Below, one piece after another: positions 1-64,000 of a DNA stretch of 64,000 nt. The translations under genes and the position numbers were made by a program. Origin of the DNA: Vreelandella andesensis (GTDB lineage Bacteria; Pseudomonadota; Gammaproteobacteria; Pseudomonadales; Halomonadaceae); NCBI RefSeq assembly GCF_003989795.1, contig NZ_RZHG01000019.1, positions 62,145-126,144 of the forward strand, in the 5' to 3' direction. The first letter of the stretch is position 1; each line of letters starts with the position of its first letter. The notes under the pieces are model-generated. The model had not been told where the DNA came from, did no database searches, and was given only the letters and a program-made list of their open reading frames with translations.

Positions 1-493
1 TTTGCCTGTGGATACTATTTTTTACACGCAGCACACTATCGTTCTAAGACACCTGCCATAAGCGCTAATAAGGACTTTTTGAGATTCCAATCTCACTTGT
101 TCACAGGTGCGGTAACAAACTCGGTATGGGTCGGTGGATAACCCGGTGTTTATCGTGCCTGTGTGTAAGTCGTACTTTCATCCACAGGAGCAACACCGCT
201 TCTACGCAGGTACTCCGCCGTTTAATCATGTAAAAGCTAACAATTTAAATCATTGATAAAATTAGTATTAATAGGGTTATCAACAGTTTTTGTCCACACT
301 AATAATTACAACATCAATAGAACTTCTCTTATATATTTTTATTTTTTTATTAATAATGCATGAGTAATAAGTTTGGGGTGTGGAAAAACCTGACGGTTAC
401 CCACAGGAGGTTTATACTGGCCGGCTTACTCAATCAGTGAAGTCACGCTGACCCATTTTCATCCGTGCCAAACGGCGCAAGACGAGGTGCCTC
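1..493. other. oriC: Candidate chromosomal replication origin (oriC)
   Basis: This 493-bp stretch has no plausible gene and lies directly upstream of mnmG, the position of oriC in E. coli and Vibrio. I count seven 9-mers one base away from the DnaA box TTATCCACA: 7-15 (reverse), 133-141 (reverse), 178-186, 277-285, 290-298, 379-387 (reverse) and 397-405. None is a perfect box. Between and around them, about 230-370 is strongly AT-rich (runs such as tatatatttttattttttt), which fits a DNA unwinding element. No GATC site was seen in 1-493, unlike the E. coli origin, so SeqA/Dam-type control by methylation here is unlikely. The start of the region may lie outside the window. The function is inferred from context and box density, not demonstrated. 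Confidence 0.72.
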
Positions 494-2398
494 TTGAACT
501 ATCCCGACCGCTTTGACGTGATTGTCATCGGCGGTGGCCATGCGGGAACTGAAGCCGCATTGGCCTCTGCTCGTATGGGTTGTCAAACCCTGTTGCTAAC
601 CCACAATTTTGAAACGCTCGGCCAAATGTCGTGCAATCCAGCAATTGGTGGGATTGGCAAAAGCCACTTGGTAAAAGAAATTGATGCACTCGGTGGTGCA
701 ATGGGGCTAGCCACGGACCTAGGCGGCATTCAGTTTCGAGTTTTGAACGCTCGTAAGGGCCCAGCCGTTCGAGCAACACGTGCTCAAGCAGATAGAATTC
801 GTTACAAATCGGCTATTCGTAGCATGTTAGAAAACCAGCCGAACTTGACGATATTTCAGCAAGCGGCTGGCGACCTGATTGTGGATAACAACACCGTTCG
901 AGGCGTCGTGACCGAAACAGGCATACGCTTCCATGCGGAATCCGTTGTGCTATCAACCGGTACGTTTTTGGGTGGCGTTATCCACATCGGATTAGATCAA
1001 AGCCGCGGCGGACGCGCAGGCGATCCACCTTCCAACGCCTTAGCCGAACGCTTACGTGCATTACCGTTTCGTGTCGACCGGTTAAAAACCGGCACCCCCC
1101 CGCGGATTGATGCTAAAACCGTTGATTTCTCAGTGTTAGAAGAGCAGCCAGGTGATACGCCAACACCGGTGATGTCATACCTGGGCTCACGGGACATGCA
1201 TCCTCAGCAGGTAAGCTGTCACATTGCGCATACCAACGAGCGCACCCATGAAATCATCATGGCAAACCTTGACCGTTCACCGATGTATTCCGGTGTTATC
1301 GAAGGCGTTGGTCCACGATACTGCCCATCGATTGAGGACAAAGTTCACCGCTTTGCCGACAAATCGAGCCACCAGGTGTTTATTGAACCTGAAGGGCTGG
1401 ATACCCATGAGCTGTATCCCAACGGAATCTCAACGTCGTTGCCTTTCGATGTTCAGCTGCAAGTGGTTCGTTCAATTAACGGTCTGGAAAACGCCCATAT
1501 CACCCGGCCTGGGTACGCAATCGAATATGACTTTTTTGATCCGCGAGATTTGAAACATTCGTTGGAAACTAAATTTATCCACAACCTATTTTTTGCCGGA
1601 CAAATCAACGGTACCACCGGCTACGAAGAAGCAGGAGCTCAAGGGTTGCTGGCTGGCTTAAATGCGGCTCGTCGTGCCAAACAGCTAGCGGCGTGGCATC
1701 CGCGTCGAGATGAAGCGTATCTTGGTGTGCTGGTGGATGATCTGATCACCATGGGGACCAAAGAGCCTTACCGCATGTTTACCTCACGCGCGGAATATCG
1801 CCTTTTGCTACGTGAAGATAATGCTGATCTGCGTTTAACCGAAAAAGGTCGCGAGCTTGGTTTAGTCGACGACAAGCGTTGGGCGGCGTTTAGCCTAAAA
1901 CGTGAAGCCATCGAACGTGAAACAACGCGTTTGGCCACACTTTGGGTGCAACCCAATACCCCTGCTGCTGCCAAGGTTGCTGAAAAAACCGGTCGGCCGC
2001 TTCCCCGTGAGTACTGCTTAAGTGAGTTGCTCAAGCGCCCAGAGCTTACTTATGCCGATATTACATCGCTTCCTGGTATCGAAAGCGGCGATGTAAACGA
2101 CGAAACGGTTGCTGAGCAGGTGCAAATTCAAGCGAAATATCAAGGGTATATTGACCGTCAGCAGAATGAGATTGATAAACTCAAGCGCCATGAAGCGATG
2201 CCGCTGCCTGCCGAGTTGGATTATCAACGCGTTGAAGGATTATCCAATGAGATCCGTCAAAAGCTTAGCGAAACGCGGCCGGAGACTCTGGCACACGCGG
2301 CCAGAATTTCAGGCGTGACCCCCGCTGCGGTCTCTATTTTGCTAATACATTTGAAAAAGCGTCGCTTAGTCAGTACTACCGAGGTCGTTAACGGATGA
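494..2398 (+). CDS. mnmG: tRNA uridine-5-carboxymethylaminomethyl(34) synthesis enzyme MnmG
   Basis: MnmG (GidA) works with MnmE to install the cmnm5 group on the wobble uridine of several tRNAs, using FAD, NADH and a methylene-tetrahydrofolate carbon. The 634-residue length matches the family. The FAD-binding motif GGGHAG is at about residues 13-18. The family motifs around [18 protein letters not shown] and [15 protein letters not shown], and a helical C-terminal MnmE-interaction domain, are visible. The start is TTG at 494, giving [15 protein letters not shown] as in homologues, with GAGG at 484-487 as ribosome site. It is the first gene after the origin-like region, and its stop overlaps the rsmG start by 4 nt (ATGA). 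Confidence 0.97.
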
Positions 2399-3060
2399 GT
2401 CAATTAACGCCGTTGATCAACAGTTTGCCCGAAACCGTTGCACCTCGATTAGAGGAAGGATTGGCCGAGCTAGGTGCCGTTATTACTCCTTATCAGCGCG
2501 AGCAGTTACTTGGTTTGCTTGCTCTGTTGCACAAGTGGAACCAAGCTTATAACCTCACCGCTGTGCGAGATGTTGAAGAAATGGTGTCACGACATGTGCT
2601 GGATAGTGCTGCTGTTGCCCCGTATGTCCATGGTACACAGGTACTTGATGTAGGCGCTGGCCCCGGCCTGCCCGGCCTCGTGCTAGCTATTATGAAGCCT
2701 GAGTTACAAGTAACGCTGCTCGATAGCAATGGCAAAAAAGTTCGCTTTCAGCGCCAAGCAGTGATGGAATTAGCGTTGACGAACGTCACCCCAACTCAGG
2801 CACGTGTCGAGCAATTTACTGGTCAGGCGTTTGACCAAGTTATTTCCCGAGCCTTTGCTAGCTTGGTAGACTTTATCTCGCTAACCCGTTCGCTACCGGC
2901 AGCTCACGGACAGTGGCTTGCTATGAAAGGCCCTGGCGCAGATGATGAATTGCGTGAGTTACCCGCCGATGTTGAGCTACGGGCGCGTCACCTACTGAGT
3001 GTTCCCTTCGAGACGGCCGAGCGGCAGTTATTGATTCTGACCCCAAAAGGAGTTGAGTAG
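2395..3060 (+). CDS. rsmG: 16S rRNA (guanine(527)-N7)-methyltransferase RsmG
   Basis: RsmG (GidB) methylates N7 of G527 in 16S rRNA using S-adenosylmethionine; loss of this mark gives low-level streptomycin resistance in several bacteria. The 221-residue protein carries the SAM-binding loop [12 protein letters not shown] near residues 82-93, after the helical region [11 protein letters not shown] typical of the family. It is translationally coupled to mnmG through an ATGA overlap at 2395-2398, and its TAG stop overlaps the GTG start of parA. The mnmG-rsmG-parA-parB order is conserved near many gammaproteobacterial origins. Confidence 0.96.
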
Positions 3061-3827
3061 TGAGCCAGATCATTGCCCTAACCAACCAAAAAGGCGGTGT
3101 GGGCAAATCCACTTCAGCCGTTAACCTTGCCGCTAGTTTGGCAGCCTTAGATCGTCGGATCCTGTTGGTAGATTTAGACCCACAAGGCCATGCCAGCATG
3201 GGCAGTGGCATCGATAAGTACGCGCTTGAAAAAAGCGTACTTGATGTATTGCTGGGCGAAACAAGCGCAAGCGATGCGATTGTTCGTGGGCTTCCAGTTA
3301 ATTATGACGTCCTTCCAGGTAATGGTGATTTAACGGCTGCTGAAGTAGAGCTGCTTGATAGCGACCAACGGCAAAGTCGTTTGTCGTTAGCACTGCAGAC
3401 CGTGGCAGATGACTACGATGTTGTGCTCATTGATTGCCCGCCGTCGCTCAATATGCTGACCGTAAATGCGCTAACAGCTGCTAATGGCGTGCTTATACCA
3501 TTGCAGTGTGAATTCTACGCATTGGAAGGATTATCGGCGCTACTGGATACCGTTGAGCAGATCAAACAAAGCATCAATCCTGATTTAGCCGTTTCAGGCA
3601 TCCTGAGGACTATGTACGATAAGCGCACGAGTCTGACTCGCGAAGTCGACAAACAGCTGAGGGATTTTTTTGGTGATGCACTGTTAAAAACAACCATTCC
3701 ACGCAATGTGAAGGTTGCTGAAGCACCTAGCCATGGCTTACCCGTTACTCAATACGCGCGTTTTTCACGAGGTAGTCAGGCTTACCGTGTGCTTGCAAAA
3801 GAAATGATTCGGCGGCTATCGCTGTAA
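3060..3827 (+). CDS. parA: Chromosome-partitioning ATPase ParA (Soj family)
   Basis: ParA is a Walker-type ATPase that forms ATP-dependent gradients on the nucleoid and moves ParB-bound origins. The 255-residue protein begins MSQIIALTNQKGGVGKST, with the deviant Walker A motif KGGVGKST at residues 11-18 and the signature lysine K11. LIDCPPS (Walker B region, about residue 122) is also present. There is no N-terminal HTH domain, so this is the chromosomal short form rather than a plasmid ParA/SopA. The start is GTG at 3060, sharing one base with the rsmG stop. parB follows after 24 nt. Confidence 0.95.
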   Translation: MSQIIALTNQKGGVGKSTSAVNLAASLAALDRRILLVDLDPQGHASMGSGIDKYALEKSVLDVLLGETSASDAIVRGLPVNYDVLPGNGDLTAAEVELLDSDQRQSRLSLALQTVADDYDVVLIDCPPSLNMLTVNALTAANGVLIPLQCEFYALEGLSALLDTVEQIKQSINPDLAVSGILRTMYDKRTSLTREVDKQLRDFFGDALLKTTIPRNVKVAEAPSHGLPVTQYARFSRGSQAYRVLAKEMIRRLSL

Positions 3828-3851
3828 CGTAAAACGTACGAGGGAAAGCGA

Positions 3852-4781
3852 ATGACGCGTAAACGCGCGCTAGGACGTGGCCTGGACGCCCTGATTGGTG
3901 CGGGTGCCCGTCGTCGTGACAGCTTAGATATTACGGGTGGCATGGCGCTTGACAGTGCTAACACATTACAGTTGCCTGCTGCACCAACAGAAGCGGCGGC
4001 TGAACGGCTAGAACGATTACCGCTTGGCCAACTTACCCGCGGCAAGTATCAGCCACGTCGGGATATTCAGCCAGAAGCGTTGGAAGAGCTTGCCGATTCG
4101 ATTCGTGCGCAAGGGGTGATGCAGCCGATTGTAGTTCGCCCTGTAGGTGAAAACCGCTACGAAATCATTGCAGGTGAACGCCGTTGGCGCGCTGCACAGC
4201 TGGCCGAATTAGACGTTATTCCTGCTGTTATTCGCGATGTCAGCGATGAGGTGGCACTTGCACTGGCGTTGATTGAAAACATTCAGCGCGAAAATTTAAA
4301 TGCCATCGAAGAAGCGATGGCTCTAAAACGTCTAGGGGATGAGTTTGAGCTTACCCAGCAGCAAATTGCTGATGCAGTCGGTAAATCACGCACGCAAGTC
4401 GCCAATTTACTGCGCTTGTTAGCGTTAGACCCTGAAGTACAAACGCTACTGGAACGCGGCGATCTAGATATGGGACATGCACGAGCTTTGCTGTCGCTTA
4501 ATAGTACCCAGCAACGCCAAATTGCCCATGAAGTGGTCAATAACGATTTGACCGTTCGTGACACTGAATCGCTGGTTAAAAAAGTGCAAGCTAACCAAAC
4601 ATCTGTCCAAACGTCGCCGCGTGCTGTAAAAACACCGGATGTTGCAAGACTTGAAACACACCTGGGAGGATTGCTGGGTGCTTCCGTCTCTATTGATCAT
4701 GGACAAAAAGGGAAGGGAAAGGTAACAATTCGCTACACCAGCCTTGAAGAGCTCGACGGGATTTTAGAACATATTAAATAG
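3852..4781 (+). CDS. parB: Chromosome-partitioning protein ParB (Spo0J family)
   Basis: ParB binds parS sites near the origin, spreads as a CTP-dependent clamp and is the cargo adaptor for ParA. The 309-residue protein has a basic N-terminus (TRKRALGRGLDALIG, the ParA-stimulating peptide), the ParB/Srx domain with the CTP-binding motif GERRWRAAQ at about residues 107-115 and the ENIQREN box at about 142-148. A central HTH (LTQQQIADAVGKSRTQVAN) and a C-terminal dimerisation domain follow. ATG at 3852 is preceded by GAGGGA. The gap after its stop contains the atp operon promoter. One parS-like palindrome was seen in the window, inside rep. Confidence 0.95.
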   Translation: MTRKRALGRGLDALIGAGARRRDSLDITGGMALDSANTLQLPAAPTEAAAERLERLPLGQLTRGKYQPRRDIQPEALEELADSIRAQGVMQPIVVRPVGENRYEIIAGERRWRAAQLAELDVIPAVIRDVSDEVALALALIENIQRENLNAIEEAMALKRLGDEFELTQQQIADAVGKSRTQVANLLRLLALDPEVQTLLERGDLDMGHARALLSLNSTQQRQIAHEVVNNDLTVRDTESLVKKVQANQTSVQTSPRAVKTPDVARLETHLGGLLGASVSIDHGQKGKGKVTIRYTSLEELDGILEHIK

Positions 4782-4863
4782 CAGGCTCATGAAATTTACG
4801 ACACATTTTTAGCCCTTTGGTCGCAAGTAAGTACCGAAACGCGCTAAATTCGCGCAACTTCGG

Positions 4864-4892
4864 TTGAAGGTGTGATAGCGCTTCCCTATAAT
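4864..4892 (+). promoter_or_regulatory. Sigma70-like promoter of the ATP synthase operon
   Basis: TTGAAG at 4864-4869 and a perfect TATAAT at 4887-4892 are separated by exactly 17 bp, placing a likely transcription start near 4899, about 77 nt upstream of atpI. It sits in the 194-bp gap between parB and atpI, which holds no other gene. This is a pattern match only; no start site is known. Confidence 0.6.
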
Positions 4893-4975
4893 CGCGCAAG
4901 ATTTGTGTCGGTCGTTAGTAATAATGATAAGCAGCAGGTTACGAAAAACGCGTCAACCTAACGAGCTGGGAAATT

Positions 4976-6212
<1,237 letters not shown>

Positions 6213-6250
6213 ACCAAGCAACAACGCTTTTATTAACCCTCAACCCTTAA

Positions 6251-6505
<255 letters not shown>

Positions 6506-6516
6506 TGACAGCTTAG

Positions 6517-6544
6517 CCGAGCGGACACTCCGCTCGGTTTTGTT
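6517..6544 (+). terminator. Intercistronic hairpin with U-run between atpE and atpF
   Basis: CCGAGCGG (6517-6524) pairs perfectly with CCGCTCGG (6530-6537) around the loop ACACT and is followed by TTTTGTTT. It has the form of an intrinsic terminator but lies inside an operon that must be read through. It therefore probably acts as a partial terminator or a 3'-end stabiliser that raises subunit c output relative to downstream subunits. Confidence 0.65.
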
Positions 6545-6583
6545 TCACTCCGGTCGCCACGAACTTGTCAGAGGTACATCCCT

Positions 6584-7054
6584 GTGAATATCAACATGAC
6601 GCTTATCGGGCAGACGATCGCCTTCGCGATCTTTGTCTGGTTTTGCACAAAGTATGTGTGGCCTCCGATCAGCAACGCGCTTCACGAGCGTCAGAAAAAA
6701 ATTGCTGATGGCTTAGACGCAGCTAGTCGCGCTAGTCGCGACCTTGAGCTAGCTCAAGAGCGTGCAGAGCAGACGCTGCGCGAAAGCAAGGAGCAGGCTT
6801 CTCAAATTCTCGAGCAAGCCAACAAGCGCTCTGCTCAGATGATTGAAGAAGCACGTGATCAGGCCCGCGCTGAAGGCGAACGCCTAATAGCCAGTGCACG
6901 TTCAGAAATCGAGCAAGAAGTGAACCGAGCAAAAGACGATCTTCGAGCCCAGGTTTCTCACCTCGCCATCATTGGTGCTGAGCGTGTATTAGAAGCTTCG
7001 GTCGACGAGAAAGCACATCGCAAGTTACTTGATGAGCTTGCTGCTGAACTGTAA
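6584..7054 (+). CDS. atpF: F0F1 ATP synthase subunit b
   Basis: Subunit b dimerises to form the peripheral stalk joining subunit a to delta and alpha. The 156-residue protein matches the E. coli length. One N-terminal membrane helix (about residues 5-27, [21 protein letters not shown]) is followed by a long charged coiled coil rich in Ala, Glu, Arg and Gln. The start is GTG at 6584 after GAGGT at 6571-6575, giving [11 protein letters not shown]; this agrees with homologues. Eleven bases separate it from atpH, with a strong AAGGAGGTG between them. Confidence 0.96.
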
Positions 7055-7065
7055 GGAGGTGACCC

Positions 7066-7599
7066 ATGGCGGAATTACTTACCGTCGCTCGTCCTTACGC
7101 TAAGGCGGCGTTTGAATACGCGCGTGATCATGAGGCGTTTGATAGCTGGTCCCAAGCGCTTGGTTTTTTAAGCGCTGCGGTTGCCAACAGCGACGTTCGC
7201 CGTTTGCTAGGTAGTCCAAAACTTGAGAACGACAAAAAGGTAGCGTTGCTTTCTGATATGTTGTCGGAAAAGCAAGAAGGCCTGACGCGGTTTTTGGATA
7301 CCTTAGCTGACCAAGGTCGCTTGTTGGCACTGCCCTTCATTGCTGAACAGTTCGAGTACCTGCGTGCCGAACATGAACAGCGCGTTGAAGTGACAGTCAC
7401 ATCAGCCTATAAGCTGACTGCCGCACAGCAGACCAAGCTAGCGAACGCACTCAAGAAACGTTTGAATCGCGAAATCTCCATTACTACTCAGGTGGACAAG
7501 ACGCTTATTGGCGGTGTCATCCTGCGTGCCGGCGATACCGTCATTGACGGCTCGGTACGTGGTCGATTGAATCGCCTTTCCGAAGCGCTAACCGCTTGA
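7066..7599 (+). CDS. atpH: F0F1 ATP synthase subunit delta
   Basis: Delta caps the F1 alpha3beta3 head and binds the b dimer, closing the stator. The 177-residue protein starts [19 protein letters not shown], the typical N-terminal helix of OSCP/delta. The conserved C-terminal stretch [25 protein letters not shown] marks the b-interacting region. ATG at 7066 has an almost perfect Shine-Dalgarno sequence, AAGGAGGTG. Sixteen bases separate it from atpA. Confidence 0.97.
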
Positions 7600-7615
7600 G
7601 TCTGAGGGACATGGT

Positions 7616-9160
7616 ATGCAGCAACTGAATCCTTCCGAGATCAGCGACATCATCAAGCAGCGAATTGAGAAGCTTGACGTCGCATCTGAAGCCCGTAATC
7701 AGGGCACCATCGTCAGCGTATCCGACGGTATCGTGAAAATTCACGGCCTCGAAGACGCGATGTTTGGTGAAATGATCGAATTCCCTAACAGCATCTTTGG
7801 CATGGTACTGAACCTGGAGCGCGACTCCGTTGGTGCCGTTGTCCTGGGTGACTATCTGCAACTTCAAGAAGGTATGACCGCTCAGTGTACAGGTCGTATC
7901 TTAGAAGTGCCGGTAGGTCCTGAGCTGATAGGTCGCGTTGTCGATGCGCTAGGTAATGCTATCGACGGTAAAGGCGATATCAACGCTAAAATGACCGATG
8001 CGGTAGAAAAAGTAGCGCCTGGCGTTATTACCCGTCAGTCCGTTGATGAGCCGATCCAGACAGGTTTGAAGTCTATCGATGCCATGGTGCCAATTGGCCG
8101 TGGTCAGCGTGAACTGATCATCGGTGACCGTCAGATTGGTAAGTCTGCCATTGCTATCGATGCGATCATCAACCAGAAAGGCAAAGGCGTTACTTGTGTT
8201 TACGTAGCGATTGGTCAGAAGCAGTCAACCATTGCTAACGTGGTGCGTAAGTTAGAAGAACACGGTGCGATGGAACATACGATCGTCGTGGCTGCTGGCG
8301 CTGCCGACCCGGCACCGATGCAGTTTCTAGCCGCTTACTCTGGCTGCACCATGGGTGAGTACTTCCGTGACCGTGGTGAAGACGCATTGATCGTTTACGA
8401 CGATCTTTCCAAACAAGCTGTGGCATACCGTCAGGTATCGCTACTACTGCGTCGTCCGCCTGGTCGTGAAGCCTATCCTGGTGACGTTTTCTATCTCCAC
8501 TCACGTTTGCTGGAGCGCGCTGCGCGCGTTAATCCCGATTACGTCGAGAAGTTCACCAACGGTGAAGTAAAAGGCAAAACCGGTTCTTTGACCGCACTGC
8601 CGATTATTGAAACCCAAGGTGGCGACGTTTCCGCGTTCGTTCCGACCAACGTTATCTCGATTACCGATGGTCAGATCTTCTTGGAAACCAACCTGTTTAA
8701 CTCCGGTATTCGTCCGGCAATTAACGCAGGTCTCTCGGTTTCTCGTGTTGGTGGTGCAGCGCAGACCAAGATCATCAAGAAATTGGGTGGCGGTGTTCGT
8801 CTGGCCTTGGCTCAGTACCGTGAACTGGCGGCATTCTCGCAGTTTGCTTCTGACCTTGATGAAGCGACCCGTAAGCAGCTTGAGCATGGTCAACGCGTTA
8901 CCGAACTGATGAAGCAAAAGCAGTATTCGCCGATGTCAGTGGCGGAAATGGCGCTGTCTCTGTACGCCGCTAACGAAGGTCACTTGGATGATGTGAGCGT
9001 CGATAAAGTGTTGGACTTCGAACGTGCTCTGCACGATTACATGAAGTCTGAACACAACGACCTGCTCGATAAGATCAACCAGACCGGCGACTACAACGGC
9101 GAGATTCAGGACGGCTTGAAGTCAGGTCTCGAGAAGTTCAAGGCGACTCAGAGCTGGTAA
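7616..9160 (+). CDS. atpA: F0F1 ATP synthase subunit alpha
   Basis: Alpha carries the non-catalytic nucleotide sites of F1. At 514 residues it has the family length. The P-loop appears as GDRQIGKS at about residues 170-177 (usually GDRQTGKT/S), and the alpha/beta signature [19 protein letters not shown] is present in the form [30 protein letters not shown] at about 374-384 contains the arginine finger. The start at 7616 ([10 protein letters not shown]) follows GAGGGA; an ATG five bases earlier is out of frame. A 65-nt spacer to atpG contains an AAGGGT ribosome site. Confidence 0.98.
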
Positions 9161-9225
9161 TGTCCGGCCCGCCTGCGGGTGGGCTTGCATGCTTTCTGAG
9201 AGCCACGAACGAAGGGTAGATCGCT

Positions 9226-11569
<2,344 letters not shown>

Positions 11570-11593
11570 TCCCGTCCATTAGGGGGATTCGCT

Positions 11594-12019
11594 ATGGCGA
11601 ATAGCTTTATTTGCAATATCGTCAGCGCTGAAACATCTATCTTCTCAGGCAGTGTTGAGCAGGTAGTGGCTTCCGGGATTATGGGTGACCTCGGCATTCT
11701 GCCGGGGCACGCCCCGCTGCTGACCGAGCTTCAGCCGGGCCCGGTTCGCGTTATCCACGATGGCCAGGAAGAGAACTTCTTTGTTTCGGGCGGCTTCATG
11801 GAAGTCCAGCCGGATGTCGTGACAATTCTGGCTGACGCTGCGGCGCGGGCTAGCGACCTTGATGAGGCCGCTGCCGAAGAAGCACGTCAGCAAGCGCTGA
11901 AAGCATTTAATGAGAAATCGGCAGAGCTGGATTATACCCGCGCTGCCGCTGAACTTGCCGAAGCCGTTGCACAGCTACGAACGATTCAGCAGCTGCGCAA
12001 AAAGGCGGGTAAAGGCTAA
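11594..12019 (+). CDS. atpC: F0F1 ATP synthase subunit epsilon
   Basis: Epsilon sits at the foot of gamma and can inhibit ATP hydrolysis through its mobile C-terminal helices. The 141-residue protein has the N-terminal beta-sandwich with [19 protein letters not shown] at about residues 31-49. Two C-terminal helices rich in Ala, Glu and Arg are also present. The start ATG 11594 follows AGGGGGAT. It is the last atp gene and is followed by a strong terminator. Confidence 0.96.
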
Positions 12020-12043
12020 AATCACGCCTTAGCGTGAGTGAAG

Positions 12044-12083
12044 CGCTCCTTGAACCCGATAGGGTTTAAGGGGCGTTTTTTTT
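12044..12083 (+). terminator. Intrinsic terminator of the atp operon
   Basis: CGCTCCTTGAACCC (12044-12057) pairs with GGGTTTAAGGGGCG (12062-12075) with two G-U pairs and a GATA loop, followed by eight T residues. It lies about 25 nt after the atpC stop. Confidence 0.85.
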
Positions 12084-12175
12084 GTTTGGTACTATGGGAA
12101 AACGTATTCAGCGTAGCGACGCTCGTCTGTAACACCTCATCTGCATAATATGCGTCTGCACAAAGGGAGATAGCG

Positions 12176-13558
12176 ATGTCATTGAACGATGAAACCTTGG
12201 AGGAACTAAAATCTGAGCTGCTGGGTGAGCTGAACAAAGAGAAACCCAACAAGGCTCTCATCGCGGAGCGTTTAGCCGACATCCGCTCAGCAGATATTGG
12301 TGAGGTGGTTGAAGAGCTAATTGAAGACGACGAAGAGTTGCCAGCAGCGCTTGCCATACTTGATATTCTCTCTACTGAGCGCGCTGCCAATGTGCTGGGC
12401 TATTTACCAAGAGAAAGTCAGCTTGAAGTCGTTGGCGAGCTGTCTGATACCCAGGTGCTTAAACTTCTTGAAGAGATGGGGTCTGATGAGCGTGCAGATT
12501 TGTTTAACCTGCTTGGCGAGGATCGCCGAGAAGCGTTGTTGCGACGCATGGCCCATCAAGAGCGCGAAGATCTTAAACGTTTAGCAAGCTACGAAGAAGG
12601 CACCGCTGGCGCCATCATGACCTCTGACTATGTCGCCATACCCAGTGGCATGACGGTGTCACAAGCCATGATGCGGGTACGCCAAACCGCCCCAGATGCG
12701 GAAACGGTGTATCAGCTCTATGTGCTTGATGGTGACGGACAGTTAATTGGCACCATGTCGCTGCGCCAACTGATGGTGGCTCGTCCAAGGGCGTTGGTTG
12801 ACGACATCATGATTAAAGATGTGATCAGTGCACCGGTAGATGAAGAGCAGGAAGACGTGGCCCGCACGGTTGCCCGCTATGACCTGCTGGCGTTGCCCGT
12901 ATTAGACGCTGATGGTCGGATGGTAGGCATCGTCACCCACGACGATGCCATGGACGTTGCCGAATCGGAAGCCACCGAGGATATTCACAAGGGGATGTCT
13001 ATCGGTCAGCTAGAAGATGGGGTTAGCCGTGTTTCGCTGTGGAATCTTTACCGCAAGCGAGTGACTTGGCTTGTACTACTGGTATTCGCCAACTTGTTTT
13101 CTGGCGCAGGCATTGCGTATTTCGAGGACACAATTGCCGCCCAGGTCGCACTGGTATTTTTCTTGCCGCTACTGATTGGTAGTGGCGGCAACGCAGGTGC
13201 TCAGGCAGCTACATTGATGGTACGCGGTATGGCAACTGGCGACATTGGCGTAAAAGATTGGAGCAAAATGCTCGGTCGTGAGCTGCTGGTGGCTGGTTCG
13301 CTGGGAATTACCATGGCGATCGCAGTGGCACCCATTGGGGTTTTTCGTGGTGGTGAAGCAGTGGCCATCATTGTGGCGTTAAGTATGGTGACCATTGTTC
13401 TATTTGGCAGCATGATTGGTATGTGTCTGCCGTTCGTACTAGAGCGCTTTAAGGTCGATCCCGCCACCGCCTCGGCCCCATTGGTAACAACCCTAATTGA
13501 TGCTTCGGGGGTATTGATTTACTTCACCATTGCGACTGCTATTTTAGCCAATGGTTAG
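12176..13558 (+). CDS. mgtE: Magnesium transporter MgtE
   Basis: MgtE is a dimeric, Mg2+-gated channel for Mg2+ uptake. The 460-residue protein has the full family layout. The acidic N domain runs to about residue 130 (LPRESQLEVVGEL, DERADLFNLL). A pair of CBS domains follows at about 140-265, including MTSDYVAIPSGMTVSQAM. Five membrane helices complete the protein from about 285, containing LIGSGGNAGAQAATLMVRGMATGD, the pore-lining signature. ATG 12176 follows GGGAG. It has its own transcription unit after the atp terminator, and its stop overlaps the stop of the convergent CDF gene by 4 nt. Confidence 0.96.
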   Translation: MSLNDETLEELKSELLGELNKEKPNKALIAERLADIRSADIGEVVEELIEDDEELPAALAILDILSTERAANVLGYLPRESQLEVVGELSDTQVLKLLEEMGSDERADLFNLLGEDRREALLRRMAHQEREDLKRLASYEEGTAGAIMTSDYVAIPSGMTVSQAMMRVRQTAPDAETVYQLYVLDGDGQLIGTMSLRQLMVARPRALVDDIMIKDVISAPVDEEQEDVARTVARYDLLALPVLDADGRMVGIVTHDDAMDVAESEATEDIHKGMSIGQLEDGVSRVSLWNLYRKRVTWLVLLVFANLFSGAGIAYFEDTIAAQVALVFFLPLLIGSGGNAGAQAATLMVRGMATGDIGVKDWSKMLGRELLVAGSLGITMAIAVAPIGVFRGGEAVAIIVALSMVTIVLFGSMIGMCLPFVLERFKVDPATASAPLVTTLIDASGVLIYFTIATAILANG

Positions 13559-14748
13559 CGCATCGCACTGCTGGCCGCGCGGGTAATAAACATAACTTCC
13601 ACATTGCCTAGCCACTCGATATCTCTGGCCAGCCCCTTTAACTGGCTGGCTAGGCACTGCGGTGGCTGGTGGACCGAATCGCCAATAATCAGCGAAACCG
13701 ATACCTTATCGTCTAAATAGTGCAGTTGAAGCTCGGTTAACGTGCGCCAAACAGGATGCATGTACCAGCGCTCATTCAGTGCGGCTTCCACTTCGGGGCG
13801 CAGTGGAAGGCCGGGAAGGCGGCTGGGATCGCCTTCTCCGGCATCATCTTCAGGATCAACGTGAAAAATGACATCAGTGAGCAACGGAAACTTATGTCGC
13901 AAACGCCGGCTCACTTCGTTGCCTATTTCATGAGCTTCCGACACGGTTATTTTTGATCCGACGACGACATGTAAGTCGACCATGACCCAGCCTGCAGACT
14001 GGCGGGTGCGTAAGTCATGGACACTGTCTACGCCTGGGACGCTAAGAGCAACATCATGCATCTGTTGTTGAACGCTTTCAGGCAGCGCGGTATCCACTAG
14101 TTCTCGCGCTGACTCCCAAAGTAAATCCCAACCTACTTTGCCAACCAATAAGCCAACAATGATAGCGGCAACGGCGTCGAGCCAGCCTAACCCAAACTGC
14201 GCGCCAATTAACGCGACCAGTACCACCGCAGTAGACAGTGCATCGCTGCGAGAATGCCAAGCGTTTGCTTCCAATAGCTTAGATTTAACGCGTTTGGCAA
14301 CGCGCATGGTATAACGAAAAATCCACTCTTTGCTGAACAGAGCAATAATTGTTATGACAATAGCGACCAGGCCAGGAGCATTGACTTCAGTGCCACTAAA
14401 CAAACGGTCAATACTAGACCAGGCAATACCACCCGCCACAAAGATCAGTACGCTGCCCAGTAGTAGCGTCGTTAAGGTTTCGATACGGCCATGGCCGTAA
14501 TGATGATCATCATCTGGTTCTTGGCGGCCGTAATGAATAGCAGCTAACACAAAACCATCGGTCACAAGATCTGAAAGTGAATGAATACCATCAGCAATTA
14601 GCGCCGCCGAGCCCACCCAAAAGCCAACCACGACTTTTACAATGCTTAATATGCCATCCAGCCAAGCGCCAATATAGGTAACACGCTTGGCCTCTTGGCT
14701 ATCTAATTGATGCTTGGAAACCACGGGTGATTCTACGGTCTGAGTCAT
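13555..14748 (-). CDS. Cation diffusion facilitator (CDF) family metal transporter with extended C-terminus
   Basis: CDF proteins export divalent metals (Zn2+, Fe2+, Mn2+, Co2+) in exchange for protons. Six membrane segments are expected; metal-site motifs are HSLSD (H56-D60) in segment 2 and HSRSD in segment 5. The loop motif DDDHHYGHGRIE follows segment 2. A cytoplasmic ferredoxin-like domain contains VDLHVVV and ends near HVDP. At 397 residues it is about 90-100 longer than FieF-type members; the extra C-terminal part (from about residue 305, LPLRPEVEAAL onward) looks like a second small alpha/beta domain. The HxxxD/HxxxD pair suggests a Zn-like specificity, but I would not assign the metal. 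Confidence 0.85.
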   Translation of the reverse strand: MTQTVESPVVSKHQLDSQEAKRVTYIGAWLDGILSIVKVVVGFWVGSAALIADGIHSLSDLVTDGFVLAAIHYGRQEPDDDHHYGHGRIETLTTLLLGSVLIFVAGGIAWSSIDRLFSGTEVNAPGLVAIVITIIALFSKEWIFRYTMRVAKRVKSKLLEANAWHSRSDALSTAVVLVALIGAQFGLGWLDAVAAIIVGLLVGKVGWDLLWESARELVDTALPESVQQQMHDVALSVPGVDSVHDLRTRQSAGWVMVDLHVVVGSKITVSEAHEIGNEVSRRLRHKFPLLTDVIFHVDPEDDAGEGDPSRLPGLPLRPEVEAALNERWYMHPVWRTLTELQLHYLDDKVSVSLIIGDSVHQPPQCLASQLKGLARDIEWLGNVEVMFITRAASSAMR

Positions 14749-14950
14749 GAGGAACCTTGCGGGGACACCAACGTCAATAGATGCCTATTGTAGCTTACCG
14801 TGCCACTGGCTATATACCTTCCTGTGAATTTGTTCGTACGTTGGATGCGGACAATGAATAAAGGGGTGTGTATCCTTATCGCCATTGCGGGTGTTTGAAT
14901 GTCATCCACCGGATGAATGTCGTTAATAATAGTTAATCACAGGATGCTCC

Positions 14951-15751
14951 ATGGATTGGTTACAGGTGGTTGTGTTAGCGGTAGTTCAAGGGCTTACAGA
15001 ATTTTTACCTATATCGAGTTCCGCCCATCTCATATTGGTACCTGTTCTTACTGCCTGGGAAGATCAAGGCCTTGCGTTTGATGTAGCACTGCACCTAGGC
15101 AGTTTAAGCGCTGTTGTGATCTATTTCCGTTATGAGATAGGCAAAATGATCACGAGTAGCTTGACCGCACTTCGCGGCCAAGGGGTCAACGATGATGCTA
15201 TGTTGGCGTTTTGGGTTGTTATTGCCACGTTGCCAGTGTGTCTCGTCGGGTTTTTGCTTCACGATGTGATCTCAGGTTACATGCGTTCTACGCTGATCAT
15301 TGGTGCCAGTTTGATTGTTTTTGGTCTGCTACTTGGCTACGCAGACTGGAAAAAACGCGGCACTCGCAGCGAATACCAGATGACGTTAAAAGAAGTGCTC
15401 ATCATTGGTGGTGCTCAAGTATTGGCACTCATTCCTGGCACATCTCGCTCAGGCATTACTATTACGGCGGCTTTAATGGTAGGAATGAGCCGAGAGGGTG
15501 CGGCACGGTTTTCATTTTTACTGTCGATCCCGGTGATTGTGCTAGCGGGTGGCCTTGAGACAATCAGCTTACTAAAAGAACCCCAGCTCATCGATATACC
15601 GGCCATGCTGGTAGGCACCTTGCTCTCTGGCATTAGCGCCTATGTGTGTATCCACTATTTCTTGGTCGTGATTAAAAAGTTAGGCATGCAGCCCTTCGTG
15701 GTGTATCGAGTGTTATTCGGGGCTTGGTTACTCTGGTTTTTCCATTTCTAG
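14951..15751 (+). CDS. uppP: Undecaprenyl-diphosphate phosphatase UppP (BacA)
   Basis: UppP dephosphorylates undecaprenyl pyrophosphate on the periplasmic side so that the lipid carrier can be reused in peptidoglycan and O-antigen synthesis; overproduction gives bacitracin resistance. The 266-residue membrane protein has both catalytic signatures: GLTEFLPISSSAHLIL near residues 14-29 and PGTSRSGITITAAL near 161-174. Several transmembrane helices are clear. ATG 14951 is preceded by CAGGAT. The gap to apbE is 72 nt, so the two may be co-transcribed. Confidence 0.96.
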   Translation: MDWLQVVVLAVVQGLTEFLPISSSAHLILVPVLTAWEDQGLAFDVALHLGSLSAVVIYFRYEIGKMITSSLTALRGQGVNDDAMLAFWVVIATLPVCLVGFLLHDVISGYMRSTLIIGASLIVFGLLLGYADWKKRGTRSEYQMTLKEVLIIGGAQVLALIPGTSRSGITITAALMVGMSREGAARFSFLLSIPVIVLAGGLETISLLKEPQLIDIPAMLVGTLLSGISAYVCIHYFLVVIKKLGMQPFVVYRVLFGAWLLWFFHF

Positions 15752-15823
15752 TCTGATTTTTTCAGTTGAGTCCTAGAGGAAGACCATTTTTAACCCAGCG
15801 CATTTTATTCAAGGAAAAATAAA

Positions 15824-16924
15824 ATGAAGGTTATTTCTCGGTTGTTAACATGGTCAGGATTATTGCTCATGGCGGCTGGGGCATTAGTCGGGTGTTCAGA
15901 AAATGATCGGCCATTAGATTCCCCTGTTCGCTTTGAAGGCGCAATTTTTGGGACATTCTATCAGGTCACTATTGCAGACCCGCTAACCCAAGGCGAGGCA
16001 AAGGCGCTAGAAGAAGGTTTTCTTGAGGAATTAAACGACGTTGATAAAGCGATGTCGACTTACCGCGATGACGCTGAGCTCGTGGCCTTTAATGATGCGC
16101 CTCTTAATGAATGGCAGCCACTTTCTAATGCGTTAATTGAAGTGCTTGCGATTAGCCATTCGGTATCAGAAGCAAGCGATGGGGCGTTTGATATTACCGT
16201 CGGCGACGTGGTTAATTTATGGAGTTTTGGGCCTGAGGCGCGTCCCGAAGAGGTGCCTTCTGACGCTGAGCTTAGCGAACGCATGGCGACGATTGGCTAT
16301 GATGCGATTGAAGTCGATACTCAGCTTATGCAGGCGAGGCGCTTGCGCGATGTGTTTGCAGATTTGTCTGGTGTGGCTAAGGGGCATGGTACGGATCGTG
16401 TTGGGGCATACCTTGATCTGCAGGGGATTGAAAACTACCTCGTCAATATTGGTGGCGAATTAATTGCTCGAGGATACCGTGACCTGGAAGAGCAAACCTT
16501 GTGGCGTGTTGGGATTGAGGTGCCACAGAGCGGTGTGCCGGAGGCGCAGCACGTTATTCCTCTTGGGAATATGTCGGTCGCGACGTCAGGAGATTATCGC
16601 AACTACTTTGAAATAGAGGGCGAGCGCTACTCCCATACGATCGACCCTCGCACTGGCCGACCGGTTAAGCATCAGTTAGCATCCGTGTCCGTTTTTCACC
16701 CCTCTAACGCATGGGCAGACGCTTGGTCTACGGCTATCTCGGTAGCGGGTAGCGAAGAAGGAATGCAGATGGCCATTGAGAATAACCTCAATGTGTTGAT
16801 GTTAGTGAAAGAGAACGATCATTGGCGAAGCCTAGCCAGTCCTGCCTTCGTGGAATTCTTCGATGAAGCGCTCATTGATGAGCTGGGTATTGAAGCGTGG
16901 GAAGCTTCAGCCGCGAACCGCTAA
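15824..16924 (+). CDS. apbE: FAD:protein FMN transferase (ApbE/Ftp), lipoprotein
   Basis: ApbE attaches FMN from FAD to threonine residues of periplasmic-side flavoproteins such as NqrB/NqrC or RnfG/RnfD. The 366-residue protein has a lipoprotein signal with lipobox LVGC (Cys24). The flavin-transfer core includes GAIFGTFYQVT, DLSGVAKGHGTDR at about 184-196 and the Mg2+-linked motif HTIDPRTGRPV near residue 271. Na+-pumping NQR is common in halophiles and would be a natural client, but no nqr or rnf genes are in the window. It is separated from glmU by 19 nt. Confidence 0.93.
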   Translation: MKVISRLLTWSGLLLMAAGALVGCSENDRPLDSPVRFEGAIFGTFYQVTIADPLTQGEAKALEEGFLEELNDVDKAMSTYRDDAELVAFNDAPLNEWQPLSNALIEVLAISHSVSEASDGAFDITVGDVVNLWSFGPEARPEEVPSDAELSERMATIGYDAIEVDTQLMQARRLRDVFADLSGVAKGHGTDRVGAYLDLQGIENYLVNIGGELIARGYRDLEEQTLWRVGIEVPQSGVPEAQHVIPLGNMSVATSGDYRNYFEIEGERYSHTIDPRTGRPVKHQLASVSVFHPSNAWADAWSTAISVAGSEEGMQMAIENNLNVLMLVKENDHWRSLASPAFVEFFDEALIDELGIEAWEASAANR

Positions 16925-16943
16925 ACCGTTACAGGTAAATAAC

Positions 16944-18311
16944 ATGCAAGAGCTTGATATCGTTATCCTTGCCGCTGGCAAAGGCACGCGTATGCGTTCA
17001 CAAACACCAAAAGTGCTGCATACGTTGGCAGGCAAATCCATGGTGCAACATGTGCTAGATACCGCCAGTGGGCTTACGCCTACTCGCATGCATGTGGTGA
17101 TTGGCCATGGTGCAGACCAACTGCGCGAAGCGCTGGCAGATAGCGCTGTATCGTTTGCTGTTCAGGAAGAGCAAAAGGGAACCGGCCATGCGGTTGCTCA
17201 AGCGCAGTCTCAGTTAGGTAACGGTAACGTATTGGTGCTGTATGGCGATGTCCCTATGATTCGCCGCGAGTCACTAACAGCGCTTCTTAACCACGTTGAT
17301 GAGCAACACATGGGGCTGCTGACCGTTACGCTGGAGGACCCTTCTGGCTATGGGCGTATTGTTCGTAACGATGAAGGCGAAGCTGTCGCCATCATTGAAC
17401 AAAAAGACGCCAGCGCCGATCAACTGGCCATTACCGAGTGCAACACTGGCATCATGGCGATGACCAGTGCGCAGCTTAAACGCTGGTTGCCACAATTATC
17501 TGCTGAAAATGCCCAGGGCGAATACTATTTAACTGACGTGATCGCCATGGCTGCAAACGAAGGCATCAAAGTGTGTACGGCCCAGCCAGTCAGTGCGGTT
17601 GAAGTGGAAGGCGTCAATAACCGTTCACAAATGGCCCGCTTAGAGCGTGCTTATCAGTTGCAGCAAGCCGAGGCTTTAATGGCCCAAGGTGTTGCTCTGG
17701 CCGACCCCGCTAGAATTGATATTCGCGGCAAGCTCACCTGTGGCCACGATGTGTTTATTGACGTGGGCTGCGTGTTTGAAGGCGACGTTGAGCTGGGTGA
17801 AGGTGTACAGGTCGCCCCTTATTGTGTGATTAAAAACAGCACAATAGGCGCTGAAAGCATTATCGACAGCCATAGTGTGATCGACACAACGGTAGCCGCA
17901 GGCTTGAATCAAATTGGCCCCTACGCACGCCTTCGTCCCGGCACACGCCTAGCCGTCAAAGCCAAGGTCGGCAACTTCGTGGAAACCAAAAACGCAGATG
18001 TGGGTGAAGGTAGTAAAATCAATCACCTAAGCTACGTTGGCGATGCTCACTTAGGGCGTGATGTGAACGTGGGCGCGGGTACCATTACCTGTAACTATGA
18101 CGGTGCGAATAAACACCGCACAGAGATTGGAGATAATGCGTTTATTGGTTCGAATAGTGCCTTGGTAGCACCGGTGACAGTGGGTAAAGGCGCCACGATT
18201 GGTGCAGGTTCCACCATTGCGAAAGACGTAGCAGAGCACGCGCTAGCGGTTACCCGCAGCCGTCAGTTAGAAAAGTTGGATTGGCCGCGCCCCGTTAAAA
18301 AAGCTAAGTAA
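16944..18311 (+). CDS. glmU: Bifunctional UDP-N-acetylglucosamine pyrophosphorylase / glucosamine-1-phosphate N-acetyltransferase GlmU
   Basis: GlmU acetylates glucosamine-1-P and then couples it to UTP, giving UDP-GlcNAc for peptidoglycan and LPS. I start it at ATG 16944 (MQELDIVILAAGKGTRM; 455 residues); the frame is open from 16863, but that extension lies inside apbE and is not conserved. The N-terminal pyrophosphorylase domain has LAAGKGTRMRS at residues 9-19 and VLYGDVPM near 100. The C-terminal left-handed beta helix with hexapeptide repeats carries GPYARLRPG, NHLSYVGDAH and AGTITCNYDG. All expected parts are present. Confidence 0.96.
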   Translation: MQELDIVILAAGKGTRMRSQTPKVLHTLAGKSMVQHVLDTASGLTPTRMHVVIGHGADQLREALADSAVSFAVQEEQKGTGHAVAQAQSQLGNGNVLVLYGDVPMIRRESLTALLNHVDEQHMGLLTVTLEDPSGYGRIVRNDEGEAVAIIEQKDASADQLAITECNTGIMAMTSAQLKRWLPQLSAENAQGEYYLTDVIAMAANEGIKVCTAQPVSAVEVEGVNNRSQMARLERAYQLQQAEALMAQGVALADPARIDIRGKLTCGHDVFIDVGCVFEGDVELGEGVQVAPYCVIKNSTIGAESIIDSHSVIDTTVAAGLNQIGPYARLRPGTRLAVKAKVGNFVETKNADVGEGSKINHLSYVGDAHLGRDVNVGAGTITCNYDGANKHRTEIGDNAFIGSNSALVAPVTVGKGATIGAGSTIAKDVAEHALAVTRSRQLEKLDWPRPVKKAK

Positions 18312-18340
18312 ATCGGCAACTGGTATCGTTAGTTATCGAC

Positions 18341-18384
18341 ATAAAAATGCCCTGGCGGTTGGATAGATGTCCGACCGTCAGGGC
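18341..18384 (-). terminator. Intrinsic terminator for the CapA-family gene
   Basis: The arms 18349-18363 and 18370-18384 form a 15-bp stem with two G-U pairs around a 6-nt loop. Read on the minus strand the stem is followed by ATTTTTAT, so it terminates the gene ending at 18432. On the plus strand the T-run is missing, so it would serve glmU only weakly. Confidence 0.72.
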
Positions 18385-18431
18385 AATAAGCGAGCATACC
18401 GATCAGTATTGCCGTTAAATTTGCCTACTTA

Positions 18432-20120
18432 TTAACGCGTACCGAGCCCAGAAAGCGGCGAGAGAATGTCGTTCCACACCTTTTCTTCCAGATGCGGCAG
18501 TTGGCTTTTTTCCAGTTCGGTCAGGCCGTAACCATCCGGGTCTTTCAGAACGTCATCGAACTTGACGATACGGCAATCGTAGCTGCCATCATCACGTTTT
18601 GCATTGACTATATAGATAGGTAAGGCTTTAAGGTTTGCCAATTCTATAGCATCGTAGACCTTCACAATGTCGAATTTAACAATATAGGCAAGCTTTGAAT
18701 TGCGGCTTTCCGGGTGATAACTGACGAAGTCACCGAACGCATAGACCACCAACGCATCCTGCTTGCCTGGGCGCGGGATAGCTTCCGCCGGTTGGCTGAC
18801 ATGTGCGTGATTACCAAGAATGGTGTCAACACCACAGTCAATCACCTTAAGGGCGGCTTCCCTGATATTTTCATGGGGGTACATCTCAAATTCCCACCCC
18901 CAGTGGCAGTAGGCGATGATCCAGTCTGCACCCTTCGCTTTCGCCGCCGCTACCTGCTTCTTGATAAGCGAGTAATCGGGCTTTGGATCAGCATCGTTGA
19001 AGCGAACGACATTCACCAGATAGGGCATGTCGGCGGGAATATCTCTTTCGTAGCCATTGAGGTCGAAGGTGTACGCCAACATGGCAATCTTGATGCCATT
19101 TTTATCTATAATGACGAACCCGTCCCGTTCTTCCCCTTCTTTAGCATCACTTTTGGTTGTGCCGGAATAGTAAGCACCAGAATTTTTAAGTACCTCCAGT
19201 GTTGCATCGACGCCTCTGAAACCCCAATCCATGGCGTGGTTAGTGGCAGTGCTGAAGTAGTTAATGCCTGCTTCATGGCGGAATTTATCAAACATCGCCT
19301 TTGACGTATTCATTTGGGCTGGCTGGCCTGCATTCTCTCCATCGTCTCCATTGTAGCGTCCTATTGGTCGACGCTCATCGACGGTGGACTCCAAGTTAGC
19401 GCTAACGATGTCGGCGGTGCTGTAGAAGTCTGTTATCCCATCGAATAAATGCGTTGTATTTTCAGGCGTTAGAATATCGACGGCAAGCAAATCTCCCGCG
19501 CATGAGATAGAAGTTTTTGAAACAGGATCATTATTGGGGTGATCGACAATCCGGAAATCAAGTACCTGAGACGCAAAAAAGTCTTCTAACTTTGAACCTT
19601 CTTCAGCCACTTCAAGCTGATTGAACCAGTAGCGGTAAAGCCACTTGAGTTTCTGGAAGGAATTGTCCGAGATATCGTACACACCGGTTTCGGGCTGTGG
19701 ATAATGAAACTCATCGTAGAAGATATAGCTTGTCAGTAGAACTGCTTGTCGGGTTAGAGTTCGTCCATTTAATTTTTTAAGACGATTAACTAAGTCGAGT
19801 CGTTTAATTATATCCATCTCAGGAATATCATCACCCCTAAGACCTCTATCTAAAACTGTAGGGTCAACCAGCATTGTCTGAAGCGCCGCTAAGGCCTGTG
19901 TCAGTCCAATTGAAACAATCCAGCCGCACAGCGCCCGAAAATGTTTCTCTTCCTCAGGGCTAATGGTTTCGGGCATCTCCAGTTCACCACTTGCCACGCT
20001 TTGCAGCGTTGCTGTTACCTCTTCTTTATTATCTTCAATGTAATTTTTAAGTAACTTGATAATTTTTTTAATACTTTCTTCATTTTCTTTATATTTTTTA
20101 TATATTTCTTGTATATTCAT
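18432..20120 (-). CDS. CapA-family (PGA_cap) metallophosphatase-like protein with novel N-terminal region
   Basis: The C-terminal two-thirds (about residues 200-520) belong to the CapA/PgsA family. Landmarks are SCAGDLLAVD, NLESTVDE, TATNHAMDWG (about 290-299), HWGWEFE and ILGNHAHVSQ (about 436-445), the last three carrying likely metal-binding residues. Relatives take part in poly-gamma-glutamate capsule synthesis or are uncharacterised hydrolases. The first ~190 residues are helical and very rich in Lys and Glu at the start, with no family I recognise and no signal peptide. No pgsB/C genes are nearby, so capsule synthesis is doubtful. The first ~100 coding bases are far more AT-rich than the surroundings. 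It may be cytosolic and horizontally acquired. Confidence 0.7.
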   Translation of the reverse strand: MNIQEIYKKYKENEESIKKIIKLLKNYIEDNKEEVTATLQSVASGELEMPETISPEEEKHFRALCGWIVSIGLTQALAALQTMLVDPTVLDRGLRGDDIPEMDIIKRLDLVNRLKKLNGRTLTRQAVLLTSYIFYDEFHYPQPETGVYDISDNSFQKLKWLYRYWFNQLEVAEEGSKLEDFFASQVLDFRIVDHPNNDPVSKTSISCAGDLLAVDILTPENTTHLFDGITDFYSTADIVSANLESTVDERRPIGRYNGDDGENAGQPAQMNTSKAMFDKFRHEAGINYFSTATNHAMDWGFRGVDATLEVLKNSGAYYSGTTKSDAKEGEERDGFVIIDKNGIKIAMLAYTFDLNGYERDIPADMPYLVNVVRFNDADPKPDYSLIKKQVAAAKAKGADWIIAYCHWGWEFEMYPHENIREAALKVIDCGVDTILGNHAHVSQPAEAIPRPGKQDALVVYAFGDFVSYHPESRNSKLAYIVKFDIVKVYDAIELANLKALPIYIVNAKRDDGSYDCRIVKFDDVLKDPDGYGLTELEKSQLPHLEEKVWNDILSPLSGLGTR

Positions 20121-20201
20121 TATAATATCCTTTTTATTTGAGAGTTTGTTTCACAGGTGAACATTTGATTTACATGCACATGGATGCACTTATCTGACGG
20201 G

Positions 20202-21284
20202 CTATTGCGTGAGAAGGCCACGCCGAGTCAGTTCCGACACTTCCCTGGCCTGCTCCAGTACCTGTTGCTTCCATTCGTTAGTGTCGATGTAGAACGCATC
20301 GCGTAGCTGGCGCTTGATCTGAGTGCGCTGTGCATCGTCAACGCCGTGGTGATTCTGCAACCATTGGTCTGCGCGAAGTGCTTTGAGCACCGCTGGACTA
20401 GGTTTGGTGCCATATTCCAGCGTCATACCGTTGTATTCCGCCTGGGGACACTCTTCCATTACCGCCAGATCAAGGGTGCCGTTGAGTACAGCGGATGAAG
20501 AAGTACCATCGACGTTGGTGGTGACTTCTTCCCCCCACCAGCGCCGTGCCCGCGCGATATCTTCCGGGGTGTTGCGCCCTTTATAGATGCGTTCCCCCAC
20601 TCCGCAGGGCCCAAGCCCGGTATGCACATCTATCCAGCCGATACGTTGGCATTGCCTTCCCAGGCGGCGAAGAATTTGGCGTAATTGCTGGTTGCTCCAG
20701 GTGGGTTCGGTACCGGCGAAAAACAGCCCATCAGGATGGCTGTGCTGGCCACGCGAGATGGCGGTTTGCAGGGCTTTAGTGCCGTGACGCAGTGCATAGC
20801 CCAACAGGCCAAGGGTGCTTAACAGGGTAGGAGGTTGCTGCTGCGGAAGGAGTAATGAAGCAATGGAGCGGTAATCGGGGTTGTCGGGAAGCGGTTGGCT
20901 GAAGTCAATAAAATTACGGTTGAGATCGACATTATCTTCATTGACTCGGCGCAGCCAGGAAAAGCCGTAGGGGTTAATGGCATGCAGGAAAAGTACCGCC
21001 AGATCCTGATGACGACAGCGCTCCATCCAATCGCTGTTGCGCAGATGGTCTACCTGAATGGCCGAGCCGCAGAAGCCTTCTACCCCATGAACACCACTGC
21101 TCAGTACCAGCAGGTTAGCGGCTGTCGGTGACCCTAATAGCGCCACATCAAGGGCCAGTTGCTCCCCCTCGCTGCCAGTTAATGGATGAGGATGAGATTC
21201 AACCTCCAGGCCTGCCTCCGCGCAAGCACTGAGAAATTTTTGCCGCGCCGCCGTGTAGCTTTGTGAGAAGCTGGATACGTCCAT
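20202..21284 (-). CDS. DUF2817 family protein, M14-like zinc hydrolase
   Basis: The protein resembles DUF2817, a branch of the M14 carboxypeptidase/succinylglutamate desuccinylase fold. Probable zinc ligands are in SGVHGVEGFCG (HxxE) and in WIDVHTGLG (third histidine); the glutamate in MTLEYGTKP is a candidate catalytic base. I use ATG 21284 (MDVSSFSQSY, 360 residues), which has AGGA eight bases upstream; a TTG at 21314 lacks a site. No signal peptide is seen, so it is cytoplasmic. It follows an MFS transporter by 45 nt in the same direction, suggesting that it hydrolyses the imported compound, perhaps an N-acyl amino acid or peptide-like amide (inference). Confidence 0.75.
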   Translation of the reverse strand: MDVSSFSQSYTAARQKFLSACAEAGLEVESHPHPLTGSEGEQLALDVALLGSPTAANLLVLSSGVHGVEGFCGSAIQVDHLRNSDWMERCRHQDLAVLFLHAINPYGFSWLRRVNEDNVDLNRNFIDFSQPLPDNPDYRSIASLLLPQQQPPTLLSTLGLLGYALRHGTKALQTAISRGQHSHPDGLFFAGTEPTWSNQQLRQILRRLGRQCQRIGWIDVHTGLGPCGVGERIYKGRNTPEDIARARRWWGEEVTTNVDGTSSSAVLNGTLDLAVMEECPQAEYNGMTLEYGTKPSPAVLKALRADQWLQNHHGVDDAQRTQIKRQLRDAFYIDTNEWKQQVLEQAREVSELTRRGLLTQ

Positions 21285-21329
21285 CAAAGGGTTCCTGTTA
21301 ATAAATGGTGGCAAGTTGAAATCACTTGA

Positions 21330-22625
21330 TTAAGCCTGGCGGGCAGACGGTGATTCGATGGGAGAAGGCGTGTTGTTATTAAGCTCACGGCGGCTACGTT
21401 CCGGGTCGATCAACGCGAGACCGATCAAGGTGAAGGCCAGAAGGAGAATGCCGAAGAAACCAATAGCCATTTCGAAACCAGCTGCCAGATTGTCGTTTTG
21501 CCAGCGAATTGCGCGGGCAACCACAAGCGGAGCAAGCATTCCCGATGTGGTTAACAGAGAAATATGGATGGCCAGCATACTGCCACGTTGCCTGGCGGGA
21601 GAGATAAAGGCGACAATGCTGAATCCAAACGCTGAGAGTAGATTGAGCAGGATGCTTCCAGTAACGAAGAGCCCGAGTGTCATGGCGAGACTGGTCGCTG
21701 TGAAACCCATGGTGAGATAGGAAGCAGCAGCCACCAGGCAGGCCAGTAAGGGGGGGATGACCATGGCATTACGCACGTTGGCGCCACGCTTTAAGGCACG
21801 TTGCGACAGGCTGGAAACCACCAGATTGATCACAATAATGCCAACTGTTGTCGCCAGCACCAGATAACCGGATTGCATGGGGGTTAGCCCTAACCCGCGT
21901 TGCAGGTAAGTGGGTAACCAGCTATAGATCAGCGCATTGGGGAGGTAGCTGCAGAACGCCACCATGGTGATGCACACAAAGGTACGATTGAGTAGCAGTT
22001 GGCGGTAGGGCAAGGTCGGCATGATACTGCCGTCAGCAGTTTGCGTATCGTCATGCTGTCCTTCGCGGCTGTAAAGTAACCACAGTATCAACCAGATCAA
22101 GCCGATACCTGCGATGATAAAATAGCCTGTTCGCCAACCGTGTTGTTCTAGGAGCCTTGGTAAGGCAATGGCACCGATGATAGCGCCGAGCATGATGGCC
22201 ACCTGAATCAAGGCTGCCGGCAACACGCGTTCACGTGGGGCGTACCATTTGAAGCAGGCATGCTGAGTCACTGCCGTACTTGGCCCGGCGCCGATCCCTA
22301 ACAGCATACGGCTAGCGAGCAAGGTATATAAACTGGTAGATAAAGCAGCAAGTAATTGAGCCACCATGGTGATGGCCTGCAATGCCGTCAGTAACCAGCG
22401 ACTTGACATCCGATTGGCTAGAAAACCCACTAACACACCGGAAATGGAATAAAGAAAGAAAAAAGCACTACCGATAAAGCCGAACTGTTCTGGCGTGAGC
22501 TGAAGCTCATCAATAATCTGTGGTCCGGCAAAAGCAAAAATGGTTTTTTCCAGGACAGTGATGGTGACAACCGCCATCAACATCACCACAATCAGTAAAC
22601 GTCGTCGGTCAAATGAAGAGTGCAT
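21330..22625 (-). CDS. Major facilitator superfamily transporter
   Basis: A 431-residue protein with twelve predicted hydrophobic segments and the MFS loop motif GFLANRMSSRW (about residues 63-73) between segments 2 and 3. GIGAGPSTAVTQHACFKWYAPRERVLPAALI matches the anion:cation symporter/ACS-type region (hexuronate, glucarate and phthalate transporters). The substrate is unknown. It is encoded between a DUF1302 outer-membrane protein (38 nt upstream) and a DUF2817 hydrolase, so the three probably form one operon bringing a compound across both membranes and hydrolysing it. Confidence 0.85.
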   Translation of the reverse strand: MHSSFDRRRLLIVVMLMAVVTITVLEKTIFAFAGPQIIDELQLTPEQFGFIGSAFFFLYSISGVLVGFLANRMSSRWLLTALQAITMVAQLLAALSTSLYTLLASRMLLGIGAGPSTAVTQHACFKWYAPRERVLPAALIQVAIMLGAIIGAIALPRLLEQHGWRTGYFIIAGIGLIWLILWLLYSREGQHDDTQTADGSIMPTLPYRQLLLNRTFVCITMVAFCSYLPNALIYSWLPTYLQRGLGLTPMQSGYLVLATTVGIIVINLVVSSLSQRALKRGANVRNAMVIPPLLACLVAAASYLTMGFTATSLAMTLGLFVTGSILLNLLSAFGFSIVAFISPARQRGSMLAIHISLLTTSGMLAPLVVARAIRWQNDNLAAGFEMAIGFFGILLLAFTLIGLALIDPERSRRELNNNTPSPIESPSARQA

Positions 22626-22663
22626 GATTATCGCCTTGGTTGTGTTTTTGTGAGTAGTGTTGG

Positions 22664-24523
22664 TTAAAAGCGAACACCAACACTGGCTTGGAACATGCTT
22701 CGATCTGCGACGAGGTTATAATCTCCACCGCCGGTCCTCAGATAGCTAATATCGAACAGGTATTGATCCTGAAAGACTCCCTCCAATCCGAAGATGGCGC
22801 CGTGGCGTCCTTCGGAAAAGACCCTGTCATAGGAATACCCTTTGACGTCATAACCGAGTGACAGCGACGGCGTCAGGTTAAGATCTGGCAATACATGGGT
22901 GTATTCGCTGGCCAGTTTGAAACGGGTTCCCCAGGAAAGCGGCGTGTCAAACCCTTCGACGGCACACTTTGTTGCGGAGCCAGTGCACGGCGCATAGCTT
23001 TCATGAGCCGCGGTACCGAAGCCAGGGCGCCCATAACGGCGTTCGTTGGTGCTGGGCAGGTTGTGCACGTATTTCATGCCTACTTCTGCCGACAGTTTCA
23101 TTTCGCCACCTAATACATTACCCAATGGATGGCTGGCGCCGAGGTTAAGCTGGCTGACGCGGAAACGATCATAACCGGGGGCGACATAGCCCGTCGGTGT
23201 ACTGGCGAGTTCACCTAGAGGGCCGGTGCCACTTAGCAGGCCGGTGACGAAATCTGACCCATTCCAGGCAATCGGTTGGTTCGGGCGAACGCTATATTCC
23301 GCATAAATACCGGTACCCGCCGGAAGCCGCGTTTTAAAGTTAACGGCAACCATATCGATGTCGGTCGGGTAGGCGCGCTCGTAAACGGCTGAGATTCCGG
23401 TGGGGACAGCCTGCCCAAGGTTGGCAGCGGCGGGTGTCAGTACACCAGGTCCTGTGCGAACAACGTGGGTGAGTGGGTTTCGGCTGGTGTAGTTGGTGTA
23501 ATACAGGCCGAAAAGTCCAACGTCTTCCCATAAATAATGCAGGCCAATACCGAACTGATTGTCATCCGGGTAACGGTCCGGGCCACGGGTCACATGATCC
23601 AGAGGATTGGTAATGGCCTGGCCGTCAGTGGTACGAATTCGCTGACCTGCGATCGCGCTTAATACGCTTCCGTTAAGCGTTAATTTATCGCAGCCGGGTT
23701 GGGCGTAATCACTGGTTGAGAGGAAGGTGCCGCAGCCAGGTAGGACATCAGGACGAAAATCAAACTGAGTGAAAGCATCAACTTTCAGGTTGTCGGTCAG
23801 CGCCAATTTGGCATATAGCGATGGCATCGCGATGGTACGGGCTTCAGCAATGGCGCTTGACCGGCGTACGGACGCGATATCAAAGGCGTTGACGGTATGC
23901 AGGCCACCCGCGATGGTGGTGGGCGTTACCCAAGGGATCGACTGGTTACCAATGCGAACATGAAGATCATGGCCTGCCGGCTGAAAGTCACCATAGACAT
24001 AAGCATCATCGATGACCGCATTGGAAAACCGCCCCAGAGAGACGAACCCATCGTCGCTTAGAGGCTCTCCGGCACGATAGCCATTATTGACGCTACCATG
24101 GGGGACCCCCTGATGCTTCTGCGTATAATCGTACCAGCCTTTTGCACTGACCCGAACGCCGACATTACCGTGGCTAAGGTCGGCTTGCAGATAAGCATCT
24201 GCTGAAGTTGATACCGCATCGCCACGACCGTAATTGAGGTTACCGTCATTGATGATACTCATGCCATTTTCTGGGCTTGTCAGGTGGTGACTCGGGTTTT
24301 CCGCACGCCGAATGGTGCCTATGGACAGGGCTCCCTTCACGTTCAGACGTGTATCGTCTTGCTGCCATTCGATGCCGTCGCCAAGACCAGAAGTAAGATC
24401 GCCGAACACCAGTTCTCCGGCAATTGCCGGCGCCGCCATGCCAGCAGTAAGTAAGGATGACGCTAACCCAGAGAGAACGGGTTTACCTGCTATTCCCCAC
24501 TTATTAGTTGTTTTCGTTTTCAC
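22664..24523 (-). CDS. DUF1302 family outer-membrane protein
   Basis: A 619-residue protein of the DUF1302 type, common in Pseudomonas and marine gammaproteobacteria and often found beside transport or degradation genes for hydrophobic compounds. It has a basic, then hydrophobic signal peptide ending near PAIAGE (about residue 36), many aromatic alternating beta-strand segments and the terminal pattern ASVGVRF expected of an outer-membrane barrel. The start is GTG at 24523 with AAGG upstream. It is the first gene of the minus-strand unit that includes the MFS and DUF2817 genes, and it faces the divergent regulator. It may act as a porin or ligand channel; this is inferred. Confidence 0.78.
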   Translation of the reverse strand: MKTKTTNKWGIAGKPVLSGLASSLLTAGMAAPAIAGELVFGDLTSGLGDGIEWQQDDTRLNVKGALSIGTIRRAENPSHHLTSPENGMSIINDGNLNYGRGDAVSTSADAYLQADLSHGNVGVRVSAKGWYDYTQKHQGVPHGSVNNGYRAGEPLSDDGFVSLGRFSNAVIDDAYVYGDFQPAGHDLHVRIGNQSIPWVTPTTIAGGLHTVNAFDIASVRRSSAIAEARTIAMPSLYAKLALTDNLKVDAFTQFDFRPDVLPGCGTFLSTSDYAQPGCDKLTLNGSVLSAIAGQRIRTTDGQAITNPLDHVTRGPDRYPDDNQFGIGLHYLWEDVGLFGLYYTNYTSRNPLTHVVRTGPGVLTPAAANLGQAVPTGISAVYERAYPTDIDMVAVNFKTRLPAGTGIYAEYSVRPNQPIAWNGSDFVTGLLSGTGPLGELASTPTGYVAPGYDRFRVSQLNLGASHPLGNVLGGEMKLSAEVGMKYVHNLPSTNERRYGRPGFGTAAHESYAPCTGSATKCAVEGFDTPLSWGTRFKLASEYTHVLPDLNLTPSLSLGYDVKGYSYDRVFSEGRHGAIFGLEGVFQDQYLFDISYLRTGGGDYNLVADRSMFQASVGVRF

Positions 24524-24823
24524 TGATTATTACCTTTCTAGTGTTTATTTAAGGTGATTTTTAGTCTAGCGCTGAAGTTGGAATAGCTATAAAGCGGATG
24601 CCGACAGCAACAAAGTTAATATCGCCAAGAAAAAGGGTATATAGATAGGAATAAGCAGCACGTAAAGTACGATAAAAATTTTAATTAACGATGATTTACT
24701 CAGTTCATGGCTTTTTCAGGCCAGATAGTTAATATGATAGGTAGAGATATCAAAGAGTAAGGGAGGTAGTTTAGAGAAAGGTTAAAGCCGCCAATAAAAA
24801 AGCCAATATCGCCAGGAGAGCCT
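24524..24823. promoter_or_regulatory. Divergent intergenic region between the DUF1302 gene and the AraC-type regulator
   Basis: This 300-bp AT-rich gap must hold the promoters of both divergent units and is the natural target of the adjacent GlxA-like regulator. On the minus strand TTGTTG and TATAGC spaced by 16 bp occur at about 24587-24614, a weak promoter candidate. A ribosome site (AGGAGAG) lies at 24812-24818. No gene or clear operator repeat was seen. Confidence 0.45.
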
Positions 24824-25933
24824 ATGACAGTCCGCATTGATTTATTACATGGCCCGCATAACTTGTCGGGTACTCTGTTTAGCGTCATCGATATTTTGCG
24901 TGCTTTTAACAATCTTTGGCAGTTACGCAATCCGGATAAACGAGGTGCTTTTTTTCACTGGCGGTTGATTGATGCAAGGGGGAATGAGCTGCCACTTCCC
25001 GAGTGGCTATCGAATATGGAATCACCCACCCGTGGGCGTAAAGCGTTGCCGCCTTCTCAAACCGCGCTTTTTGTTCCTGGAGTACAGATGAAAAGCGTGC
25101 CTGACCTGAACCGTGTTCTTGATCAATGCACTGATGAAATAGACTGCATTGCGCGTTATCACTCGCAGGGGCGTTTAATAGCCGCGAGTTTCAACGGTGC
25201 CGTGATGCTGGCACGGGCCGGTGTGCTGGAAGGGCGACGTGCCACCGTAACCTGGATGATCGCTAATTGGTTTGCTTCTCACTTTCCTCAGGTGCAGTTG
25301 GCGATGGAAGGGCCGGTTGTCGTCGACGGGCCGATATTAACTGCCGGTGCGCCAGCAGCAGTGTTCGATCTGGTGGTGGAGTTAATTCGTCATTTCGCTG
25401 GAGAAGAACTGGCACAAATCGCCACCAATGGATTGCTTTACCACTCATTGCGTTTTGAGCATTCCAGCCTGCATGCTTCTGGAATTTCAATGAAAACCAG
25501 GGACAGCGTGGTATTCCGAGCGAAACATTGGCTTCTGCAGCATATTCAGTCGCCTTACAGCCTGGACCGGGTCGCCGACGAGGTGGCAGCCAGCCCGCGC
25601 ACTCTCCTACGCCATTTTAAAGAGGTAGAAGGAATGACACCACTCGACTATCTGCATCGACTGCGCGTTGAGCGGGCTAAACAGTTATTAGAAGTGACCA
25701 ATATTGCACTAACGGAAATAATGGAATATTGCGGTTATCAGGATGCCAGCGCATTTCGCCGGCTGTTCCGTCGTGCTACGGGCGTCACACCGTCAGAGTA
25801 TCGTCGTCGATACACCATGCGGATCTCCAGACGTTGGTGGCGAGCCGACGAGTCCGGCCTGGAAGAGAGTGCTGATGACCTGATTAAGCAACTGGGTATC
25901 AGCCCAGCCGACAAATCGAGTAACAGTAACTAG
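24824..25933 (+). CDS. GlxA-like transcriptional regulator (DJ-1/PfpI domain + AraC HTH)
   Basis: The 369-residue protein has an N-terminal class I glutamine amidotransferase-like (DJ-1/PfpI) domain to about residue 200, with SFNGAVMLARAGVLEGRRATVTW in the nucleophile-elbow region. The usual Cys of the elbow is replaced by Asn (SFNG), so it is a sensor rather than an enzyme. Two C-terminal AraC HTH motifs follow at about 235-325 (YSLDRVADEVAASPRTLLRHF and LTEIMEYCGYQDASAFRRLFRRATG). Such regulators control catabolic genes, for example for amino acids, betaines or nitriles. The divergent arrangement suggests that it activates the DUF1302-MFS-DUF2817 unit. Confidence 0.85.
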   Translation: MTVRIDLLHGPHNLSGTLFSVIDILRAFNNLWQLRNPDKRGAFFHWRLIDARGNELPLPEWLSNMESPTRGRKALPPSQTALFVPGVQMKSVPDLNRVLDQCTDEIDCIARYHSQGRLIAASFNGAVMLARAGVLEGRRATVTWMIANWFASHFPQVQLAMEGPVVVDGPILTAGAPAAVFDLVVELIRHFAGEELAQIATNGLLYHSLRFEHSSLHASGISMKTRDSVVFRAKHWLLQHIQSPYSLDRVADEVAASPRTLLRHFKEVEGMTPLDYLHRLRVERAKQLLEVTNIALTEIMEYCGYQDASAFRRLFRRATGVTPSEYRRRYTMRISRRWWRADESGLEESADDLIKQLGISPADKSSNSN

Positions 25934-26058
25934 TGCGGCGTTGCACTGCCCAGTGGCGCTCTAAAGAGGCGCTGTTGTAGATCAACCACATCACTTGGCC
26001 AGGCATGTCATGTTCGCAAAAAATCGGCTAATAAAATAAATTTTCTGGCGTGGGAAAA

Positions 26059-26149
26059 CGGCTTTACAAGATGCGCCAAATAGCCGCATCTTTAGCGAGA
26101 CCGCTGCGTTGCAGCACTTAGTTAGTGTGCTTATTATCGTAGTGGTCTC
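26059..26149 (+). promoter_or_regulatory. Structured 5' leader of nhaD, candidate cis-regulatory RNA
   Basis: Between the AraC gene and nhaD the transcript could fold into a perfect 8-bp hairpin (26068-26075 with 26085-26092). A 12-bp stem with two G-U pairs (26097-26108 with 26138-26149) could also form, enclosing an inner 5-bp stem. A competing pairing, CGGCT (26059-26063) with AGCCG (26082-26086), overlaps the first hairpin, so the two are mutually exclusive. The long stem ends about 15 nt before the nhaD ribosome site AGGA. No known riboswitch class was recognised. Folding was judged by eye only. Confidence 0.45.
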
Positions 26150-26176
26150 TTCTAACCCTGCCAGGATCACACCATC

Positions 26177-27643
26177 ATGAAACCACCTAACGTCCTAGCA
26201 ACGCGGCAGACTACTTGCCGACTTGCTTGGTTGTTGACTGCACTCTGCTTATTTGCATTTCCTGTTCTTTCTTATGCCGCTTCAGGCCCTCTAGACCTCA
26301 CTTCTTCGTTTGCTGGTATTGCCTCTGTTGCCATCTTCGTTCTTGCCTATGCCTTGGTAATGAGTGAAGAAATTATCCATATGCGTAAGTCCAAACCGGT
26401 ACTGGTAGCCGCCGGTCTTATCTGGGCGCTGGTGGCGTGGGTGTATGTGCAGGCGGGTATGCCCCACGAAGCGGAAACGGCGTTTAAAGAAACGCTGCTT
26501 GAATACACCGAGTTGTTGCTTTTCCTGCTGGTGGCGATGACGTACATCAACGCCATGGAAGAGCGCCGTATCTTTGATGCCCTGCGGGCATGGCTTGTTC
26601 GCAAAGGTTTCAGTTATCGCAGCCTGTTTTGGATCACCGGCTGTCTCGCCTTTGGTATTTCTGCCATTGCCAACAACATGACGACCGCGATGCTAATGTG
26701 CGCGGTTGTGCTGAAAGTAGCCGAAGGTGATAAAAAGTTTATAAGTCTGTGCTGTGTCAACGTGGTGGTCGCATCAAACGCTGGCGGCGCGTTCAGCCCG
26801 TTTGGCGATATCACCACGTTGATGGTGTGGCAGGCGGGTCAAATTCCATTTGGTGGTTTCTTTGCGTTATTGGTGCCCGCCATTGTCAACTTTATCGTGC
26901 CAGCGGTAATTATGAATTTCTTTATCGTTAATCGGCAACCTGCAGCGCTGACTGAAAATGTCTGGTTAAAGCGTGGTTCGCGCCGCATCATTGCGCTGTT
27001 TTTGGTGACCGTTGCTATCTCTGTACTGTGCCACTCAGTTCTTTATCTGCCGCCTGCGATGGGCATGATGTTTGGCCTTGGCCTGTTGCAGTTCTTTGGC
27101 TATTACCTGCGTCGTAGCCTGCCGCGCTCCTTGGAGCGCAAGCGTGAGCGCTACTCTCGTCGTGGCGATTGGCAAAAGCTTGAGCAGTTAGGCAGCGTTG
27201 TTCCTTTCGATATCTTCAGCCGTATTGCCCGCTCAGAGTGGGACACGCTGTTATTTTTCTACGGCGTGGTGATGTGTGTTGGTGGCCTGGGTTTTATGGG
27301 CTATTTAAGCCTGTTGTCAGAAACCCTTTATGGCAGTTGGAACCCCGTATGGGCAAACGTCGTCTTGGGGTTGATTTCGGCGGTGGTTGATAACATTCCG
27401 GTCATGTTTGCTGTGCTTTCTATGGCCCCGGATATGACGCAAGGCAACTGGCTGTTGATTACCTTAACCGCCGGTGTCGGTGGTAGCCTGCTCTCGATGG
27501 GATCAGCAGCGGGTGTGGCGTTAATGGGCCAAGCGCGGGGTATTTATACCTTTGCAGGCCACTTACGCTGGGCACCGGCTATTTTACTGGGCTATGCCGC
27601 CAGTATTATGGCTCATCTGTGGATTAACGCCGCGCTGTTTTAA
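26177..27643 (+). CDS. nhaD: Na+/H+ antiporter NhaD
   Basis: NhaD exchanges cytoplasmic Na+ (or Li+) for external H+ and is a main Na+ extrusion route in halophilic and alkaliphilic gammaproteobacteria. The 488-residue protein belongs to the ion transporter (IT) superfamily. It has a cleavable-looking hydrophobic start (ending near PVLSYAA) and about twelve helices. The characteristic segments NNMTTAMLMCAVVLKV, NAGGAFSPFGDITTLMVWQAG (about 195-215) and VDNIPVMFAVLSM (about 404-416) contain the polar residues thought to bind Na+. ATG 26177 follows AGGA. It is transcribed alone, behind an unusual leader. Confidence 0.95.
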   Translation: MKPPNVLATRQTTCRLAWLLTALCLFAFPVLSYAASGPLDLTSSFAGIASVAIFVLAYALVMSEEIIHMRKSKPVLVAAGLIWALVAWVYVQAGMPHEAETAFKETLLEYTELLLFLLVAMTYINAMEERRIFDALRAWLVRKGFSYRSLFWITGCLAFGISAIANNMTTAMLMCAVVLKVAEGDKKFISLCCVNVVVASNAGGAFSPFGDITTLMVWQAGQIPFGGFFALLVPAIVNFIVPAVIMNFFIVNRQPAALTENVWLKRGSRRIIALFLVTVAISVLCHSVLYLPPAMGMMFGLGLLQFFGYYLRRSLPRSLERKRERYSRRGDWQKLEQLGSVVPFDIFSRIARSEWDTLLFFYGVVMCVGGLGFMGYLSLLSETLYGSWNPVWANVVLGLISAVVDNIPVMFAVLSMAPDMTQGNWLLITLTAGVGGSLLSMGSAAGVALMGQARGIYTFAGHLRWAPAILLGYAASIMAHLWINAALF

Positions 27644-27673
27644 CGTAATTGCTAATTTAAGTGAATTAAATAA

Positions 27674-27699
27674 CGCCCTTTATCAATTGATAAGGGGCG
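27674..27699 (+). terminator. Hairpin downstream of nhaD
   Basis: An 11-bp stem with one G-U pair and an AATT loop (CGCCCTTTATC ... GATAAGGGGCG) lies 30 nt after the nhaD stop. It is followed by only a short T stretch (ctttgg), so termination may be incomplete. Confidence 0.55.
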
Positions 27700-27747
27700 C
27701 TTTGGTAAATGTGATCAGAAGTTTCTACTAGACTGTTTTGAATAGAA

Positions 27748-27859
27748 ATTTCGAAACTATATTTTTTTAAAACTATGAGCTTTTAAAACTATGAGCTTTT
27801 AAAATGTGAGTCTTCAAAACTGTAAGTCTTCGAAACCATGCGTCTTCAAAACTATAAAT
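27748..27859. repeat. Degenerate 16-bp tandem repeat array
   Basis: About seven units of 15-16 bp with the core (T/C)TT(T/C)(A/G)AAACTATgAgc occur in a row: 27748-27763, 27765-27780, 27781-27796, 27797-27811, 27812-27827, 27828-27843 and 27844-27859. Units two and three are identical over 16 bp. The last unit includes the stop codon of the CBS-domain gene on the minus strand, so the array extends straight from its 3' end. There are no spacers between units, so this is not a CRISPR array. Confidence 0.75.
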
Positions 27860-28469
27860 CGTGTCCGGTAACGACTTTGCAAATATCTGAAAAGCTATTG
27901 GCTGTGGGTACTGCCGAAGAGGAGAGCTTCATCGGGTCTTTATTGCCTACAGCATGTTGTATGTCGGTTGCAGAAATAATGCCGCGTACGCTTAAAGGTT
28001 GATTTAGGTTATGTTCAGTAATTAACAAGTGTTGTTCTGTAAAGCGTTCCATGGAAAGCACAAGGTCTTCAATTGTTAATGAGTTAAGTTGCTCGATTGG
28101 CATTGCACTAAGCTTTTGCCAAGGCGTCATAATCATGTCAGCCGTAATTTCTTTACGATCTAGGTTTCTTTGTTGCATTGCTAAATTAATGCGCCGTGTG
28201 CCAATGACTTCTTTGGCAGTAAGCACACCAATACAGCGATTCGCTTTGTCGATAACAAATAGCAGTCGAACACCACCGTGACGCATTTTTAAATGGGCTT
28301 CGTCGATTGGCGTATCAGCGGACACCGACTGCGGGATTACTTGGGTAAAATCTGTTAATACCGATGTTGCGGGGCTTTCAGGCGTTAATTGTTTCGCTGT
28401 CGGTGTCAGCAGCAGCGGCGTTTCACCAAACTGGATAAGTGGCTTGAGAGAGTTGGCTAGCATATTCAT
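27852..28469 (-). CDS. CBS-domain protein
   Basis: A 205-residue soluble protein with two CBS-like units: about 50-105 (VIPQSVSADTPIDEAHLKMRHGGVRLLFVIDKANRCIGVLTAKEV) and about 125-190 (MIMTPWQKLSAMPIEQLNSLTIEDLVLSMERFTEQHLLITEH). Such paired CBS (Bateman) modules bind adenine nucleotides and regulate partner proteins. No fused enzyme or transporter domain is present. ATG 28469 has GGAG upstream. It sits alone between nhaD (convergent) and a two-component system; no partner can be named. The 3' end of the gene is part of a tandem repeat array. Confidence 0.82.
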   Translation of the reverse strand: MNMLANSLKPLIQFGETPLLLTPTAKQLTPESPATSVLTDFTQVIPQSVSADTPIDEAHLKMRHGGVRLLFVIDKANRCIGVLTAKEVIGTRRINLAMQQRNLDRKEITADMIMTPWQKLSAMPIEQLNSLTIEDLVLSMERFTEQHLLITEHNLNQPLSVRGIISATDIQHAVGNKDPMKLSSSAVPTANSFSDICKVVTGHDL

Positions 28470-28583
28470 TCAGGGAATCTCCGTTATGTGAATAGGCAGG
28501 TCGTTAACTTCTTGCCTGCTTTGTACTTTCACACTTGCACGGAATTCTTATGGAAACCTTAACAGAGCCCTTAAACAAGGCCC

Positions 28584-29996
28584 TTATGGCCGACTATTTT
28601 TTGATTGACGTTTGGATAGGGTGTTCCTGGTAAACGTTGCTCGTACGCGAAGGCCGCCATTGGGCGCATCATCGAGCTGTAAGGTGCCTTGATGGCGTTT
28701 GACCAAGCGTTCGACGATAGACAGTCCCAACCCCGCGCCAGCACTCGGCCCAGCACGTTGGAAGCGCTCTATCACCTGACTGCGCTGAACTGTCGGGATA
28801 CCTGGCCCTTGATCATCAACAGTGACGATAAAACTTTTCGACGATACCTGAAGCGTCACTGTGATGGCGCTTTGTGCCGGCGAGTGTTGAATGGCGTTAC
28901 CCACTAGATTTTGCACCAGTGTCTCAATCGCACCGGGTTCTTCTTCTATTTCCCAATTAGCCGAGTCGTCTGCTTCTAATAACAACTGCTGGCGTTGTTC
29001 TGCGGCTAGTGGCGTAAGCTTTGCTAAGGTTTCGCGGGTTTCCTGCAATAAATTGGAGCGCCGATACTCTGGTAACGGTTCTTCTTCGGGGTCTATGCGC
29101 GCCAGGGTTAATAGCTGAGAGACTAGCCGCGTTGAGCGGGCCACTCCGCTACGTAAGTGGTGCAGGGCTTCCTCTCGGTCATCGGCGTTATCAGCAGTGA
29201 GTGCATTTTGCGCATGCAAATCAAGTACTGCCAAGGGGGTGCGAAGCTCATGAGCCGCATCGGCAATAAAGCGCTTTTCGCGTATACGCAATTGGCGGAG
29301 CCGTTCCAATAGCCGGTTTATGGCGCCAGAAATCGTCCCCAGCTCTTGGGGAAGCGGATGAAGTGTTAGGGGCTTTAAGTGGTGTGGGTCGCGAGCACGG
29401 ATTTGCTCTGCCATACGCGATAAGGGGGCGAGACCCCAGCCAATCGACCACCACAGGAGTAAAGTCAGTAACGGTAAGCCAATCAGGTCGGGGAGTAAGG
29501 TGCGCAGTGCCACTGCGCTGATCAGTTCATCTCGGACATCTTCTCGTTCGCCTACGACCACACGTTTGTCTGTGCCTGTGATGTCTAAGACATAAACGCG
29601 CCAGTCATGTTGATCCACTGTGAGCGTTGAATAGCCTTGCGGTTGCTGGGTAAGCGGTGTTTTCGGGGCGCTAGCGGAGCGCAGTAAAAGATGGTCACCT
29701 TCCCAAAGCTGAAACGCCAGTTTGCTTTCATAGCGATGGCCTGCAAAGCGGTTGTCGGATTGCTCGGCACGTAGCAGCGCCTCCTCCACACTGTTTAATA
29801 AAAGAGAACGGTCGCTATCGGGCAGCGGTGCCTGCAGTAGCCCTTCTAGTAAGCGGGCATTTTGTGCCAGGCTAGCATCATGAAGCTCTTCAATTTCATG
29901 GGCGGCATAGCGGTAGCTAATAAAGCCAATCACTAGCATGCTTGCGCCAAACACCAGCAGCGCAAGCCCCAAGGTGCGCTGGCGAATAGAGCTCAT
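28584..29996 (-). CDS. Two-component sensor histidine kinase (QseC/PmrB-like)
   Basis: A 470-residue inner-membrane kinase. It has a first membrane helix at about 9-28, a periplasmic region of roughly 130 residues and a second helix near 165-185 (LPDLIGLPLLTLLLWWSIGW). A HAMP-like linker follows, then HisKA with phosphorylatable His in DAAHELRTPLAVLDLHAQ (about 250-267). The HATPase has LVQNLVGNAIQHSP (N box), DDQGPGIP (G1) and GAGLGLSIVERLV (G2). Architecture and neighbour resemble QseBC/PmrAB. It lies 25 nt after its cognate regulator. The stimulus is unknown. Confidence 0.9.
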   Translation of the reverse strand: MSSIRQRTLGLALLVFGASMLVIGFISYRYAAHEIEELHDASLAQNARLLEGLLQAPLPDSDRSLLLNSVEEALLRAEQSDNRFAGHRYESKLAFQLWEGDHLLLRSASAPKTPLTQQPQGYSTLTVDQHDWRVYVLDITGTDKRVVVGEREDVRDELISAVALRTLLPDLIGLPLLTLLLWWSIGWGLAPLSRMAEQIRARDPHHLKPLTLHPLPQELGTISGAINRLLERLRQLRIREKRFIADAAHELRTPLAVLDLHAQNALTADNADDREEALHHLRSGVARSTRLVSQLLTLARIDPEEEPLPEYRRSNLLQETRETLAKLTPLAAEQRQQLLLEADDSANWEIEEEPGAIETLVQNLVGNAIQHSPAQSAITVTLQVSSKSFIVTVDDQGPGIPTVQRSQVIERFQRAGPSAGAGLGLSIVERLVKRHQGTLQLDDAPNGGLRVRATFTRNTLSKRQSKNSRP

Positions 29997-30021
29997 GGGC
30001 TTGCCTTGTGTGATTTATCCA

Positions 30022-30681
30022 TTACGCTTTATCCATAACATAGCCAATGCCTCTCACCGTGCGAACAACCTCAGGAAACAGCTTTCGCCGCAAGTGATGG
30101 ATATGCACTTCGATAGCGTTACTCTCGACATCTTCCTCCCAGCCATACACTAATCGCGCTAAAGTATCGCGAGTAAACACACGGCCTGGGTGGCTCATAA
30201 ACTCCTGCAGCAGCGTTAGTTCACGACGCGACAGTGTGATCACATGATGTTGGTAACTAACCTGCAAGGTCTGAGGGTCTAGGCTAATCCCCCGACAGGT
30301 GAGCAAACTGCTGGTTTGTCCTTGGCTGCGGCGCAACAAAGCACGCAGACGCGCTTTTAATTCTGCGACTTCGAAGGGTTTGGTGAGGTAATCGTCGGCA
30401 CCTGCATCCAATCCTTCAATACGGTTATCCACTGCATCGCGTGCGGTCAGAACCAAGATAGGCAGTTGGCTGCCATGGCGCCGAATAGCGCGAAGTACTT
30501 CCATTCCATCGATCGTTGGTAAACCAAGGTCTAGGATGACCGCATCAAAGGGTTCATTTTTAAGCGCATGAAGCGCGTTATCGCCGTCGGCTAAATGATC
30601 AACCGTATAGTGTTCGGGTTTCAGCGCCATCCGAATCCCCGACGCCAAGCTTGGGTCGTCCTCAACCAGTAAAATGCGCAT
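30022..30681 (-). CDS. OmpR/PhoB-family response regulator
   Basis: A 219-residue regulator with a receiver domain. The acidic pair is ED near residues 7-9, the phospho-acceptor Asp51 is in VILDLGLP, and the conserved Lys is in YLTKPFEV. The C-terminal winged-helix domain has LTLLQEFMSHPGRVFTRDTL and NAIEVHIHHLRRKL. It is the partner of the downstream kinase, in the QseB/PmrA branch. Its start faces the GNAT gene; the two 5' ends are only about 50 bp apart, so their promoters overlap and the regulator may control both directions. Confidence 0.93.
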   Translation of the reverse strand: MRILLVEDDPSLASGIRMALKPEHYTVDHLADGDNALHALKNEPFDAVILDLGLPTIDGMEVLRAIRRHGSQLPILVLTARDAVDNRIEGLDAGADDYLTKPFEVAELKARLRALLRRSQGQTSSLLTCRGISLDPQTLQVSYQHHVITLSRRELTLLQEFMSHPGRVFTRDTLARLVYGWEEDVESNAIEVHIHHLRRKLFPEVVRTVRGIGYVMDKA

Positions 30682-30730
30682 ATTGATGGATGACTCCTTT
30701 CATTCACGGCGGGTTATTCAGGAACGTAAC

Positions 30731-31645
30731 ATGACACGTCATTCTCCTTTCGGCCACCGCTCCTTAGCCAATACCGTGCTGCAGTGCCCACCAGAACAAC
30801 GGCGTGAAGCATTACTGCATTTAGCTGCTGTGTATGACCCTGCACAACAGCCTGCATTGCAGCATGCCTTATCAACGGTAAAAACAGAGCCTGAGGTCGT
30901 TTGGCAGGGGCTTTGGATAGCCACCCGAGCGGGCCGTATTGAAGCTGCCGCCTGGGTGCAGCCATTGGCTAACCAAATGGCGCAGCTTTGGCTACCCAGG
31001 CAGCATAATTCGGCAGCCAATGCGTTGTTAAACGTTTTGCAGAACTGGGTTAAAGAGCAGCCGATTGTGCTATGTCATGCGGCGTTATCCAACGATGCGG
31101 GCATCTGGGAAACGACGTTAGTGGCCCACAGTATGCGAGCACTTGCCTCCCTTGAGCATCTTGTGTGGCCGTGCCAAGCTGTACAATCACACGCCAACCC
31201 GCTAACGCTTCGCCCCTTTGCTGAGCTGGCCCCCACCCAACAGCTGGCGCTGGTGGCGAACGTAAGCGAAGGCTCTCTAGACTGCCCTGAGCTTCGTGAA
31301 GTGCTCACCACTGACGCGTTATTGGCTGGATTTTATAACCAAGCGCCAGATGCGCCAGACCATTGGTATCAGGTACGCTACCGGGCGAAAACAATTGGTG
31401 TTCTATTATTTGCTCCCAACAGTGTTAACCAGCGCTGGTCATTGCAACTAATGGGGCTGCTGCCTGAATGGCGCAGCCAAGGTATAGGTAAGGCAATTAT
31501 CCAACAAGCGCAGGCATTGGCTAGCAAGGCGGGAGCCCGTGATGTGACACTCACCGTTGATGCGCGGAATATCCCTGCAAAGCGTGTATATGCTCAGGCA
31601 GGGTTTACGCGTTATGCTCAGCAGCGTTTACTGGCTTGGTGTTAA
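30731..31645 (+). CDS. GNAT family N-acetyltransferase
   Basis: The C-terminal ~130 residues have the GNAT acetyl-CoA pyrophosphate-loop motif WRSQGIGKAI and the following helix/strand ending in VDARNIPAKRVYAQAGF. The N-terminal ~170 residues are a divergent, possibly degenerate GNAT-like half with no clear motif. I start at ATG 30731 (MTRHSPFGHRSL, 304 residues) with AGGA upstream; the frame is open from 30674 but that would overlap the divergent regulator. The acyl acceptor is unknown. Position next to a two-component system may reflect shared regulation. Confidence 0.75.
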   Translation: MTRHSPFGHRSLANTVLQCPPEQRREALLHLAAVYDPAQQPALQHALSTVKTEPEVVWQGLWIATRAGRIEAAAWVQPLANQMAQLWLPRQHNSAANALLNVLQNWVKEQPIVLCHAALSNDAGIWETTLVAHSMRALASLEHLVWPCQAVQSHANPLTLRPFAELAPTQQLALVANVSEGSLDCPELREVLTTDALLAGFYNQAPDAPDHWYQVRYRAKTIGVLLFAPNSVNQRWSLQLMGLLPEWRSQGIGKAIIQQAQALASKAGARDVTLTVDARNIPAKRVYAQAGFTRYAQQRLLAWC

Positions 31646-31868
31646 TCGAGTGATCGTCGACACCATTTTTAAACCGCTAAATTAAGTGCTGAGTACGGCC
31701 TAGGTTGAATTGCCGCGCTTAGTAGCATTTTCTTACGCTTGGCGTTCTCGGTATACTAACGCCATATGCATGTCTTGGCGTCTCGGCTGCCGAAGGTTGG
31801 TGATGTCGCTGCCGCGCGCAGGGGTTAAGCACAAAACGTTTTATGACAAAACTCAAGAGGTGGTGAGA

Positions 31869-32714
31869 GTGAAATCTAAGCTGATCATGAGCGGGCTGGC
31901 GGCCCTAGGTGTCATGGCAGGCACATCCGGTGCTTACGCCCAAGACGCAGCACGTGACGCAATCGCTGAGCGCCTAGCGCCGGTAGGTCAACTCTGTTTG
32001 CAAGGCCAAGACTGCGGTACCGCAGCCGCACCGGTAGTCGCTAGTAGCGGTGGCGGTGGTGAGATTGATGGTGCGGGCATTTATAACAATATTTGTATGG
32101 CGTGCCACGAAACGGGTGCTGCTGGTGCCCCGATTCGGGGTGATGAAGCTGCGTGGGCCGAACGTACAGGGCAGGGCTTTGCAACACTGTTGGACCATTC
32201 AATTAACGGTATTCGTGCGATGCCTGCCCGTGGCGGCAACCCCAACCTGTCTGATGAAGAAATGGAAGCGGCGACAGCGTATTTAGTTGAACCAGTGATG
32301 GATGTGCCGGAACTGGGCGGCGGAAAGGAAGCGGCTGAGGAAGCAACGGTAGAAAGTACCAGCGACGATATGGCCGCGGCAGAAGATGCCAGTGCTGATG
32401 AAGCCACCGCAGACGCTGCAGCTAGCGAAGAAATGGTCGCCAGCGAAGAAGAAGCATCTAGCGGCGGCAGTGGTTTAGATGGTGAGGCATTGTATGCCAG
32501 TGTTGGCTGTGTGGCTTGCCATGCGGCAGGCGTTGCTGGCGCCCCATTGATTGGCGATGCTGACGCTTGGGGCCCGCGTATTGATCAGGGCGTCGATGCA
32601 CTTTATCAGAGCGTGTTTAACGGTAAAGGTGTGATGCCACCACGTGGTGGTAGCAGCGCATCTGATGAAGAGATCATGGCCGTTGTCGATTACATGGTGT
32701 CAGAAGTGCAATAA
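31869..32714 (+). CDS. Di-heme cytochrome c5-family protein, periplasmic
   Basis: Starting at GTG 31869 (with AGAGGTGG upstream) the product is 281 residues with a signal peptide cleaved after GAYA (near residue 25). Two cytochrome c5-like domains each have a CxxCH heme site (CMACH and CVACH) and a distal Met in AMPARGG and VMPPRGG. They are joined by an Ala/Glu/Asp-rich linker of about 50 residues that is strongly acidic, in keeping with a periplasmic halophile protein. It probably shuttles electrons to a terminal oxidase. An upstream in-frame ATG at 31710 would add 53 residues ahead of the signal peptide and is rejected. Confidence 0.88.
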   Translation: MKSKLIMSGLAALGVMAGTSGAYAQDAARDAIAERLAPVGQLCLQGQDCGTAAAPVVASSGGGGEIDGAGIYNNICMACHETGAAGAPIRGDEAAWAERTGQGFATLLDHSINGIRAMPARGGNPNLSDEEMEAATAYLVEPVMDVPELGGGKEAAEEATVESTSDDMAAAEDASADEATADAAASEEMVASEEEASSGGSGLDGEALYASVGCVACHAAGVAGAPLIGDADAWGPRIDQGVDALYQSVFNGKGVMPPRGGSSASDEEIMAVVDYMVSEVQ

Positions 32715-32758
32715 AGAAGTGCAGTAAGCAGTTCTTGCGATAATCGACGTGTAATCTA

Positions 32759-32799
32759 TCCACAGGTGGGTTTTGAAACCCCCTGTGGATATTTTTTTG
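32759..32799 (+). terminator. Intrinsic terminator downstream of the cytochrome c gene
   Basis: ATCCACAGG...(loop TTTTGAAA)...CCTGTGGAT forms a stem of at least 11 bp, followed by seven T residues. It lies between the convergent cytochrome and rep genes; the T-run favours plus-strand termination. The stem arms resemble DnaA boxes by chance. Confidence 0.82.
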
Positions 32800-32823
32800 T
32801 GTTTTATTTTATTCTTACTGTCG

Positions 32824-34893
<2,070 letters not shown>

Positions 34894-34923
34894 GGTGAAG
34901 GGTGACCTCTACAAGTGTTTCTG

Positions 34924-35081
34924 GGAAACCTCTGATTAACTATTGCGCTTTGCCATACTGCGTTAAAAATCGCCTCGTGCGCGAGTCCGATCAAAATGCT
35001 CATTTACAACCCGTAAACTTCGCTTTTTCGTTGATTTTTGCCTTGTCTGGCCTGCGCTCATCACATTAATCAAAGGCTTCC
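34924..35081. repeat. MITE-like element with terminal inverted repeats
   Basis: GGAAACCTCTGATTAA (34924-34939) and TTAATCAAAGGCTTCC (35066-35081) are inverted copies matching at 14 of 16 positions and bound a 158-bp non-coding segment whose two halves are themselves loosely complementary. No clear target duplication was seen. It fills the gap between rep and trmL. A related end, GGAAACGCTGATCAA, occurs at 49925 beside an IS remnant. Confidence 0.55.
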
Positions 35082-35149
35082 TCGGCAAATTCCATTACAA
35101 TCAGCGGCGCTGGGCGAACGCACAATGAGTCAATAATAGGCAGGTGGTC

Positions 35150-35623
35150 ATGTTTGAAGTAGCGCTATTTGAACCGCGTATGGCACCCAACACGGGTAAC
35201 ATTATGCGCCTGGTGGCTAACAATGGCTGCCGATTACATCTAATTGAACCGCTGGGCTTTGATCTCGAAGAGAAAAAGCTGCGCCGCGCTGGGCTAGATT
35301 ACCGCGACCTAGCCAATGTTACCCGCCATGCCGATTTTACGGCGTTTCAAGTGGCAATGCAGGGGCGCACGGTATGGGCGATTACCACTAAAGGCACCCG
35401 CGCTCACAGTGACGCAGCGTTTGCGCCTGGCGATGTATTGCTGTTTGGTTCGGAAACCGCAGGGCTTTCACCCCAAGTACACGCTCAGCTTCCGGCAGAG
35501 CAGAAGCTACGCATCCCCATGCAACCCAATAACCGCAGCTTGAACCTTTCTAACGCTGTCGCTATCGTCAGCTATGAAGCGTGGCGCCAGCAAGGCTATG
35601 CTGGCGCAGCAGGTTGCCAGTGA
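35150..35623 (+). CDS. trmL: tRNA (cytidine(34)-2'-O)-methyltransferase TrmL
   Basis: TrmL methylates the 2'-OH of the wobble nucleotide in tRNA-Leu isoacceptors. It is a minimal SPOUT enzyme: [21 protein letters not shown] at the N-terminus, [10 protein letters not shown] in the SAM-binding knot (about 101-110), and [19 protein letters not shown] at the C-terminus (about 124-142). With ATG 35150 the product has 157 residues, the length of the E. coli enzyme; a GTG six bases earlier is less likely. It is convergent with pyrE, with only 9 nt between stops. Confidence 0.95.
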
Positions 35624-35632
35624 CAGCAGCGA

Positions 35633-36298
35633 CTAGCCCGAAATGCCGTAGCGGTCTCGGTAAGCGCGTACGGCTTCGGCGTAAGCCAGCATTTCGCCTC
35701 CCGCATGTTTTTCTAGGTAAGTAAGTACTTGCTCTAAGGTGACAATACTGACAACCGGCATGTGGTACTGAGCCTGTACTTCCTGAATAGCGCTTTGCTC
35801 GCCCTGGCCGCGCTCTTGGCGGTCTAGGGCAATAATCACACCGCCCGCGCGGGCGCCGTTTTGCTCAATCAGGCTCATCACCTCACGGATAGCCGTACCG
35901 GCAGTAATCACGTCATCAATGATCAAAATATCGCCGGTGAGTGGCGCGCCAACAATATTGCCGCCTTCGCCATGGGTTTTGGCTTCTTTACGATTAAATG
36001 CGTAGGGCATATCACGGTCGTGATGATCGGCTAAGGCCGCTGCAGTAACCGCCGCCAGGGGAATACCTTTATAGGCGGGGCCAAACAGCACATCTGCTTG
36101 CAGCCCGCTATCGACAATTGCCTGGGCGTAAAATCGGCCCAGTTTGGCCAAGGCCCGGCCAGTTTGAAATAAGCCTGCATTGAAAAAGTAAGGGCTTACT
36201 CGCCCCGACTTAAGCGTGAACTCGCCAAACTTGAGCACGCCCTGCTCAATAGCGAAGGCAATGAAATCGCGCTGATAGGGTTGTAGAGTGGTAGCCAC
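35633..36298 (-). CDS. pyrE: Orotate phosphoribosyltransferase
   Basis: PyrE converts orotate and PRPP to OMP in de novo pyrimidine synthesis. The 221-residue protein has [14 protein letters not shown] at about 25-38 (orotate contact), [10 protein letters not shown], and the PRPP-binding motif [16 protein letters not shown] at about 124-139. The flexible-loop residues in [15 protein letters not shown] are intact. It lies divergent from crc across a 152-bp gap that must carry both promoters. The pyrE-crc-rph grouping is the arrangement known from Pseudomonas. Confidence 0.96.
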
Positions 36299-36450
36299 GG
36301 CGGTGTTCTCTTGTCGATAGGAATGTAATTAATAGGAATCTAAGTAAACGCAACAATAAAACGGGGTTAAATAGCAAGATTTGGTTTGTCTATTTACCCA
36401 AACGTCTAAACGTCGGGTATCATACAGCAGCGACGCAAAAGGGACGATTT

Positions 36451-37218
36451 ATGAAAATTGCCAGCATCAATGTCAATGGTATACGTGATGCCGTCGACCG
36501 TGGCTTCCTGGACTGGTTGGCTCAGCAGGATGCCGATGTGATCTGCGTGCAGAACATCAAGGCAAAAAGTTTTGAACTGGACGACCACATTCTTTATCCG
36601 GAAGGTTACGAAGGCTACTTTCTGGATGCGGAGGAAGATGGTTTCTCTGGTGTGGCGCTCTATTGCCGCAAAATTCCCAAGGCGATTATGTACGGCCTTG
36701 GGTTCCCTCAGTGTGACCAAGAAGGGCGTTTTCTGCAGGCGGATTATGACCGCTTCAGTATTGCCACTTTCTTGATGCCTGATGGAAGCGATCAAAAAGC
36801 CAAACAGGCGTTTATGGAACAATACCAAGAGTACCTGACGAAGATGTCGCGCAAACGCCGCGAATACATCATCTGTGGGACTTGGCACGTTGCCCATAAA
36901 ACCATCGATTTGGCTAACTGGTCAGACAATCAGCTTACTTCTGGCTTCCGTCCAGAAGAACGCGCCTGGATGGATCAGGTGCTTGGTCCAACCGGCTTTA
37001 TTGACACTTTTCGCGAAATTAACCGCGACGCTGGTGAATACACCTGGTGGCCAAAACTCGACCAAGACGTGCCCCGTGAGCGCCAAGAAGGCTGGCGGAT
37101 TGATTATCAACTGGTCGGCCCCAACTTCCGTCGCCATGTGGTAGACGCGTGGATTGATTACGATGCGACCTTCTCTGAGTTCGCACCGTTGATCGTTGAG
37201 TATGATTTAGCACTCTAG
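36451..37218 (+). CDS. crc: Crc-type catabolite repression control protein (ExoIII fold, nuclease residues lost)
   Basis: The 255-residue protein has the exonuclease III/AP endonuclease fold, but key residues of the nuclease are changed: E34 of ExoIII is Asn35 (VICVQNIKA); D151 and N153 in CGDWN are Thr144 and His146 (CGTWHVAHK); the DH of SDHAP is E243-F244 (SEFAP). The same kind of loss is known in Pseudomonas Crc, which does not cut DNA or bind RNA alone but stabilises Hfq on A-rich catabolic mRNAs. Size, KRREYI, GWRIDYQL and EFAPLIVEYDLAL match Crc, and the pyrE-crc-rph position is the same. ExoIII itself is rejected. Confidence 0.85.
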   Translation: MKIASINVNGIRDAVDRGFLDWLAQQDADVICVQNIKAKSFELDDHILYPEGYEGYFLDAEEDGFSGVALYCRKIPKAIMYGLGFPQCDQEGRFLQADYDRFSIATFLMPDGSDQKAKQAFMEQYQEYLTKMSRKRREYIICGTWHVAHKTIDLANWSDNQLTSGFRPEERAWMDQVLGPTGFIDTFREINRDAGEYTWWPKLDQDVPRERQEGWRIDYQLVGPNFRRHVVDAWIDYDATFSEFAPLIVEYDLAL

Positions 37219-37249
37219 CTGCTTCCCGCGTCGTGTTACCCGTCTCAGC

Positions 37250-37279
37250 AACAGGCCAGCTTTTTAAGCTGGCCTGTTT
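37250..37279. terminator. Bidirectional terminator between crc and rph
   Basis: AACAGGCCAGCTT (37250-37262 with one flanking base) pairs with AAGCTGGCCTGTT (37266-37278) around a TTT loop, giving a 13-bp perfect stem between two convergent genes. T-runs on either side are short. Confidence 0.7.
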
Positions 37280-37314
37280 GCGTAAGCGCCCGAAGGTACT
37301 TACTAAGTAACGCT

Positions 37315-38052
37315 TTAGCCGCGAATACCCAGTGCTTCACGCTGTTTTTCACGTAGCTCGGTGCCCGCTTTCTCCGCCAGATCAAGCATCGCATTCAGCT
37401 CGCTACGGTTAAACGCACTTGCTTCCGCTGTGCCCTGTACTTCAATCAGCTCGCCGCTTTCGGTCATCACCACGTTCAGGTCGGTGTCGGCTTTGCTGTC
37501 TTCTGGGTAGTCCAGGTCCAGAACCGGCACACCTTTATAGATACCCACCGAAATCGCGCTAACCAGTTGTTTGAAGGGGTCGCCTTTGATCTTCTTCTCA
37601 CGCTGCAGATAGCGAATAGCATCCACTAACGCCACGCAGCCGCCAGTAATCGACGCAGTACGTGTGCCGCCGTCGGCCTGAATCACATCACAATCCACCG
37701 TAATGGTGAATTCGCCTAATTTCTTCAAATTTACTGCCGCGCGTAAACTACGGCCAATCAAGCGCTGAATTTCCAGCGTGCGCCCACCCTGTTTGCCACG
37801 GGTCGCTTCACGGCCGCTGCGGGTATGAGTGGCGCGGGGCAACATGCCGTACTCTGCAGTAATCCACCCCTGATTTTTACCACGCAGCCAGCGCGGCACG
37901 CCCGCTTCCACGCTCGCATTACACAACACCTTGGTATCGCCAAACTCTACCAGTACCGACCCTTCTGCATGGCGAGTGTAATCGCGGGTTATCCGAATCT
38001 CACGCAGTTGGTCGGCTTCACGACCGCTGGGGCGAACAACATCAGGACGCAT
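37315..38052 (-). CDS. rph: Ribonuclease PH
   Basis: RNase PH is a phosphate-dependent 3' exonuclease that trims tRNA precursors. The 245-residue protein starts [22 protein letters not shown] and contains the phosphate-binding core [44 protein letters not shown] (about 118-135) holds catalytic acids. Unlike the frameshifted rph of E. coli K-12, the frame is intact. It is divergent from yicC, with 143 bp between them, as in many proteobacteria. Confidence 0.96.
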
Positions 38053-38195
38053 AGCACCTCACATTCGTTTAAAAGTGGAAAAGCCCACCATTGTACACGT
38101 CAACGCCGCCACTGATGGGCCTATTCACTGCAGGCGTATCCACCAGCACAAGATCGGTTAGACTGAGCTAAATGCACGATAAACAGGACTCTTGA

Positions 38196-39074
38196 ATGGC
38201 CAACCCACGCCACGTACACAGCATGACCGCCTTTGCCCGCACCGAGCAGGCCGCCCCATTTGGCACCCTGCAGGTAGAAATTCGCTCGGTGAACCAGCGC
38301 TATCTAGAACCGCACTTTCGCCTACCCGATGCCCTGCGCGAGCTAGAACCGGTGCTGCGCGACGCCCTGCGCACGCGTTTAGCGCGAGGCAAAGTGGAGT
38401 GTAGCCTGCGTTTTGAAGCCGCCGAAACCAACCAAGCTCCGGCAGTTAACGCACAACGCTTAAACGAAATTGCCGATGCCTTAGCCTTTATTCAGCAACA
38501 GGTGCCCAGTGCCGTGCCGCCCACTACGCTTGCACTGCTAAACCAACCTGGTGTGATGGAAACCCAGCACCTTGACCAAGAGGCCATAAAAGTTGCTGCT
38601 AAAACGCTATTTGACCAAGCGTTAGACGAGCTGATTGATGCCCGCGCAAGAGAAGGCGAAAAACTCGCTGAGATGATCACCACCCGCCTGACGGCCGTGA
38701 GTGAGCAGGTAGCCACCGTGCGCAGCCTGCTGCCGCAAATTTTAGAGCGTCAGCGCGCCCAACTGCTGGAACGCCTGGAAGTCGCCAAAACCGAACTCGA
38801 CCCGCAACGCTTGGAAGCCGAACTGGTACTGGTGGCGCAGAAAGCCGATGTGGATGAAGAGCTAGACCGGCTAACCGCGCACGTGCAAGAGGTCAGCCGC
38901 CAGCTGGCCCAAAAAGGCCCCAAAGGCCGCCGCCTGGATTTCCTAATGCAAGAACTCAACCGCGAAGCCAACACGCTATCGTCAAAATCGGTAGTCGCCG
39001 ACACCACCCGCTGCGCGGTAGAGTTAAAGGTGCTTATCGAGCAGATGCGTGAGCAGATTCAGAATATTGAGTAA
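38196..39074 (+). CDS. yicC: YicC-family endoribonuclease
   Basis: YicC-type proteins are hexameric endoribonucleases; in E. coli, YicC takes part in decay of the small RNA RyhB. The 292-residue protein has the N-terminal YicC_N region (SMTAFARTE, EIRSVNQRYLEPHFRLPDALRELEP) and the C-terminal DUF1732 part ending KGRRLDFLMQELNREANTLSSKS, followed by the conserved VELKVLIEQMREQIQNIE. ATG 38196 follows GGACTCTTGA, a weak ribosome site. It is the last core gene before the accessory region. Confidence 0.93.
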   Translation: MANPRHVHSMTAFARTEQAAPFGTLQVEIRSVNQRYLEPHFRLPDALRELEPVLRDALRTRLARGKVECSLRFEAAETNQAPAVNAQRLNEIADALAFIQQQVPSAVPPTTLALLNQPGVMETQHLDQEAIKVAAKTLFDQALDELIDARAREGEKLAEMITTRLTAVSEQVATVRSLLPQILERQRAQLLERLEVAKTELDPQRLEAELVLVAQKADVDEELDRLTAHVQEVSRQLAQKGPKGRRLDFLMQELNREANTLSSKSVVADTTRCAVELKVLIEQMREQIQNIE

Positions 39075-39504
39075 TTTCTATAGTTGTCTACGGTGATAGA
39101 TAAGGTATTGTTTTGTAATTATTTAATATCAGTTGTTGTCTACGCTTGTCCACCAAAATCCAGCTTAAGCCACGGCCAAGTGGGTAGTAAAATGCCATGC
39201 TACCTACTGGCGAGGCAGCATTTCGTGAAAATACTACCCATTTTGGGCGCAAGTAATTAAACCTACTGTGGAACATGGAAAAAACACTGAAGCGTTAGCA
39301 GCGTTCAGCCAACTATTGCTAATGATGCCTTGATGTATTTGAAACAGCTGTTTAATCACGCCATCAAGCTAGGGCTGAGGGGAATATCGATACGCTCTAA
39401 GAGGATATTTTATGTGCCGTTTTGGGCATAGCCAGAAAATTTAAGCTGCTTTTTGAGCCTATAACAGCAGGAGTTTATAACAGCAGTATGACCTATGCGT
39501 TTCC
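39075..39504. other. 430-bp intergenic segment with mobile-DNA debris
   Basis: No intact gene is present. An inverted repeat TGGGTAGTA (39181-39189) / TACTACCCA (39232-39240) could form a large hairpin. A short stretch at 39315-39380 reads like a tyrosine recombinase. This marks the boundary between conserved core genes and the accessory signalling region. Confidence 0.5.
39315..39380 (+). pseudogene. Scrap of a phage-type tyrosine recombinase (integrase)
   Basis: In one frame the sequence reads IANDALMYLKQLFNHAIKLG, closely resembling the core-binding/SAM-like segment of P4-type integrases (typically N-D-x-L-x-Y-L-K-x-x-F-x-H-x-x-x-L-G). Stop codons close the frame nearby and no catalytic R-H-R-Y residues follow. 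The match is only about 20 residues, so I regard this as probable but unproven decay of an integrase. Confidence 0.35.
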
Positions 39505-40623
39505 TTAACCGATTTCGACCCGGTTGCGACCGTTTGTTTTAGCTTGATAAAGGGCTTTGTCTGCACGCGCATAAAGATGCTTAAAGATAGCTTCGTGCCC
39601 TGTAGCTACTCCTAAACTCATCGTAACTGAGGTGGCAACGCCTAATTGTTGTTGTGTCAGATCGCTTACTTTTTGACGCAGCCGTTCTGCTAGCTTTACG
39701 GCACCATCCACATCTGTATCCGGCATGAGCACGCAGAACTCTTCACCTCCGATCCGAGCTAACACATCTATTTCGCGAACTTCATCTTTAAGCGCTCCCG
39801 CAAATACCCGAAGTATTTGATCACCGGCAGGATGGCCAAAGGTGTCATTCACATATTTGAAATGGTCAATATCCATAAGAATCAATCCCAGCGAACAACC
39901 ACTGCGCTGGCTTTGTTTACAAAAGCTTTCTGCAAAGCTCAGTAAATAGCGACGATTGCCTAATTTTGTTAATTCATCAAACTGACTGAGTTGCATCACC
40001 TTATGGTGCTTACGCTTGAGCTTAAACAACGATATCAGAAGTCCCACTATTAATAGCAGGATCATAAATATCAACACCGATATGGTGCGCCCTAGGCGCT
40101 CCATGACAATACGCTGCTTGGCTGCTTCTGAATGCACCAGTTCTTCAAGCATGCTGTAAGTCAGCGCCAAGTCGTTTTCGATTACTTGCCCCTGATGCAG
40201 AAACTTTTCAGGTGAGGCGCCTAAGATAATTCCATCAAGCTGCTGACGCATCTCAGACATACGCTCTTTAACATCCTGTAGCCGAGCCAGAGAGGCATGA
40301 TAATCTGATTTGGAAAGCTGATTGGCCTGCAGACTAAAGCTGATTCCATCAATATGCTGGGGTATCCGCCATAAAAAATTCTCCAGGCGACTGAAAACGT
40401 CAGGATCTCCAGGGCGTTTGCGCAAATCTTCCAGGGCGTTTCGAAACATAACGGCGTGCGACTGCGAGCGTACGACGACGGCTACCAGCGAGGTATAATC
40501 GGAGCCCATATACTGGCGAGCATGGAAATTATATAATGCAACGGCCATGGCACAAATGCCCGCTAACAGAGTAAAACCTAATCCTAGCTGCCAGCCTATT
40601 GACTTGACGGTACCCAACTTCAT
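39505..40623 (-). CDS. Membrane-bound diguanylate cyclase (GGDEF)
   Basis: This 372-residue protein makes c-di-GMP from GTP. Layout: membrane helix at about 13-32, a mostly helical periplasmic domain to about 175, a second helix (ISVLIFMILLLIVGLLISLF), then a GGDEF domain. The active-site motif is GGEEF, with an inhibitory I-site REID exactly five residues upstream, so product inhibition is expected. I start at ATG 40623, which overlaps the TGA of the upstream periplasmic gene (ATGA); an earlier in-frame start at 40656 lies inside that gene. Coupling suggests that the two products work as one sensor. Confidence 0.9.
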   Translation of the reverse strand: MKLGTVKSIGWQLGLGFTLLAGICAMAVALYNFHARQYMGSDYTSLVAVVVRSQSHAVMFRNALEDLRKRPGDPDVFSRLENFLWRIPQHIDGISFSLQANQLSKSDYHASLARLQDVKERMSEMRQQLDGIILGASPEKFLHQGQVIENDLALTYSMLEELVHSEAAKQRIVMERLGRTISVLIFMILLLIVGLLISLFKLKRKHHKVMQLSQFDELTKLGNRRYLLSFAESFCKQSQRSGCSLGLILMDIDHFKYVNDTFGHPAGDQILRVFAGALKDEVREIDVLARIGGEEFCVLMPDTDVDGAVKLAERLRQKVSDLTQQQLGVATSVTMSLGVATGHEAIFKHLYARADKALYQAKTNGRNRVEIG

Positions 40624-41147
40624 TGGACGATGATATCTCGAATCGACCAGACCCAATGGGTCATGTTGGCGGTTCCCGCTTCAACGGCCTCTGCCTCAGC
40701 CGGAACAATCAGCATAGTAGGACCAAAATCGGTCAGCGTTAGGGGCTCTCCGTTGAGCCGGGTAACGAGAAGGTAATCCCGCTCTTCTGAATTTATAAAA
40801 GCGCTGTAATCGTCATGAGCGATGAAACGTAGCGTTGCCGTTTCATCAATATCTTGTGCAGACAGTAGATCCTTAAGCCATACGCCTGCAAAACTACCTT
40901 GCGGACCTTTAAAGTGCTGCAAAGTTGTGGCGTAAAGTGGTAATGATTCAATTTCAGCACGGCTAATAAAACGACGCTCTTCCTGAGTATCCACTATCAA
41001 TATGGGAGACGTATCTTGTGAAGGAACAAAAGTGCTTGGGACGGGCTCAACCTCATTCGCCTGCAACGTTGTAGCAAATAAATTCAGTGAGACTGCCAGT
41101 AACCACCATGTATATTTTCGTATGCTAAACGATAAAAAACGACCCAT
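40620..41147 (-). CDS. Periplasmic protein with Moco-oxidoreductase-like fold, paired with a diguanylate cyclase
   Basis: A 175-residue protein with a signal peptide ending near LQANE (about residue 31). The mature part resembles the molybdopterin-binding (SUOX/YedY-like) domain: GVWLKDLL near 95-102, DYSAFINSEE, then YLLVTRLNGEPLTLTDFGPTMLIVP. The domain is short and I see no obvious Mo-ligand cysteine, so it may be a ligand-binding relic of the fold rather than an enzyme. It is translationally coupled to the downstream diguanylate cyclase and is probably its periplasmic sensing partner. The assignment is by pattern only. Confidence 0.6.
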   Translation of the reverse strand: MGRFLSFSIRKYTWWLLAVSLNLFATTLQANEVEPVPSTFVPSQDTSPILIVDTQEERRFISRAEIESLPLYATTLQHFKGPQGSFAGVWLKDLLSAQDIDETATLRFIAHDDYSAFINSEERDYLLVTRLNGEPLTLTDFGPTMLIVPAEAEAVEAGTANMTHWVWSIRDIIVQ

Positions 41148-41426
41148 AATTTTAATAACTCGTTGAAAAATTTATAATATCTCTGAATATTCCTAGCGGA
41201 ATCAATTATATTAGGCGTACATTTACTAAGTATAGTGCACCAGATCTTTAGCTAGGCCAAAGTTTTGTAACAAGCAGTAATTCCTTTGGCGGTAAGTGTT
41301 AAACCTACAGCTTAATTCTGATTGCTAGCCCGACCTTCTCACGAGGCATAAAAGTTGGCTAAAAGCGTTATGATTTCAATAATCTAGTCAATCCATCAAG
41401 CACTAGTAGCCGCTTCCAAAAGGTCA

Positions 41427-41798
41427 TCTGAAGGCTAATCTTCTCGCCACTTTCATGCCGTCAAATGCGGGCATTGTTTGAGGATAGCCGATAAGGCTCC
41501 ACGCGTAAGACGAGACAGACGACTGGGAAAAGCCAGACTCATCGAAGTAGTAAAGGTCAGCTTCGCCTTGATCTTCTCAGCGCTGAAGCTCGGCTAATAA
41601 GCCTTGGGTATTACGAACGTCTGTTTCGTCACGCTGATCTTTAAGAGATCGCCGAGCCCGCTTAATCCTGGGGCAACCGTCAGGATTACAAGCATAGTGG
41701 AAAATGTATGTTCGGCTACTTACTGGGCGGACAAACCAGATCGTGGCTACACCAAATAGCCAGCGGTTAGTTGCATTTAGCCAACGCGATTGCGCCAT
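41427..41798 (-). pseudogene. Remnant of an IS630-family transposase (central part)
   Basis: Minus-strand reading gives RARRSLKDQRDETDVRNTQGLLAELQ, then an in-frame TGA at 41577-41579, then EADLYYFDESGFSQSSVSSYAW. This is the IS630 region containing the first catalytic Asp (FDES). The N-terminal HTH and the rest of the DDE domain are missing. About 108 bp (41557-41664) recur near 50339-50447 at roughly 90% identity. It starts 19 nt after the stop of the hybrid kinase gene. The adjoining gap 41148-41426 holds no other recognisable feature. Confidence 0.75.
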
Positions 41799-41817
41799 TC
41801 TATTCTCGCACTATAAG

Positions 41818-44800
41818 TTACAACGTTTTCCGCGCGGTCTGATAACTGACAAAAAGTTTTTTTGCTGTGCTGCTCGACAGTCGAGATGACTGTATGCGTG
41901 CATTAATACCACTCAGTAATGTATCTGCCGATAACTGAGATTTCAGCAAAACGGCCTCAACTTGCTCGTATTGTTGGTGAGTCATATCGACCCCAGATAA
42001 AATGACCACTTTTGCGTCAGGTTGGCAAGCACGAATGTCGGGGACAAGCTCCCAACCTGAGCCATCCGGCAGCCCTATATCGAGCAATATAACGTCAAAC
42101 GACTGCTCTTTCAGGCGCGTGCGAGCCTTTTCCAAGGTATGTGCTGCCTCAAACGTAAAAGACTCACCGGCCATAGCAGAGACCACTTCGTGTAAGTCGG
42201 GGTCGTCTTCAACATGCAATATTCGGGGATGATGCTCCCGCTTAGCTGATAACTGCCGCTGAACCATTCCGATCAACTGATGTTGATCGATCGGTTTTGC
42301 CAGCCAATCAATGTTGGTAGCATCGCCGTTGATCGCTAAACGCCCTTGCTCTACCTTAGCTGAAACCACAATTATCGGTAGGTCAGCGGTGTTGGGGTGT
42401 TCGCGCAGCCGACGGATAACATCTAATCCACTGGTATCTGGTAGCGTTAAGTCCAGGCTAACAAGGTCGTAATGCTTATTTTGTAGGCTGTTCAGCGCCT
42501 CGGTACCATTAAAGGCAATATCGACGTGGTATCCAGCGCCACTCAACATAATGCTTAATAGATTGGCGACATCTTTATCATCTTCAACAACCAAAATACG
42601 GGCAGCGTCGTTATGATCAGCGTCTTGCCCCGACTTCAGGGTGGTTACTATTGCCGCTTGAGCTAATGGCAATTCAAAGAAAAAGCGTGAGCCTTTACCC
42701 TCAGTAGACTCAAAGTCAATGCGCCCGCCCATATGCTCTAGCAGTTCTCGCGTTATGGCCAGACCAAGGCCCGTCCCTTCTTTGACACGGGTATCAGAAG
42801 AATCTGCTTGAGCAAAACGCTGAAATACCTGTTTACGAAAGGAATCTGCAATGCCAGAGCCTTCATCAATTACACTAACAATTACTTTATTATCTGACGT
42901 TTCTACAACAAGCCCTACGTTGCCACCGTCCGGTGAAAACTTAATGGCGTTGGATAATAAGTTGGCTAGCACTTGCATCAACCGCTGATGATCAACATTA
43001 ACAAACACATCCGGCGCATTATCAGCCAATATCAGCGACACCCCTCTAACACTGCCGTAGTGACGGTTAGCATCTAGGGCCTGTTCGACCAACGGTATCA
43101 ACGCTTGCACTTGCATATCAAAACGCAATTTGCCCGCAGCGATTTTTTCGATATCTAATAAATCATTGATTAAGTGAGCTAAACGCTTACTGTTACGATG
43201 GGCTGTCGTTAGTAACTTTTGCGCTTTTTCTGGCAACTCACCAAAGGCTCCGCCCACCATTAAACCCAGCGCACCAGAAATAGACGTTAACGGCGTACGC
43301 AGCTCATGGCTAACGGTAGAAATAAATTCATTTTTTATCTTTTCCGCGTGTTTTCGCTTAGTAATATCTTCTGCAATACCCAGATAACCGCTAATATCAC
43401 CAGCACTATCACGCATAGGGGTAACCACCAGCGATACTGGCACGTGGTGACCATCTTTATGAACATAAGTCCACTCGCGTGTCTCGGAACCATTTTGCTC
43501 AGCTTTTTCTACAAACACCCTAAAGCCTTCAACAGGCTGGCCTTGCTCAGCACTGAGCTGTACCGAGCGCCGTTCTACCTCCTCTCTCAGGTGCAATATT
43601 GCGGGTGTCTGTATGCCCAGTACGTCTGCTTTGCTGTAACCCAGCATATTCTCAGCGCCTTTGTTGAAGGCGGTAATCACGCCAGTCGTATCAGTCGCCG
43701 TAATGGCCACTTCAGACGCAGCTTCAAGAATATTAGATAAAAAACGTTCAGCGTTGTGAATTGCGTTATCTGCGGCTTTACGCTCATTCGCTAAGCGGTT
43801 CATCGCGCGAGAAAGCGCGCATACTTCCGGCCCTCCCTGTTCAAGAAAGTCACTGTCAAAACGCGCATTATCGGCCATGTGGTCAATACGCCGGGTGATT
43901 CGCTCTATTGGATGCGTGAGGCTTCGCGCCACCCAAGCCCCTGCTAAACCAATGAGCACCATCGCCACCAGGGCAATAAACAAAAATTGACGGAAAGACG
44001 CGGTTGCTGGAGCAATGGCCTGGTCGTAGGAGATCGCTCGCAGCACAATCCAACCGAGTGGCTCCAATTGCTGGCTGGCAACCAGATAGCGCTGTTGCTG
44101 ATAGCTAACCAGGGTGCCCGCCGGACTAAGAGACAGTGCGGCGTCTACTAAAGGATCAGCCCCATCATCAGGCAGCGGCTCCAACGTCTCGAACCGTTCC
44201 TGCATAGAGACGAACAAGCGGTGTTGCGGGTCGATAACTAACGTTATTGCGCTAGCGCTAGCGCTAGTCTCGGCCTCAGCTGTGCGACTGGCGTCGATAA
44301 GCGGCGTGTTTGCGAGATTCAGTAGTCCACCTGCGTATCCGACAATAGCCCCATCAGAAGATAGCATGGGGTACACGTATGAAATTAGCGGCAGCCCGGT
44401 TGTGCGCCCAATGATCGGCGCGGAAATCACGGCCTCTTTGGTTTGCCGGGCACGCTGGAAGTGCGGCCGGTCGGCGTAATTAGTCCCTAAGCGGCCTGGT
44501 ACATAAAGGCTCTCTGCGATGGCAGTTGCATTCGCATCCAACACCAATAGCCCGTCTGGGAAAAGACGTTTAGCGACGGACGTTTGTTGTAAGAGCGACA
44601 TAAGTTCTTGTTCACTGCGCAACACCCCCTCATTGTTGAGCAAGCGTGTTGCAAACGCTTCTAACCCAAGCATTCGCTGTTGCTGTGAGAGTTCAAGCTC
44701 AGAGGCTAAGCGCTTTATTTCAGCTGTTTCGCGCTCTGCTACGATAGATTCATAATCGGCCACCATTAACTGGTGGACAGTCATCAGCATTCCACCAACG

Positions 44801-44862
44801 AGAACACCACTCGTGACCAATACGAGTAGAACAACTCGCACACTCAATGGAATTTTTATCAC
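41818..44862 (-). CDS. Hybrid sensor histidine kinase (dCache-HAMP-PAS-HisKA-HATPase-REC-REC)
   Basis: A 1014-residue membrane kinase. Domains in order: membrane helix at 9-29; a periplasmic double-Cache-like sensor to about 285; a second helix near 290-312; HAMP (SLTHPIERITRRIDHMA); PAS at about 380-505; and HisKA with STVSHELRTPLTSISGALGLM. The HATPase domain has NLLSNAIKFSPDGG, DEGSGI and GTGLGLAI. Two receivers follow with phospho-acceptor Asp in LVSLDLTLPD and VILLDIGLPD. It is the last gene of the four-gene signalling operon, with ATGA overlap to the preceding kinase. No Hpt domain is present; the Hpt protein encoded in the same operon is a natural phosphotransfer partner. Confidence 0.92.
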   Translation of the reverse strand: MIKIPLSVRVVLLVLVTSGVLVGGMLMTVHQLMVADYESIVAERETAEIKRLASELELSQQQRMLGLEAFATRLLNNEGVLRSEQELMSLLQQTSVAKRLFPDGLLVLDANATAIAESLYVPGRLGTNYADRPHFQRARQTKEAVISAPIIGRTTGLPLISYVYPMLSSDGAIVGYAGGLLNLANTPLIDASRTAEAETSASASAITLVIDPQHRLFVSMQERFETLEPLPDDGADPLVDAALSLSPAGTLVSYQQQRYLVASQQLEPLGWIVLRAISYDQAIAPATASFRQFLFIALVAMVLIGLAGAWVARSLTHPIERITRRIDHMADNARFDSDFLEQGGPEVCALSRAMNRLANERKAADNAIHNAERFLSNILEAASEVAITATDTTGVITAFNKGAENMLGYSKADVLGIQTPAILHLREEVERRSVQLSAEQGQPVEGFRVFVEKAEQNGSETREWTYVHKDGHHVPVSLVVTPMRDSAGDISGYLGIAEDITKRKHAEKIKNEFISTVSHELRTPLTSISGALGLMVGGAFGELPEKAQKLLTTAHRNSKRLAHLINDLLDIEKIAAGKLRFDMQVQALIPLVEQALDANRHYGSVRGVSLILADNAPDVFVNVDHQRLMQVLANLLSNAIKFSPDGGNVGLVVETSDNKVIVSVIDEGSGIADSFRKQVFQRFAQADSSDTRVKEGTGLGLAITRELLEHMGGRIDFESTEGKGSRFFFELPLAQAAIVTTLKSGQDADHNDAARILVVEDDKDVANLLSIMLSGAGYHVDIAFNGTEALNSLQNKHYDLVSLDLTLPDTSGLDVIRRLREHPNTADLPIIVVSAKVEQGRLAINGDATNIDWLAKPIDQHQLIGMVQRQLSAKREHHPRILHVEDDPDLHEVVSAMAGESFTFEAAHTLEKARTRLKEQSFDVILLDIGLPDGSGWELVPDIRACQPDAKVVILSGVDMTHQQYEQVEAVLLKSQLSADTLLSGINARIQSSRLSSSTAKKLFVSYQTARKTL

Positions 44863-47723
44863 TGATAGTTCCTTGGTAATAAGATATAAAAGTTAGCGCC
44901 GCCTCCCGCGGCATCACGGTAGCCAACCTCTCCCCCCATCTGCTGGCAAATTTCTTGGCTAATGGCTAAACCAAGGCCGGTTCCAGGTAGCTTTCGGGTA
45001 TCGCTGCCATCCGCTTGAGAGAAACGCTGGAACAGATGATCACGAAACTCAGGATCGATGCCGGGGCCGTGGTCACGCACTGAAATCTCGATAGTGCTGT
45101 CATACGGCGTGACGCATAGTTCAACCGCCCTTCCAATCGGGGAGAATTTGATTGCGTTGGATAAGAGGTTGTTGAGTGCTTGTATTAAGCGAGGACCATC
45201 AACGTTACTCAACACCGTAGGCAACGCATCAGACATCTGAATAGGTACCTGATGCTGCTCGCTGTAGCCGTGCATGGCCTCGACAGCCTCATTCAACAAA
45301 GGGGCTAGCCGTTGTACGCTTAGGTTCATGGGCATTTTGCCAGCGACCAGCTTTTCTATATCCAGCAAATCGTTAATTAACAACGCTAAGCGCTCAGCAT
45401 TGCGTTCAGCGGTATTGATGAGTGTCTGAGCTTTTTCGGGTAACGTGCCTACTGCACCACCCTTAAGAAGACCTAGCGAGCCTTTAATAGACGTAAGAGG
45501 GGTACGCAACTCATGGCTAACGGTAGAAATAAACTGATCTTTCATTTTATCCAGCTTACGGCGTTCGGTGATGTCTTCAATCAGTGACCAAATCACTTGC
45601 TGACCGTCTCGCTCTTGGCTGAGCATGCCTTGCAGACGCACCGGGTAGCGACTGCCATCCTTGCGAATATACTCTTTCTCAATAGGGCCGTAGCGACCCA
45701 TCGCTTTTAAATTTAAAAGCGCCTGCTCTTCTTCCGGCTGATACTCTTTTGGAATGAGGTCCCAGTAACTAAGTGACACGAACTCATCACGGGTGTAGCC
45801 CGTTGGTGCAATGAGCGCGTCGTTTAAATCGATAAACTGCCCGGTTGTAAAATCATTCAGCGCAATACCTATGGGTGAAAACTCGAATAGCCCTCTTAGC
45901 CGTGCTTCATTGTTTTCTAGGGCCAAGCGTGCTTGTTCTTGCTCATGAATATCGTGCAAGAAACCGTGCCACAAGGTGCTACCATCGATAAGGCGTTCAG
46001 GTTTTGCCTGGCCCATTATCCAGCGATACCCTTTATCCTGTGACCGCACACGATACGTCGCTTGCCAGTACGCCAGCGTGTTAGCTGAATGCTCTATAGA
46101 CGCACTGAGCGCTTCCAGATCATCGGGATGAACACGTGCAAAGGCAGGTGTGGCATCGTCAGCGGCTTCCAGCGGAGTGAGTCCGTATAACGCTTCGATT
46201 TGAGGTGAGCTAAACGGGAAGGTGATACGGCCATCTAAAAAGCGGCGAAATTGATAGGTAACGCCAGGTAGTTGAGCAGTCAACTTGCTGAGACGTTCAT
46301 TATGGAGACTACTTGCTAAGATATCGGATAACCAGCGCGCTAATAAGCGTATGAAAAGCTTCTCGCTGTCATCGTAATACTCCACTCGCGCTTTGCTGGC
46401 GGCAAAATTTAGCGTCCCAAACGCATCACCCTCTATCTCAATGACGATGCCTGCATAAGCGCCTAGTGGATTTTTCTGATAGCAGGGATGGCTTTTGAAT
46501 TCGCCACGTTCGGCATTAGCGATGAACAATTCGCGTTGCTGCGACGCGTTGCCAGAAAAAATATGCTGGCACCAAGTATGGCCCAACGCAAAGGTCTGAT
46601 GCGCATTTATTGAGGTGCCTACCACTGCCTCTATCCAGCGCACCGTGTAAACATCGCCCTCGATTTGACTAAGAATCGCCACATCCATCTTTAGATAGTG
46701 CCTGGCTATTGTTAGGGCATGGTTGATTTTTTCGTCTAGCGTAACGTGTGATGAAAAAGCGATGTCGTTAAGCAGCACCAGTGCATCGTGATGTTTGTTA
46801 AGTTGACTTACTGTATTTCGTTCGCGGGTAACATCAACAATAAAGCCTTCTAGAATAGCGGGATAGCGAGCATCATCGTGAACACATTTTCCTCGCTCCT
46901 CGACCCAGCGCCAAGTACCGTCCCGGTGCTGAATACGATACTCAAGATGCCATTCTGTATTGTCAGCCATTGCCTTGGCGACAGCTTTCTCCAGTACAGG
47001 CGCATCGTCTGAATGGATCAAGTCTGCGTAACAGATGCTTTTATTGCCAATTAACTCGTCAGCTGGGTAGCCGCTTACCCGGTCGACCTGCCCGCTAATG
47101 TACAGCATTGTCCAATGTTTATCGGGCAAACAGCGATAAGTCACACCCGGCATATTATCAATGATAGATGCCATTTGATCGCGGCTGGCAACCAGCTCAG
47201 ATTCTAGTGCTGAACATGACGTCTGACTGGTTTCATCAGCGTGTATTAGCGCCTCCACCGTCGTGGCAAGATCCTCAAGCATATCGATTTGCTCGGAAGA
47301 CAGTGTTCTTGGCTGCGTATCGATTAGGCAAAAAGTTCCAATGCGGTAACCGCTGCTAGTGTGCAAAGGAACGCCAGCATAAAAACGTATATCAGGAGGG
47401 CCAACGACCAGAGGATTGTCAGCAAAACGGGCGTCTTCTAGCGCATTTTCGACAACTAATGGCGAGGAGGTCAGGATCGCGTGACCACAAAAGGAAAGGT
47501 TGCGCGGTATTTCACTAGCATCAAGCCCTTGGCATGACGTGAACAACTGCCGACCCTGGTCAATTAACGATACCAGCGCAATGGGCACTGAAAACAGTTG
47601 ACGAGCAATGCGGGTGATACGGTCAAAGCGTGCTTCATGATCGCTATTAAGCAAACCCGTTTCATTCAATGCACGCTGGCGCTTGGTTTCATTTTCCGGA
47701 ATCGGTGGGGGCTTCATTTTCAA
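44859..47723 (-). CDS. Multi-sensor histidine kinase (GAF-PAS-GAF-PAS-PAS-HisKA-HATPase)
   Basis: A 954-residue soluble kinase with no clear membrane segment. An N-terminal GAF domain (about 25-165, IALVSLIDQGRQLFTSCQG) is followed by PAS/PAC (about 190-310, with a WRWVEERG PAC motif), a second GAF (about 320-480) and two more PAS units (about 490-720). HisKA has STVSHELRTPLTSIKGSLGLL, and the HATPase has NLLSNAIKFSPIG, DHGPGID and GTGLGLAISQEI. There is no receiver domain, so phosphate must go to a separate protein such as the CheY-like or REC-REC-GGDEF proteins encoded upstream. It overlaps the next kinase by 4 nt. Confidence 0.9.
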   Translation of the reverse strand: MKMKPPPIPENETKRQRALNETGLLNSDHEARFDRITRIARQLFSVPIALVSLIDQGRQLFTSCQGLDASEIPRNLSFCGHAILTSSPLVVENALEDARFADNPLVVGPPDIRFYAGVPLHTSSGYRIGTFCLIDTQPRTLSSEQIDMLEDLATTVEALIHADETSQTSCSALESELVASRDQMASIIDNMPGVTYRCLPDKHWTMLYISGQVDRVSGYPADELIGNKSICYADLIHSDDAPVLEKAVAKAMADNTEWHLEYRIQHRDGTWRWVEERGKCVHDDARYPAILEGFIVDVTRERNTVSQLNKHHDALVLLNDIAFSSHVTLDEKINHALTIARHYLKMDVAILSQIEGDVYTVRWIEAVVGTSINAHQTFALGHTWCQHIFSGNASQQRELFIANAERGEFKSHPCYQKNPLGAYAGIVIEIEGDAFGTLNFAASKARVEYYDDSEKLFIRLLARWLSDILASSLHNERLSKLTAQLPGVTYQFRRFLDGRITFPFSSPQIEALYGLTPLEAADDATPAFARVHPDDLEALSASIEHSANTLAYWQATYRVRSQDKGYRWIMGQAKPERLIDGSTLWHGFLHDIHEQEQARLALENNEARLRGLFEFSPIGIALNDFTTGQFIDLNDALIAPTGYTRDEFVSLSYWDLIPKEYQPEEEQALLNLKAMGRYGPIEKEYIRKDGSRYPVRLQGMLSQERDGQQVIWSLIEDITERRKLDKMKDQFISTVSHELRTPLTSIKGSLGLLKGGAVGTLPEKAQTLINTAERNAERLALLINDLLDIEKLVAGKMPMNLSVQRLAPLLNEAVEAMHGYSEQHQVPIQMSDALPTVLSNVDGPRLIQALNNLLSNAIKFSPIGRAVELCVTPYDSTIEISVRDHGPGIDPEFRDHLFQRFSQADGSDTRKLPGTGLGLAISQEICQQMGGEVGYRDAAGGGANFYILLPRNYQ

Positions 47724-47749
47724 CCTCAGCTGTCACATCCATCACGATG

Positions 47750-49396
47750 TTAATCTGCCGCTAAACACACACGGTTACGCCCGCTGTTTTTGGCTTGGTA
47801 CAGCGCTTGATCAGCCCGGTTAAGCAGGGACTCAGCGGTATCATCAGGAAAGTGCTGGTTGTCCACCACGCCTGCTGACAAGGTGCAGGAAAACGATTCA
47901 TTCCCCCCCGTAAACTGGATAGCCGCAAAATCTCCGCGAAGGCTATTTACCATGCTGGCAGCATTGTCGGCAGTACAGTCGATCAGTACCAACGTAAACT
48001 CTTCTCCACCGTAGCGGCCCAATTTGTCGGTACTCCGGAAACGTTGGCGTAACAGAGTACCCACGGCGGCAATCACTAAGTCACCTACGGCATGCCCGTG
48101 CGTGTCGTTAACCGCCTTGAAATGATCAATATCCAGCATTACCACAGAAAAAACCTGTGGTTTCCGTTGTGCCAGTAGCCACTGATCTTGCAGGGCTTCT
48201 TTGATGCTGGCGTGCTTAAGAAGCCCGGTTAGCGCGTCTCTATTTTTAGTATCCTCCAGCTTACGTAACCGCATGACACGGGATCGGCACAGGTTGATGA
48301 GAAGATCTGTGTCGATAGGCTTTTCAAGGAATGCATCGCCTCCCCGTAATAGTGCTTGCCCGCGCAGCGCTGCATTGGACTCAGCAGAAATGTAAACAAT
48401 GGGTATTTGTGACCAGCGCTCCATCTGACCCAGCAGAGCGGCTATTTCTGAACCGGTGATATCTGGCAGCCAGAGGTCCATCAGAATTAGCTCAGGATTA
48501 AGATCATTGATAGCTTCGAACAGAGGCTCGGGACGGTCAAACACACTGACATGCATACCAGCATCTTCCAGCACGCATTGAAGATGCTGCGCTAATTCGG
48601 TGTCATCTTCGACAATCATCACACGCTCTGGCTGGCTATCTTTTGTTTTAATTAGCTGCGCTATGTGAGAAGTAAGCTTTATTATGTCTAGAGGTTTAAC
48701 AAAATAATTTTGCCCTCCGCTACGCAAGGCGTGAAGTCGTGCTGTGAGACTTTCTTCAGTACCCGTAAACAGAATTGGGCAGATATAGTCTTTCAAGTGC
48801 GTCTGCCAAAAGGCCACCGGGTTTTCTCTAATCGCCTTGTTTTGCGTGGCGCGATGGTCGATTAGCAGTAAGTCAGGAGATAAATCTTTATCATTATTGA
48901 GTTCCTGGGCATCACTGAAATGTCGTACCTGAAAGCCAAAACTGTGCAGCTGTTGAGCCACGTATTCCGCTAACATGACATCACGCTCTACCAACCAAAT
49001 GGAAGGTGCATCGCCATCACTTTCCAGGCGAGTAGTCTCCATGCCCACAACCGCTTTCCGGTTTTTGTCCACCTCAAGTGCGCTTTGTAATTGCGAAATC
49101 CAATCCAAAACAGGTAGTGATTGCTTGGCATCCTGCTTCAGCACCTTTGCCACCTGCAGCTCGTGCTCTCGCGCTTGACGACCAAGGTTTTCAAAGCCAA
49201 AGGTTCCTGCAGAGCCTGCCAGCGAGTGCAAGAGTGAATTTAATTGTTGGAGGGAGTCGGTGCACGAGGCGTCTGTTGCAAGCTGGTTAGCAAGCCCTGT
49301 TAGCCGCTCGAAATCAGAAGTAAGACGTTTTGAATAAGCTGCCGAAAGCGTTTCTAATCGCTGGGCGAAAGCCTGAGAGGAGGTTGAATCAACCAT
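47750..49396 (-). CDS. Hpt-REC-REC-GGDEF diguanylate cyclase response regulator
   Basis: A 548-residue protein combining an N-terminal Hpt domain (phosphorylatable His in LLHSLAGSAGTFGFENL, about 52-68) and two receivers (about 125-240 with LLLIDHR, and about 255-370 with LILMDLWLPDITG). It ends in a GGDEF domain with GRYGGEEF and an intact I-site RSTD five residues upstream. The layout is close to PleD with an added Hpt, linking phosphorelay to c-di-GMP output. The start ATG 49396 overlaps the upstream CheY-like gene by 8 nt; a longer in-frame start at 49432 is less likely. The two kinase genes follow. Confidence 0.9.
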   Translation of the reverse strand: MVDSTSSQAFAQRLETLSAAYSKRLTSDFERLTGLANQLATDASCTDSLQQLNSLLHSLAGSAGTFGFENLGRQAREHELQVAKVLKQDAKQSLPVLDWISQLQSALEVDKNRKAVVGMETTRLESDGDAPSIWLVERDVMLAEYVAQQLHSFGFQVRHFSDAQELNNDKDLSPDLLLIDHRATQNKAIRENPVAFWQTHLKDYICPILFTGTEESLTARLHALRSGGQNYFVKPLDIIKLTSHIAQLIKTKDSQPERVMIVEDDTELAQHLQCVLEDAGMHVSVFDRPEPLFEAINDLNPELILMDLWLPDITGSEIAALLGQMERWSQIPIVYISAESNAALRGQALLRGGDAFLEKPIDTDLLINLCRSRVMRLRKLEDTKNRDALTGLLKHASIKEALQDQWLLAQRKPQVFSVVMLDIDHFKAVNDTHGHAVGDLVIAAVGTLLRQRFRSTDKLGRYGGEEFTLVLIDCTADNAASMVNSLRGDFAAIQFTGGNESFSCTLSAGVVDNQHFPDDTAESLLNRADQALYQAKNSGRNRVCLAAD

Positions 49397-49778
49397 GGAA
49401 CGTTTCCCAGATAGCGCGAACGTCGTCAGCAAGCGTCATTGGGTCAAAAGGCTTTGCAATAACGTTTGCTGCCCCAATTTCCTTATACCGCGCCACTTCT
49501 TCAGGCTGAACCTTAGCGGTCATAAAAGCGACGACTGTGGATTCGTTAATGTACCCTTGGCGCTTTAATTCCAGTAACGTGCTAGGCCCGTCCATACCTG
49601 GCATCATCACATCAAGCAAAAACATTTGCGGCGCAAATTCCGCAACTTCTCTTAAGGCTTGTTCGCCGGATTCGCAAATTTTAACCGTTAGGCCACCCAC
49701 ATCCTCAAGAGCCATAGAAGCAATCTCGCGAATATCGGGATCGTCTTCGACGTACATAATTTTTTCAAGTGTGTCCAT
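49389..49778 (-). CDS. CheY-like single-domain response regulator
   Basis: A 129-residue stand-alone receiver domain: acidic pair in YVEDDPDIRE (about 9-18), phospho-acceptor Asp in MFLLDVMMPGMDGP (about 57), conserved Thr/Ala in FMTAKV and Lys in VIAKPFDP. There is no output domain. It is the first gene of the signalling operon and could shuttle phosphate between the kinases, the Hpt domain and the GGDEF protein. The upstream ~145 bp, AT-rich, probably holds the operon promoter. Confidence 0.92.
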   Translation of the reverse strand: MDTLEKIMYVEDDPDIREIASMALEDVGGLTVKICESGEQALREVAEFAPQMFLLDVMMPGMDGPSTLLELKRQGYINESTVVAFMTAKVQPEEVARYKEIGAANVIAKPFDPMTLADDVRAIWETFHG

Positions 49779-49924
49779 GCCACGCTTCCTTAAAAATTTT
49801 TAATACACTAATCTAATCAAACAACTGTATAAGTTTTGTATCAGGATTTCTATGGATTTTTAGAATAGATCAAATGGGCTTATCAACGGTTAGAATTTGT
49901 CCTTCCTACAATGTGCAAAACTAA

Positions 49925-49999
49925 GGAAACGCTGATCAATTCGTTTCTGGACTACTGAGGCATTTAAACCGAAACGGCCCGAGTATTTAATCAGCGATT
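49925..49999. repeat. Inverted-repeat pair next to the IS630 remnant
   Basis: GGAAACGCTGATCAA (49925-49939) and TTAATCAGCGATT (49987-49999) are imperfect inverted copies. The first resembles the end of the MITE-like element at 34924. They lie just beyond the 3' end of the decayed transposase and may be the remains of IS ends. Nothing else was seen in 49779-50021. Confidence 0.45.
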
Positions 50000-50021
50000 A
50001 ATATTTAACGACCCGTGGCTT

Positions 50022-50460
50022 TTAACCTGACAACACCTTCTGCACATGATGTCTTAGGGAATGGAAGCTTTCATAAGCTGCCAGTAGCAATCACTCTTGC
50101 TTTACCCTGCGCGAGAGAATCTCGATTAGGTTCAATTCTGGTGAATAGAAGGGAAGGGTGATCACATAAACCCGCTGATTCAGCCACTCCCGTCGCTTGC
50201 GCTGAAACAGGGCCGAGCGCTGAATACTGGCGTTGCCCATCACCACGATGGCAAAGGTATCCGGCGATTTGTGGGTAATAAAGTGATCAAAAGCTTCGAT
50301 AACGACCTCGGTGGTGCTGTATCCGTTGTCGAATGGTAAATCAGCTTGCCTTGATCTTCTCAGTGCTGAAGCTCGGTCAACAGGCCGTGGGTATTACGAA
50401 CGTCTGTTTCGTTACGCCGATCATTAAGAGATCGCCGAGCCCGCTTGACGCTGTACCCTG
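50022..50460 (-). pseudogene. Remnant of an IS630-family transposase (internally deleted)
   Basis: The minus strand reads RNETDVRNTHGLLTELQ, TGA (50360-50362), a junction with about 250 bp deleted, then DNGYSTTEVVIEAFDHFITH. After this come FAIVVMGNASIQRSALF, ITLPFYSPELNLIEIL, a second TGA where Trp is expected, and a normal C-terminal end with TAA at 50022-50024. The usual catalytic DN of the DDE_3 domain is GN here. Together these rule out activity. The first part repeats 41557-41664. It abuts the end of the catabolic operon. Confidence 0.8.
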
Positions 50461-50469
50461 GTTTACTAG

Positions 50470-50964
50470 CTAAGATGACTTTTTCCAGCGCAAAATCCGG
50501 TACACATTAGACAATACATCTGCACCCATCATGACGACTCCCGGTAATGAGCCCGCCTGCCAGTTGAATACTAACCAAAGCAGGCTGCCGACTAGCAGGG
50601 CTCCACGCCGTGGCAAGCCAGCAAAAAAGAATACCCCGATGCTTCCCGAAATCACCGCAATTACCGGCAAAATATCCCAGCTACTCTGCCAACTGACCCC
50701 GCCAGTGACGAGGTACAGGCCAATGAAGCCTGAGGCGAACCAGGCGCCGCGAAAGCGCATGCCGACGAGGTTGCGCACCGCCGTGATCAGGTTGAGCAGG
50801 GCCGCCGTCGGCTGTGCCAGGAGTACAAAATGCAGGCTCCACACCAGGCAAGAGCCCGATAGCATCACTAACATGCGCACATCGTGGCGGCACTGAAAGG
50901 CCAGCACGCCGAGCAACGCCGCCACACCGCCGAGCAGCTGTATACCCAGCCACTCAAGGCTCAT
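50470..50964 (-). CDS. YgjV-like inner-membrane protein
   Basis: A 164-residue, very hydrophobic protein with about five to six membrane helices, resembling the YgjV family of unknown function (LGVLAFQCRHDVRMLVMLSGSCLVW, LLNLITAVRNLVGMRF). It is the last gene of the catabolic operon and starts within the stop of the preceding amidohydrolase gene (ATGA overlap), so it is translated with it. Its role there is unclear; transport or resistance to an intermediate are guesses only. An IS630 remnant begins 10 nt after its stop. Confidence 0.7.
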   Translation of the reverse strand: MSLEWLGIQLLGGVAALLGVLAFQCRHDVRMLVMLSGSCLVWSLHFVLLAQPTAALLNLITAVRNLVGMRFRGAWFASGFIGLYLVTGGVSWQSSWDILPVIAVISGSIGVFFFAGLPRRGALLVGSLLWLVFNWQAGSLPGVVMMGADVLSNVYRILRWKKSS

Positions 50965-52481
50965 TCGTCGAACCGTGCTGGGATAGTACCCGGTGCCAAG
51001 GGGAGCGCCTGACAGCGCGACCAGATGCGTTCATAAGCTGGCCTTAACGTTTCGGTCATGCTCTCGGCAGTATCGATGGCCGGTCTCAGCCGCTGCATGG
51101 CCTGCTCTATACGCTGTGATATCTCGCGCTGATCTAGCCGGGTCAGTTGGCCATCGGCGACGACTTGTTCGCCCTCCACCCATACCGAGTGGATACCGCC
51201 ACCGCTCTCTCCAAACACCAGTTGGCGAAGAGGATCATTGAGTGGCGTGAAGGCCGGCGCATCCAGCCGATAGAGTGCTAAGTCGGCGCGTTGACCAGGT
51301 GCAATTCGCCCCAGTTGATCCTCGAGGCCTAGTGCTCGGGCACCGCCAGTGGTGGCGGCTTCCAGCGCTTCCTCGGCGCCAACCCATTGCCGATAGTCAT
51401 CGCCGCGCAGTTTGTGAACCAGCGCTGTGTTGGCCACTACCCTGAGCATATCGGTGGACTCCAGTGAGCCACAGCCGTCGGTTCCCAGGCTCACATTAAC
51501 CCCGGCATCCAGTAGCGCGCGCATGGGCATTAGCCCAGAACCCAGCTTGAGATTGCTATTGGGGTTGTGCTGCACGCTTGCACCGCTGGCAGCAATCCGC
51601 GAGATATCGTCTGGTGTGAGCCACACCGCGTGAATCAGCGAAGTCCCCGGCGCTAGAAATCCAAGGTCATCGAGATGCTGGAACAGCGTTTTGCCCCGCT
51701 CGTGCCATGCGGAGGCTGCTTGTAGACGAGTTTCCTGGACGTGAATAATCACCGGCAAATCCATTCGGTCGGCTATCGCCCTTACCTCTAAAAGCAGGCT
51801 ATCGCTGCAGCGCTGTGGCGCGGAGGGGGCCAGCAGAACGCCGACACGATTATTGCGCGGATGATGCGTCACCGAGAGCGATTCAACTAAGCGCAGGTAG
51901 TCTGTCACTGGGGTCGCCTCGCTAGGCGCTAGGCTTGCTAGCGTCTCGGGACTACACTCTTCGTCAATAAACGGCACGCTCTTGTGGAACGGAACGTCAA
52001 ATAGCGTTGGGCCTAGCAATGCGCGGATGCCGATATCTTCATAAGCGGCAAGCGCTGCTTCAATGTGCTCCTGATTGAGCAGCGGCGAGGCATTGAAGTC
52101 GTCAACAATACAAGTGGTGCCTGATAGCAGCGCCTGGCAGGCGCCCACAAGCGTTCGCAGGTAAACGTCGTCGGCGGTTAACGGCAAAGGCTTTGCGGGC
52201 CGCACGTAGTTCATCCACAGCTCAAGGGGCAAGCGGTCATAGCGCCCCTTGTGGAAATTTTCGTGGGAGTGATGGTGGCCATTGATAAAGCCGGGCATGG
52301 CCAGCGTGCCAGCGACATCTACGACGTCTCCTTCAGGTGAAGCCGTCCCTGTCGGGCGAATTGCTTGAATGATGCCCTCACGAATAACGATATCCATTGG
52401 CGACTTGACGACATGGGTGCCGTCCTCACTGAGTGGCCGGGTACCCACCAGCGTCGTGGTATTGTCAGCGTTCTTAGTCAT
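50961..52481 (-). CDS. Amidohydrolase-superfamily deaminase/hydrolase (ATZ/TRZ-SsnA type)
   Basis: A ~506-residue metal-dependent hydrolase. Metal ligands are visible: INGHHHSHENF (HxH), VIIHVQETR (His plus Glu), LIHAVWL (His) and SLGTDGCGS (Asp). The N-terminal composite beta domain (PMDIVIREGIIQAIRP) is typical of cytosine deaminase/atrazine chlorohydrolase relatives, which deaminate or dechlorinate heterocycles. The start may be ATG 52481 or GTG 52484. A near-perfect hairpin lies just upstream, between tctC and this gene. The substrate is unknown; the operon context suggests an N-heterocycle. It differs from the second amidohydrolase in the same operon. Confidence 0.82.
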   Translation of the reverse strand: MTKNADNTTTLVGTRPLSEDGTHVVKSPMDIVIREGIIQAIRPTGTASPEGDVVDVAGTLAMPGFINGHHHSHENFHKGRYDRLPLELWMNYVRPAKPLPLTADDVYLRTLVGACQALLSGTTCIVDDFNASPLLNQEHIEAALAAYEDIGIRALLGPTLFDVPFHKSVPFIDEECSPETLASLAPSEATPVTDYLRLVESLSVTHHPRNNRVGVLLAPSAPQRCSDSLLLEVRAIADRMDLPVIIHVQETRLQAASAWHERGKTLFQHLDDLGFLAPGTSLIHAVWLTPDDISRIAASGASVQHNPNSNLKLGSGLMPMRALLDAGVNVSLGTDGCGSLESTDMLRVVANTALVHKLRGDDYRQWVGAEEALEAATTGGARALGLEDQLGRIAPGQRADLALYRLDAPAFTPLNDPLRQLVFGESGGGIHSVWVEGEQVVADGQLTRLDQREISQRIEQAMQRLRPAIDTAESMTETLRPAYERIWSRCQALPLAPGTIPARFDE

Positions 52482-52494
52482 CACAAACGGCCAA

Positions 52495-52514
52495 CGGCCC
52501 CATGCATGGGGCCG
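52495..52514. other. Perfect 20-bp intercistronic palindrome after tctC
   Basis: CGGCCCCATGCATGGGGCCG is a perfect palindrome located 28 nt beyond the tctC stop and 13 nt before the next gene on the minus strand. No T-run follows. It is probably an mRNA hairpin that protects the upstream solute-binding-protein transcript from 3' decay or causes partial termination. Confidence 0.6.
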
Positions 52515-52541
52515 CCGACACTCTCCTGTGTTGTGAAAGGT

Positions 52542-53510
52542 CTATTCGCCGAGGTAGGCTTCGCGCAGTGCTGCTTGCTCTGCCGACAGCGCTTCAGCGA
52601 AGGCCTCATGGTCAAGGAATTGTATGCTGGAGCCAATCTGGCCGATTAGGCGAAGGAAGCCTTCATCCTCGGTCAAACGCTGGAAGCCGTCGCTCAGTTC
52701 AGCGATAACGTCGTCCGGCGTGCCTGCCGGTGCCATTACCCCGCGCCAGAACTGGAAGACCACATCGTAGCCCTCTTCCTGGCAGGTGGGGATGTCCCCA
52801 TAGGCCTCGTAGCGTTCGGTATCGGTGACACACAATCCTACGAGGCTACCCGATTCTAGATGTTCACCAACGACGCTGGGGCCACCAGCATAGGCCATGG
52901 TATTGCCCCCCAACAGTTGTGTTACTGCTGGGCCGCCACCGCCTAGCTCTACCCCTCGCATGTCAATATTGGCAGTGGCCTTAAGCATTTCGAACACCGT
53001 ATATGTCCAACCGTTACGGTTGTCGGAACTGTAGACTACCTCGTCAGGGTTTTCCTCAGCGTATTCAACCAGTTCCGTGATGCTCTTAAACGGCTGATCG
53101 GGCGTAGTGACAAAGATGGCTGGGCTGTAGTTGATGCGGGCAACTGGTACGAAGTCATCCATTTCATAGGGCAGGTCTTCCACCTGCGGACGCAGCGAAT
53201 TGATGGTCGGGTCGCCGAACAACAGCATGCTGCCATCGGCAGGGCTGCCGGCGACCTCAGCAGCGGCAACTGCACCGCCGCCGCCACCACGGATTACTGA
53301 GATCAGCGGGCGGCCTAGAAATTCTTCGCCAACCGCAGTAACAATACTGGCATGTAGGGAGTGGGATCCGCCAGCAGGATAGGGAGTAACGAATCGGATC
53401 GGTCCGTCAGGCAGGTAGCTCTCTTCAGCGAAAACCTGGCCGGTGGTAAGGGTGGCAGCAGCTGCGAGTGACGCGGCTAGCACGGTACGGGACAGAATGG
53501 GATGTAACAT
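52542..53510 (-). CDS. TctC-type tripartite tricarboxylate transporter substrate-binding protein
   Basis: Periplasmic binding protein of a TTT transporter, serving carboxylates and other anions. Starting at ATG 53510 it has 322 residues with a clear signal peptide ending QVFAEES. Family features: PDGPIRFVTPYPAGGSHSLHA (usually PYPPGG), SVIRGGGGGAVAAAEVAGSPADGSMLLFG, and ELGGGGPAVTQLLGG near 180-194. An earlier in-frame start at 53561 lies within tctA and precedes the signal peptide, so I reject it. It follows tctA, and the full set tctB-tctA-tctC is present in the operon. Confidence 0.9.
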   Translation of the reverse strand: MLHPILSRTVLAASLAAAATLTTGQVFAEESYLPDGPIRFVTPYPAGGSHSLHASIVTAVGEEFLGRPLISVIRGGGGGAVAAAEVAGSPADGSMLLFGDPTINSLRPQVEDLPYEMDDFVPVARINYSPAIFVTTPDQPFKSITELVEYAEENPDEVVYSSDNRNGWTYTVFEMLKATANIDMRGVELGGGGPAVTQLLGGNTMAYAGGPSVVGEHLESGSLVGLCVTDTERYEAYGDIPTCQEEGYDVVFQFWRGVMAPAGTPDDVIAELSDGFQRLTEDEGFLRLIGQIGSSIQFLDHEAFAEALSAEQAALREAYLGE

Positions 53511-53521
53511 GGTTGTGTGCC

Positions 53522-55060
53522 TCAGGTGTTGTTGGACTCGGGTGGGTGGGACTTGGAGCACTTACGGACGACACCTGCTTTCACCAGACCGCGCCATGCC
53601 ATCGTGAGAATGACCAGCGCCAGCAGGATCAGCAGAATAAGGCTGCCTGGCCGCGACCAGAAGATCGCCAGGCTACCGTTGGAGAACACCAGCGACTGCC
53701 GCACGGCGCTCTCGAAACCCGGCCCCAGCAGCAGGCCGATAATCAGAGGGGCGACAGGAAAGTGGGTACGCCGCATCAAGTAACCCAGGCCACCACCTAC
53801 CACCAGAATCAGTAGGTCGAAGACACTGGAATTAACGGCATAGGCGCCGCATACGCAGAGCAGCAGCACGCAGGGATAGAGCACTGTGGCAGGGATGCGC
53901 GTAACGTGCTTTAGCCAGCGAATCGCCGCTAACCCAAAGATCAGTAGCAGAACGTTGGTGACCAGCAGAACCAGAAACAGTCCGAACAGAAAGCCGGGGT
54001 TTTGTTGAATCAGCAGTGGTCCTGGCATCATCCCTTGCGCCATCAGCGCACCGATCAATACCGCTGTGATGGTGTCGCCGGGAATGCCGAACACGGTCAT
54101 GGGGATCAGCGCTGCGGGCACGACAGCATTGTTACCAGACTCCGCTGCTGCTAAGCCTTCAAGAGACCCCTTGCCGAATTTTTCGGGTTCACGGGAGCGC
54201 TCGCGGGCCACGCCATAGGCAATCCAGCAGGAAATTTCAGCACCGAGACCTGGCAGTGCGCCTAAAAAGGTGCCCAGTGAGGTCGAGCGTAGAATGGTCG
54301 GGCGAAGTGCCCAGAACTCCGACCACTTGAGCCGCTCTCCGCCGTGCTCCACCCCCCCTGGGTCACCGCTCGCTTGCGTGGGTGGATGGGTCAGTTGCAT
54401 GAGAATCTCGCTCAGCGCGAACATGCCGATCAGCAGTGGAATGAGTGAAACGCCGCCTAGCAGGTCGGTAACGCCGAAAGTGAAACGTTGGTAGCCCGAC
54501 ATCGGGTCGAGCCCGATAGACGCCACTAGCAAACCGAGTCCGGCGGCAATCATGCCCTTTAGAAAGCTCTCGCCGCTGACGGTGGCGATCATGGTCAAGG
54601 CAATTAAGTAGAGCAGCGCAAACTCAGGTGAGCCGAAGCGAATGGCAATACTTGCCAGCGGAATGGCCACCACAATCAACACCAGGGTGGCCATGAAGTC
54701 TGCCACTACTGAGCTGTAAAGGCTCAGCTCTAGGGCCTTGCGCGACTTGCCCTGCTGGGTCAGTGCATAGCCGTCGCGGGCGGTGGCCGCTGCCGCCGCC
54801 GTACCTGGGGTATTGACCAGAATGGCCGGTATCGACCCCCCATAGATAGCCCCTTTGTAGATCCCTAGTAGAAAGGGAATACCAATGGTGGCCTCCATAA
54901 AGAAGGTGAAGGGCGCTAGTACCGCTACGGCCATGGTGGCAGTGAGCCCCGGCAAGGCGCCGATCAGAATGCCGCTGGCCAGACCCGCCGACAGCGCCAG
55001 GAAAGTCCAGGGGCTGGCCAGCATGGCAAGCCCCTGCTGCACTACGGCTAGATCCATCAC
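53522..55060 (-). CDS. TctA-type large permease of a tripartite tricarboxylate transporter
   Basis: The 512-residue membrane protein has about twelve helices and the family signatures GILIGALPGLTATMAVAVLAP (about 29-49), YGGSIPAILVNTPGTAAAAATARDGY and LGALPGLGAEISCWIAYG in the second half, reflecting the internal duplication of TctA. It forms the channel with TctB and is energised by ion gradients. ATG 55060 overlaps the tctB stop (ATGA). Confidence 0.92.
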   Translation of the reverse strand: MMDLAVVQQGLAMLASPWTFLALSAGLASGILIGALPGLTATMAVAVLAPFTFFMEATIGIPFLLGIYKGAIYGGSIPAILVNTPGTAAAAATARDGYALTQQGKSRKALELSLYSSVVADFMATLVLIVVAIPLASIAIRFGSPEFALLYLIALTMIATVSGESFLKGMIAAGLGLLVASIGLDPMSGYQRFTFGVTDLLGGVSLIPLLIGMFALSEILMQLTHPPTQASGDPGGVEHGGERLKWSEFWALRPTILRSTSLGTFLGALPGLGAEISCWIAYGVARERSREPEKFGKGSLEGLAAAESGNNAVVPAALIPMTVFGIPGDTITAVLIGALMAQGMMPGPLLIQQNPGFLFGLFLVLLVTNVLLLIFGLAAIRWLKHVTRIPATVLYPCVLLLCVCGAYAVNSSVFDLLILVVGGGLGYLMRRTHFPVAPLIIGLLLGPGFESAVRQSLVFSNGSLAIFWSRPGSLILLILLALVILTMAWRGLVKAGVVRKCSKSHPPESNNT

Positions 55061-55539
55061 AGCAGCATCCCCCTGGGGAAGTAAACCCCCATGGCGCCCT
55101 CGAAAATATGGATCACCAGCGCCGGTGGCACCACTGCCAGTGCCAGGAGCACATACCAGCGGCGTTCACCAAAGCATAGCGCCAGCAAGGGCACGGCTAG
55201 CATGGTCACCAGCCAGATGCCCAGAAAACGAATCGACACCACCATGGCCACCATCAGCGCATAGGCCACCAGCGCCCGGGCGGTATTGCCGCTTTCGAAC
55301 GTTACTGAGAAGCGTGGTCGCCAGGCTGACATCATTAGCACCACGCCAAGCCCCGTGACCAGTAACGCGATCATGCCGGGAAAAAAGGCCGCCGAGCCGA
55401 TATCGCGTGGGTCTCCAAATGGAGGTGGTGTGCCATGCACGATGCGTAGAAAAACCACCCCTACGGCGATTACCGCAAATGCCAACAGCGATTCGATCAG
55501 CCGACTACCTGGCGAGCGCAAGCCAGCGCGCATACTCAT
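55057..55539 (-). CDS. TctB-type small permease of a tripartite tricarboxylate transporter
   Basis: The 160-residue protein has four membrane helices (about 14-33, 50-69, 88-110 and 120-140), as expected for TctB, and little sequence conservation beyond that. ATG 55539 overlaps the stop of the hydratase-like gene, and its own stop overlaps the tctA start. Identification rests on its place directly ahead of tctA and on length and topology. Confidence 0.85.
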   Translation of the reverse strand: MSMRAGLRSPGSRLIESLLAFAVIAVGVVFLRIVHGTPPPFGDPRDIGSAAFFPGMIALLVTGLGVVLMMSAWRPRFSVTFESGNTARALVAYALMVAMVVSIRFLGIWLVTMLAVPLLALCFGERRWYVLLALAVVPPALVIHIFEGAMGVYFPRGMLL

Positions 55540-56324
55540 GTGGGCACCCCGCCTGTCACGACAGCGTCGATTTCAAGCGATACGCTACCGATGTTCTCAA
55601 AGCTAGCTTCAATACGTTGACCTGGGTGCGCTTCGAACATACCCGTCCAAGACCCCATACTGATCACATCACCCTCGACTAACCCCCACCCGGCGTGCTC
55701 AGCATGCATTGCCAACCAGGGAAGCAGCGATACGGGGTCGCCCATCGGGTGTCGCAGCGCCAAGCCTGGTAAAACCTGATCATTGACTCGGACCGACAAT
55801 GCGCTATTTGCAAAATGCGATTGCCAAGGCCCTGCTACCCCTTCCCCAGTGATCAATCGTCCATGCATCTGCAAGTCTGCTAAGAGAAAGGTCCGGGGTA
55901 GCTGTTGCCAGTTGGCGGCCCGTACATCAAAGAGTTCGATGGCCGCCAGTGTTTCTCCTATTGCCAAGGCGGCCTCGCTGCGCCGACATCCGGAGTAAAG
56001 CGGCCGTTTGAGACGGACGGCAAGCTCTACCTCAATGCCGAACAGACTGAAGCAGTCGCTCTCATTTAACCGTGCCGGAGAAGCCATTAAGCAATGGTCA
56101 GGAATCGGTGCCGCTGTTACCGGCGCTACACCAAGCTTCCAAGCACGTGGACGACCTTCGGCCCACCAGCCCATTGTTGCCCCCAGAGCAGCCTGTACGG
56201 CATAGGCATCTGCATCGCTTTGCGGCGTCAGCCGGTGTGCCGTCTCAGGTGTTATTAAGGGGCCACCTCGCCACACGGTCGCGAGTGCTTCGGTAAGCTC
56301 GGTAATAGTCGAATGGCTTACCAT
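55536..56324 (-). CDS. 2-keto-4-pentenoate hydratase-like protein (MhpD/FAH superfamily)
   Basis: A 262-residue member of the fumarylacetoacetase/2-oxopent-4-enoate hydratase superfamily, which binds Mg2+ or Mn2+ and hydrates or decarboxylates 2-keto acids. The metal-binding acids are in FGIEVELAVRL (about 96-106) and in IELFDVR. RAWKLGVAP holds the substrate-contacting lysine region. It is embedded between the hydantoinase and the TTT transporter with overlaps on both sides (7 and 4 nt). In this operon it may act on the open-chain product of ring cleavage, a hypothesis only. Several homologues in similar clusters are uncharacterised. Confidence 0.8.
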   Translation of the reverse strand: MVSHSTITELTEALATVWRGGPLITPETAHRLTPQSDADAYAVQAALGATMGWWAEGRPRAWKLGVAPVTAAPIPDHCLMASPARLNESDCFSLFGIEVELAVRLKRPLYSGCRRSEAALAIGETLAAIELFDVRAANWQQLPRTFLLADLQMHGRLITGEGVAGPWQSHFANSALSVRVNDQVLPGLALRHPMGDPVSLLPWLAMHAEHAGWGLVEGDVISMGSWTGMFEAHPGQRIEASFENIGSVSLEIDAVVTGGVPT

Positions 56325-57763
56325 GTATTACCTCCCGAAGGCTGTGGCTTAGGTCGTGCCGGTTCGGGGAGCGCGCAGGGTAGAAACTCGCCGCGCCCGG
56401 CGCTGCCCAGATAGTTGCCATCGCGCCACACTACTTCGCCACGTGACAGCGTCAGAGCTGGCCAGGCCGTCACCGAGATGTTTTCGTAGGGGGTGTAATC
56501 CACATTGTGATGGAGGTCGCTGTTTCGAATGCGTCGATCCAGACCGGTGTCCCAGATCACTAGGTCCGCGTCTGCGCCTACGGCGATGGAGCCCTTGCGC
56601 GGATAGAGGCCATACATGCGCGCAACATTGGTAGCGGTGAGCGCCACGAACTGCTGCATGGTCAAGCGGCCTGTTTCCACCCCGTGGCTGAATAAGAGGG
56701 CGAGCCGCGTTTCAAGCCCTGGAATGCCGTTGGGAATGCGATCAAAGCTGGCCTCACTGCCGGCCGTGAACTTGCCTTGGGGGCCGGCAAAGGTGAAAGG
56801 GGCATGATCTGAAGAGAAGATCTGGAAGGCGCCGCTCTCCAGGCCATCCCAGACCACCTGTTGATTGGCCTTGTCGCGAGGCGGCGGACTGCAGATGCAC
56901 TTGGCGCCGCGATGATCATTGTCATCGATACCGAGGTCGTCAGCGGTCAAAAACAGATACTGAGGGCAGGTTTCGGCGTAGATACGCAGGCCGTGACTGT
57001 GGGCCCAGCGCAGTTGCTCTATCGCCTCGCGGCCCGAGACATGCACAATCAGAATGGGTACATCGACAAGTTCGGCGTAGGCGATGGCGCGGTGGGTGGC
57101 TTCGCGCTCTACCAGCATTGGCCGCGCCTCGGCGTGGTAGCGGGGCGCTGTATGACCATGAGCGAGCAGTCGCTCGGTAAGCCAGGCGATGCAGTCGGCG
57201 TTCTCGGCGTGCACCATGACCATGGCACCATGCTCACGTGCCACCGCCAGCACGTCGATGATCTCGCGGTCTGACAGCTTCAGGTCGTCATAGGTCATGT
57301 AGATCTTGAACGAGGTGTAGCCCTCGCGGATCAACGCTGGCAGCTCATTTGCCAACACCTCAGGGGTCGCGTCAGTCACGATTAGGTGGAAGGCGTAGTC
57401 GATACACGCCTTGCCTTCTGCTCGCTGATGATAGTCGTCGACTGCAGCGCGTAAGCTCTGGCCTTTTTGTTGGCAGGCGAACGGAAACACAGTGGTGGTC
57501 CCACCGCAGGCTGCCGAACGTGTGCCGCTGAGAAAGTCATCGGCCATCTTTGAACCGTCAGAGGTGGGCTGATCCAGGTGGCAGTGTCCATCGATGCCGC
57601 CCGGCAGTACCCAGCGGCCGGCAGCATCAATCTCCTCAACACCATCGGCAAGGTTGCTACCCAGCGATGCGATGGTACCGTTGCGAATACCAATGTCTGC
57701 GTCGAACACATCGGCAGCGGTGGCGCAGCGCGCCCGCCGAATCACTAAGTCGAATTCAGCCAT
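56318..57763 (-). CDS. Dihydropyrimidinase/hydantoinase-family cyclic amidohydrolase
   Basis: The 481-residue enzyme opens cyclic imide/amide rings (hydantoin, dihydrouracil). All ligands of the binuclear centre are present: His60 and His62 in GGIDGHCHLDQP, carbamylated Lys153 in SFKIYMTYDD, His185 in VHAEN, His241 in VHVSG and Asp319 in SSDHAPF. CSPPPRDK is the usual stereochemistry/substrate-binding loop. It is expected to be active. An N-carbamoyl-amino-acid hydrolase, the usual next step, is not in the window. It overlaps the neighbouring genes by 8 and 7 nt. Confidence 0.92.
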   Translation of the reverse strand: MAEFDLVIRRARCATAADVFDADIGIRNGTIASLGSNLADGVEEIDAAGRWVLPGGIDGHCHLDQPTSDGSKMADDFLSGTRSAACGGTTTVFPFACQQKGQSLRAAVDDYHQRAEGKACIDYAFHLIVTDATPEVLANELPALIREGYTSFKIYMTYDDLKLSDREIIDVLAVAREHGAMVMVHAENADCIAWLTERLLAHGHTAPRYHAEARPMLVEREATHRAIAYAELVDVPILIVHVSGREAIEQLRWAHSHGLRIYAETCPQYLFLTADDLGIDDNDHRGAKCICSPPPRDKANQQVVWDGLESGAFQIFSSDHAPFTFAGPQGKFTAGSEASFDRIPNGIPGLETRLALLFSHGVETGRLTMQQFVALTATNVARMYGLYPRKGSIAVGADADLVIWDTGLDRRIRNSDLHHNVDYTPYENISVTAWPALTLSRGEVVWRDGNYLGSAGRGEFLPCALPEPARPKPQPSGGNTW

Positions 57764-58496
57764 GCGCCATCACTCCTTCCATTAGTTGGCCCCAACCGGG
57801 CACGGGCGTGTCGGTGTGGCCGGTCATGCGTAGCATCTTCCATACCACGGTGGCCGTAGTATCCAGCACCGGCACTCCCAGCTCTGCTTCCCAGGCAGGC
57901 ACCAAGTTGGCCGAACAAAGATTTGTGCAAGCCACCACAATGGCTGGCGCCCCAGCCTTAGCCACACGGCGCACCTGAGCAGTGAGCGTTTCCGCCGTGA
58001 CCTCGGCATAGGCGAAGTTTTCGCTGATACCCAGATGATCCTCGGCAACCACGGCAAACCCTGCATCGCGATAGTTATCGAGAATTCGCTTTTGCACGTC
58101 GTCGGTATAAGGCGTCACCAGTCCGAATTCGCGAAGACCGTAATTGGTGAGGATCTCATTCAGCGCCAGCATCGATGTGGTGGCCGAAATGCCGGTCTCT
58201 TCGCTAATCCTTTGGCACAAAGTGACGTCATGCTCAAATCCTAGCCAGCCAGCCGATGTGCCGCTCCAACCGATCACATCGACCCGAGCGTCGGCCAACA
58301 ATCGGGCTGCCGCCAGCACATGGCTATCATCGAACTGACCTAGCGCTCTGGCGCTGAGCGCGATCTCTGTCACGGTAAAGCGGGAAAAGTGCGCGCTTAC
58401 ACCGGGAACCATCGCCACCATGGCCGAAGTGAGCGGCTCAAGGGCTGTATTAGAAGAGGGCGTGAGAACGCCAAATCGACGGCGGGTGACGGTCAC
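57756..58496 (-). CDS. Asp/Glu racemase superfamily protein (maleate isomerase / arylmalonate decarboxylase-like)
   Basis: Starting at GTG 58496 (AGGAG upstream, GTGA overlap with the DUF3830 gene) it has 246 residues. RRRFGVLTPSSNTALEP at the N-terminus is typical of maleate isomerase/arylmalonate decarboxylase relatives. The first catalytic-cysteine position reads SGTSAGW (residues 78-84): Gly where racemases and maleate isomerases have Cys. The second Cys is kept in VACTN (Cys190). A Gly-Thr-Ser plus single Cys is the arylmalonate-decarboxylase pattern, so a decarboxylase-type activity is possible (inference). A much longer open frame upstream lies inside the DUF3830 gene. Confidence 0.75.
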   Translation of the reverse strand: MTVTRRRFGVLTPSSNTALEPLTSAMVAMVPGVSAHFSRFTVTEIALSARALGQFDDSHVLAAARLLADARVDVIGWSGTSAGWLGFEHDVTLCQRISEETGISATTSMLALNEILTNYGLREFGLVTPYTDDVQKRILDNYRDAGFAVVAEDHLGISENFAYAEVTAETLTAQVRRVAKAGAPAIVVACTNLCSANLVPAWEAELGVPVLDTTATVVWKMLRMTGHTDTPVPGWGQLMEGVMAHG

Positions 58497-58951
58497 AGGG
58501 AGACTCCTGTCATTGGGTGGGTGGTGATGGTCAACGGCTGGGCTCCTTGCCATAGGCAGCGTCGCCCTAGTTCTGGCAGTTGCTCTAGCCCCTCGGTCAG
58601 GCTCATAAAGTGATTGCCGGCGATGGGACCTAACTTGCTGGCGAAGCTGCACGGCCCATAAGCCAGCAGAATCTCTGTTTCGCTGTATCCGCCGGGATAG
58701 AACAACACGTCGCCGGGAGAGGGATAGCGTGTCGGGTTTTCCCAGGGCAAAGCGAAGTCTCTTTCGCCCAAGGGAATCCATACCCCCTCACCGCTCCAGC
58801 GCACGTGCACCAGCTGTGTCTCCCAGGGCAGGAGTGCCAGAAAAGCCGCTGAACTGTGAGGCGCATCGGGGCGGGTCTCGGCCACGAATTCGAGGTCGTG
58901 GGAGATTAGGCGTAGGCGCACGCCTTGCGCGGCTGTCTCAGGTCGACTCAT
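58493..58951 (-). CDS. DUF3830 family protein
   Basis: A 152-residue protein of the DUF3830 family, a small cyclophilin-like beta-barrel of unknown function. Landmarks are SSAAFLALLPWETQLVHVRWSGEGVWIPLG, PSPGDVLFYPGG (about 87-98) and EILLAYGPCSFASKLGPIAGNHF. Members occur next to amidohydrolase, racemase and TTT/TRAP transporter genes in other bacteria, suggesting a shared catabolic role. It overlaps both neighbours by 4 nt, so it is produced in step with the two racemase-like proteins. Confidence 0.75.
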   Translation of the reverse strand: MSRPETAAQGVRLRLISHDLEFVAETRPDAPHSSAAFLALLPWETQLVHVRWSGEGVWIPLGERDFALPWENPTRYPSPGDVLFYPGGYSETEILLAYGPCSFASKLGPIAGNHFMSLTEGLEQLPELGRRCLWQGAQPLTITTHPMTGVSL

Positions 58952-59700
58952 TGCACGACCTCCCTGCCAATCAGCTGAGCCAGTGCTGGCGATAAACCTG
59001 CGGCGCTTTTCGTCGGCGGCGCAGCATAGCTGCCTGCTGTCGCTTTATAAGGACTCAGCCGTGCCAGCAGCTCAGCCTGATGCACGGCACAGCTAACGCC
59101 ATCCACAACGGGCACAGGAATCTGCTTTGCTACACTGCGCGCCAACCCTGCTAGCGGTGCACCGGCAATAATCAACACATCTGCTCCGTCTTCGCGCACG
59201 GCGGCTTCGCACAGTGCCACTAGTTGTTCACCTTTATCCTGCTGAACGCTGCCAATGTTGGGCAGTGGTTCGTCTAAACAGCGAATACCCGCTAGCCGAG
59301 ACGTCATCCCGTAACGGTCAACGGTTTCGCTGTACCAGGCTCGAATACGTCGTGAAATCGCCACGATGCCGATACGCCCACCCAGCATGGCTGCACTCAT
59401 CAGGGCGCTCTCTGTAAGCCCTACCACCGGAATTGGCAGCATTTCACGGGCAGCTTCTAAGCCGGGGTCGCCGAACGCTGCAATAACCGCAGCGTTATGC
59501 CCGGCATAGTGATCCGCAAGCTCATTCAATGTCGCGTAGGCACCGATCGCGGCTTCAGCCCGGGTTTCGATATAGGCCACTCCAAAAGCAGCCGTGCGCA
59601 GGGTCAGTTGTGTATTACTGCTTGCCGAGCGCTTTGCCTCGGCAGCAATCAAATCGGTGACACTTTGAGAGATATTCGGATTAACAATCAGTAACTTCAT
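58948..59700 (-). CDS. Hydantoin/Asp/Glu racemase-like protein lacking both catalytic cysteines
   Basis: A 250-residue protein with the hydantoin racemase fold: LLIVNPNISQSVTDLI at the N-terminus, VIAAFGDPGLEAARE near 72-86, and DVLIIAGAPLAGLA near 174-187. In hydantoin racemases these last two read ACF(G/D)DPGL and LGCAGM with catalytic Cys; here they are Ala75 and Gly180. Cys141, Cys164 and one in GVSCAVHQAE are elsewhere. It is therefore probably not a two-base racemase and may instead be an unrelated lyase or a non-catalytic partner. It ends 4 nt inside the DUF3830 gene. Confidence 0.78.
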   Translation of the reverse strand: MKLLIVNPNISQSVTDLIAAEAKRSASSNTQLTLRTAAFGVAYIETRAEAAIGAYATLNELADHYAGHNAAVIAAFGDPGLEAAREMLPIPVVGLTESALMSAAMLGGRIGIVAISRRIRAWYSETVDRYGMTSRLAGIRCLDEPLPNIGSVQQDKGEQLVALCEAAVREDGADVLIIAGAPLAGLARSVAKQIPVPVVDGVSCAVHQAELLARLSPYKATAGSYAAPPTKSAAGLSPALAQLIGREVVQ

Positions 59701-59718
59701 GTAGGGTTCTCCACCTCA

Positions 59719-61086
59719 TTACACCTGGGCCCGAGCGCGTGCCCAGAGCGCTTCAGCCGCCTGCTGTGCATCGGCCAGCAACGTAGGCGTATCGGCCAGG
59801 CACAGCTCCCCGCCTTCTACGACTACCTGACCATTGCACACCACCATCTCGACATCTCTCCCTTGAGCGGTGTGGACCAAGTTGCCCAGGGCATTAATCA
59901 GCGGCACTAAGTGTGGGCGGCGAAAATCAAACACCACTAAATCAGCGCGTTTGCCGGGAGTTAGCGACCCCAGTTCTTGCTCCAGGCCAAGCGCCTTGGC
60001 GCCGTTAATGGTGGCCATCTTCAGCACATGGTGAGGCTGCCACGTGTCGTTAATCTCACTCTCTTGCACCCGGCCCATGATTAGCGCCCAACGCATGACT
60101 TCCACCATATCGCCGTGCATGTTGTCGGTGCCTAAAGCAAGGTTCGCGCCCGCTGCGCGCAATCGGGTGGTGGGGGCAATCCGCCCACCCGTGGCATTAC
60201 CCCGGGGGATATGGGCAATGTTGGTACCAGTGCGCCCAATGCGCTCAATATCGCTGTCGGTCACGTACATACAGTGGGCGGCGGTAAAGCGCGGTCCTAG
60301 CAACCCCACATCGTCCAGCAGTTCACTTGGCGTCATACCGTCACGCTCTATCACCCGACGGTTCTCTTTAACGCTTTGGGAGAGGTGGCCATTAACGTGA
60401 ATACCCAGCGCATCGCGGGTAGTGGCGACGTTGGCCAATAAGGCGCGGGAGCAGGTGTCAGGGGCATGGGCTGCAAGCTCTACACCTAATCGCCCATCCA
60501 ACTTGCCTTGCCAGCGCTCGTGCAGCGCAATGGCATCATTGAGCGTGCGTTCGCCAATCTCATCGCGATGCTCCCAGACTCCCTCGTGGACTCGGCTGAA
60601 ATCCACATCGTGAATGCGCCCGCAGGTGATCACCCGCATGCCTAGCTCGCCCATGGCGGGCAGCGTCAAGTCCGCATGGACATAACTGTCGTTAATTAGC
60701 GTGGAGCCAAATAGCAGCGCTTCGGCGGCTCCTAACCGCGCTAAGGCAACGGCTTCCTCTTCGCTCACTTCATGACCATGGGGCACACCTGGGGTATAGG
60801 CCGGCGCGAAGCCCATATCTTCAGCGACACCCCGCACCATGCTCAAAATGGTATGGGTATGCACATTGACGAAGCCTGGGGTAATGACGCGGCCGGTTAA
60901 GCTCAAGGTGCGGCGCGCGGGCGGTAATGGCTGTGCCGGATCGTTTGGCCCGACCTCCACTAGGCGACCTTCATGTATCACTAGGCGAGCATTCGGAATT
61001 TCACCCAGCTGTGGATCAACCGTCAGCACACGAGCGCCATAAATAACCAAATCAGCAGGCTGCTGAGCATCGAATGGTTGCGTCAT
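59719..61086 (-). CDS. Amidohydrolase-superfamily deaminase (ATZ/TRZ / 8-oxoguanine-deaminase type)
   Basis: A 455-residue hydrolase with NVHTHTILSMVRG (HxH, about 75-87), IHVNGHLSQSVKENR (His, about 230), FTAAHCMYV (His, about 270) and ALGTDNMHGD (Asp). Such proteins deaminate aminated purines, pyrimidines or s-triazines. Sequence is clearly different from the first amidohydrolase of the operon (50961), so the two probably act at different steps. GGAG lies ahead of ATG 61086. It follows the TRAP permease by 18 nt and precedes the racemase-like gene by 18 nt. Confidence 0.83.
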   Translation of the reverse strand: MTQPFDAQQPADLVIYGARVLTVDPQLGEIPNARLVIHEGRLVEVGPNDPAQPLPPARRTLSLTGRVITPGFVNVHTHTILSMVRGVAEDMGFAPAYTPGVPHGHEVSEEEAVALARLGAAEALLFGSTLINDSYVHADLTLPAMGELGMRVITCGRIHDVDFSRVHEGVWEHRDEIGERTLNDAIALHERWQGKLDGRLGVELAAHAPDTCSRALLANVATTRDALGIHVNGHLSQSVKENRRVIERDGMTPSELLDDVGLLGPRFTAAHCMYVTDSDIERIGRTGTNIAHIPRGNATGGRIAPTTRLRAAGANLALGTDNMHGDMVEVMRWALIMGRVQESEINDTWQPHHVLKMATINGAKALGLEQELGSLTPGKRADLVVFDFRRPHLVPLINALGNLVHTAQGRDVEMVVCNGQVVVEGGELCLADTPTLLADAQQAAEALWARARAQV

Positions 61087-61104
61087 TATCTGCTCCGGTG
61101 AGAT

Positions 61105-62385
61105 TTAATAGCCAAGCGCGCGGGGTAGCGCGGTGACGAGTTGAGGGGCAAAGATGCATAGGGCAAGCACTGCAAACTGGAAGGCCACGAAGGGCAAAGA
61201 TTCTCTAACAAGCTCCATCATGGGTACTTTGGTGATGCCGCTCATGACGAAATAGAGCACACCTACAGGCGGTGTCATCATGCCGACGACTAGGTTGTAC
61301 ATAAACAGAAAGCCGAAGTAGAGCGGGTCAATGCCATAGGTAAGTGCAACAGGGGCAAACAGCGGCACCAGCATGATGTAGGCAGCATTCGATTCAATCA
61401 GCATGCCAACGACAACCAGTAGCGCCATGGTCAACAAAATGAACATCATTGGGTCGCTGGTCAGTTCCTGAATAAAATTAGATAGCATCATCGGCACCAT
61501 CTCGATGGTGAAGACGAACGTTAGAACTGAAGCAAACGCAATCAGCGCACCTACCATGGCTGACGTCACTGCGGCACGGTAGAGACAACCAGGGAGGTCG
61601 GCGATTTTTAGCCGCCGTGTAACGACAAAACCAATTAGCGCTGAATACACTACGGCGATGGCCGCGCCCTCAGTGGCGGTAAAAATACCGCCGACAATGC
61701 CCCCCACGACAATCACGGGCATCATGATAATGACAATGGCACGTCGCGCTTGGTGGGCGACGTTGCAGAGGTTGAAGCGCTCACCGGTCAGCGGGTATCC
61801 ACGTTTCCAGGAAATCCAGCTGGCAATGGCCATAAAGCCCACAGCCAGAAGAATTCCGGGCAGAATGCCCGCCATAAACAGCCCGCCCACCGATACCGAA
61901 GAGCCGGCCATCAGGGCATAGACGATCATCGCGTTGCTAGGAGGAATCACAGGCCCCAAATTGGCCGCCGAGGCAATCAATGCCCCTGAATAGGCATCTG
62001 GGTAATACTTGCGTAGCGATGGCACAAGCGTGCTGCCCATGGCACTAGCGCTGGCTACCGCGGCACCACTGACAGAGGCAAAAATAGTCCCGGAGGTGAT
62101 CGTTACATGGGCTAAACCGCCGTGCATTCGCCCTACCAAGCTGTTCGCAAAAGCAATTAAGCGATCCATAATGCCAGCGCGAACCATCAGCTCTCCGGCC
62201 AACATAAACAGTGGAATGGCCATTAAGGGAAAACTATTAACTGCATGCATCATGCGCTGTGGCATGACCACCAGTTCAAAATCGAGCATCCACAGGCCCG
62301 CTAATGAACCAAACCCAAGTGCGAAGGCCAAGGGCATACCGAAGAAAGCCAGCGCTAGAAATAAGCCAATCGCCACCCATGTCAT
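61105..62385 (-). CDS. dctM: TRAP transporter large permease (DctM)
   Basis: With ATG 62385 (ATGA overlap with dctQ) the product is 426 residues and about twelve helices long. It has PLFMLAGELMVRAGIMDRL and SGAAVASASAMGSTLVPSL, both DctM signatures, and IPPSNAMIVYALMAGSSVSVGGLFMAGILPGIL. DctM is the ion-coupled channel of TRAP systems, often Na+-driven in marine bacteria. A frame open to 62541 is only overlap with dctQ. Substrates of this TRAP are unknown. Confidence 0.93.
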   Translation of the reverse strand: MTWVAIGLFLALAFFGMPLAFALGFGSLAGLWMLDFELVVMPQRMMHAVNSFPLMAIPLFMLAGELMVRAGIMDRLIAFANSLVGRMHGGLAHVTITSGTIFASVSGAAVASASAMGSTLVPSLRKYYPDAYSGALIASAANLGPVIPPSNAMIVYALMAGSSVSVGGLFMAGILPGILLAVGFMAIASWISWKRGYPLTGERFNLCNVAHQARRAIVIIMMPVIVVGGIVGGIFTATEGAAIAVVYSALIGFVVTRRLKIADLPGCLYRAAVTSAMVGALIAFASVLTFVFTIEMVPMMLSNFIQELTSDPMMFILLTMALLVVVGMLIESNAAYIMLVPLFAPVALTYGIDPLYFGFLFMYNLVVGMMTPPVGVLYFVMSGITKVPMMELVRESLPFVAFQFAVLALCIFAPQLVTALPRALGY

Positions 62386-62951
62386 GACAGACCCTCCCAC
62401 GTGCGCGAACCACCCCATGCCAATAGCGCCAAATGTAAAAAAGCGTGGGCGCCGCAAATTAGAACAGCGATGTAATAGATGGCGGAGGTCACAGGCAGTG
62501 TCGGCATGAGTTCTGGCCAGCGGTCTACTGTCGCGACCCACGCGCCGACCATTACCATCAGCATGAGAAGCGTGGAAACGCCGGCCATAAGGCGAAAGAG
62601 AACCTCCTTCAACCAGTCAGGCACCATCATCACGAACAGATCAATACCCACATGCACCCCGTGTTTCACGCCATGGGGAATAGCCAAAAAAATCGCCCAC
62701 ACGAAGCACAAGCGCGACAGCTCATCAGCAGCGTCAATGGAGGAGCCAAGCACATAGCGCCAGAACACTTGAAGCGCGACGATGATGACCATTAGCGCCA
62801 TAACAACAACAATGCCCCAGTAGGTCACGACATCTAAGCGTTCAATGACCCATTTAACACGTTGAAAAACAGCGCCAAAATGCGGGGGCTCAGGCCCCCG
62901 CTTAGTGTCATCTTGAGGTGATGTAGAGGTAGGTGTCATGGCTGGTCTCAC
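62382..62951 (-). CDS. dctQ: TRAP transporter small permease (DctQ)
   Basis: A 189-residue membrane protein with four helices (about 40-60, 75-97, 112-135 and 155-178) and the DctQ motif WRYVLGSSIDAADELSRLCFVWAIFLAI. An N-terminal cytoplasmic tail of about 35 residues precedes the first helix. It starts at GTG 62951, overlapping the dctP stop (GTGA); an internal ATG at 62939 is an alternative. It ends within the dctM start. Confidence 0.88.
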   Translation of the reverse strand: MRPAMTPTSTSPQDDTKRGPEPPHFGAVFQRVKWVIERLDVVTYWGIVVVMALMVIIVALQVFWRYVLGSSIDAADELSRLCFVWAIFLAIPHGVKHGVHVGIDLFVMMVPDWLKEVLFRLMAGVSTLLMLMVMVGAWVATVDRWPELMPTLPVTSAIYYIAVLICGAHAFLHLALLAWGGSRTWEGLS

Positions 62952-63949
62952 AGTGCTGCTTCAGCTTCCTGGGCAACCAACTCAATGAACGCAGGGTCTA
63001 TACGCTCTTTGAGGCTTTCAGAGACTTCCAGCGTAGCTTCACGTAATTCGGCCCGTAATTCGGAAGAAATCGGAGTGAACTCCATGCCGTCAGCAATTAA
63101 TTGATCACGCCACTGTTCTTCTTCAGCGGCGGCGGCTTCACGCTGCCACATCATCGCGTCTGCCATGGCAGCGTCAATGATGGTGCGGTGCTCTTCTGAA
63201 AGACGTTCATAGCTGCGCTGGTTTGCAACGGCATTGATAAAGTCATAGAAGTGGCCGCTGTCAGATAAGTACTCCTGCACTTCATTGAAGCGACGGCTGG
63301 CGATGATGTTGTAAGGGTTTTCCTGGCCGTCGAGTACATTCTGCTGCAGTGCTGAATAGAGTTCGGACACATCCATAGATACAGGATTGGCACCCAATGC
63401 GCGGAAGGTCTGCAGATGAACTTCATTGGGCTGCAAGCGAATTCGCATGCCTGAAAAATCTTCAACGGAGGTAATTGGGCGCAAGCTGTTTGTTACATGT
63501 CGGAAGCCAAGCTCGCCATAACCGAGGTTAACGAACCCAAGCGCTTCCATTTTTTCGTCCAACTGCTCGCCAACAGGGCCATCCATAACGGCAAAGGCCT
63601 GTTCACGGTTATCAAACAAGAAAGGCAAGCTCACCGCTTCATATTCAGGTATTGAGCGGGTGAAATAAGCAATCGAGGTGAACACAGCGAAAATAGTGCC
63701 AGAGCGCACTTGGTCAACGTTCTCTGTGGCTCCCCCTAGCTGCATGGCGGGAAACAGGTCAATTTGAATCTCGCCGTTAGACTCGCTTTCTACCTGCTGT
63801 TTGAATATCTCCATTGCGCGAGAAACAGAGTGATCGGTTGGGAAGTTACCCGCGACACGCAGTCGTTCAGCCGCCTGTAACGATGAGGAAAAGAGGGTGG
63901 CGGCTGTCAGCAGAGACGCCAGCTTTACAACGTTAGCTTTAGAGATCAT
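62948..63949 (-). CDS. dctP: TRAP transporter solute-binding protein (DctP)
   Basis: A periplasmic binding protein of the TRAP family, 333 residues from ATG 63949 (GGAG upstream; an ATG 12 bases earlier is in frame but its site is worse). The signal peptide ends near SSLQAAERL. The family signature region has ELGFRHVTNSLRPITSVEDFSGMRIRLQPNEVHLQTFRALGANPVSMDVSELYSALQQNVLDGQENP, which includes the carboxylate-binding Arg in RIRLQ. It therefore most likely binds a carboxylic acid. It is the first gene of the operon in this window; its promoter lies at or beyond the right edge. Confidence 0.93.
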   Translation of the reverse strand: MISKANVVKLASLLTAATLFSSSLQAAERLRVAGNFPTDHSVSRAMEIFKQQVESESNGEIQIDLFPAMQLGGATENVDQVRSGTIFAVFTSIAYFTRSIPEYEAVSLPFLFDNREQAFAVMDGPVGEQLDEKMEALGFVNLGYGELGFRHVTNSLRPITSVEDFSGMRIRLQPNEVHLQTFRALGANPVSMDVSELYSALQQNVLDGQENPYNIIASRRFNEVQEYLSDSGHFYDFINAVANQRSYERLSEEHRTIIDAAMADAMMWQREAAAAEEEQWRDQLIADGMEFTPISSELRAELREATLEVSESLKERIDPAFIELVAQEAEAAL

Positions 63950-64000
63950 GAGAGGCTCCATCAGTTTCGTAACATCGTTATCGTCTGCTCACGCATGCGA

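Follow-up and report, generated by a model that had tools for sequence, protein, structure and literature searches.

The 14 minus-strand genes at positions 50470-63949 of the window (the whole 64,000-nucleotide stretch of DNA from the salt-loving Vreelandella andesensis that was analysed) seem to form a catabolic operon for an anionic (i.e. carboxylated) cyclic ureide, a reading to which we give somewhat better than even credence and in which the operon is probably horizontally acquired and inducible by its substrate. That substrate may carry its acidic side chain on the ring of a hydantoin or dihydropyrimidine, or may be an amino-substituted compound from which such a ring derives. The TRAP and TTT systems would import the acid and related compounds, two amidohydrolases would probably deaminate the ring, and the hydantoinase would open it to a ureido acid, after which Amd, with its single cysteine, would decarboxylate or isomerise the product. 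Rac1, which has the allantoin-racemase fold, most likely catalyses something other than the known racemisation on a substrate of this type, while the fumarylacetoacetase-type protein, where present, would finish the carbon skeleton and a divergent GntR/FCD regulator would control the whole unit. The preliminary description had proposed import and degradation of a carboxylated N-heterocycle. The single catabolic operon is upheld, and a carboxylated cyclic ureide is a plausible substrate in view of the metal ligands of the hydantoinase, its polar gate and the carboxylate-type transporters.

Organisation of the operon

All 14 open reading frames are intact, with dctP first and the YgjV-like gene last, and each gene exceeds the Pfam cut-off for its stated family, which bears out the gene order first read from the letters alone. 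With the likely starts, 9 of the 13 junctions overlap by 4-8 nt (dctP/dctQ, dctQ/dctM, rac1/DUF3830, DUF3830/amd, amd/hyd, hyd/faah, faah/tctB, tctB/tctA and amh2/ygjV) and at the remaining four the genes lie 11, 18, 18 and 57 nt apart, so the earlier remark that most genes overlap was correct. The starts adopted were 63949 for dctP, 62385 for dctM, 58496 for amd, 53510 for tctC and 52484 for amh2; those of dctM and tctC were picked by us from several candidates, the longest reading frames giving junction overlaps of 160 and 40 nt, respectively. The amd frame from 58781 is overlong, and the GTG start at 58496 is preceded by AGGAG and overlaps the DUF3830 gene by 4 nt.

TRAP and TTT are transporter types known for carboxylate import, and each is present with all three components. 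The TRAP system comprises the solute-binding protein DctP (62948-63949; 333 aa from the ATG at 63949; PF03480, E 7e-83 for the frame from 63961; above the TIGR00787 cut-off), the small permease DctQ (62382-62951; PF04290, 5e-24) and the large permease DctM (61105-62385, the start being either 62385 or 62418; PF06808, 5e-102). The TTT system consists of TctB (small permease, 55057-55539; PF07331, 7e-12), TctA (large permease, 53522-55060; PF01970, 4e-143) and the solute-binding TctC (52542-53510; PF03401, 4e-33 for the longer frame). A strong minus-strand hairpin is predicted at 52490-52519, in the gap between tctC and amh2, and its position, not its sequence, is conserved in related operons.

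Two ATZ/TRZ-type amidohydrolases, Amh1 (deaminase family, 59719-61086; PF01979, 4e-50) and Amh2 (50961-52484; PF01979, 2e-55), would be the deaminating enzymes. This role is a guess from family membership only, because both fall below all equivalog cut-offs among the matches listed; Amh1 reaches the cut-off of none of the NCBIfam models among those matches (25 of 55; 24). A relative of Amh1 with 52% identity adjoins hyd and amd in Azospirillum. The remaining accessory genes encode a DUF3830 protein (58493-58951; PF12903, 4e-29; weak profile match to 3kop, E 8e-5), a 2-keto-4-pentenoate hydratase-like protein with a FAH C-terminal domain (faah, 55536-56324; PF01557, 8e-8; below NCBIfam cut-offs) and a YgjV-like inner membrane protein (50470-50964; PF10688, 1e-35), the last being carried by only some related operons.

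The hydantoinase and the fate of the ureido acid

The hyd product (56318-57763) belongs to the D-hydantoinase/dihydropyrimidinase family (PRK13404, 792 bits against a cut-off of 647; TIGR02033, 546 against 393), and its binuclear metal site is intact, with H60, H62, K153, H185 and H241 present in 65/65 sequences and D319 in 64/65 (one row being gapped). According to the available part of PMC7175128, the gate and pocket residues of D-hydantoinases (M63, L65, F152 and F159) are hydrophobic. In the present enzyme Q65, T67 and Y155 align with M63, L65 and F152, while K162 aligns with F159 in 4kqn, 1yny and 4kir and with Leu in 3sfw, and adjoins F159 in 1k1d. With these hydrophobic residues replaced, an aryl/alkyl-type D-hydantoinase was rejected. 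Gln65, Tyr155 and Lys162 are identical in all 65 sequences (in a smaller plasmid and genus set that includes distant rows, K162 occurs in only 16/23), and these polar residues in or beside the gate hint at an anionic ring substituent.

In the entire genome, the operon included, no HyuC/AllC-type carbamoylase scored above the cut-off, which leaves the fate of the ureido acid without explanation and counts against the cyclic-ureide reading. By comparison with one reference protein, such a carbamoylase was found at 1/52 loci fetched with about 10 kb of flank on each side (full-flank loci) and at 3/80 related loci overall. An unlinked carbamoylase of the nitrilase type may be encoded elsewhere, as the genome contains six nitrilase-family genes outside the operon; of the four scanned, none was named D-carbamoylase at E 1e-60, and one was nearest to N-carbamoylputrescine amidase, below that model's cut-off. 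An AguB-like reference, a poor probe for D-carbamoylase, matched none of the 80 loci. The suggestion that a carbamoylase might lie past the right edge of the window was not borne out, since the genes following the regulator resemble, on our reading of their translations, a type I restriction-modification set.

Two divergent members of the racemase superfamily

Rac1 (58948-59700) is a member of the Asp/Glu/hydantoin racemase superfamily (PF01177, 8e-42; 143.8 bits against a cut-off of 31). The criterion for a two-cysteine racemase (catalytic Cys79 and Cys184, from the accessible text of PMC12661438) was compared with an alignment to 3qvj and 5lfd, in which Rac1 has Ala75 and Gly180 at the catalytic sites, ruling out a two-cysteine hydantoin or allantoin racemase. 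Both cysteines are missing in 14/14 fetched plasmid and genus relatives at ≥48% identity, and the loss is common to relatives in many other bacteria, versus 19/19 rows with both cysteines in the two-cysteine group. Since the known two-cysteine racemisation is impossible for Rac1, it most likely carries out another reaction on this type of substrate. Outside the motifs used for selection, 15 positions of the clade are invariant or almost so (7 in 37/37 and 8 in 36/37, among them Y43, R47, E49 and W122) and rare in two-cysteine relatives. Rac1 is under strong purifying selection among close orthologues (dN/dS 0.04-0.07 against four from Halomonadaceae; up to 0.19 against the distant locus L086 and undefined for L120).

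It is tempting, if doubtful, to regard Rac1 as one of a widespread class of cysteine-free enzymes with the allantoin-racemase fold, in which a new active site replaced the two-cysteine proton transfer and for which the ureido acid from the hydantoinase could be the substrate; Y43, R47, E49, W122, Y123 and an AGAPL stretch could be parts of such a site. If so, Rac1 could for instance split urea off the ureido acid, which would explain the rarity of HyuC/AllC carbamoylases in these modules. Alternatively, Rac1 is a pseudoenzyme or a structural partner without catalysis, the remainder being an ordinary hydantoin pathway. This is rather unlikely in our estimate: both catalytic cysteines are indeed lost, and OpaE, a related enzyme, retained ≤0.3% activity as C199S or with both cysteines changed to Ser, and 4.8% as C90S (available part of PMC12661438), but against it stand the 15 near-invariant positions and the purifying selection, both of which are also compatible with a non-catalytic role.

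Two cysteine-deficient racemase-family proteins had initially been described, which was incorrect, as Rac1 alone is without both catalytic cysteines. Amd (57756-58496; 246 aa; PF17645, 1e-21 for the longer frame) has the arylmalonate decarboxylase (AMDase)/EutA layout and retains one cysteine, aligned with AMDase Cys188. It carries the counterparts of G74 and C188 and of the dioxyanion residues T75, S76 and Y126, conserved in its relatives as G79 (57/57), C190 (57/57), T80 (56/57), S81 (48/57, with eight Ala and one Lys) and Y130 (57/57). Nevertheless, Amd departs from several of the 12 criteria for a true arylmalonate decarboxylase (PMC4996985, of which Table 4 was used), having P13 S14 at P14 P15, T191 at G189, and N160 and Y163 at V156 and M159; these positions were placed by eye on the PDB alignment, in a comparison that covered the criteria other than L40, V43 and Y48. 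That identity was accordingly rejected, as was EutA (TIGR02990, 86.4 bits for the longer frame against a cut-off of 318).

Occurrence, acquisition and regulation

Five further genomes of the genus carry the same genes, identically ordered, so the set is not a chance assembly. A TRAP and a TTT system in one operon, part of what the preliminary description called unusual, is a real combination that is retained in at least seven Halomonadaceae genomes. In the related genus operons, faah and the DUF3830 gene occur in 1/5 each, and may thus represent non-essential steps. The core (hydantoinase, Amd and Rac1) recurs across Proteobacteria with the transporters swapped (MFS, ABC or TRAP), with exceptions: among the 52 full-flank loci hyd is present in 50, gntR in 44, amd in 43 and hyd, amd and rac1 jointly in 42, versus only 7/16 for the same trio at the plasmid loci (fetched via hyd, amd, rac1 or DUF3830). 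No description of the module or of DUF3830 turned up in the papers that could be searched. The recurring module with exchangeable transporters would be a common way for soil and marine bacteria to use a nitrogen-rich ring compound; it would further be a source of candidate enzymes for hydantoin biocatalysis where the substrate is acidic, and it gives DUF3830 a testable context.

The GC content of the operon (57.7%, versus 50.7% elsewhere in the window) is in line with its probable acquisition by transfer, but has other possible causes; in the five related genomes the operon and its flanks have similar GC. Just beyond the right edge, where a regulator had been anticipated, lies a divergently oriented GntR/FCD gene, next to a conserved palindrome, AATTGTATGCAATT, which has a single exact occurrence in the genome (C11:126283-126296, between the regulator and dctP) and is recognisable in related operons. 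Its weight comes from the exact match, the place and the conservation, because the relaxed 12-base form with one mismatch allowed can arise by chance (0.29 expected per 20 kb; seen in 52/200 shuffles).

Alternative substrates

Degradation of a purine ureide, in which a relative of allantoin is opened and the products enter glyoxylate metabolism, seems fairly improbable. Allantoin racemases are the solved structures closest to Rac1, and AllA, AllE or Gcl genes lie within the same 20 kb as the module in 9/52 full-flank loci; aminotransferase-like and reductase-like genes (3/52 loci each) also resemble enzymes of glyoxylate and tartronate semialdehyde, all below cut-offs. However, all nine loci are from Halomonas or Billgrantia and may reflect one ancestral adjacency, the window operon is distant from such genes, and most of these regions have a separate canonical two-cysteine racemase beside a canonical PuuE. 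The present genome has this pair too, on another contig, which means that allantoin itself is already served.

Maleate isomerases have their first cysteine at the position of Amd Gly79. A cyclic imide or maleimide-like substrate, with the hydantoinase as imidase and Amd as maleate isomerase, would suit the PSSNT motif of Amd, its alignment with maleate isomerases and the placement of imidases and hydantoinases in one cyclic amidohydrolase family (in the literature available); it is nonetheless improbable, given that this glycine is invariant (57/57) and the operon has no half-amidase gene. Least credible, indeed very unlikely, is the degradation of ectoine, hydroxyectoine or a related tetrahydropyrimidine with Amd as EutA. 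EutA is the best NCBIfam match of Amd (86 bits), and ectoine catabolic genes are accompanied by TRAP or ABC importers and a regulator of the GntR type (PMC5924519, as far as available), but the score is far under 318 bits, no other ectoine-catabolism family appears for the 14 genes among the matches listed, and the available part of that paper mentions no hydantoinase for such genes.

Comparison with known systems

The ectoine and hydroxyectoine operons described in the available part of PMC5924519 share TRAP import, a GntR regulator and an EutA-like protein with the operon for a putative cyclic ureide, which has a hydantoinase and ATZ/TRZ proteins instead of the other ectoine-catabolism families. 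AMDase genes (PMC4996985, sections available) likewise have TTT, TRAP or ABC transporters as neighbours and encode a single cysteine with Gly replacing the second, as in Amd, whereas the neighbours named there are of the mandelate-racemase/muconate-lactonising type, not hydantoinases. Rac1 matches the allantoin racemases HpxA (3qvj, E 7e-30) and that of P. fluorescens (5lfd, E 2e-28) over nearly its full length. Where Rac1 has Ala and Gly, 3qvj retains both cysteines; in the alignment the first site of 5lfd is occupied by Gly and the second by Cys, so that loss of the first cysteine alone has a precedent. Y43, R47, W122 and Y123 mark the cysteine-free clade specifically. The hyu clusters, finally, contain a hydantoinase, a carbamoylase and sometimes a hydantoin racemase (PMC3546935, in the text available), and the present operon resembles them in its TIGR02033-family hydantoinase and racemase-family neighbour. 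It differs in that this neighbour is without both cysteines and no carbamoylase is linked, and in the addition of Amd, two amidohydrolases and the TRAP and TTT systems.

Operon organisation, distribution and origin

The 14 minus-strand genes running from 63949 down to 50470 form a real operon, and its outline in the preliminary description was sound. The window corresponds to positions 62145-126144 of its contig (C11), which is part of a 3.9-Mb draft genome and continues past the window. The first half of the operon reads dctP-dctQ-dctM, amh1 (an ATZ/TRZ-type amidohydrolase), rac1 (hydantoin-racemase-like), DUF3830 and amd (AMDase/EutA-like), and the second half hyd (a hydantoinase), faah (2-keto-4-pentenoate-hydratase-like), tctB-tctA-tctC, amh2 (a second amidohydrolase) and a YgjV-like protein. 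With the likely start codons, nine of the 13 junctions overlap by 4-8 nt and the remaining four are gaps of 11-57 nt. The downstream end adjoins a broken DDE_3 transposase fragment on the minus strand (about 50025-50393; PF13358, 6e-10 for the open part).

A strong hairpin lies in the tctC/amh2 gap, 3' of tctC (52490-52519), and recurs there in all seven distinct operons examined (the window, loci L034-L038 and L057; L058 repeats L038). The gap has a raw folding energy of -28 to -37 kcal/mol, and the hairpin comes in some three sequence versions, which looks like conservation of structure rather than of sequence; it may perhaps stabilise the mRNA of the binding-protein gene. Terminator-like sites of the region are, as a class, at chance level by shuffle comparison, and promoter and terminator consensus scans showed no excess over shuffles (4 vs 6.8; 13 vs 13.5).

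An orthologue of rac1 (at least 82% identity) is present in 6 of the 97 nearest-relative genomes (61 of the same genus), the own genome included in all three counts. The preliminary description had proposed to look for the gene set elsewhere, and the operon was indeed present in five other genomes of the genus set, with small variations: of the five, one has DUF3830, one has faah and two have ygjV. Four of these are Vreelandella hamiltonii, Halomonas sp. HyVt-328, V. neptunia HM116 and Halomonas sp. A40-4; a scan of named genomes added Halomonas socia CKY01 as a carrier, and the TRAP and TTT sets occur together in at least seven genomes (including that of the window). The GC content of the operon is 57.7%, versus 50.7% elsewhere in the window. 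The operons of the five relatives (54.8-57.4%) are close to their flanks (54.0-58.5%). This pattern fits, without proving, acquisition from a relative of higher GC. A related module in genome G376 (locus L039, 2108-6222), whose dctP match is split by ~1.3 kb into two pieces and which yielded no amd, is perhaps a decaying copy.

A recurring core with exchangeable transporters

A rac1-profile scan of 84,980 species genomes yielded at least 440 confirmed relatives among the 599 pattern matches listed. Eighty loci were kept, chosen by patterns containing cysteine-free motifs, 52 of them flanked on each side by about 10 kb. Genes were called by a codon-position-weighted run and by tblastn, with identity thresholds of 25-50% depending on the gene. 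Of the 52 full-flank loci, 50 contain hyd, 44 gntR (at 30% identity, a lax threshold given the size of this family), 43 amd, 22 dctP, 15 amh1, 10 faah, 5 tctA and 3 DUF3830. The genes hyd, amd and rac1 occur together in 42 of the 52, and only locus L126 has neither hyd nor amd.

Of the 16 plasmid loci retrieved through hits to hyd, amd, rac1 or DUF3830, seven carry rac1, amd and hyd. The modules are accompanied by ABC transporters in Klebsiella and Methylobacterium, by MFS transporters in Diaphorobacter and Arthrobacter (the latter with a hydantoinase merely 30% identical to hyd) and by a TRAP system in Defluviimonas; two Paraburkholderia records also carry the three genes, one as contiguous amd-hyd-rac1-DUF3830 with an MFS gene, the other unannotated. 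The other loci are exceptions. Two Azospirillum loci and Paracoccus have amd and hyd but lack rac1. Of the three core genes, amd is the only one in Sinorhizobium meliloti HM006, in Burkholderia glumae and in Rhizobium johnstonii, the last of which also has DUF3830 and an amh2 relative. Two loci have hyd and DUF3830 but neither of the other two core genes, and one locus has DUF3830 alone. The linkage of hyd, amd and rac1 is strong, not absolute.

DUF3830 has a second, different setting directly 3' of a hydantoinase gene (L008, 12001-13938; L052, 7512-9411), together with genes for an amino-acid ABC transporter, a DapA-like protein and an FAD-oxidoreductase, which suggests that its role is tied to the hydantoinase rather than to the operon of the window. 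Structure prediction from seven sequences reached a pLDDT of 49, and a weak profile match to 3kop is the sole structural lead.

Regulator and candidate operator

It had been supposed that a regulator and a carbamoylase might lie past the right edge, and of these the regulator was found: a domain search places a GntR/FCD gene directly upstream of dctP, on the opposite strand (about C11:126453 to 127136), and no carbamoylase was found there. Between the two genes lies the palindrome ATTGTATGCAAT, a candidate site for the GntR protein. The stretch AATTGTATGCAATT between regulator and dctP has a single exact match in the genome, and allowing one mismatch adds one more site; the form ATTGTANNCAAT stands at the equivalent place in the aligned operons of five other loci (L054, L055, L056, L057 and L059), L120 having a weaker form. 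Taken simply as a pattern, with one mismatch tolerated, the palindrome is not rare (0.29 expected per 20 kb). From a reading of translations, the genes directly after the regulator (locus L003, 3489-12094) look like a type I restriction-modification set that encloses an ATPase/RloB-like pair.

Hydantoinase and the fate of its product

The product of hyd scores above the cut-off for dihydropyrimidinase models, keeps the metal ligands and is encoded by the sole gene of its kind in the genome at E 1e-20. For the pocket of D-hydantoinases, the hydrophobic residues L65, F152 and F159 have been discussed, along with M63 (PMC7175128, accessible part). Q65, T67 and Y155 of hyd align with M63, L65 and F152, while K162 is aligned with F159 in 4kqn, 1yny and 4kir, falls opposite a Leu in 3sfw and is displaced from F159 by one position in 1k1d. 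Q65, Y155 and K162 are identical in all 65 module hydantoinases; in the plasmid and genus set, distant rows included, they are kept in 22, 18 and 16 of 23, respectively. These residues suggest that the substrate would bear an anionic side chain. A catabolic operon for an anionic cyclic ureide is the best explanation, held with slightly better than even confidence, which was lowered because the K162-F159 alignment depends on the structure used; ectoine use as the operon's pathway seems improbable.

A carbamoylase beside the operon was rejected on the genes past the right edge and on a genome-wide search, in which no HyuC/AllC-type enzyme scored over the cut-off. Elsewhere the genome holds six nitrilase-family and three amidase-family genes. 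Of the four nitrilase-family genes scanned, one is nearest to N-carbamoylputrescine amidase (below the cut-off of that model), a second matched an amidohydrolase model above cut-off and two had no match at E 1e-60; all three amidases were scanned, one being GatA. One of the 52 full-flank loci has HyuC/AllC, and 11 have an amidase belonging to one of the two types tested. The ureido acid would either be used by an unlinked enzyme or else be processed by Rac1 or Amd. Nine of the 52 loci, every one from Halomonas or Billgrantia, have genes for AllA, AllE or glyoxylate carboligase within the same 20 kb. This would possibly suit a product near glyoxylate, but the nine may reflect a single ancestral arrangement.

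Rac1, Amd and their catalytic cysteines

The preliminary description counted two cysteine-deficient racemase-family proteins, but structure alignments show that Rac1 alone lacks both catalytic cysteines and that Amd keeps one. Rac1 aligns over nearly its full length with the allantoin racemases 3qvj and 5lfd, the first catalytic Cys being replaced by Ala and the second by Gly. Both cysteines are present in 3qvj, whereas in 5lfd the first site is Gly and the second Cys, which gives loss of the first cysteine alone a precedent. According to the accessible part of PMC12661438, both are catalytic residues of the Klebsiella enzyme, with conservation throughout the superfamily; the C90S variant of the related OpaE retains 4.8% activity, versus at most 0.3% for C199S and the double mutant. 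A canonical two-cysteine relative of Rac1, beside a canonical PuuE on another contig of the same genome, is an internal control against misalignment.

Since the 80 genome loci were selected by patterns containing cysteine-free motifs, their lack of cysteine is by construction, and evidence free of this selection comes from the plasmid and genus set. There, each of the 14 fetched relatives with at least 48% identity lacks both cysteines. Of 344 plasmid records with a rac1 match, cysteine states were read in the fetched ones; among the more distant of these both cysteines are present in L140, L141, L143 and L144 (38-43% identity) and absent in L139 (43%) and L142 (46%).

For the tree and residue comparison every fourth pattern-selected orthologue was kept. 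A 37-row clade was defined by AFGDP and GAPL (20 rows pattern-selected, 17 not), in which residues 75-79 and 180-183 are fixed because the rows were chosen by these motifs. Outside them, 15 positions are invariant (A37, Y43, R47, E49, G107, W122 and G185, 37/37) or nearly so (S11, Y123, A137, L163, D174, V175, A179 and L236, 36/37), at less than 20% in the 19 two-cysteine rows. The best-filled cysteine column of the clade reaches at most 21 of 37. All 19 two-cysteine rows fall on one side of the tree (99/97), yet the cysteine-free label needs two changes and the branches are long enough for a warning, so that a single origin of the loss is not established. The dN/dS of rac1 against four Halomonadaceae orthologues is 0.049, 0.064, 0.039 and 0.074 (two with dS near 2 and hence rough), against the distant L086 it is 0.19, and for L120 it is undefined.

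Two further racemase-like groups were seen. One has its cysteine shifted by one position (GVSIDTG and LCGAVLAG; L078 5341, L080 3150, L083 6116) and adjoins a PuuE-like gene, of which the L080 copy, the one scored, is below the PuuE cut-off. The other is cysteine-free (VAISLDTA and LAGASMTG; ~35% identical to Rac1) and lies, in the genus relatives L016, L040 and L041, near TRAP genes and the module's gntR and amd; where the sequence extends as far as hyd, that gene is 76-78% identical.

Amd carries a PSSNT motif, which is typical of maleate isomerases. It has Gly-Thr-Ser, one cysteine and a Tyr at the AMDase positions, and other residues at those of Pro-Pro, Gly189, Val156 and Met159, so that by the published criteria (PMC4996985, accessible part) it is not a true AMDase. 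Amd is best described as a single-cysteine member of uncertain reaction, for which decarboxylation is a fair guess.

Comparison with known systems

In the literature searched (of limited reach, with most subscription journals outside it) no description of the module was found, and neither was anything on DUF3830, on an arylmalonate decarboxylase and a hydantoinase in one operon, on a hydantoin racemase lacking its catalytic cysteine, or on AMDase with maleate isomerase, superfamily and cysteine; no title on this module came up for hydantoinase, TRAP and amidohydrolase in Halomonas. Hydantoinase-carbamoylase clusters are described in the accessible part of PMC3546935. New here are the GntR regulator with its candidate site, a core that recurs with differing transporters, the corrected cysteine count, the cysteine-free racemase-like clade and the polar gate of the hydantoinase.
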